DNA from: a virus
Length of the DNA: 26,461 nt
Reading direction: 5' to 3' (one strand)
Virus record (IMG/VR): IMGVR_UViG_3300032296_000876
Coordinates: 1 to 26,461 of that record
Positions 1 to 26,461 of the stretch are shown piece by piece. Each line of letters starts with the position of its first letter. Position 1 is the first letter of the stretch. The position numbers and the translations under genes were made by a program. Below the pieces are notes generated by a model. That model saw only the letters and a list, made by a program, of their open reading frames with translations, did no database searches and was not told the origin of the DNA.

Positions 1-330
1 GATTGGGCCTGTTGCCCCCGTAATACCTGTGGCTCCTGTAACTCCAACAACGCCCGTTGCACCCGTGGCACCACTTGCACCCGTAGGGCCTGTAGCACCT
101 GTTGGGCCAGCAACGGTGCTTGCAGCACCTGTCGGACCCGTTACACCTGTTGGCCCGGTAGAACCCGTTGGACCTGTTGGCCCTGTAACGCCAGGAATCC
201 CCTGCGGGCCTTGTTGATTTGCAACAACAATTTCAGCAGGGGTGGCATTGGTGGTTGAAACCGTAACCGCATTGGCGGTGGTAGATGTAACCGTGGTGGT
301 TGTGGTTGGAACGTAAACAATTGAAGTCAT
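1..330 (-). CDS. Collagen-like tail fibre/tip protein (3' end cut by window)
   Basis: The reading frame opens at the ATG ending at 330 and runs off the left edge, giving 110 visible codons. Residues 1-36 are Thr/Val/Ala-rich with no repeat. After a Gln-Gln-Gly-Pro-Gln-Gly junction the chain becomes Gly-X-Y triplets dominated by GPT, GAT and GVT, interrupted once by an AASTVA stretch. Collagen-like triplets are common in phage tail fibres and spikes, where they form a trimeric stalk, so a host-contact fibre is the likely role; the tip domain would lie beyond the window. It starts 2 nt after the stop of the upstream 115-aa gene, so the two are probably co-translated. The repeat is directly visible; the function is inferred from the repeat type and the position at the end of the tail/lysis block. 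Confidence 0.75.
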
Positions 331-332
331 TG

Positions 333-677
333 TTATCGGGTCACTTCAGGGGAAACGATCAGTTCTCCTTGAACAAGTCGAGTAACAGTGCCTGTACCTG
401 CAACCATTTCAAGATCATAAATATAAGTTCCTGCAGGAATTACTGCAGTTTGAGCTGCGCTTTGATCAAGGGTGATTGTGCCTGCAGCCCCACCAAGGGT
501 AATGCCAGCACCTGTGGTAAGCGAAAAAACTACTTCAGTATCCTCAACATCAACGCGAGCCTGTAGGCGGGCAGTGTAATTTGTAAGATTGACGGCGGTG
601 CCATCAACTCGCCAAGTCAAAACAAGGTTATAGGTTGCCCCTTGCTCAATGCTTAAATCAAGTGTGCCTGCTGCCAT
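333..677 (-). CDS. Virion-associated Ig/BppU-like beta protein
   Basis: A 115-aa product starting [21 protein letters not shown] longer frame from a TTG at 689 exists, but the ATG at 677 has a GGGAG ribosome-binding site five bases upstream, so I chose it. The pattern '[32 protein letters not shown]...' (an N-terminal strand, a bracketed 'dG..vnLT.YtArlq.R' segment, then Gly/Thr-rich strands ending '[11 protein letters not shown]') resembles small all-beta proteins found beside phage fibres and baseplates (BppU N-terminal or Ig-like). It lies directly before the collagen-like fibre gene and after the endolysin. A fibre-base or fibre-attachment subunit is plausible. No catalytic motif or membrane segment is seen. 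Family resemblance is from memory and modest. Confidence 0.6.
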
Positions 678-701
678 TTTTGCTCCCAATAAGTTGGATG
701 A

Positions 702-1214
702 TTAGTCTTTGAACTTGGGCTTGCCAAATCCTACTACATAAACCGGAATTGATTTTTTTAACGAGCCACTATTTTTTATTTTGTAGGCTCGCACCTTGCG
801 ACAAACTTGACCGCCGTTGCGCTGATCGCCTTTTTTATCAGGGCTTGTGTTGCCTTCAATGACCGTCACTAAACCCTTTGTTTCATCTACACGGGCAACG
901 ATGCCAATGTGTGAAATCCTGTCTAGTGAATCCATTGGAAAATCAAAAAATGCTAGATCGCCAACTTCAGGTGTGGCATTTTCTGCCATCTCAAAGCGCC
1001 CTAATTTTTCAAATGCCTTGGCACCTGCAACCGTTGATACGCAATTAGGGATTTTTAGGCCAACTTGATCTGCGCACCAGTTAACAAAACTACCGCACCA
1101 AGGCAGAAAGTTAGCCTTGGCAAACTTGCCATACTTGGTTTCATTCTCTTTGGGGCCTTCAATGGTGCCAATCTCGCCCCGTGCGACTGCAACAAATTCT
1201 GCCCGTTGGCTCAT
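702..1214 (-). CDS. CHAP-domain endolysin (peptidoglycan amidase/endopeptidase)
   Basis: 170 aa. The CHAP core is visible: the nucleophile Cys40 in LPWCGSFVNWC, His102 in ISHIGIV, and Glu120/Asn122 in VIEGNTS. This is the order of the CHAP Cys-His-Glu/Asn active site. 'GDLAFFDF' before the His is the usual CHAP strand. There is no signal peptide and no separate cell-wall-binding domain; the C-terminal 35 residues are basic. CHAP enzymes cleave amide bonds in peptidoglycan stems or cross-bridges. The start overlaps the stop of the preceding small membrane protein (ATGA), the usual holin-endolysin coupling, so the enzyme probably leaves the cell through that holin at lysis. A tail-associated hydrolase is the alternative, but size and context favour an endolysin. 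Confidence 0.88.
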   Translation of the reverse strand: MSQRAEFVAVARGEIGTIEGPKENETKYGKFAKANFLPWCGSFVNWCADQVGLKIPNCVSTVAGAKAFEKLGRFEMAENATPEVGDLAFFDFPMDSLDRISHIGIVARVDETKGLVTVIEGNTSPDKKGDQRNGGQVCRKVRAYKIKNSGSLKKSIPVYVVGFGKPKFKD

Positions 1215-1444
1215 TTTTTCTTGTTTTCCTGAAATGCGCCTTCAATCTCATCCTTGCTTAACTTGCCATCTGAGATATATGCCTTGGCTAGTGATTCGCC
1301 CACCTTGGCAACTGCGAGAAGCCCTGCCATTGCAGCGGCAGTGGCTGCGCCTACGCCAAACAATGAACCTGCGCCAATTGTTGCAAGAGCCGATACATAG
1401 AAAACTGCAGCAAGTCGAATAAAGAGTTTTTTAGTTTCTTTCAT
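1211..1444 (-). CDS. Putative holin (phage r1t holin-like)
   Basis: 77 aa with a short basic N-terminus (MKETKKLFIR), a hydrophobic helix at about 10-30, a second weaker hydrophobic stretch at about 32-48 (AATAAAMAGLLAVAKV), and a charged tail with 'DGKLSKDEIEGAF' and a Lys-rich end. The arrangement 'IRxxAVFxxSxLxxIGAGSLxGV.....AAMAGL' followed by 'DGKLSxxEI..AF' resembles the r1t-type holins of actinobacteriophages. It lies immediately upstream of, and overlaps, the CHAP endolysin gene. The start has an AAGGA ribosome-binding site. It would form inner-membrane lesions that release the endolysin. Topology is read by eye; the neighbouring 64-aa membrane protein is the competing candidate. Confidence 0.72.
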   Translation of the reverse strand: MKETKKLFIRLAAVFYVSALATIGAGSLFGVGAATAAAMAGLLAVAKVGESLAKAYISDGKLSKDEIEGAFQENKKK

Positions 1445-1457
1445 TGTCTTTCCTTTT

Positions 1458-1652
1458 CTATTTGTTTTTTACAATATCAAGAACAATTTGCATTTGGGCT
1501 TCAAGGCGGTTGATTGAATCTCGCAGTGAGCTGCCACCATTGGGCTTGAGTTCATTGAGGTAATGCTTGACCAACCATCGCACTGAGCCTGCAAAGGCAC
1601 TGACGATTGCGATGATGGATACGATTAAGCCTGCCCAATTTGAGGGGGTCAT
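1458..1652 (-). CDS. Small single-span membrane protein (holin partner candidate)
   Basis: 64 aa. One membrane segment at about 5-24 (NWAGLIVSIIAIVSAFAGSV), then a basic stretch (RWLVKHYLNEL), a conserved-looking 'KPNGGSSLRDSINRLEAQM' segment, and a short amphipathic helix likely to be a coiled coil. Proteins of this layout, with 'PNGGSSLRD' after one membrane helix, are frequent beside lysis genes of actinobacteriophages (DUF2746-like), from memory. It lies 13 nt upstream of the r1t-like holin gene and is probably part of the same lysis cassette, as a second holin, an antiholin or a spanin-like factor. No enzyme motif is present. The ribosome-binding site is weak (GGGAAA). Confidence 0.65.
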   Translation of the reverse strand: MTPSNWAGLIVSIIAIVSAFAGSVRWLVKHYLNELKPNGGSSLRDSINRLEAQMQIVLDIVKNK

Positions 1653-1693
1653 TTGCGCGGTTTCCCGTTCTTAGTTAAGTGGTGGAAAAGGGG

Positions 1694-1987
1694 TTATTGC
1701 AAAACATTCAAAATAGATTTTGCTTTTGTCATCTCTAAAGTTTCTGTTTTGATTGCGTTGATACATTCATCTGCATACCAAAGTTGAGCAAGCAATTCCA
1801 CATCTTCGGTAGGAACATTAGCAATTACTTCGTGTTGATTTTTTGAACCTCTATGCTCAAGCAATCTTGCAGGCCATTCCTTTGGAAGTGTTTTTAGAAT
1901 ATCTTTGTACAAATCAATGTTTTTTTGGTATTGCTCTACTTCTTCAATGCGCGCTTGCAATGGTGTAATTTGTGTTTCTTCTGTCAT
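1694..1987 (-). CDS. Hypothetical protein, alpha-helical, acidic
   Basis: 97 aa with a strong start signal (AAAGGAGCAA five bases before ATG). The sequence looks mostly helical: 'ARIEEVEQYQKNIDLYKDILKTLP' is a probable coiled coil, followed by 'KEWPARLLEHR' and a second helix 'ETLEMTKAKSILNVL'. I do not recognise the family. There is no membrane segment and no Cys/His metal site. It lies between the beta-propeller gene and the lysis cassette, so it could be a virion accessory protein or a chaperone for the propeller/fibre. The assignment as a real gene rests on its length, ribosome-binding site and fit in the gene array. Confidence 0.7.
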   Translation of the reverse strand: MTEETQITPLQARIEEVEQYQKNIDLYKDILKTLPKEWPARLLEHRGSKNQHEVIANVPTEDVELLAQLWYADECINAIKTETLEMTKAKSILNVLQ

Positions 1988-2008
1988 TTGTATTGCTCCT
2001 TTGTTTGA

Positions 2009-3019
2009 TTAGATGAATGCAACGCCTTTGGCATTTCCCGTAGGTAAGGTTGCAGGATTAGCATACTTTGTTCCAAAACCTGATGACCAAGGGTAAGCCG
2101 TGATGTAAGGTGACGAGTCGTGAGCAACCGCAATTGCATCCCCTGATGGTGAGAAATCAACGCTATTTCCCGTGCCTGTCGGCAAAGTTGCAGGGTCGGC
2201 ATATTTTGTACCAAAACCTGATGACCAAGGGTAAGTAGTAATGTATGGAGATGAAACGTGAGCAACCGCAATTGCATCACCTTGAGGTTTGAATTTAACT
2301 CCGTATCCAGAAAGTGATGGTAAGGTTGCAGGATTAGCATACTTTGTACCAAATCCTGATGACCAAGGGTAAGCGGTGATGTATGGAGATGAGCTATGGC
2401 TAACCGCAATTGCATCACCTGCTGGTGAGAAATCAACACCATTTCCCGTGCCGGTTGGAACAGTTGCAGGGTCGGCATATTTTGTACCAAAACCTGATGA
2501 CCAAGGGTAAGCAGTAATTCTAGGTGATGTGTCGTGAGAAACGGCAATTGCATCCCCTTGAGGTTTGAATCTAACCCCGTATGCTGAGCCTGTTGGAAGG
2601 GTTGCAGGATTAGCATACTTTGTACCAAATCCTGATGACCAAGGGTAAGCGGTGATGTATGGAGACCCACTACTAGCAACCGCAATTGCATCGCCTTGTG
2701 GTTTGAATGCAACTCCGTATCCAACGGCACCTGGAACAGTTGCAGGGTCGGCATATTTTGCACCAAAACCTGATGATGACCAAGGGTAAGCGGTAACATA
2801 TGGGGATAAAACGTGAGCAACGGCAACTGCATCGCCTTGTGGTTTGAATGTGACTCCGTATGCAGTAAATGTTAACAAAGATGCAGGATTAGCATACTTT
2901 GTACCGAATCCTGATGACCAAGGATAAGTAGTGATGTATGGAGATGATTCGTGAGCAACGGCAATATAAACTAACAGTGGTTTGCTACTTGCAATCACTC
3001 CTGCAATGTTGTTAAGCAT
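2009..3019 (-). CDS. Seven-repeat beta-propeller tail/adhesin protein
   Basis: 336 aa from the ATG at 3019. This ATG overlaps the stop of the upstream gene (TAATG) and has AGGAG ten bases before it; a start nine codons earlier is possible but lacks a good ribosome-binding site. The protein is almost entirely seven copies of a 46-residue unit, core 'SPYITAYPWSSGFGTKYA(N/D)PATLP', then 'GV.F.P.GDAIAVAH'. DNA copies begin at 138-nt steps with one 141-nt step (an extra Ser codon in blade 2). The unit has the strand-turn pattern of a WD40-like propeller blade. The N-terminus (LLVYIAVAHESSP) supplies the strand missing from the last copy, which stops after GVAFI, so the ring can close by 'velcro'. 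The tail-gene context suggests a virion-displayed binding protein. The target is unknown. Confidence 0.85.
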   Translation of the reverse strand: MLNNIAGVIASSKPLLVYIAVAHESSPYITTYPWSSGFGTKYANPASLLTFTAYGVTFKPQGDAVAVAHVLSPYVTAYPWSSSGFGAKYADPATVPGAVGYGVAFKPQGDAIAVASSGSPYITAYPWSSGFGTKYANPATLPTGSAYGVRFKPQGDAIAVSHDTSPRITAYPWSSGFGTKYADPATVPTGTGNGVDFSPAGDAIAVSHSSSPYITAYPWSSGFGTKYANPATLPSLSGYGVKFKPQGDAIAVAHVSSPYITTYPWSSGFGTKYADPATLPTGTGNSVDFSPSGDAIAVAHDSSPYITAYPWSSGFGTKYANPATLPTGNAKGVAFI

Positions 3020-3408
3020 TACCCAATTGCTCCTATTACATACCAAGTATCTGTGCCAGTCTTAATACAGACCGCACTGCGATACTGCGCAAGTGTAGGC
3101 TGAGCAAGTGTCGCGCCTGCTGAAAGAATTGTAGTTGTGCCTGATGTAACGGCTGAGATTGTGCAGAGTCCTACACCTTTGTTAAGAATAGTGATAACTG
3201 ATCCAACAGGGATGGCTGCCGTAGCATTAGTAGGAATCTTTAAAGCTACTGCCGTGGCTTTGTTCATTGGCACAAGAACCTGATATGAGTCAGCAAGTGT
3301 TATTGTGTAATCATTGGTTTGATCTGCTTTGATTTCAAAAGTCACTAAGCCGTTATAGTCAGCCGCCGTAAAAATATCGCCTGTTACTGCCGGAAAGCCT
3401 GTTGCCAT
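3019..3408 (-). CDS. Phage virion/tail structural protein, small beta domain
   Basis: 129 aa, start supported by AGGAGAAAACA before ATG. The sequence is Thr/Ala/Val-rich and beta-prone. It begins 'MATGFPAVTGDIFTAADYNGLV', then 'DYTITLADSYQVLVPMNKATAVALKIPTNATAAIPVGSVITILNKGVGLCTISA', and ends 'TWYVIGAIG'. This 'TLADxyxxV.....a....v.IPtNatxaipvGs.I.i.n.G.G..tI' pattern occurs repeatedly in phage tail fibre and virion proteins, where it forms a short beta-rich module. It lies between the minor tail protein and the propeller gene and overlaps the latter by one base, suggesting coupled synthesis. A likely role is a tail-tip adaptor or fibre module for the propeller protein. There is no enzyme motif. 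Confidence 0.68.
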   Translation of the reverse strand: MATGFPAVTGDIFTAADYNGLVTFEIKADQTNDYTITLADSYQVLVPMNKATAVALKIPTNATAAIPVGSVITILNKGVGLCTISAVTSGTTTILSAGATLAQPTLAQYRSAVCIKTGTDTWYVIGAIG

Positions 3409-3417
3409 TGTTTTCTC

Positions 3418-4662
3418 CTAGTATCCCATTATTGATTGACCAATTACGCCATAGGTTGATGACCCGATAATCATACCTTCAACGATAGGTTCAAGTGTTG
3501 TTACTGTGCATTTCATTGAATTAGGGGTGATATCCCAAGCCAAGCCCTGTACCTGCAAGGTTTTGACGATTGTACTGCCGTCTGGCTGAACGTTAGTGAT
3601 CTTGACGTTATCAAAGTAATCAAGGCCAATCATTGTGTCGGTTGGTACATCTGTGTCCAATAGATCAACAGTCATGGCATCAATGCGAATAGTGGTTTCT
3701 TTACGGGTAGCAACGTAAATCTTGGCTGCATCTAATACCTGCGCATCTGTCTGAGCTATGAGGTTGGTCTGATTCATGCCATGTGGAAAGTATCGAGCAA
3801 TGGATGCATTATCAAAGGCACTCTGCGTTACCCCGCCAATACGCGTAAAATCGCATGAATTTATGATGAGTTTATCGTCAAAGGCAAAAACTAGATTTGA
3901 GTATGGGATACCCGTGGTCTGATCAAACTCAATAGGTGTAACCGATAGAGAACCGACTACATCTGCTCGATCTTTAAATTCTATCGCGCCGTTTGACCGA
4001 ATAAATAGCGCCCCTTGTTCACTAAATTCGGCGTTTTTCAAAGCATCTAATGATGATCGAGATGTGCCAGGGTCTGCCTGAACTGTGGTTAATCCAGTAT
4101 CAATGATTCGCATTGAGGATGGAAATGATACTTGATCTAAGATTTTTGTGACACGCGTACCGGTAGTTTCGCCAGCAGTTGCCCCTGAAACTGTAGAGAT
4201 ATTGGCCAAGTTAAATAGACGAAAAGCATCTGAGCAGACAATATCTACATAACCTGTTTCCTGTCCTTTTGGATAGGTATAAACATAATCTTGAACATAA
4301 CCCGAAAATAAAAATTCTTGAGTTGTAGCAGTAGTAGCCGCTACTCGGATTTTTCTCAAAGGTGCCAAATATCCAAAATAGGGGCTTTGAACGTTCTGAG
4401 GGTTAAAGTTAGAATCAGGGTCTAAAACGCGAACAGTGCAAGTGCCAGCCTCATAAGTGTCACGCTGAATGTTACGTCCACGCTTAATGACTATCTGACG
4501 AGTTACATCGCTAAGATCAATAACAGGTTCTGCCACCTCACTTGATGCAAACTGAGATACGCCAATAATACCGTTAAGGCTATCTCCTATAGTAAATGCA
4601 AATGCAAAAGTTGCGCCTTGGCTAAAATCAAAGCTAACTGAAATTGTTGCAGGCAGGGTCAT
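3418..4662 (-). CDS. Minor tail protein (tail tip/baseplate component)
   Basis: 414 aa. The first gene after the tape measure, where siphoviruses encode distal tail and tail-associated proteins. The N-terminal third has 'DVTRQIVIKRGRNIQRDTYEAGTCTVRVLDPDSNFNPQN..SPYFGYLAPLRKIRVAA', followed by 'FLFSGYVQDYVYTYPKGQETGYVDIVCSDAFRLFN'. This 'GTCtv.v.D....fnP.n....Y.g.l.p...i.v.......lF.G.i' pattern is typical of actinophage minor tail proteins related to the gpD/gp27-like hub fold. The rest is beta-rich with no protease or hydrolase motif. It overlaps the tape-measure stop by 4 nt (ATGA) without its own ribosome-binding site, so it is probably translated by coupling. It likely caps the tail tube and carries the receptor-binding parts encoded downstream. 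Confidence 0.78.
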   Translation of the reverse strand: MTLPATISVSFDFSQGATFAFAFTIGDSLNGIIGVSQFASSEVAEPVIDLSDVTRQIVIKRGRNIQRDTYEAGTCTVRVLDPDSNFNPQNVQSPYFGYLAPLRKIRVAATTATTQEFLFSGYVQDYVYTYPKGQETGYVDIVCSDAFRLFNLANISTVSGATAGETTGTRVTKILDQVSFPSSMRIIDTGLTTVQADPGTSRSSLDALKNAEFSEQGALFIRSNGAIEFKDRADVVGSLSVTPIEFDQTTGIPYSNLVFAFDDKLIINSCDFTRIGGVTQSAFDNASIARYFPHGMNQTNLIAQTDAQVLDAAKIYVATRKETTIRIDAMTVDLLDTDVPTDTMIGLDYFDNVKITNVQPDGSTIVKTLQVQGLAWDITPNSMKCTVTTLEPIVEGMIIGSSTYGVIGQSIMGY

Positions 4663-6392
4663 ATTGCAAACGACCCCTGAATTCGACCTGTATTAGAAGA
4701 TGACCCAGAAAGCGATGCACTGAGTAATCCTTGACGAATAGCCTCAGTTAATTCTTGATTTGTTAAAACTGACCCATTGACTGTGACATAAACATCTCCG
4801 CGACCAGAGGCTGCAATGCTATATTCGCCTAGACCAAGATAATCTATGTAAGTTTTAGGGGTAACAACAGTGGCACCACCACCCGCACCTGCACCCGCAC
4901 CTGCACCCGCACCTGCATCAGCGCCAGCACCTGCTCCTGCGCCTGCACCTGCACCTGCTCCTGCACCTGCGCCTGCTCCTGCTCCTGCACCTGCGCCAGT
5001 ACCGCCACGATCATTTGTAAAACTTAAAGCAGCAATGCGTTTTGCCTCAAGTTCTAAAGCTGCAAGATAATCGCCCCACTTGGCAAAAGGATTTTTTGCA
5101 TCTGGCATATTTTGTAGGAATGTAGCCAACATAGATGTTTGGCCTTGAGCCTCGCCAAGTTTTTTTGCTAAGAACTCAGCCGCACTAACGTTTTCATCCA
5201 AAATAGCAAGTTGAAGTCTAAGACGGGTTCTTTCTTCTTCTGTAATTTTACCTTGTAATGCTGCAAAATTTTGAATGTAATCAAGATCAAAAATCTTAGA
5301 TAATTGTTTCATCTTTTCAGAGGCTTTTTCTAAAGCAGCCTTTTTCTTAGCATCTGCAAGACTTTTCGCCTGCGCTCTTGCTAATTCCTTGGCACGCTTG
5401 GTTGCTGCTGCTTCTGCCGCTTTACGAGCTGCATCATTAGGGTCAATATATCCTGGACCTAGTGCAGAGGATGGATAGCCACCCATTCCTGGCGTTGCAC
5501 CTGCACCTAATTTAGAAAGTGCCTCAAAAAGACGAATGAAAATTCCAGTATTAGGTAAAGCTCTTAAAATTGTTCCTTGATTTCGAGTTAAGAAGTCAAG
5601 CCCTGGAATCTGTTTAATCTTATCAATTAACACTGCAATGCCATAAATTGCATCGGCAGTTTGTGTAGCAAAAGTAGCCATAGAATCGGCCAAAGGTTGG
5701 ATAGTGTTACCTTCACCTGAGAGCAATGAAAGACTATCAACTAAGCCTTTGCCAATTGTTTCTTGAGCCTCGCCTGCGGCGGTGGTAAGCAATTCCATCT
5801 TGCCAGCATAAGTCGTAAGGTAGGCCGCATTTGCGCCAGTAAATTGTTTAGTGAGTTTTTCCTGAACATCTGCAAAACTCATTGCCTTTAATTCAGCCTG
5901 AGAAAGTCCTAGTGAATACTTGCGAAGGCCGCGAGTCTGACCAACGTATGCCATACTCAAATCTGAGACTACGGTTTCAAAATCAACGCCAGAACCGCGT
6001 GAAATATCTAAGGCTTGAGTAAGTAATTCGGTGGACTTAGTGACTGAGCCTGTAGTCTGCAATAACTTCTGCATACTCGGCCTAAGCTGATTGTCCGTGA
6101 CACCTGATGCTTGAGATAACTGAGAAATAAATTGTTCAATGCGTGGTGTTTCAAAGGCAAGCCCTAAGTTCTTTACCGATTGGGCTAGTTGAGTTGCAGC
6201 CTTCTCATCCTCAATAAATGCTTTTGATGCGTTCTTGGCAAACTTGAGAAGTTGTTGCGCTCCAAATACTCCGGCAAGGGTGCTACCTAATTTTTTAACG
6301 CTTTTGTCTAGTGCGCTAGTGGCTTTGCCGGCATCCTTAAATGCTTTGTTGCCCTTAAACTCACCGACAATCGTGGCGCGTAATTCAGCCAT
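4659..6392 (-). CDS. Tail tape measure protein
   Basis: 577 aa, mostly helical. The N-terminus (MAELRATIVGEFKGNKAFKD, then SALDKSVKKLGSTLAGVFGAQQLLKFAKNASKAFIEDEKAA) is typical of tape measure proteins. Residues about 310-370 are an Ala/Lys-rich coiled coil. Residues about 463-506 are an almost pure Ala-Gly alternation, a flexible tract. The C-terminus returns to ordered sequence (YIDYLGLGEYSIAASGRGDVYVTVNG). The length is modest for a siphovirus, implying a short tail. It sits after the tail-assembly chaperones and before the minor tail protein, as expected. No peptidase or transglycosylase domain is seen. The start has GAGAGG upstream and overlaps the previous stop by one base. Confidence 0.88.
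   Translation of the reverse strand: MAELRATIVGEFKGNKAFKDAGKATSALDKSVKKLGSTLAGVFGAQQLLKFAKNASKAFIEDEKAATQLAQSVKNLGLAFETPRIEQFISQLSQASGVTDNQLRPSMQKLLQTTGSVTKSTELLTQALDISRGSGVDFETVVSDLSMAYVGQTRGLRKYSLGLSQAELKAMSFADVQEKLTKQFTGANAAYLTTYAGKMELLTTAAGEAQETIGKGLVDSLSLLSGEGNTIQPLADSMATFATQTADAIYGIAVLIDKIKQIPGLDFLTRNQGTILRALPNTGIFIRLFEALSKLGAGATPGMGGYPSSALGPGYIDPNDAARKAAEAAATKRAKELARAQAKSLADAKKKAALEKASEKMKQLSKIFDLDYIQNFAALQGKITEEERTRLRLQLAILDENVSAAEFLAKKLGEAQGQTSMLATFLQNMPDAKNPFAKWGDYLAALELEAKRIAALSFTNDRGGTGAGAGAGAGAGAGAGAGAGAGAGAGADAGAGAGAGAGAGGGATVVTPKTYIDYLGLGEYSIAASGRGDVYVTVNGSVLTNQELTEAIRQGLLSASLSGSSSNTGRIQGSFAI
4873..5004 (-). repeat. Ala-Gly codon repeat tract in tape measure gene
   Basis: About 130 bp of alternating GCA/GCN and GGT/GGC/GGA codons, with one Asp replacing a Gly-side residue. 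It encodes the (Ala-Gly)n tract of the tape measure protein. The hexamer-like repeat makes the opposite strand look like a Pro-Ala ORF. Such tracts can change length by replication slippage. Confidence 0.8.
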
Positions 6393-6904
6393 CAGATACC
6401 TCTCGCATTAAATTTGGCGGCAGCCTTTTCTAGCGCCTTAATTACTCCAGCCCTAGCCTTGCCTTCATCCTCGGCAAATGCTCTAAACATTGCGCGACCC
6501 CTCATTTTGAGGGAACCCCCAAATTCGCCTGGCAAGTTTGGAGTGAATTTGCCAACAATGCCTGACTTGCGACCAGCAGTTTCATAGATAGCGCCAGCGC
6601 GGGTTCTATTATGAATTGAAACATTTGATGACCAGCCACGATTGTTTGGCTTTGTTGGAGTTAATTTATAGCCAATTCCTCGACGTGCCTTTCCTGAATC
6701 GTACATTGGAAAAGTTGCGGTCTTGACTTCATGCTCAACAAAGCCTGATGGCATCTTGTCGTTAGTCGGCATATATCCCCTAGCCTTTTTTACAACTGGC
6801 TTTAAGAATTCAACCATTTCAGCACGAACTTCTTTATCAAGATCAGGCGAGAAATTACGCAAAGCCTTGCGAAGGTCACTTGCGCCTACTAGCTCTGCTC
6901 GCAT
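6392..6904 (-). CDS. HK97 gp10-like / minor tail protein between chaperone and tape measure
   Basis: 170 aa, start supported by AAGGAGCAACACG before ATG. The N-terminal part 'GASDLRKALRNFSPDLDKEVRAEMVEFLKPVVKKARGYMP' is a helix pair like that of HK97-gp10-type tail-completion proteins. The middle 'SGKARRGIGYKLTPTKPNNRGWSSNVSIHNRTRAGAIYETAGRKSG' resembles the gp10 beta sheet with its 'A.iyE.aG' strand, followed by a helical, basic C-terminus. I call it gp10-like on this pattern. gp10 homologues usually lie before the major tail gene; here the gene lies after the chaperone, overlapped by its frameshifted end, and 1 nt overlaps the tape measure gene. It may therefore be a lineage-specific minor tail protein of the same fold. 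Confidence 0.65.
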   Translation of the reverse strand: MRAELVGASDLRKALRNFSPDLDKEVRAEMVEFLKPVVKKARGYMPTNDKMPSGFVEHEVKTATFPMYDSGKARRGIGYKLTPTKPNNRGWSSNVSIHNRTRAGAIYETAGRKSGIVGKFTPNLPGEFGGSLKMRGRAMFRAFAEDEGKARAGVIKALEKAAAKFNARGI

Positions 6905-7303
6905 CGTGTTGCTCCTTCGCTCGGTCTTTCAATGCCTGCAATAACATCTTTAACATTGATGAATCTAAATCAATTAAAGATTGTGGCGGGATAGCAGTCT
7001 CAATACTCAATCGAGCAATGAGATAGTGAATGCTATCCCTGCCAAGACCTACAGGGGGTCAGACTCAGCAACCTCGACACTCTTGAGTTCATCAAGGAAG
7101 TCGGGGCCAAAAGGTTTGACCGTGGTTCCACTTAACCTAAGACCTTCCCAAGAAAGCCAATAGACCGAAGTTTGCATTTCATCGTCTCTAAAAGCCTTGT
7201 GAAAACCCTTTTTTGCATATAATTCAAAGGCGTATTCAAGTCTTGGTGTGATCTCAATATGGTGAACTGTGTTATCCACCATTGTGACTATTAACTTTGC
7301 CAT
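6876..7303 (-). CDS. Tail assembly chaperone, -1 frameshift fusion product (G-T type)
   Basis: The 84-codon gene ending at 7049 runs into a C5 run (7054-7058) two codons before its TAG. In the -1 frame there is an open stretch of 59 codons from the CCT at 7055-7053 to a TGA at 6878-6876, giving a 142-aa fusion. The extension reads 'VGLGRDSIHYLIARL', then helices including 'LIDLDSSMLKMLLQALKDRAKEQ', and a basic end. Siphoviruses between lambda and mycobacteriophages encode two tail-assembly chaperones here, the longer by -1 slippage. The 145 bp after the short gene would otherwise be empty. The fusion would bind the tape measure protein and guide tail tube assembly. CCC can re-pair with CCC after a -1 step, but no downstream stimulatory structure was evaluated. 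Confidence 0.72.
7049..7303 (-). CDS. Tail assembly chaperone, short form (G-like)
   Basis: 84 aa, the unshifted product. The start has a strong GGGGGAACAAA site before ATG. The sequence 'MAKLIVTMVDNTVHHIEITPRLEYAFELYAKKGFHKAFRDDEMQTSVYWLSWEGLRLSG...VKPFGPDFLDELKSVEVAESDPL' has the pattern of actinophage short tail chaperones ('iEitp.....fE...k.gf..af....q.....wl.WealrrsG..v..fd.fld.l..ve'). It lies between the major tail protein and the tape measure region, its standard position. With the longer frameshift product it would coat the tape measure protein until the tube polymerises around it. Confidence 0.85.
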   Translation of the reverse strand: MAKLIVTMVDNTVHHIEITPRLEYAFELYAKKGFHKAFRDDEMQTSVYWLSWEGLRLSGTTVKPFGPDFLDELKSVEVAESDPL

Positions 7304-7325
7304 TTTGTTCCCCCTATTTGGTTTC

Positions 7326-7745
7326 TTAGAATGTGCCTGTTGTTGTGACTGCGACTGTGCCTGATACGTTAAATGTCAAACTCATCATTCCGAGATCGCC
7401 AACTGCACCGTTAATATCTGTGGTGTTGTTTACAAGGCAGGTCATTGTGTACAAAGGATTTGTTGCAGATACTGCGGTTCCCTTTTGCTGAAGTAGCACA
7501 ATTGGAACATTTGTTCCCCATGCTGCTTGCAATGTTGGAAGAACAGTTGATGATGCCGTGTCATTGTTCAGGTCAATAGTTACGCTTGCAGCTTCAAGAC
7601 CTTTTACAAACTTGTGTCCACTATCGCCCATGCTGGTGACTTCCAGTTCATCAAATGTGCGGTTTAGTGTTACTGATGTGACATACGCTGAAAGGTCAAC
7701 GGAATTTATTTTCACGCCGACATTATTGTTAAGAAATACAGCCAT
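7326..7745 (-). CDS. Major tail protein
   Basis: 139 aa, start preceded by GAGG. The sequence 'MAVFLNNNVGVKINSVDLSAYVTSVTLNRTFDELEVTSMGDSGHKFVKGLEAASVTIDLNND' is typical of siphovirus tail tube proteins: an N-terminal beta strand pair, 'DLS.yv.sv.l....d.levTsmgd..hkf..Gl....v...l..d'. It continues with 'GTNVPIVLLQQKGTAVSATNPLYTMTCLVNN...GDLGMMSLTFNVSG'. It polymerises to the tail tube. The position, before the chaperone and tape measure genes, is canonical. No Ig-like C-terminal domain is present. Confidence 0.85.
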   Translation of the reverse strand: MAVFLNNNVGVKINSVDLSAYVTSVTLNRTFDELEVTSMGDSGHKFVKGLEAASVTIDLNNDTASSTVLPTLQAAWGTNVPIVLLQQKGTAVSATNPLYTMTCLVNNTTDINGAVGDLGMMSLTFNVSGTVAVTTTGTF

Positions 7746-7749
7746 GAGA

Positions 7750-7857
7750 TTATTCCTCGTCTTTCTTGGTAGGTACTGGCTTTGTTGTTGATGTTTCTAC
7801 CTGACCAATTTTGATCAGGAATGCTTCGTTATCTTTTTTCCATTCTTCGATGTTCAT
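7750..7857 (-). CDS. Small 35-aa protein before the major tail gene
   Basis: A 35-codon ORF, MNIEEWKKDNEAFLIKIGQ followed by VETSTTKPVPTKKDEE. It has a good ribosome-binding site (GGAG, five bases, ATG), begins directly against the stop of the upstream gene and ends four bases before the major tail start, so it fills the gap exactly. It is highly charged, probably one helix plus a disordered tail. I do not recognise it. The spacing argues it is translated. It could be a small head-tail or tail assembly factor. Confidence 0.6.
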   Translation of the reverse strand: MNIEEWKKDNEAFLIKIGQVETSTTKPVPTKKDEE

Positions 7858-8265
7858 TTATTCTCCTTCTCCCCACACTGTGAGGTTGTAGCGGTATGAA
7901 AGAAACTCAATATCCCCTGACGAATAGGTACCGGCTTCGGCAGATATAACCCGCAATGTGCTACAGGCACCGCCCAAAGTCAGATCAGATTCAATTGCTG
8001 CCTTGATTGAGTAATCCCCCGAACCCTGCAAATACTTATCAAGATCGGTTTGCCCTGATCGCTCTGAAAAACGCTGAACTAAAACAACAACGTCAAGTGT
8101 TGCCTGATCTAATCCGCGTGTGTTAGCAAGATCAAATGTAAAATTTAATTGGCCTACGACTGCAGCAGGTGCAACGGCAGGTGTTGGAATCAGCTCGTAA
8201 ACCCTCATGCCTGGAATTGACTCAAGGTTGGCTTTTAAGCCCTTACGAATAAGCGTTGGCTGCAT
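7858..8265 (-). CDS. Tail terminator-like / tail completion protein
   Basis: 135 aa. 'MQPTLIRKGLKANLESIPGMRVYELIPTPAVAPAAVVGQLNFTFDLANTRGLDQATLDVVVLVQRFSERSGQTDLDKYLQGSGDYSIKAAIESDLTLGGACSTLRVISAE...YSSGDIEFLSYRYNLTVWGEGE' has the alpha/beta pattern of the gpU-like tail terminator fold common in actinophages ('l.a..gl.aY...P....p.....': a helix, a strand, a long pairing strand, then 'yL.gsG..SI..aie.d.tLgG....l.v'). It lies just before the major tail gene, the normal position of the terminator that caps the tube and joins it to the head. The start overlaps the upstream stop (TAATG). Confidence 0.72.
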   Translation of the reverse strand: MQPTLIRKGLKANLESIPGMRVYELIPTPAVAPAAVVGQLNFTFDLANTRGLDQATLDVVVLVQRFSERSGQTDLDKYLQGSGDYSIKAAIESDLTLGGACSTLRVISAEAGTYSSGDIEFLSYRYNLTVWGEGE

Positions 8266-8873
8266 TAGTATGCCAACCCGTTGTTCTTGCGCATAGGGCG
8301 CAGCAGTGCCTCTACATCGGCATCTAGTTTGGCAGCAAGGCGCACTGTTCCAAGGTCGGTGTTGCCAGCAATTCCAAATGGTGACTGATTACGCAAGAAC
8401 AGGCGTGATGCCTGAATCTTGGCTGCAGTCTTAACTTCAAAAGGTACTGATGACCACCCAAAGATACCTCTGAGCCGTACAGATTGTGGCAAGTTAGCAG
8501 GGAAAATGTATGAGCCAACTGCCAGGATTCGACTTAATGGCCAACCGCGTGAAGGATTGTTTACGGGTTCAAACATACGATCTGAAACAGTCCACACTGT
8601 CTGATAAAGCTGATCAAAAGTATCATCAGTGGCAATTTCAGAAAGGCTTACAAAGTCATCAACAACTACAGTGTAAAAATCAGTTGGGCTATAGTAACGG
8701 GTGGCAGGTGCTGCTTCAGTGCCATCTTTGTAAAAGAATCGGCCACAATAATCATCAATCATTCTGCTCGCCGTAGCAATTGCAAGTTCAATGGCAGCGT
8801 TATCAATTGAATCATCAAGGTTCAAAGAATCCTTGACTTCATTCAATGTTGTGTAGCCGTTAGTTATCGCCAC
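8265..8873 (-). CDS. Head-tail connector / adaptor protein (gp6-like)
   Basis: 202 aa, GTG start. The N-terminal half 'YTTLNEVKDSLNLDDSIDNAAIELAIATASRMIDDYCGRFFYKD' is the helical core of phage head-tail connector proteins ('lv.l.dl...l.l.d..dd..l..ai..As..id..cgR.F'). The C-terminal half has 'LPQSVRLRGIFGWSSVPFEVKTAAKIQASRLFLRNQSPFGIAG' followed by 'LDADVEALLRPMRKNNGLAY', also typical. It forms the ring below the portal to which the tail docks. The start lies inside the end of the upstream 41-aa ORF (14-nt overlap), so coupling is likely; its own ribosome-binding site is weak. Confidence 0.85.
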   Translation of the reverse strand: MAITNGYTTLNEVKDSLNLDDSIDNAAIELAIATASRMIDDYCGRFFYKDGTEAAPATRYYSPTDFYTVVVDDFVSLSEIATDDTFDQLYQTVWTVSDRMFEPVNNPSRGWPLSRILAVGSYIFPANLPQSVRLRGIFGWSSVPFEVKTAAKIQASRLFLRNQSPFGIAGNTDLGTVRLAAKLDADVEALLRPMRKNNGLAY

Positions 8874-8985
8874 GCTGTTTTCTCGTTTCTACTTTGGGAA
8901 CCATTGCGCGTTCAAGTGCAGGGATAGCGGTTGCGGTTTCCTTCGATTTTACCTTAATTTTCAAAATTCTTTTTAGAAGTTCCAT
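8860..8985 (-). CDS. Small basic 41-aa protein
   Basis: A 41-codon ORF, MELLKRILKIKVKSKETATA followed by IPALERAMVPKVETRKQRGDN. It overlaps the glycosyltransferase end by 13 nt and the connector start by 14 nt, filling the only gap between them. It is strongly basic with an amphipathic N-terminal helix. No family is recognised. Similar short basic ORFs occur next to capsid and connector genes in actinophages and may bind DNA or the portal. The start signal is weak (AGGCAG), so I give it moderate confidence. Confidence 0.5.
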   Translation of the reverse strand: MELLKRILKIKVKSKETATAIPALERAMVPKVETRKQRGDN

Positions 8986-9650
8986 AAATCGTGCTGCCTA
9001 TCACTTAATAAATAACTCTTTGAGTGAGGCAAGATCGCCCCTGTGTTCACATAGATTGGGAAACCAAGGGAACGAACACGCCGGCAGAATTGCAGGTCCT
9101 CGCCTATCCAATCACCGTTTAATGGGCCATCCCAAAACCAACACCAGTCTGTGCCTTGGTGTGAATCGGCATTAGCTTGCATTGTTTCAAATACGCTACG
9201 GTGAACTAGCAGGCAACCAGTACCTGCTGCATCTACTTGAAAAACTGAATCTTTGTCGTACTTATCAAGCGGAATAAAACCTTCAGGGGCATCCATAAAA
9301 ATTGTCGGCATTGGCCGTGGGTAAGGATTGCCATTATCAAAACTAGCAAAGACAAGCCCTGCGACAATTGGGCGGTCTTTTTCGTGCGCCGTTTCAGTTA
9401 ACTTATCAAATGCCTCAACCGTGAGAACTTCATCTGAGTCCATCATCAAAAGCCAATCGGACTTGGTTTCTAAAAACTGCTTAACTACACGATTGCGTTG
9501 CTTAGATAAAAGCCCTGAGCCTCTTACGCGAACAAATGTGCCAAGGCGTGATGATCTAGAAAGTGCAATTTGAATAAGGCTAAATGCAAACTCGCCATTG
9601 ACTGTGCCTGGGTCACAAGTGCCAATTGATACTTTATGAGCTGATTTCAT
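8973..9650 (-). CDS. Glycosyltransferase family 2-like enzyme
   Basis: 225 aa. A GT-A fold pattern: an N-terminal strand (KVSIGTCDPGTVNGEFAFSL), 'LSKQRNRVVKQFLET' before 'SDWLLMMDSDEVLT', where Asp71-Ser-Asp73 is the DxD metal/nucleotide-sugar site. 'VDAAGTGCLLVHRSVF' at about 140-154 and 'WIGEDLQFCRRVRSLGFPIYVNTG' at about 181-204 follow, the latter holding the usual acceptor-site Glu-Asp. His209 follows. No membrane segment is present, so it is cytoplasmic. It lies between the capsid and connector genes, which suggests it glycosylates a virion protein, but modification of DNA or host surface cannot be excluded. Its ribosome-binding site lies in a hairpin. Confidence 0.82.
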   Translation of the reverse strand: MKSAHKVSIGTCDPGTVNGEFAFSLIQIALSRSSRLGTFVRVRGSGLLSKQRNRVVKQFLETKSDWLLMMDSDEVLTVEAFDKLTETAHEKDRPIVAGLVFASFDNGNPYPRPMPTIFMDAPEGFIPLDKYDKDSVFQVDAAGTGCLLVHRSVFETMQANADSHQGTDWCWFWDGPLNGDWIGEDLQFCRRVRSLGFPIYVNTGAILPHSKSYLLSDRQHDLWNF

Positions 9651-9666
9651 AGATTCCCCCGAATCT
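9651..9666 (-). promoter_or_regulatory. Hairpin enclosing the glycosyltransferase ribosome-binding site
   Basis: Immediately before the ATG at 9650 the minus strand reads AGATTC-GGGG-GAATCT. The six-base arms are perfect and the loop is GGGG, so the G-run that serves as the Shine-Dalgarno site sits in the loop and upper stem. Folding would limit ribosome access and lower or regulate translation of the glycosyltransferase relative to capsid genes. Confidence 0.5.
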
Positions 9667-9674
9667 TTGGTGAA

Positions 9675-9716
9675 GTGTGGGTTGGGCTAATCGGGGGGAA
9701 CTAACCCAACCCACAC
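9675..9716 (-). terminator. Strong hairpin downstream of the capsid gene
   Basis: Perfect 12-bp inverted repeat, GTGTGGGTTGGG and CCCAACCCACAC, around an 18-base loop. It begins 18 nt after the capsid stop codon at 9734. On the minus strand no T-run follows the stem, so it is not a standard intrinsic terminator. It may be a partial terminator, a processing site or a 3' stabiliser of the capsid message. Confidence 0.55.
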
Positions 9717-9733
9717 AATGTTTACCTTCTAGT

Positions 9734-11083
9734 TTAGAAAGTAGGTGCTACCAAGCCGGTGCCTGAGATAATTGAGGCAGCCTTTGGATAACGCTCTGCA
9801 GAAAACGCGCCGAAGCCGTAAACAACAGACTTGATTGTAAGTGTTGAAGCGCCTGTTGCATCAAATGAGAGTGCAAAAGGTGAACCTGGCTGCTCCCAAA
9901 GGTGCATTTCAGGTGCTGCAACGCAATAGATTTCATCCTGATTTGTTGCTGCGCCGTAAGTTGTACCAACGTTTGCATCAGAGATGATTGGCAGACCCAT
10001 CATTGTGTAGCCTGAGTTTGCGTAACCTGCTGCGCCTGCTCCTGCTGCTGATGAGTTCATTGGACCGTTAGCAGTTGGAACTACTAGTGGACGGCCTGTT
10101 GAATCTGTCGCTGCAAGCAAGAATGCTAGGCGGCGTGGGTGCATAATCCAGTGTGTTGGTGTTTCAAAGACGTTGCTCTGAATCTGCTGAATTGCATCAG
10201 CCAACTTTGGATATAGAAGTGCAACTGTTGGTGTTGTCGCAGTGAATGTGATTGCGTTTCCACCTGAGTTGCGGATTCCCTTGAACTGTCCGTTTGAACC
10301 TGAACCGTTAAGAACCTGAGCATCAACAGTTGTGTGCCAAGAGCGAATGAGATCAGCAAGCACGAATGTATCAATGCCTGTTCCTCTTTCAATGGCCTGG
10401 CGGCTGAGATCCTGTTGTCCGGCAATCGTGCGTACAGGGATGCTCAAAAGTGTGTCATCGGCATCAGTTTCTGAAACTGCAGTGTTTTGAGTTTCTTGTA
10501 CTGCCGTTGAAGTTCCGGTTGTCATACGGGAAATTTCCAGTGACATTCCAGATGCTGGCAATGTGTGCTTTGCAGTTGCGAAATCCGCAGTTGGGCGGCC
10601 TGCGCGTGCAAATGGTGCAGCGAGATCAACTAGGTACTGTGGAACCACAAGACCTGCGAAGTTTGATGTATCAACATCACGGCGCTCGATTGATTCCTCA
10701 CGAGTGTGACGAGCTAGGCGCTCTGATGCTGCATAATCATTTTTGAATTGTGCGTTGAACGCATCCTTCACGAATGAAACAGATGCTTCAGGTGAGTATG
10801 TGCGTGCTTCGCGTGTTACAACTGCGCCACCAACAGGTGTTACGATTGCTGCAACTGAAGCGCGAGCCTCAACTGCCTTTGCATCTGCAGTTGCCTGTGC
10901 TGAGAACTTTTCGATCTTTGCATCTAGTGCGCGTGATTCCTCTACAAGAGCATCAACCTTTTCGGTTTCCTCTGTAGTAAGGTCGGTGCGAGATTCTGCG
11001 GCTACTGCCTCAAGAACTGCATCCATTTCTGCCTTAACTGCATCACGGCGCTCAAGAGCAACATCAAGATATGACTTTGACAT
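9734..11083 (-). CDS. Major capsid protein, HK97 fold
   Basis: 449 aa from the ATG at 11083, which has GGAGAAATA before it; an in-frame start 17 codons earlier lacks this. Residues about 1-90 (MSKSYLDVALERRDAVKAEM...EETEKVDALVEESRALDAKIEKF) form the charged coiled-coil delta domain used as internal scaffold and removed by the protease. The mature part runs from around 'DTSNFAGLVVPQYLVDLAAPFARAGRPTADF' and includes the N-arm, 'SIPVRTIAGQQDLSRQAIERG', the P-domain spine 'LADAIQQIQSNVFETPTHWIMHPRRLAFLLAATDSTGRPLVV', and 'MMGLPIISDANVGT'. This is the standard HK97 order. It forms the icosahedral shell. Confidence 0.92.
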   Translation of the reverse strand: MSKSYLDVALERRDAVKAEMDAVLEAVAAESRTDLTTEETEKVDALVEESRALDAKIEKFSAQATADAKAVEARASVAAIVTPVGGAVVTREARTYSPEASVSFVKDAFNAQFKNDYAASERLARHTREESIERRDVDTSNFAGLVVPQYLVDLAAPFARAGRPTADFATAKHTLPASGMSLEISRMTTGTSTAVQETQNTAVSETDADDTLLSIPVRTIAGQQDLSRQAIERGTGIDTFVLADLIRSWHTTVDAQVLNGSGSNGQFKGIRNSGGNAITFTATTPTVALLYPKLADAIQQIQSNVFETPTHWIMHPRRLAFLLAATDSTGRPLVVPTANGPMNSSAAGAGAAGYANSGYTMMGLPIISDANVGTTYGAATNQDEIYCVAAPEMHLWEQPGSPFALSFDATGASTLTIKSVVYGFGAFSAERYPKAASIISGTGLVAPTF

Positions 11084-11193
11084 TATTTCTCCAATGAGTG
11101 TTTGATTGTTTGAGGTGGTGGCAATGCTCTCCACGGCGCTTTTAGGGTGTGGGATTTGCTCCGACTTCGATCTGCTACTTGTGCAGCAGAAAC

Positions 11194-12147
11194 TTATTTT
11201 GTGTTGTTGATAATTGCTTGCGCTAGGCGCAGGGAAATTGATCGGCCTGCAGTAGCCATTGGGTCAACAGGCTCTAATTCAACTTCAGGTTCCTCAACTT
11301 CAACCACAGGTTCAAGTGTTTTAAGGCCAAGAACAACCTCAAGCATATTCTTGCCTTCCTCAAGGGAATCGTAAGAATCTGAAATTTTATCAAGTACGGC
11401 CTGAACCACAATCATTGATTCGCCATCTAGTGCGCGACCTTCTTTGATTGCCTCAATTGCAGTGCGCAAAGCCTCACGCGCTTCAACCGTTGTTGTTGGG
11501 TAGGCAGGGTATGTAACCACTGAAACATCTCCATCTGCTAATGAAACCTCGGTAAGTGTTCGCATTGAACGATCCTCAGACCATTTTTGACGAATCACAC
11601 GGAAGGCAAAACTCATTTGGTCAACATCGCCACGTTCAACTAACTTGTAAAGATCACGGCCTTCATTTGTATCTGCAATTTCTGCATCCATATACAATCC
11701 GCGATCATCCTCAGTCAACGTCAGGGTGCCATTCTTGGTACGAGCTAATGGCAAGCCTTCGTGGTTAATAAGTAAACGCACATCTGGGGTTTCTGTTAAT
11801 GTCTTGCGAAATGCGCCAGGTGCAATTCTTTCAATAAATGGAAGTGGCACGCTATCGTCATTGAAAACTGCAGCGTATCCGCGAAGGCGCATTGTGCCAT
11901 CATCTGCTTGGCGGGCTTCAACATCTCGAACTGTAAAGGTACGGCGCTCAATCTTTTTCATCTTGCTCCTAGTGTTTATTTCCCCACCTGGTTCCATATC
12001 CTCAGAAATAGAAACTGCAACCATCTGATCAATTGCATCTTGCTTATTGTCGTGGCAAGAAAGTGTTGTGTAAGAACCATCAGATTCTTGTTTGACTGTT
12101 GCCCAACCTGAGCAATCATCTTGCTTGTCTGAAATGTAATAAGGCAT
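11194..12147 (-). CDS. Prohead maturation protease (HK97 gp4 type) with N-terminal domain
   Basis: 317 aa. The protease domain begins near residue 63 (MKKIERRTFTVRDVEARQ) and contains 'LRGYAAVFNDDSVPLPFIERIAPGAFRKTL', His129 in LLINHEG and Ser179 in DQMSFAFRV, the His and Ser of the U35 protease family. Residues 1-55 are an extra small domain (MPYYISDKQDDCSGWATVKQ...CHDNKQDAIDQM) with two Cys, known from actinophage head proteins. The C-terminal 60 residues are acidic. It cleaves the capsid delta domain during maturation. The long form overlaps the portal stop (TAATG) with GAGG upstream. Met63 has its own AGGAG site, so a 255-aa form may also be made. Confidence 0.88.
   Translation of the reverse strand: MPYYISDKQDDCSGWATVKQESDGSYTTLSCHDNKQDAIDQMVAVSISEDMEPGGEINTRSKMKKIERRTFTVRDVEARQADDGTMRLRGYAAVFNDDSVPLPFIERIAPGAFRKTLTETPDVRLLINHEGLPLARTKNGTLTLTEDDRGLYMDAEIADTNEGRDLYKLVERGDVDQMSFAFRVIRQKWSEDRSMRTLTEVSLADGDVSVVTYPAYPTTTVEAREALRTAIEAIKEGRALDGESMIVVQAVLDKISDSYDSLEEGKNMLEVVLGLKTLEPVVEVEEPEVELEPVDPMATAGRSISLRLAQAIINNTK
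11959..11970 (-). promoter_or_regulatory. Internal ribosome-binding site and start in the protease gene
   Basis: AGGAG followed by CAAG and an in-frame ATG at 11961 (codon 63 of the protease). Translation from here would give a 255-aa protease without the Cys-containing N-terminal domain. The same sequence, GGAGCAAGATGAAAAAGATT, starts the small gene at 13681. Confidence 0.5.
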
Positions 12148-13541
12148 TACTGAACCTCGTATGCTGCAGTTGGGTCTGTTGGGTCAATGGTTGAAATCTG
12201 TTGTAACTGACTTGATGGCAAACCTGTGTGCTTCATATCAGGTAAACCAACCGCCTTTGTAACTGCTGATGGGTCAAAGCCAACTTGAATAAGTGCAGCA
12301 GCAATTTCAGTGCGTAGTTTCAGGCCAACATCCTTGGCATCTGAGGCATCAATGTTTTGCAGTGGCACGCGGTATTGATCGCCACTTTCAATTGGTGCCA
12401 TATCCTCGTATGCGTGAACATCATTGAGTGAAAGGAATCCTTCACGCAAGCCCTTAGTGTAAGCATCGTAACGCTCGTTTGTAGTGCCTCGCAGTAGTGC
12501 ATCAAGGTTAAAACGAATGAATCCGTCAGTTTCAGGCAACAAAGTTGATAGTGATTGCTCAATTCGCTCCAAGATTGGGCGCAATGAATACTGAACAAAT
12601 GAAAGGTTTTGGGCTTCAACTGATGCAAACGACATTGCACCGGCTACAGGATGGCCTAGTAACGCCAATGGAACGCGGAAAATACGGGCAATTTCCTCAA
12701 CACTGAATCGGCGTGTGTCTAATAACTGCGCATCTTGGGCGTTAATTGTTAGCGGTTTGAAACTTGCACCGCCTGAAAGAATACCGATCTTGCCTGCACG
12801 GTATGGACCTGTGTGGGTGATATTCCAATCACGGCCAATATCGCCTGCTTGTTCTTGCGTTAACTCGCCTGGCACTTCAATCACACCGCCTGGGTTAGCA
12901 GCGTTGCCAAAGTATGAAGCAGCGTAAGTATCGGCTGCCATTGCAGAACCAATTGTTGTTCGACAAGCTGCGATTGGTGAAAGACCATAACGCTGACCTG
13001 GCAAACGGAAATCAGGAATGTGCAAAATATCTTTGTCGCTTAGGCGTTGCTCATAAATGCCTTGGCTATCTTTGATCTTTACAAAATAGACAAGTGGTTC
13101 ATTTGGTGCAAGGCGCTCAATGCGAACATTGCGCGGGTCAACTACATAAAGTTCCTCAACGTCACCCTGATCATTGCGAACAATCAGAATGTAAGCGTTG
13201 CCTTCAAGTTTGAATGAACTAACAATTTGCTCGTAAAATTCAAGGCGTGTGGTTTCACGGTTTGGCTTTGCTATCCAAGCAGGCTGATCACCGTACACTG
13301 TGGCATAAGGCAATCGACTGCGACCACGGCGCACATACGCGCCAACGGGCAAAGATGAAACAGTGTCTGCCAATAGGCGAACGCAAGAATAAACGGTGGA
13401 CATACGAATTGCAGATTCAGGGTCAACGGTTACACCTGCAAGAGTATTAAAGGCAGGCCGCCCAGGAATCAACGGCTCAATGTACTGATTGTTTGCAGCT
13501 CGCTTACTGCCTGAACCCGCTAGTCTTTTTGATAAACTCAT
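12147..13541 (-). CDS. Portal protein (HK97 type)
   Basis: 464 aa. Standard HK97-family portal features: 'TVDPESAIRMSTVYSCVRLLADTVSSLPVGAY', 'NRETTRLEFYEQIVSSFKLEGNAYILIVRNDQGDVEELYVVDPRNVRIER', 'DILHIPDFRLPGQRYGLSPIAACRTTIGSAMAADTYAASYFGNAANPGGVIEVPGELTQEQA' and 'LDTRRFSVEEIARIFRVPLALLGHPVAGAMSFASVEAQNLSFVQYSLRPILERIEQSL', the stem and wing helices. It forms the dodecameric ring at one capsid vertex through which DNA is packaged. It lies between the large terminase and the protease, the usual order. The start overlaps the stop of the upstream small membrane protein (TAATG), with GAGAAGG before it. Confidence 0.93.
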   Translation of the reverse strand: MSLSKRLAGSGSKRAANNQYIEPLIPGRPAFNTLAGVTVDPESAIRMSTVYSCVRLLADTVSSLPVGAYVRRGRSRLPYATVYGDQPAWIAKPNRETTRLEFYEQIVSSFKLEGNAYILIVRNDQGDVEELYVVDPRNVRIERLAPNEPLVYFVKIKDSQGIYEQRLSDKDILHIPDFRLPGQRYGLSPIAACRTTIGSAMAADTYAASYFGNAANPGGVIEVPGELTQEQAGDIGRDWNITHTGPYRAGKIGILSGGASFKPLTINAQDAQLLDTRRFSVEEIARIFRVPLALLGHPVAGAMSFASVEAQNLSFVQYSLRPILERIEQSLSTLLPETDGFIRFNLDALLRGTTNERYDAYTKGLREGFLSLNDVHAYEDMAPIESGDQYRVPLQNIDASDAKDVGLKLRTEIAAALIQVGFDPSAVTKAVGLPDMKHTGLPSSQLQQISTIDPTDPTAAYEVQ

Positions 13542-13681
13542 TACTCAGCCTTCTCTGTAATCCACACAAGAAATACACCTGATACAACCAATGCCAAAGG
13601 TACTGAAATCATTGCAAGACCGGCTGCTGCAAGGCTTGCGCCTACAACTTCAACAACAATTGAAAGATCAATCTTTTTCAT
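13541..13681 (-). CDS. Small hydrophobic membrane protein, 46 aa
   Basis: 46 codons, MKKIDLSIVVEVVGASLAAA then GLAMISVPLALVVSGVFLVWITEKAE. Two hydrophobic segments (about 8-22 and 24-42) with a Pro between them could form a membrane hairpin. The start has GGGAGCAAG before ATG; the stop overlaps the portal ATG (TAATG) and the gene begins 9 nt after the large terminase stop, so it fits the array exactly. Small membrane proteins between terminase and portal occur in actinophages; the function is unknown. Localising packaging to the membrane or acting in superinfection control are only guesses. Confidence 0.72.
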   Translation of the reverse strand: MKKIDLSIVVEVVGASLAAAGLAMISVPLALVVSGVFLVWITEKAE

Positions 13682-13689
13682 CTTGCTCC

Positions 13690-15219
13690 CTAGACTTGAA
13701 TTGAAAAGAATCGTGCAACCGGCGGTGGTGGTTCAAGCGGTTGTGTCGCTCGGTCATAACCAAAGATTGATGCAACTGCAGCATCTACCTTGCGCCGACT
13801 ACTTGCCTTGGCAACCATAACACCACGGCTTGATTGTTTGGTTACACAGTTTGCAACGTGTCGTGCAAGTCTTTCATCACCATCGTGTGTAAACGATTCG
13901 TTGACTACGGCCTCATAGAATTTTTGTGTTGCGGGTACCATATTTGCAGCACTGTTGGGGTAACTAACAACTGGCAAGCCTTCTTCATCAAGAACCATAA
14001 AAGTTCGTTGCCATCGTGCGGGGTCAAATACGATTTCTCGCACGTTAAATCTTTCATCTCTGAAGGTGTCAATAATTGTTTGCTCGACCTCTGCAACGGG
14101 GATATGCCACCCTTGTTCTGCATCGTCTGGCCTTTCCCATAATCCAACAACCATCAAGTGAGGCTTTTCCCCACCCAATAACCACATCACAAGCGCAGTT
14201 GAGTCATTAGAAAACGCGCCATCAAAGGCAAGAATTACATCCTCGCCAGGTTCGGGGTAACGGTCACGATCAATAAGCGCTTCCCACGCCCCCGTTGGCA
14301 ACCAAGCCACTGAGGTATTGACGAAACAATTAAGGCGCTTGGTTCTAAATTCTGCTTCGGGTGTGCGCAAAACTGCGCTTTGCATTTCCTCTGCATCAAG
14401 TAAATCGTTATAGCCAGGATTTGCTTCAAGCCAAAGTGATTGATCTCGGTGATCACCTTCAGGTGTTGTTGGCTCCCACCAAGAAAAGAAAAACGATGGG
14501 TCTTTTTTCTCACCCTTAACAACTTGCTGGCCGTATTGGTAGAGCGAATAGCAAAGTGAATCTTGGCCGTTGCTCTGTGTCTTAACGCCTGCAGTTGTAA
14601 TGCCAAGGAGAAGTGAATCAGCTCTAGCACCACCTGCAAGACTAAGTACGTTCCATAATTCCCAACTTGGTTGGGCGTGAACCTCATCAAAGATCACAAG
14701 CGGTGACGGGTTCAAACCTTCTTTTGAATAAGCCTCTGCAGAAAGTACGCGGTAAACGCTGCCTTTGTCTTTGAACTCAATAGCATCACGGTACAAAGTA
14801 AACATTGACGATAACTCATCATCAAGTTCAATCATCCGCTTGGCAGTACCAAACACAATGCGTGCCTGATCTCGGTCAGCAGCGCACGAATAAATTTCAG
14901 AGCCGTTGCCACCAAGGGTTAAACCTGCAAGACCCATTGATGCTGCCAATGCGCTCTTGCCATTTTTCCGCGACATTCCAACAAGTGCGGTGCGGTGGCG
15001 AAATCTGCCATCATCCCTACGAGCTAGAACGTGCTTCAATAATTCTTTTTGCCACCCGCGCAGTTCAAGTAACTTGCCTGCAGGGGAAGCAACTGAATCT
15101 TTGGTGACTCGACAAACGGCCTCTGCAAAGTTGGCATACATCTCGCCATCGCCGTTGATCTGTTCCTCAATCGGCACCGGCGTAAGCCAACGCGGTGGCC
15201 ACCCTTGAATTTCAGCCAT
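13690..15219 (-). CDS. terL: Terminase large subunit
   Basis: 509 aa from the ATG at 15219; an in-frame TTG six codons earlier is also possible and neither has a clear ribosome-binding site. The N-terminal ATPase shows the Walker A variant GMSRKNGKS at about 81-89 and Walker B 'PLVIFDEVHAQ' with Asp178-Glu179. The C-terminal RNase H-like nuclease shows 'ILAFDGAFSNDSTALV' and 'VREIVFDPARWQ', with further acidic residues near 'RRKVDAAVASIFGYDRA'. The enzyme cuts concatemeric DNA and pumps it into the prohead through the portal. It overlaps the small terminase end by 8 nt and is followed by the small membrane protein and portal. Confidence 0.93.
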   Translation of the reverse strand: MAEIQGWPPRWLTPVPIEEQINGDGEMYANFAEAVCRVTKDSVASPAGKLLELRGWQKELLKHVLARRDDGRFRHRTALVGMSRKNGKSALAASMGLAGLTLGGNGSEIYSCAADRDQARIVFGTAKRMIELDDELSSMFTLYRDAIEFKDKGSVYRVLSAEAYSKEGLNPSPLVIFDEVHAQPSWELWNVLSLAGGARADSLLLGITTAGVKTQSNGQDSLCYSLYQYGQQVVKGEKKDPSFFFSWWEPTTPEGDHRDQSLWLEANPGYNDLLDAEEMQSAVLRTPEAEFRTKRLNCFVNTSVAWLPTGAWEALIDRDRYPEPGEDVILAFDGAFSNDSTALVMWLLGGEKPHLMVVGLWERPDDAEQGWHIPVAEVEQTIIDTFRDERFNVREIVFDPARWQRTFMVLDEEGLPVVSYPNSAANMVPATQKFYEAVVNESFTHDGDERLARHVANCVTKQSSRGVMVAKASSRRKVDAAVASIFGYDRATQPLEPPPPVARFFSIQV

Positions 15220-15676
15220 TCTTTTTTTGCGCTTCAAGTAAGGCTTCTAGTTTCCCCTTGGCCTTAACTTCAGCGACCCCCAACTTAGTGCGATCTGCAG
15301 GTGTTAAACCAAGCAGAGAAAGTAATTTGATAATGTCATTTTCAATTGTGTTCAACATTGAAAACAATGGGTTGGCATAGGCATAGCCTTTGTCGGTGTA
15401 GAGAACATAGTTGTTATCTGACAACTGCTCGCGCAAAATGTATTTCTTATCCATCTTTTCGCAAAGTTCAATGAGCAACTTGGCATCACTTGTTGCAACC
15501 CACGGTGCTATCTCACGAATCTCAAGCCATAATTTTTGACCTGCATCTGATAGGTGCAACGGCGCATTTGAAACTTGTGGCAAGGAAATTACATTTGCCA
15601 ATTTTGGCAGTTTCTGCTTGCCAGGGTTTCCATTACGGCGCTTGACTTCATTTGGCTTTGGTGGTGGACCCGACAC
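15212..15676 (-). CDS. terS: Terminase small subunit, P27 family
   Basis: 154 aa, GTG start with GAGGT seven bases upstream. 'MSGPPPKPNEVKRRNGNPGKQKLPK' is the usual basic N-terminus, and 'LGLTPADRTKLGVAEVKAKGKLEALL' is the P27-family signature near the C-terminus. The middle 'LSDAGQKLWLEIREIAPWVATSDAKLLIELCEKMDKKYILREQL' is helical. It recognises the packaging site and regulates the large subunit, whose gene follows with a short overlap. It lies 15 nt downstream of a stand-alone AEP primase gene. Confidence 0.88.
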   Translation of the reverse strand: MSGPPPKPNEVKRRNGNPGKQKLPKLANVISLPQVSNAPLHLSDAGQKLWLEIREIAPWVATSDAKLLIELCEKMDKKYILREQLSDNNYVLYTDKGYAYANPLFSMLNTIENDIIKLLSLLGLTPADRTKLGVAEVKAKGKLEALLEAQKKNG

Positions 15677-15691
15677 GCTTACCTCGATTTG

Positions 15692-16348
15692 CTAAGAATT
15701 TATCGCCCCCGATAAATTGACTGAATCAATTATGTTCATCACGCTGCTTACTGGATCATTAAACTTTTTCAATTTCTTAGGTGAGCGATTGAATCGCTTG
15801 CCCGTCATTGTGAAGTAACGACCCGTTGCATAAATCTCAATGCCGCCATCTGCGATTGCAAATCGGCGGCCACTAAACAATTCAGCCTTGGCAATAATGT
15901 GGATGCCGTTGCCTGATGGAGAAAGTTCCATATAAGTACCGGCAAAGACTGTGACAATTGCCTGCGCCCAATCTTTTAACTTGCCATTGGCAAAGGCGTT
16001 GTCTAGGTCGATGCCGATGATGCCGTCACCATTAAAGACAAAACCCATACCAACGCCAGCCTTTGACTGCTTGGCAAATTCATAAAAGTTCCAAGTGCTT
16101 AAATCGTTGACCTTGGCAAAGTCATCCCAAATGGTCAATGGAATCTTTGAACGTGAGTAACGAATCCAACGCCTGCGATCTATCAACTCTTGCGGAAAAG
16201 GTTTGCGGTGCGATTGAACGCGGCAACGCGTGGAGCAATAGATTGCATCGGCTCTCACGCGCAGACTCAGTTCTTGGCCACACTCGGCACAGGCAAAGCT
16301 AGTTTCCATGCGTACATCATAAACCCAAATGTAACGGCTACGCGCCAT
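15692..16348 (-). CDS. Stand-alone AEP-type primase/polymerase with N-terminal zinc finger
   Basis: 218 aa. Cys20-X2-Cys23 and Cys38-X3-Cys42 form a probable zinc finger. The archaeo-eukaryotic primase core follows: hhhDhD as 'IGIDLDNAF' (Asp114, Asp116), the 'SPSGNGIHI' element with His150, and 'GGIEIYATGRYFTMTGKRF' with Glu171 and Arg177. The layout matches the prim-pol domain of phage/plasmid P4-NrS-1-type proteins ('gfvf....iiGIDLDn'). No helicase domain is attached. It may prime replication or synthesise DNA during repair or packaging. Its position between HNH nucleases and the small terminase is unusual, since the main replication gene lies 2.5 kb upstream. The ATG at 16348 has AGGT close by; Met14 is an alternative start. 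Confidence 0.82.
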   Translation of the reverse strand: MARSRYIWVYDVRMETSFACAECGQELSLRVRADAIYCSTRCRVQSHRKPFPQELIDRRRWIRYSRSKIPLTIWDDFAKVNDLSTWNFYEFAKQSKAGVGMGFVFNGDGIIGIDLDNAFANGKLKDWAQAIVTVFAGTYMELSPSGNGIHIIAKAELFSGRRFAIADGGIEIYATGRYFTMTGKRFNRSPKKLKKFNDPVSSVMNIIDSVNLSGAINS

Positions 16349-16592
16349 TGACCTGCACTTTTATATGCAAGTAAAAATAAAGAAAGCCTTAAAAGGTCAT
16401 TACAGGCGTTCAGTTAAGTTTTAGGTCAAACTTAGTCAAGATTTATTTTGCGTGGCTCTACGGGGCGCACAAGCCCTTAAAACCCCACTGTGGCTAACTA
16501 TCGGATACCTACGCAAAGGAGAACAGTGGGTTCCTATGGATACGGTTCCTAGAACTTTTACCCCGTACCCATGAGTGCCACGGGGGGTGTTT
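16349..16592. other. 243-bp intergenic region; candidate packaging (cos/pac) and promoter region
   Basis: No gene is seen. Contents: (i) inverted repeat CCCACTGT/ACAGTGGG at 16484-16491 and 16523-16530; (ii) direct repeat GGTTCCTA at 16529-16536 and 16544-16551; (iii) related GGATAC-containing segments at 16499-16509 and 16535-16545; (iv) stem CCCCGT/ACGGGG at 16561-16566 and 16580-16585; (v) on the minus strand, TTGACT (16434-16439) and TTGACC (16424-16429) -35-like boxes, with TAACTG (17-nt spacing) and TGTAAT (19-nt spacing) as weak -10 candidates. It separates HNH nuclease genes from the primase/terminase operon, a typical neighbourhood for cos. Confidence 0.45.
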
Positions 16593-16898
16593 CTACCCGT
16601 TTCCCTTTTGTGAATTGTGTGATCGGCAGAGAACGCGCAGGTTGGTGATCTCTAAACGTAACCAAGGTGCTTCACTCAAAGGAATAATGTGATCAACTGT
16701 GAGGTCTTGGCTCTTGCATCCTGCAATGGAGCAGAATGGTTGCAATGTTCTTAAATGTTTACTCAGCTTGTTCCAAGAATAATCGTATCCTCGATCTATT
16801 CGTCTTGGTCTTGCTCGCTCTTTAACTCGCTTGCACTCATCACACCTGGGGGCGCGTACCACCCGCCTGCATCCTGGGCAAGGTTTAGGTAATGTCAT
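16593..16898 (-). CDS. HNH endonuclease
   Basis: 101 aa from the ATG at 16898, which has GGAGCAACACG before it; an upstream in-frame ATG lacks this. Four Cys in two CxxC pairs (7, 10, 19, 22) form a zinc knuckle, then 'YDYSWNKLSKHLRTLQPFC' (Cys56, Cys61), the HNH core 'LTVDHIIPL' (Asp69-His70), Asn86 and 'LCRSHNSQK' (Cys91, His94). HNH nucleases of this type near terminase genes (for example HK97 gp74) assist cos cleavage and packaging. The gene overlaps the upstream endonuclease VII gene by 14 nt and is followed by the candidate packaging region. Confidence 0.85.
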   Translation of the reverse strand: MTLPKPCPGCRRVVRAPRCDECKRVKERARPRRIDRGYDYSWNKLSKHLRTLQPFCSIAGCKSQDLTVDHIIPLSEAPWLRLEITNLRVLCRSHNSQKGNG

Positions 16899-17259
16899 CG
16901 TGTTGCTCCAAGTATTCAATTGCATAAGATAAGAACACAACAGAATCCCTGAATTGACCTAAGCCTAAGTTGCACGCATTGCACAATAATCCACGCACCT
17001 GATTGGTTTCGTGGTTATGATCTACACATAAACCTTGAGTGAGATCATCTGCATTGATACCGCATATTGCACACGCATTGTTCTGTGTTTCTAATAAAAA
17101 TTTGCGTTGATTAGATGAGATGTTTGTGATTCGCCGGTGCATATTCCTGCATTCAGTACAAGTAGTGCGCCGTTTGTTAGGCGTTCTCTTATCGTGATTG
17201 TATGCGGTAAGCGGTTTGTCTATGTTGCATTTGCGGCAAATCTGTTTGTTATTCGTCAT
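16885..17259 (-). CDS. Recombination endonuclease VII (HNH family)
   Basis: 124 aa. N-terminal zinc site Cys8-X2-Cys11 and Cys34-X2-Cys37; the endonuclease VII core has Cys63-X2-Cys66, 'GLCVDHNHETNQVRGLLCNACNLGLGQF' with Asp80-His81-Asn82-His83 and Cys93-X2-Cys96, all diagnostic residues of the T4 gp49-like family. These enzymes cut Holliday junctions and branched DNA, clearing branches before packaging. The gene starts 11 nt inside the end of the upstream 59-aa ORF and overlaps the HNH gene, so three small genes are coupled. Confidence 0.88.
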   Translation of the reverse strand: MTNNKQICRKCNIDKPLTAYNHDKRTPNKRRTTCTECRNMHRRITNISSNQRKFLLETQNNACAICGINADDLTQGLCVDHNHETNQVRGLLCNACNLGLGQFRDSVVFLSYAIEYLEQHDDIT

Positions 17260-17428
17260 CCTCAGTTAACTTTTCAAATTCCTCTGAGGATATGAAATAG
17301 CGATTGTAAGCCTCAAGTGTTGAGTTGGTTGCACGATTCAATAAAGTTTCAATTGCATCAAAAGACATTTGCTGATCGGTCATTATGTCTGTTGTTACCT
17401 CACCGATGCTGACTGAAATGCTGAGCAT
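17249..17428 (-). CDS. Small acidic 59-aa protein
   Basis: 59 codons, MLSISVSIGEVTTDIMTDQQ then MSFDAIETLLNRATNSTLEAYNRYFISSEEFEKLTEDDE. GGAG lies eight bases before the ATG at 17428; the inner ATG at 17383 is a possible shorter start. It overlaps the upstream 57-aa ORF by 34 nt and the endonuclease VII start by 11 nt. It is acidic and helical, with no recognised domain. The tight overlaps support a real gene. Confidence 0.55.
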   Translation of the reverse strand: MLSISVSIGEVTTDIMTDQQMSFDAIETLLNRATNSTLEAYNRYFISSEEFEKLTEDDE

Positions 17429-17568
17429 TTGGTCAACTCCAATCGTGAGTCCAATAGATCATCAATGAATTTATCAACTAAATGTTTCTTTGAATCAATG
17501 GTCTTGGCTCGCGTATGCACTGCAAACGCCAATGCTTCATCTATCTCTTTGATTGTTTCGGTATCCAT
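17395..17568 (-). CDS. Small hypothetical protein, 57 aa
   Basis: 57 codons from the ATG at 17568, MDTETIKEIDEALAFAVHTR then AKTIDSKKHLVDKFIDDLLDSRLELTKCSAFQSASVR. The frame is open further upstream to a TTG at 17628, but that would place a strong intrinsic terminator inside the gene, so the ATG is preferred. It is helical, with alternating acidic and basic patches; no family recognised. It is the first gene after the terminator and heads the nuclease cluster. Confidence 0.55.
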   Translation of the reverse strand: MDTETIKEIDEALAFAVHTRAKTIDSKKHLVDKFIDDLLDSRLELTKCSAFQSASVR

Positions 17569-17577
17569 ATCCTGTCC

Positions 17578-17610
17578 ATAAATAAATAAAGCCCAACCAT
17601 AATGGTGGGC
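17578..17610 (-). terminator. Intrinsic terminator downstream of the regulator operon
   Basis: On the minus strand GCCCACCATT and ATGGTTGGGC form a GC-rich stem with a very short loop and one bulge, followed directly by TTTATTTATTT. This is a clear intrinsic terminator. It lies 70 nt after the stop of the HTH gene (17680) and just before the next ATG (17568). A TTGACA box lies upstream of it, so it may also act as an attenuator. Confidence 0.75.
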
Positions 17611-17643
17611 GGTCTTTGGGGATAGCAATACCTGTTACACGGA

Positions 17644-17676
17644 AGTGTATCAACAACCTGTGAACTTTTCTGTCAA
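17644..17676 (-). promoter_or_regulatory. Possible promoter and small inverted repeat
   Basis: On the minus strand a perfect TTGACA (17671-17676) is followed at 17 nt by TTGATA (17648-17653), a poor -10, or at 21 nt by TACACT (17644-17649). The 5-bp inverted repeat TACAC/GTGTA around TTCC overlaps the latter. Transcripts would meet the terminator within about 40 nt. Confidence 0.3.
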
Positions 17677-17679
17677 GTT

Positions 17680-18429
17680 TTATCTTGCTTTGATCACACC
17701 TGCTAAGTCATAGAGCTGACCTCTGTTGGCAATGTTGTTGGCCTTGATGATCTTATAGACCTGGCGCTGAGTCAGCCCTAGCCACAATGCAATGGCCTCA
17801 ACATCGAGAAAGAATCGGCGCGTTGGATTGCTCATCGCCAATGTAACCAATCGCAAGACTGACCACGATTGCTTGCACCCATAACAACTGACCTCATTGC
17901 TTAGGCCATTGTCGGATACTGCCACCACGTCAATGACTACAAACTTTCGGCAGTCATCGGTTGGGCAAGGAATCCTGCGCGGTTGCTCAATGAATCGCTT
18001 GGCTGCTGCCATTCCCTTACTGTGTAGCTCTTTGACCTCATTGAAAAAATCTCCCACCCATTCCTGCCCTAATGTCCACTCAAGGTGGGCAAGGTGGAAA
18101 TCACAGGTTGCCTGAACCTCTGCATCAATCGTTGGCTCACGCTTGAGCAGCGCCGGCGGGGTCAACTGCCGTGCGCTGCGAACCATTGACTCCCAACTAT
18201 GCAAGATGGCAAGCAGCTCGGTAGCCATCGAGTAATCAAGGGCGTTGACGTTAACACCAATACTGCGTTCGGCGCTGACTGCGCCTGAGGCTGATCTGCC
18301 TGGCTCAATGTAGAAACCTGCCTCATATTGCAAGGCGGGGATTTCAGTCAGCCAAGCGGTCAGGTTAAGTCGGCAATGTCTGCAGGTGCCTTCAATGGCT
18401 GAACGTTGGCAAATGGCGCAGGTACTCAA
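17680..18429 (-). CDS. Zinc-finger and HTH DNA-binding protein
   Basis: 249 aa, TTG start supported by GGGAG seven bases upstream and a 4-nt overlap (TTGA) with the previous gene. N-terminal Cys4-X2-Cys7/Cys16-X2-Cys19 zinc knuckle; a central helical region; a second zinc ribbon near 155-190 (CPTDDC ... CYGC); and a C-terminal helix-turn-helix (VEAIALWLGLTQRQVYKIIKANNI, about 208-231) of the kind used by phage/plasmid regulators. It probably binds DNA and may control the switch to late genes or act at the repeat region upstream. It is the last gene before the terminator. Such proteins are common in actinophages and usually unnamed. Confidence 0.75.
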   Translation of the reverse strand: MSTCAICQRSAIEGTCRHCRLNLTAWLTEIPALQYEAGFYIEPGRSASGAVSAERSIGVNVNALDYSMATELLAILHSWESMVRSARQLTPPALLKREPTIDAEVQATCDFHLAHLEWTLGQEWVGDFFNEVKELHSKGMAAAKRFIEQPRRIPCPTDDCRKFVVIDVVAVSDNGLSNEVSCYGCKQSWSVLRLVTLAMSNPTRRFFLDVEAIALWLGLTQRQVYKIIKANNIANRGQLYDLAGVIKAR

Positions 18430-18767
18430 AATGGAACTCCCTCACTTGGTTGTCTTGGAATCGGTCTGTTGAAGTATTCAGGGGCAACCTCACCAAATCG
18501 AAATGCTGATGGGTCGCAGATGTGATCACCTAAGACAATCGCCTTGGCTGCCTTCAAGTACGCACCCCGCCGTGGCGTTGTCTCAAAGGATTCGGCAGTG
18601 CGGTGAATCTGATGGGTTCGCCTGCCCATCAGCTTTGCCACGATCTCTTGGCTTAAAGTCAATGGGGTCACATCAAGGCGGGTCACAAATCCTGCCCAAC
18701 ACAATCCGACCCATACGATGTTGCCACACTTGCGACAATCTGAAATGTAGAAATTGTTGTTGATCAT
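18426..18767 (-). CDS. Zinc-binding hypothetical protein
   Basis: 113 aa. N-terminal Cys11-X2-Cys14 (DCRKCG) with Cys23 form a partial zinc site, followed by 'VTRLDVTPLTLSQEIVAKLMGRRTHQIHRTAESFETTPR' and 'LGDHICDP', a layout I have seen in short actinophage proteins beside HTH regulators. It is the first gene after the GTACC-repeat region and overlaps the HTH gene. It may be the regulator's partner. The start has AGG nine bases upstream. The zinc-binding role is inferred from Cys/His spacing only. Confidence 0.62.
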   Translation of the reverse strand: MINNNFYISDCRKCGNIVWVGLCWAGFVTRLDVTPLTLSQEIVAKLMGRRTHQIHRTAESFETTPRRGAYLKAAKAIVLGDHICDPSAFRFGEVAPEYFNRPIPRQPSEGVPF

Positions 18768-18908
18768 CTAGGCGTACCTGTACCGAGTGTGATGGTGTAC
18801 CTACTTCCGTATATATACATATACGGAACGGTACGCACACCGATCACGCTCAAAACTGCCCCTGTACCTAAAATAAAAAGGTACACAAAAGGTACGGTAC
18901 GGTACACC
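18768..18908. promoter_or_regulatory. Repeat-rich intergenic region: candidate origin or operator/promoter
   Basis: 141 bp with no gene. A perfect palindrome lies at 18805-18828 (arms TTCCGTATAT / ATATACGGAA, spacer ATAC). Nine copies of GTACC or its complement GGTAC occur at 18774, 18780, 18797, 18830, 18864, 18880, 18891, 18896 and 18901, three of them in direct 5-bp steps at 18891-18905. Left of the palindrome they read GTACC and right of it mostly GGTAC. The AT-rich core could contain a -10 element for the downstream operon. The position between the primase-helicase and the HTH gene suits an origin with iterons, or a multi-site operator. Confidence 0.6.
18805..18828. repeat. 24-bp perfect palindrome
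   Basis: Ten-base arms TTCCGTATAT and ATATACGGAA separated by ATAC. This is a dimer-sized protein-binding site or an AT-rich cruciform. It is flanked on both sides by GTACC/GGTAC repeats. Confidence 0.85.
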
Positions 18909-21011
18909 TCAGTTCACCTTTAATTCCGTGATTTGGGCATCTAAAAGGTTGAAATGGCTCTTGCCTTCATTGGAAATATAGAGAATAAATGACCGATCAT
19001 TGCCCTTGTTCTCAACCCAACCGCCTGCCAACAAGTCGCTGATTCGATCACCAATGGCATCTTTTGACCCCGTGATTCCATCTTGAACCATACGCCGTGA
19101 AGCGCCAGGGTGATGGTGAATGAACTCAGCCACCTCAAGTTGTTTCTTGTATTCCTTATTTGACTCCATCTCATCCTCAAGCAATGGCACTGTGATGGCA
19201 TATTGCATCTGCGCCTTGGTCGAGTCAATGAGAAAAATTGCAGCCTCTTGGGTGCGGTCAGACTTGCGCCACATCCCCGCAATCTTGCGCACAAACCCTG
19301 GGCGATCTTTGGTCACTCGCATTGTGAGCGAGCCAACCCTGCCCGGAGCTAACGCCTCAAGCGGTTCAACAAGGTAGGCAGCACCGTCAATGGTGGCCAA
19401 CTTCGCCTGCCCGCCGATGGCAAACCGCCCCCGTGTTTCGGCATTCTTTGTGATGTGATCAATAAGCACAACGGCAGCGCCTGAGGCAGTGGCAACCGTT
19501 CGTGGAAACAATCGCATCCACTTTGTAATGGCATCGTTATCCTTAGACTCGCCACCCCACATCGTCAGGGATTCGGTCACGCCGTCAATGACTACAAGGG
19601 TTGCAGATTCAGGTTGCAAGATCGCCTGCCAATATGGGTCATTGGCATCGCGTGCGCCGTCAGGTCTGATATAAGAAAAGTATTGCAAGAGATTAGCTCG
19701 TGTGACACCTAAGGCTTTGAGTCTATTCACAATGTCAATGGCATCGGATTCAAAATCAATATAGATCACTTTTTTATCGTTTTTCAGGCATTCGGCGGTT
19801 GCAATTTGTGCAATCCAAGACTTGCCGGATTCGGATTCGCCGTAGATGGAATGAACGCGCCCTGTATAGATCAGCCCGTTGCCATCTGTTCGCTTGAGGA
19901 TTGTCGCAATCGGTGTTTGAAATAAGCCATCAAAGTAATCAGCCAAGCGTACAGGCTTCCAACTTGACTCATCCTCACTTAAAACCGCATCTGAAGGCTT
20001 CTCAGGAGCAATTAGTGGTGCATTTGATACTTCAAGAACTCCCAATTCACGGGTGTGTCCGTATCCTTGAGCCTTGAGATCGGCTGCAGCGTTCTTAAAG
20101 TTACCGTGATGGTGCAGGTGTGCATACGCTGCGAACTTTGAATATGATGTTTCAGAGTCAAAGACTGTGCTTGTGCTGAAAACGAATAACTTATTGTTTC
20201 CATTGAAGTTTGTGGTTGCACTGATTCCTTCATTCTTGCCTGGCCTGCGCCAAACAGTTGCCTCACCTTTATTGTAAACCTTTGACCAACCCAAGGGTAT
20301 AAGTATCTCATCCCAAGTTGTGCGGGCGGTGTAGTCATCGCCTGCCGATAAAATGCCATCAATCTTGTTGCTGACCTCTTGAGCAATACTTTCAGCCTTG
20401 GGCATCTGATCAAATAGGGCAAAGAGTGAATGCAGTGCGGTGTGTTCGGCATCGGTCAGCGTTGGAATCTGCTCAATCGAGCCACGCAAGAGCTGCCAAG
20501 CACCGCCTGATGGGTGTGTGGTTCCTGCCGATGGTGCGCAGATAGAAAATCCACCTTCACCGCGAGTTTCGGCCAAGACTTCAACGCCACCGTTCTCACC
20601 TGGCCTGCGTGCAAGTTTGAGGTTGCCTGCAACGGGTGACTCAAGGCGATAAAGCCAATGCAGTCCGCCTGATGGGGTCATCTCCACATATCCTGCGTTG
20701 ATCTTTTCCCACACATCTGCTAAGCCTGATGAAGTTGCAATTTCGGCAATCTGCAGGTGCATCTTGTCGGCAACTGCTCGACCTTCAAGTTCAAGCATCT
20801 CAAGGTTGCCTGAGATACGGCCTGTGATCACACCCAAGCCTTGGATTGTTTCGTTGTTAAACCATCCCAATAGCTCATCTTGGGTTGGCAGGCGTTGCTG
20901 AAATTCTTTCCACGTTGGCAGCATCGGGCGCTTGGAGCCGTCACTAGCCGTTGGCACCGCCACGATGCCTTGCGTTGCAAAGCGTAGGGCAATTGGCAAA
21001 AGGCTAGTCAT
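18909..21011 (-). CDS. AEP primase-polymerase/helicase fusion (replication protein)
   Basis: 700 aa. N-terminal prim-pol domain (about 1-180): 'ALRFATQGIVAVPT.....KRPMLPTWKEFQQRLPTQDELLGWF....QGLGVITGRISGNLEMLELEGRAV', with Glu74/Glu76 where most prim-pols have Asp-x-Asp, 'MTPSGGLHWLYR' with His118, and 'GEGGFSICAPS'. The C-terminal RecA/RepA-like helicase has Walker A GESESGKS at about 390-397, 'VIYIDFESD', Walker B 'LVVIDGVTES' near 469-478 and 'VVLIDHITKN'. The last 80 residues look like a winged helix (EFIHHHPGASRRMVQDGI...DRISDLLAGGWV). It likely unwinds and primes at the origin. It overlaps the 45-aa gene by 8 nt; the repeat region follows its stop. Confidence 0.88.
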   Translation of the reverse strand: MTSLLPIALRFATQGIVAVPTASDGSKRPMLPTWKEFQQRLPTQDELLGWFNNETIQGLGVITGRISGNLEMLELEGRAVADKMHLQIAEIATSSGLADVWEKINAGYVEMTPSGGLHWLYRLESPVAGNLKLARRPGENGGVEVLAETRGEGGFSICAPSAGTTHPSGGAWQLLRGSIEQIPTLTDAEHTALHSLFALFDQMPKAESIAQEVSNKIDGILSAGDDYTARTTWDEILIPLGWSKVYNKGEATVWRRPGKNEGISATTNFNGNNKLFVFSTSTVFDSETSYSKFAAYAHLHHHGNFKNAAADLKAQGYGHTRELGVLEVSNAPLIAPEKPSDAVLSEDESSWKPVRLADYFDGLFQTPIATILKRTDGNGLIYTGRVHSIYGESESGKSWIAQIATAECLKNDKKVIYIDFESDAIDIVNRLKALGVTRANLLQYFSYIRPDGARDANDPYWQAILQPESATLVVIDGVTESLTMWGGESKDNDAITKWMRLFPRTVATASGAAVVLIDHITKNAETRGRFAIGGQAKLATIDGAAYLVEPLEALAPGRVGSLTMRVTKDRPGFVRKIAGMWRKSDRTQEAAIFLIDSTKAQMQYAITVPLLEDEMESNKEYKKQLEVAEFIHHHPGASRRMVQDGITGSKDAIGDRISDLLAGGWVENKGNDRSFILYISNEGKSHFNLLDAQITELKVN

Positions 21012-21141
21012 TTATGTATCCGTTCGTTGTAAGGAATTTGATCAGGAACTTTGCCATCGCCCCAGGTGCATCAGGCAGTGCATATTCATACCCTGCCCAC
21101 AACCCGTAGGCCAAACCTTCTTGCAATGTCTTTTCGCTCAT
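21004..21141 (-). CDS. Small 45-aa protein between methyltransferase and primase-helicase
   Basis: 45 codons, MSEKTLQEGLAYGLWAGYEY then ALPDAPGAMAKFLIKFLTTNGYIND. The start overlaps the methyltransferase stop (ATGA) and the stop overlaps the primase start by 8 nt, so it is a link in the operon. Aromatic and partly hydrophobic but not clearly membrane-spanning. No family recognised. The coupling supports a real gene. Confidence 0.65.
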   Translation of the reverse strand: MSEKTLQEGLAYGLWAGYEYALPDAPGAMAKFLIKFLTTNGYIND

Positions 21142-22454
21142 AAATCCAACTGCTCATCTTTGTCGGCAAGAGCGAACTCAATCCGTGCCTTTGCAATCGG
21201 GATGTATTCGCCCGTCAACTCCATACCAATGAAATCAAAACCTTCATACGCACAAGCCTTGCCGGTGCTACCTGAACCAAGGAACGGGTCAAGCACTGTG
21301 CCATTTGGCGGTGTCACCAAGCGCACAAGATACTGCATCAGTGATGTTGGTTTTACTGTTGGGTGGTGGTTATTGCGACTTGGATTGATGAAAGTTGCAT
21401 CAACACATTCGCATCCTTTCATTTGAGGTGTATTGCAACTCGCACAGATTCTTGCCAAACCGTTGCCTTTGGCACCAATCTCTTTTGCCTCAAAGCCATC
21501 AAGCCCTTCATTGCGATCACGCTTTGATGCCTTGGCGCAGTAAAAGAATCGAGCGGCGCTGCCACTGTCTGAGAAACCGTCAGCAGCATTTTTCACACCT
21601 GCAAGCCCTACTGAGTTTTCAGATGCTCCACCTTTGCGAAAACCTGAAACTTTGCCACTGCCTGTTGCTTTTGTATCAGGAAACAAATCAACAACCTCAT
21701 CGCTGCCATCGTGAATAAAATTGGCAGGCCATCGGCCTGCATCTAATTGCTCAACATCAACCTTGCCACCAAATCCCTTGCCGTATATTGGCGTGCTATT
21801 GGGAACAAAGTTTGAACCACTTGTTCCACCCTCACTGCCAACTCTTGACCCATCAATGTTCAAACCGCCAGTGCCGTGAATCAGCACGTTGTTGGCAACG
21901 GTGCCAATGAGAGGCTTGCGAGCTAGAACCATTGGTTCGTGTGCGGGCTTCAGTGCCGTGCCCCAGCCATCCCATTGCTGCGCGGCGGGGGTAACTGAAT
22001 TGTCAGAATACCTGTTCCATTCAGTTGTAAATCTATTTTGCGCGCCTTGTTCAACATTTGATTTAGTCATTCCTGAACCCGAATGAGTACCAATAACCTC
22101 GCGCTCTGCACCTGCTGCCTTATCAATTCCCTTGCTGATGTTGTGCGACTTAGGAAACCCCGACCCATAAACCCACATAATTTGATCACGAATCTCAAAG
22201 CCTGCATCCTCAATAGCAACTGCCATTCGGTGATAGGTGCGTGAGCCACTGAAGGCGATCAAGTGGCCGCCAGGTTTAAGAACGCGCACTGCCTCTTTCC
22301 AAGTGTTTACATCAAAGGCAACGCCACTTGCATCCCAACTCTTGCCCATAAATCCCAATTCATAAGGTGGGTCAGTCACGATTGCATCCACCGAGTTTTC
22401 ATCAAGTGTTGCCATTAACTCACGGCAATCACCCTGCAGGATATTGTATTTCAT
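21138..22454 (-). CDS. DNA amino-methyltransferase, beta class (N6-adenine or N4-cytosine)
   Basis: 438 aa. Catalytic motif IV, DPPY at 28-31 in 'IVTDPPYELGFMGKSWD', comes first, and the AdoMet-binding motif I, PFLGSGSTG at about 390-398, comes last; this order defines the beta class. 'VRVLKPGGHLIAFSGSRTYHRMAVAIEDAGFEIRDQIMWVYGSGFPKSHNISKGID' is typical of phage members. The long middle part should hold the target-recognition region and includes a Cys cluster (CASCNTPQMKGCEC). DPPY favours N6-adenine. It probably protects phage DNA from host restriction. No cognate nuclease is seen. The start overlaps the C5 methyltransferase beta part (ATGA). Confidence 0.88.
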   Translation of the reverse strand: MKYNILQGDCRELMATLDENSVDAIVTDPPYELGFMGKSWDASGVAFDVNTWKEAVRVLKPGGHLIAFSGSRTYHRMAVAIEDAGFEIRDQIMWVYGSGFPKSHNISKGIDKAAGAEREVIGTHSGSGMTKSNVEQGAQNRFTTEWNRYSDNSVTPAAQQWDGWGTALKPAHEPMVLARKPLIGTVANNVLIHGTGGLNIDGSRVGSEGGTSGSNFVPNSTPIYGKGFGGKVDVEQLDAGRWPANFIHDGSDEVVDLFPDTKATGSGKVSGFRKGGASENSVGLAGVKNAADGFSDSGSAARFFYCAKASKRDRNEGLDGFEAKEIGAKGNGLARICASCNTPQMKGCECVDATFINPSRNNHHPTVKPTSLMQYLVRLVTPPNGTVLDPFLGSGSTGKACAYEGFDFIGMELTGEYIPIAKARIEFALADKDEQLDL

Positions 22455-22984
22455 TCATTCCCCACCATTCGCTTGATTATCCACTCAACCACCGGCACTG
22501 CTACCGCGTTGCCACATTGCTTATATCTATTGGAGTCAGCTTGATCGGCAGTCCAATCATCAGGAAACCCCTGCAGGCGCTCACATTCCATTGGTGTTAA
22601 ACGGCGCACAGTTGATTGAGTTGCAACCGCCGGTGCTTGGCTTCGATCTAAAGTGTAAGCAGGCGCACCATCTGCGCCAATACCCAATCCGTTTTGGTGC
22701 TTTTCAATCTCTCTGCCATCGTCTATTGGGTAAACACTCAAACCTGTTTCAATAAATGAAGGTGGTTGCTGACTTGATTTGAGTGTTGGAGATACATTCT
22801 CAAAGGTGTTTGCATTACTTCCAAATTGAGTATCAAAAGCAATCGTTTCATTTGTCTCTGAATTATCAAAAATCATTGGCACATTCCCCCCGCCTGTTCC
22901 AAATTTTGCAACTACTGTTGGCACAATGCCATTTGTGTAAACTCGAACATCATTCATACGCGTGCCATCAATTATTAAAATCAT
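22451..22984 (-). CDS. C5-cytosine methyltransferase, C-terminal part (motifs IX-X and TRD)
   Basis: 177 aa from the ATG at 22984 (CAGG seven bases upstream). It begins MILIIDGTRMNDVRVYTNG, target-recognition-type sequence, and contains motif IX 'VRRLTPMECERLQGFPDDWT' and motif X 'QCGNAVAVPVVEWI', the C-terminal third of a C5-MTase. It is in the +1 frame relative to the N-terminal part and overlaps it by 17 nt. Either the enzyme is a natural two-chain MTase, as in M.AquI where the beta chain carries exactly these motifs, or a frameshift has split one gene, or +1 frameshifting joins them. Both halves keep their conserved motifs and the overlap is clean, which argues against long-standing decay. 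Confidence 0.78.
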   Translation of the reverse strand: MILIIDGTRMNDVRVYTNGIVPTVVAKFGTGGGNVPMIFDNSETNETIAFDTQFGSNANTFENVSPTLKSSQQPPSFIETGLSVYPIDDGREIEKHQNGLGIGADGAPAYTLDRSQAPAVATQSTVRRLTPMECERLQGFPDDWTADQADSNRYKQCGNAVAVPVVEWIIKRMVGNE

Positions 22985-23705
22985 CAACAACCTGCAAAAA
23001 GCCCGATGCTACTGCTTGGTTTGAACCTTGACCCTTGATTAAATCTGAAACTGTCAAGGCTGCAACAGTGCGACTTTCTCCAACGCTTGTTGCAGTTCCG
23101 TCGGCAGAACCTTTCCTCTTCCCGTTGCACGCCTCAAGATACCCTGCGCGGCCTTCACTGATAGAGAGTATTTCTGCAGGTGATGGCCCTGAGTTTCCAA
23201 GACATCCGACAATGAAGACTCTACGCCGGCGTTGTGGAACTCCAAAGTATTGAGCATCAAGCACCCGCCATCCCACGCGATACCCGCGTTGGACCAACGC
23301 TTCAATGACCACGGCCATATCTCTGCCCCCATTTGAGTTAAGTAAACCAGGCACGTTTTCGAGGATAAACGTTTGCGTTCTTGTTTCGTCAAGGATTCTG
23401 CAGATTTCCCAGAATAAACCACTGCGTTTTCCAGCCAATCCTGCACGCTTACCTGCAACGCTAAGGTCTTGGCAAGGGAATCCACCTGTAATAATTCCGT
23501 TGGCAGGGTCAAATCCTGCTGCTCTAAGTTGTTCACCTGTTACCCCCGTTATATCGCCAAAAATAGTTGAATCAGGAAAATGACGGCGTAACACATCCTG
23601 TGCCTTTTTATCAATCTCAACCGATGCAACAACCTTGACCCCTTGGCGTTCAAGAGCTAAATCAAAGCCACCGATTCCTGCAAATAAACTCACTGCTGTT
23701 TTCAC
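22968..23705 (-). CDS. C5-cytosine methyltransferase, N-terminal part (motifs I-VIII)
   Basis: 245 aa, GTG start with a GGGGGAG site. Motif I 'LFAGIGGFD' at 7-15 (AdoMet binding), motif IV 'GGFPCQDLS' with the catalytic Cys78, motif VI 'LENVPG' at 115-120 (Glu116), and motif VIII 'QRRRRVFIVG' at 158-167 are all present. The chain ends in 'NQAVASGFLQVVDDFNN' before motifs IX and X, which are in the next frame. Together the two parts supply a full motif set. The product would methylate cytosine in phage DNA and probably blocks restriction. Another ORF lies inside this gene at 23054-23536. Confidence 0.88.
   Translation of the reverse strand: MKTAVSLFAGIGGFDLALERQGVKVVASVEIDKKAQDVLRRHFPDSTIFGDITGVTGEQLRAAGFDPANGIITGGFPCQDLSVAGKRAGLAGKRSGLFWEICRILDETRTQTFILENVPGLLNSNGGRDMAVVIEALVQRGYRVGWRVLDAQYFGVPQRRRRVFIVGCLGNSGPSPAEILSISEGRAGYLEACNGKRKGSADGTATSVGESRTVAALTVSDLIKGQGSNQAVASGFLQVVDDFNN
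23054..23536 (-). CDS. ORF overprinted inside the C5-MTase gene, family-like sequence
   Basis: 160 codons in the +1 frame of the methyltransferase, GTG start with GGGGG six bases upstream. The last third, 'ESSLSDVLETQGHHLQKYSL' followed by 'SVKAAQGILRRATGRGKVLP' and 'TELQQALEKVA', resembles a phage protein motif ('SLSDiLEtg....ryyLS.kA..GILrRa..RGk.LP..L..ALe.va') that I recall in many genomes near Dcm genes. 'GGCLMLNTLEFHNA' matches its usual preceding segment. If real, both frames are under selection. A shadow ORF is the alternative: the motif could be the fixed +1 reading of conserved MTase DNA. Function unknown. Confidence 0.4.
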   Translation of the reverse strand: MNNLEQQDLTLPTELLQVDSLAKTLALQVSVQDWLENAVVYSGKSAESLTKQERKRLSSKTCLVYLTQMGAEIWPWSLKRWSNAGIAWDGGCLMLNTLEFHNAGVESSLSDVLETQGHHLQKYSLSVKAAQGILRRATGRGKVLPTELQQALEKVALLQP

Positions 23706-23872
23706 GGTTTACTCCCCCAACCTGTTCCCTTAAATATGGCACCAACTGGCGTATAAATCCGCACCAACGGCTTTTCACAATCCTCGCAATATGGCAAATC
23801 CTTGTTCTCAAATGAAAGATTGAGTTCAAAGGTGTTGCTGCACTGCTCGCATTTGAAATCATACAGTGGCAT
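23702..23872 (-). CDS. FmdB-type zinc-ribbon protein, 56 aa
   Basis: 56 codons, MPLYDFKCEQCSNTFELNLS then FENKDLPYCEDCEKPLVRIY and TPVGAIFKGTGWGSKP. 'MPlYdFkCeqC...FE......' with Cys8-X2-Cys11 and Cys29-X2-Cys32, then 'v.Riytpvg.iFKGtGW', is the FmdB regulatory-protein family signature. The zinc ribbon probably binds nucleic acid. It overlaps the upstream methyltransferase by 14 nt and the C5-MTase start by 4 nt (GTGA), so it is a true operon member. A longer out-of-frame ORF over the same region has no such signature and was not used. Confidence 0.85.
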   Translation of the reverse strand: MPLYDFKCEQCSNTFELNLSFENKDLPYCEDCEKPLVRIYTPVGAIFKGTGWGSKP

Positions 23873-24416
23873 TTATGCCTCGATTTTCAATTATCTGCGA
23901 AACCGCACCTGAACCGTAAAATAAATCATCAACCGTATCGCCATCCTGAAAACCCATTGCATCAAGAACCCAATCGGTCCATTCTTGAGGCTTGGCGCCA
24001 ACAAATCCATTCTGCTTAGGATTGGCAATTAAATAATCTTTCATTCTCTTGCCAGATTTCCAACCCTTACGATCTTTTGGCACTCGAACAATGACCGGTT
24101 CCCAACTTGTTGCAATGCGTGAGCCACTGGGAATAGCAATAGGTTTAATCCAACTCATCACGCGAATACCATTGCGTGAATCAGTTTCAATCACCTTCAT
24201 ATATGTGCTTAAACTGTGAACGGTTAGCGCAATCGCCCAACCGTCATAATCACGTTCTAATTGCTCAACAAGCTCTAAATGTGTTTTTGGGTCATCCCAC
24301 TTTTTTGCCTCAGGGTGTGAATCTGCTCTGCCAATGCCATTACCGTCACCACAACCATCGCCATACCACCGATTTGCACGGCCTAAATATGGCGGGTCTG
24401 CAATTGCTAACTTCAT
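23859..24416 (-). CDS. Short DNA amino-methyltransferase (MT-A70/N4-type)
   Basis: 185 aa from the ATG at 24416, which has GGGGAACAG before it; the longer frame from a TTG lacks support. Motif IV DPPY at 7-10 (IADPPYLGRANRWYGDG) lies at the very start, and motif I-like 'DDLFYGSGAVSQ' near 163-174 lies near the end. The order IV then I is beta-class, but the protein is short and has little space for target recognition. 'MKDYLIANPKQNGFVGAKPQEWTDWVLDAMG' is a conserved-looking middle segment. It is the third methyltransferase in the cluster and probably adds to restriction evasion. Confidence 0.8.
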   Translation of the reverse strand: MKLAIADPPYLGRANRWYGDGCGDGNGIGRADSHPEAKKWDDPKTHLELVEQLERDYDGWAIALTVHSLSTYMKVIETDSRNGIRVMSWIKPIAIPSGSRIATSWEPVIVRVPKDRKGWKSGKRMKDYLIANPKQNGFVGAKPQEWTDWVLDAMGFQDGDTVDDLFYGSGAVSQIIENRGINATV

Positions 24417-24498
24417 CTGTTCCCCGTTCAATCGTCTTGCGTGAAATGTTTGGACTCGAACCAAAAAGCGCCTTCCCCAACGCCTGCAAACCTGCCAT
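24346..24498 (-). CDS. Possible small 50-aa protein upstream of methyltransferase
   Basis: 50 codons, MAGLQALGKALFGSSPNISR then KTIERGTDEV and a Cys/Trp-rich end overlapping the methyltransferase start by 71 nt. A GGGAG site is close upstream of the ATG at 24498. The first 30 residues look like a normal protein; the overlapping tail does not. It is the only good frame in the 140-bp gap between the ssDNA-binding and methyltransferase genes. The same DNA also holds a tRNA T-arm-like element, so coding is uncertain. Confidence 0.3.
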   Translation of the reverse strand: MAGLQALGKALFGSSPNISRKTIERGTDEVSNCRPAIFRPCKSVVWRWLW

Positions 24499-24504
24499 TT
24501 CTCC

Positions 24505-24531
24505 CACCGCCCGAAAGGACTAAGTGCGGTG
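24505..24531 (-). other. RNA hairpin in the 24499-24556 gap
   Basis: The minus strand has CACCGC ... GCGGTG, a perfect 6-bp stem around a 15-base loop, ending just before the GGGAG site of the possible ORF at 24498. No T-run follows. It may be a weak terminator for the upstream gene or an RNA structure affecting the next start. Confidence 0.35.
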
Positions 24532-24556
24532 CCTTGCTCTCAACTTCAACAAAGAC

Positions 24557-25018
24557 TTACGCCTTTGTTGCCCCGAGTTGAGCCAAGAGTGCTTGTACAT
24601 CAGGTGGCAAGTTATTCACATCAGCCACCGTTGCCGCCGCCACGGGCGCAGCCTGAGCCGGTGCCCCTGCAATATAGGCATTGGCTTTGGCAACGGCGGT
24701 TGCATCGGCGGTTGCATCTATCAGAATCCAAGGTGCAGATTTGCCAGGCTTGGCAGTTCCCTGCCCAATGCGTGCTAATACTTTTTGACCAATCTTGGTC
24801 TTGAGTGCGTTTTTGAGTGCAACGTTAAAAAACAAAACGTTGTTGTGGATTGCGTTGGCATTGTCTAAGTTCACAATGTTAACTTCGACTGCATCTGCAG
24901 GGCCGTGGACTGTTTCAATCCCTGTCTTGTATTCAATTGGCTCAATGATGAGCAACTGACCGTTCAAATCGGCAACTTTAACCGATTCGCTCTGTTGTGA
25001 TGGTGCGCTGAATGTCAT
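24557..25018 (-). CDS. Putative single-stranded DNA-binding protein
   Basis: 153 aa with a GGGGG site before ATG. The first 105 residues look OB-fold-like and beta-rich: 'VADLNGQLLIIEPIEYKTGIETVHGPADAVEVNIVNLDN', 'NNVLFFNVALKNALKTKIGQKVLARIGQGTAKPGKSAPWILIDATA'. The tail is Ala/Pro-rich and flexible with a hydrophobic C-terminus (DVQALLAQLGATKA). Proteins of this type beside Cas4-like nucleases in actinophages are thought to bind ssDNA. Here it is two genes downstream of that nuclease, supporting a recombination/replication role. There is no classical SSB motif, so the function is an inference. Confidence 0.6.
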   Translation of the reverse strand: MTFSAPSQQSESVKVADLNGQLLIIEPIEYKTGIETVHGPADAVEVNIVNLDNANAIHNNVLFFNVALKNALKTKIGQKVLARIGQGTAKPGKSAPWILIDATADATAVAKANAYIAGAPAQAAPVAAATVADVNNLPPDVQALLAQLGATKA

Positions 25019-25167
25019 TCGACATCCCCCGTTTCTGTTTGGTTTGGTGTTTGGTTTTCTTTTGCTTCTTTTACAAAATCCGACATTGTTTTCAATCCGA
25101 GAAAGTGCAAAGTACCATCTTTTTCAACGTCTTTGCACGCGCATTGGCAAGAGTCTAGTTCACACAT
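25015..25167 (-). CDS. Small Cys-rich 50-aa protein
   Basis: 50 codons, MCELDSCQCACKDVEKDGTL then HFLGLKTMSDFVKEAKENQT and PNQTETGDVE. Four Cys lie in the first 11 residues (2, 7, 9, 11), a possible metal site. It overlaps the nuclease stop by 8 nt and the ssDNA-binding start by 4 nt, so it is a linked operon gene. No family recognised. It might assist the iron-sulfur nuclease encoded just upstream, but this is a guess. Confidence 0.6.
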   Translation of the reverse strand: MCELDSCQCACKDVEKDGTLHFLGLKTMSDFVKEAKENQTPNQTETGDVE

Positions 25168-25900
25168 CGGTATCACCGTTGCAAGCCTTGCTCAAATCTT
25201 TACTAAATGGTTGATAATAGGGGCAATACATACAAAGGCGTGATGAAGCCTTTGGAATAACTTGCCACATTGCAGGTGACTTCTCAACATCAACTGTGGT
25301 GAGTAGCTCGTACACTGAATCCAATCGTGCTAAGGCATCCAATGCAATCTGTTCATCGTAATCGTGCAACTCAACATACATATCGTCAATCTGACCGCCT
25401 GTTGGCAGAAAGATCAAGCCGACCTTGTTGACGGTTGCACCTTCTTGAGCCTTGCCGTATCCGTAAAGCATTACCTGCACAATTTGCTGCTTTGAGGCAC
25501 CTTCATTGCGCTTGATCTTTACCGATGCAGGTGAGGTAGTTTTCCAATCAAGAACAAGGCCTAAATCTTTATCAAATAGGTCAATGGTTCCCGATAGGTT
25601 GGCTCTGATCTTTACCCTACTTTCAACCTCATACCTGTCGGGCATCTTGCTGAAAATACCTTCAAGGTGTGAGTGAATTGCAGTGCCAACTTGTGCAGCC
25701 CAATTGCCTGAACTGCCTTCATTGACCTGCTCCCAATCAAGTAACTTGTAAGCCAACCGGCGCGTACATTCTTGGCCTACTTCAGATGGGCCAATGTAAA
25801 CCTGTTGAGATCGCGGTGCGAACCTGCCCGCATCGGTGATGATGCGAGCAAGTTCGACTGCAAGCCCTTGATTAGGTGTTGAAAGTGGTGTGAAGGTCAT
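25160..25900 (-). CDS. Cas4/RecB-like PD-(D/E)XK exonuclease
   Basis: 246 aa. The nuclease core has His76 in 'VGTAIHSHLE', 'SGTIDLFDKD' with Asp107, 'LVLDWKTTS' with Asp118-Trp-Lys120, and 'QQIVQVMLYGYG' with the conserved Gln/Tyr helix. Cys45 together with Cys223, Cys226 and Cys240 near the C-terminus match the iron-sulfur cluster arrangement of Cas4/AddB-type nucleases. It likely resects DNA ends for recombination or replication, together with the putative ssDNA-binding protein and the 105-aa partner. No cas1/cas2 or CRISPR array is seen, so it is a phage recombination enzyme rather than a CRISPR component. Confidence 0.88.
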   Translation of the reverse strand: MTFTPLSTPNQGLAVELARIITDAGRFAPRSQQVYIGPSEVGQECTRRLAYKLLDWEQVNEGSSGNWAAQVGTAIHSHLEGIFSKMPDRYEVESRVKIRANLSGTIDLFDKDLGLVLDWKTTSPASVKIKRNEGASKQQIVQVMLYGYGKAQEGATVNKVGLIFLPTGGQIDDMYVELHDYDEQIALDALARLDSVYELLTTVDVEKSPAMWQVIPKASSRLCMYCPYYQPFSKDLSKACNGDTDV

Positions 25901-25903
25901 TCC

Positions 25904-26221
25904 TCAATCATCCTCTTGAACGATTGAAAAACGGCGCGACACGCTTATAACTTCAAGCGCATCAATAACTTGTGCAGGCAGGATTTCTCGCGCCCGCTTG
26001 GTATCAAATCGCTTTGACTCCACTTTTGTCCACCTGACCACAGGCCGATTTAAGAACATTCCAAGTTCGGCATCGCCTAGCGCACTTTCAATATGTGCGC
26101 GGGCAACATCTGCAACCTCATTCAGTTCCTTGATCTTGGCAAGAGCTGCTTTGTACTGCTCAAGCCACGCGGCAGTGTTGGCATCTAAGTCAACAACGCC
26201 TGCTTCAAATTCCACACTCAT
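25904..26221 (-). CDS. Conserved phage protein, coiled-coil partner of the nuclease
   Basis: 105 aa. N-terminal coiled coil (AWLEQYKAALAKIKELNEVADVARAHIESALGD) and a small beta/alpha C-terminal part 'VVRWTKVESKRFDTKRAREILPAQVIDALEVISVSRRFSIVQ'. The second segment is a pattern that recurs beside YqaJ/Cas4-like phage nucleases ('r.v..wk....rrfd...lk...p.......v...srrf.i'). It directly precedes the nuclease gene, 3 nt apart. A non-catalytic recombination partner is likely; no enzyme motif is present. Confidence 0.7.
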   Translation of the reverse strand: MSVEFEAGVVDLDANTAAWLEQYKAALAKIKELNEVADVARAHIESALGDAELGMFLNRPVVRWTKVESKRFDTKRAREILPAQVIDALEVISVSRRFSIVQEDD

Positions 26222-26230
26222 CCGTTCCCC

Positions 26231-26461
26231 CTAGTAATAAGAGTGTTTTTTCCAAAATGCCCAGGCAGCACAGGGGCCACCCGAACCATATTTGCGCCCG
26301 ATGTAGGCAAGCGCAGCAACCGTTTGTGCAACAGTTGATTTAGAGCGTTTCAACCCAAGGTTCTTGTATGTCGAATCCAGCAATTGGCCTACACCTTCTG
26401 CTGAACTCGTTGGGTTTTTCTTATCCATCCAAGCGCTTTCTTTACCCATAATCTTGGTAAA
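26231..26461 (-). CDS. Lytic transglycosylase-like protein, C-terminal part (5' end cut by window)
   Basis: At least 76 codons; the frame is open to the right edge, so the start is probably outside and the Met at 26449 is not necessarily the start. 'KIMGKESAWMDKKNPTSSAE' followed by 'GVGQLLDSTYKNLG' holds the catalytic-type Glu of SLT transglycosylases (ESAW) and the 'GVGQ' element. The end 'ALAYIGRKYGSGGPCAAWAFWKKHSYY' matches the common C-terminus of short phage and Rpf/SLT-like transglycosylases ('yi..rYGsPcaAwaf....wY'). It would cut peptidoglycan glycan strands, in entry or lysis. Its place next to recombination genes is unusual. Confidence 0.75.
   Translation of the reverse strand, partial: FTKIMGKESAWMDKKNPTSSAEGVGQLLDSTYKNLGLKRSKSTVAQTVAALAYIGRKYGSGGPCAAWAFWKKHSYY

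Follow-up and report, generated by a model that had tools for sequence, protein, structure and literature searches.

The window, which is the whole stretch of 26,461 nucleotides analysed (positions 1 to 26,461 of the IMG/VR virus record IMGVR_UViG_3300032296_000876), carries on its minus strand a set of tail genes in the order tape measure, tail protein, 129-aa protein and propeller, as in the synteny with Pontimonas phage phiPsal1. The features of this region, with the evidence for each, are the following:

4659..6392, minus strand: probable tape measure protein (position and size against phiPsal1, by synteny)
3418..4662, minus strand: 414-aa tail protein after the tape measure (phrog_5313, E 5e-29; syntenic with the phiPsal1 'putative tail fiber')
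3019..3408, minus strand: 129-aa conserved minor tail protein, proposed head-carrying adaptor (phrog_8780, phrog_21510; fused homologues)
3017..3021, minus strand: TAATG stop/start overlap between the 129-aa gene and the propeller gene (sequence; also a -1 overlap in relatives with an exchanged head)
2990..3019, minus strand: N-terminal tag MLNNIAGVIA, proposed docking peptide (conserved across head types at the slot)
2990..3017, minus strand: exchange boundary (end of DNA similarity to phages with other heads)
2009..3019, minus strand: gene for a 336-aa beta-propeller of seven blades, proposed to be an exchangeable head for receptor binding (reading frame, repeat, AlphaFold2 model, profile match to 2ymu, Z score to 7bid)
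1694..1987, minus strand: 97-aa companion gene, proposed dedicated assembly partner (co-occurrence of its family with propellers)

The large terminase is closest to that of phiPsal1 (48%), whose gene order matches that of the window, and the host is probably actinobacterial, judging from terminase and gene order only. The probable tape measure gene contains a long (Gly-Ala)n tract at about 4870-5000, and the start of a collagen-like fibre gene with GPTGPTG repeats and matches to tail-fibre PHROGs lies at 330-1 on the minus strand, cut by the end of the window. A probable glycosyltransferase gene is found between the capsid and neck genes (8973-9650), a position occupied in phiPsal1 by GT2 and group I glycosyltransferases, and a probable DNA methyltransferase gene cluster, in which two frames overlap (22451-22990 and 22968-23705), extends from 21138 to 24464.

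The propeller frame runs from an ATG at 3019 to a stop codon at 2009-2011. An earlier TTG start, at 3046, is unlikely, since the ATG is the first codon of the conserved MLNNI tag. The encoded protein contains seven YPWS units spaced by 46, 47, 46, 46, 46 and 46 residues, so that each blade unit has 46 or 47 residues, with the signature SPxITAYPWSSGFGTKY, and the DNA repeat advances by steps of 138 nt and a single one of 141 nt, as an initial reading of the sequence alone had described. That reading had also called the repeat exact, which is wrong: compared pairwise, the window blades share 65-85% of their residues (mean 74%) and 68-86% of their nucleotides (mean 77%), and 27% of the positions at which the amino acid agrees differ in codon, so that the amplification is not very recent. 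A chance origin of the repeat is excluded by the existence of relatives encoded in more than 180 IMG/VR stretches. By repeat spacing and structure prediction, the blades are laid out as follows:

2873..2971, minus strand: blade 1, strands b, c and d (residues 17-49; predicted strands 17-23 and 29-34)
2732..2863, minus strand: blade 2 (residues 53-96; the 47-residue unit)
2594..2722, minus strand: blade 3 (residues 100-142)
2456..2584, minus strand: blade 4 (residues 146-188)
2318..2446, minus strand: blade 5 (residues 192-234)
2180..2308, minus strand: blade 6 (residues 238-280)
2042..2170, minus strand: blade 7 (residues 284-326)
2012..2032, minus strand: strand a of blade 1, which closes the ring (residues 330-336; predicted strand 330-335; in relatives, too, this strand is nearly always the last)

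When the window protein was aligned with 63 homologous seven-blade domains (64 sequences in all), AlphaFold2 returned a closed seven-bladed ring with a pLDDT of 95.5 and a pTM of 0.91, while the prediction from the single sequence was unusable (pLDDT 34). In the model the chain runs through strands b1, c1 and d1, six full a-b-c-d blades and a last strand, a1, which closes the ring. The sequence-only reading had proposed closure by the two termini, with the N-terminus supplying a last strand that the C-terminal copy lacks; the principle holds, and in the model the C-terminus provides the innermost strand a (330-335) and the N-terminus provides b and c (17-23 and 29-34) and a short outer d. The prediction is backed by Foldseek and VIA-align matches: the best structural match, with Z 39.8 and an rmsd of 1.7 across 284 residues, is the seven-bladed WRAP design 7bid, and fold Z scores to WRAP and WD40-type propellers lie between 35 and 40. 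Moreover, a sequence profile of the 64 propellers searched against PDB profiles finds 2ymu with E 1.7e-32 and the WRAP designs with E 2e-18 to 3e-12. The 7bid and 2ymu matches thus place the propeller in the WD40 superfamily, in the WRAP sense, the latter by profile homology. The window protein scores 11.6 bits against the canonical WD40 repeat (PF00400), for which the Pfam gathering cut-off is 27, and is therefore not filed as a canonical WD40 protein. Weak matches to Pfam DUF6597 and FGGY_C, both under the cut-off, were dismissed. As regards the distribution of variability, the six positions that vary most within the blade include four in the b-c and d-a loops, on one face of the ring; the a-b loop on the opposite face is variable too (blade positions 40 and 42), so that face-specific variability is modest and the idea of hypervariability strictly confined to one face is weakened.

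Closure at seven can also be judged from the number of blades in homologues, which were counted with a blade HMM in the best 80 of the more than 180 IMG/VR relatives, excluding L088, L095 and the more distant phage matches L083 and L084, whose blades are degenerate. Among 55 distinct complete proteins, 36 have seven blades, 13 have fourteen, two have twenty-one and one has seven with a shifted seam, which makes 52 of 55 compatible with closure. In the set fetched with the companion gene, multiples of seven account for 41 of 46 distinct complete proteins. In all the long proteins 3-7 extra residues lengthen the step between blades 7 and 8, and where there are twenty-one blades the 14/15 step is lengthened as well. 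Further, two proteins, one of them from a Planctomycetota genome (L097), are natural circular permutants in which the chain starts at strand d and stops at strand c; the seam thus lies between c and d, other than in the rest, while seven copies of each strand are kept:

L033 5934-6981: circular-permutant propeller
L097 7091-8960: circular-permutant propeller

The three numbers that do not fit, 5, 12 and 13, occur in one protein each (L011, L038 and L080). They were weighed as evidence against closure and set aside, since they sit in arrays of highly similar blades; in L011 and L038 assembly collapse or very recent loss is likely, given that near-identical relatives have 7 and 14 blades. A further array of 13 (L059) is cut by the end of its contig. 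Blade numbers, linkers and permutants support closure independently of the AlphaFold2 model, and together with the fold matches they uphold the proposal of a closed seven-bladed propeller; blade numbers that would speak against a ring are nearly absent.

The position of the gene is as informative as its fold. The 129-aa protein encoded just upstream is similar to the C-terminal domain of the minor tail proteins phrog_8780 and phrog_21510, resembles minor tail proteins of Gordonia phages and has at least 589 relatives in IMG/VR. The TAATG overlap suggests that it is translationally coupled to the propeller. In the loci examined, the gene that follows relatives of the 129-aa protein starts with the same overlap and with the tag MLNN[IV]xG, and residues 1-4 (MLNN) are nearly invariant in 69 distinct proteins at this position, the bodies of which fall into unrelated clusters. 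About 75 related phages have the 129-aa neighbour and the MLNNI tag with other heads, including Gly_rich_2 (PF21722, E 2.4e-10) and LamG-like domains (PF13385, E 9.4e-15), a family ending in ALYGIKG and another with similarity to phrog_10356; these loci were fetched by similarity to the 129-aa protein, and the frequencies of heads among them are not population frequencies. At DNA level, similarity across the 129-aa gene breaks off between 2990 and 3017 in 78 of the 80 alignments, and only L002, which also encodes a propeller, continues. The shared tag and overlap, the unrelated bodies and the sharp DNA boundary imply that several exchangeable heads exist, the propeller among them. What is established by exchange at the slot is positional equivalence, not function.

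The link with the tail is reinforced by gene fusions. In eight relatives (L013, L022, L039, L041, L044, L073, L077 and L078) a homologue of the 129-aa protein (hhalign 96.4%, E 1.1e-9; HMM E 1e-5 to 1e-7) forms a domain fused directly before the propeller, in some cases behind tail-fibre or collagen-like shafts. Propellers of relatives are also found fused to tail-fibre, collagen-like or fn3 domains, in some as the C-terminal tip of fibres, and in other phages a tail-fibre or tail-spike gene lies immediately upstream. Matches in bacterial genomes are at least partly in prophages: L085 adjoins a major head protein, and in L094 (Pararhodobacter sp. CCB-MM2), a likely prophage, the propeller stands amid a tail-fibre gene, an endolysin and an integrase, with the companion gene present. 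Gene order and exchange with other heads of receptor-binding type put the propeller at a receptor-binding position in the tail module and, with the shaft fusions, bear out the tail location first guessed from the sequence.

Downstream of the propeller lies the companion gene, whose 97-aa product is helical to judge by its composition; its family shows the motif EVxxYQxNIDNY..L..LLxSExxEQxKAxxIL. Of the 97 propeller genes whose downstream sequence is long enough, 87 are followed by a companion; of the ten that lack it, four are second genes of tandem pairs. Tandem propeller genes, with a companion after only one of them, are seen in L025, L043, L045 and L068. No companion accompanies the non-propeller heads of the 129-aa slot. 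The association also holds in the opposite direction: searching IMG/VR with only the companion gave 80 loci, 75 of them new, and propeller blades are present directly upstream in all 74 new loci having upstream sequence (four or more blades in 72; the remaining two are truncated where the contig ends). Each of the other classes of head has a downstream family of its own, one at 47 Gly-rich, one at 12 ALYGIKG and one at 5 LamG-like loci, and head-specific partner genes thus seem to be general at the 129-aa slot. The family that follows the Gly-rich heads (L100-L179) is marked by the sequence MAHYAFLDESKIVTQVITG...

No significant relative of the companion was found in Pfam, PHROGs or the PDB. 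Its gene order is that of a chaperone, directly downstream of the fibre gene and co-inherited with it, and the arrangement of propeller and companion is the one known from tail fibres and cognate chaperones that are exchanged together (PMC10579305). Since it matches no known chaperone family in those three databases, the companion is filed as working like a tail-fibre chaperone and not as a member of such a family; most likely it is a dedicated folding or assembly partner of this kind, and it could instead have a structural or regulatory role. That it is a virion component, such as a docking or capping subunit which stays on the propeller, is rather doubtful: its linkage to propellers is as strict as would be expected for a structural partner (74 of 74), but the frequent pairing and exchange of tail-fibre genes with cognate chaperones (PMC10579305), and the different small downstream gene found with each head class, are what would be expected of assembly partners too, and leave room for the structural role. 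More tentatively, the companion may be the founding member of a new family of dedicated partners that assist only highly repetitive propellers in assembly, perhaps by holding the blades in register for closure at seven; propeller and companion would then form a self-contained receptor-binding unit of sevenfold symmetry that moves between unrelated tails.

The reading that we consider likely is that the closed seven-bladed propeller of the WD40 superfamily acts as an exchangeable receptor-binding head of a non-contractile tail, with the companion as its dedicated assembly partner. On the evidence of gene position and exchange it stands very probably at the tail tip, as a host-recognition head. 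The MLNNI tag would attach it to the 129-aa minor tail protein translated just before it, and the ring would use its loops, with up to seven similar sites, to touch the host cell in a multivalent manner, most plausibly at a surface glycan. The companion would fold or assemble the propeller, and it is swapped along with the head between phages at the fixed boundary.

Receptor binding is what the sequence comparisons suggest, and two other functions have to be set against it. An enzymatic head, a depolymerase or lactonase-like hydrolase trimming the host surface instead of simply binding it, would agree with the presence of 6-phosphogluconolactonases among the fold neighbours (Z about 33) and with the fact that some phage propellers are enzymes, the K1F endosialidase for example, as cited in PMC4901313 and PMC10607447. 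Nevertheless, sequence profiles match only the non-enzymatic WRAP and WD40 propellers, no enzyme family exceeds its Pfam cut-off, and seven similar blades with small polar residues in the variable loops offer no obvious single asymmetric active site, all of which makes such an activity improbable. Propellers are also found in the nozzle proteins of T7 and SU10 (PMC10607447; PMC9509320), and by analogy the propeller might be imagined as a tail-tip component with a structural or decorative role, making no contact with the receptor. This is very improbable, as unrelated Gly-rich and LamG heads replace the propeller in otherwise similar phages, the propeller is the C-terminal tip of fibres in other phages, and a conserved structural part is not expected to be swapped in this way.

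The origin of the similarity between blades is a separate question. The statement of the sequence-only reading that near-identical blades are rare is outdated, because 10,474 highly repetitive propellers, viral ones included, have been listed (PMC9218822). With a median blade identity of 0.76, the window propeller is itself highly repetitive by the definition of Pereira and Lupas (median above 60%), and 86% of 72 propellers have a median above 0.6. Between propellers, blades in the same position score 0.641 against 0.636 for those in other positions, and 0.683 is found within one propeller; there is almost no positional orthology. Even in the nearest relative (L002, 84%) only window blades 3, 5 and 6 are clearly collinear (93-96%), while 1, 2 and 7 are not. 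In addition, two pairs of near-identical contigs differ by two blades, L010 (692-1733) with seven against L011 (1786-2548) with five, and L026 with fourteen against L038 with twelve. Amplification by pairs of blades is no rule: the odd/even alternation of blade similarity in the window has p about 0.03, but across 72 propellers p falls below 0.05 in just 2, as expected by chance.

The pattern is consistent with repeated amplification or conversion, and purifying selection towards a shared consensus contributes as well, the two being inseparable here. That the high similarity results mainly from recent amplification and gene conversion, allowing rapid tuning to receptors, is a possible explanation to which we incline less than halfway: the lack of positional orthology and the contigs two blades apart are in its favour, but codons differ at over a quarter of identical residues in the window, selection on a common consensus would look alike, and the whole-blade differences of metagenome contigs may be either true losses or assembly collapse. 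The blade turnover suggested earlier is accordingly supported in its lack of positional orthology, while its other sign, a blade number that varies between a few close relatives, could be mimicked by collapse.

Several components of this system have known counterparts. Highly repetitive propellers occur in all kingdoms, viruses included, and those of WD40 type peak at 7 and 14 blades (PMC9218822), while structures of WRAP proteins have been solved (PMC6805158). The window protein shares with the WRAP and highly repetitive WD40 propellers (2ymu; 7bid, 7bie, 7bif and 7big; 6r60; PMC6805158, PMC9218822) the seven blades, the closed ring, the high internal identity and the 7/14 peaks of its family; it differs in its sequence (about 20-24% identity), in its 46/47-residue SPxITAYPWSSGFGTKY blades and in its location in a tail cassette with adaptor and companion. 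Propellers have likewise been described in phage receptor-binding devices, namely those of phi11, PRD1 (P2) and phiKZ (gp131C) (PMC4901313). The phi11 receptor-binding protein Gp45 has a propeller domain in the host-recognition device of the tail, but as a five-bladed platform inside a large trimer with stem and tower, whereas the window family has seven similar blades, often as a separate polypeptide. PhiKZ gp131C (PDB 4GBF), as cited in PMC4901313, is a seven-bladed tail propeller at the baseplate periphery, suspected to be a receptor-binding domain; it is the C-terminal domain of a myophage protein, and it is compared with the window propeller by its description. In the Alteromonas phages A5 and V22, as here, a host-recognition protein and its small cognate partner are shared as a unit between distant phages (PMC10579305), although those fibres and chaperones belong to other families and the companion has no known relative. 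Finally, two 'WD40/YVTN repeat-like' proteins of uncultured Caudovirales belong to the same family: A0A6J5SDD4 (49% identity) and UOF80687.1 of MW202701, which has 14 blades and a companion. Both are annotated by fold only, and neither slot exchange nor companion is described there.

Near-identical propellers and phage-tail propellers are thus already known separately, and no account of a cassette of propeller and companion was found in literature searches restricted to open-licence papers. As far as these papers go, the exchangeable propeller-plus-companion cassette is new, as are the blade-number rule with its circular permutants, the exchangeable slot defined by a shared tag and the near-obligate companion family.

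Near-identical propellers are a textbook case of fold evolution by amplification, most of them with no known function. In the window family the propeller has a defined place, as an exchangeable phage head with a partner gene, and blade number (7, 14 or 21), seam position and dependence on the partner can be compared there in a system that is natural and under selection. Propeller and companion co-occur across hundreds of related viral contigs, and a likely role is proposed for two very common unannotated gene families of viromes, while the tag and slot may serve as a marker for receptor-binding proteins in uncultured phages.
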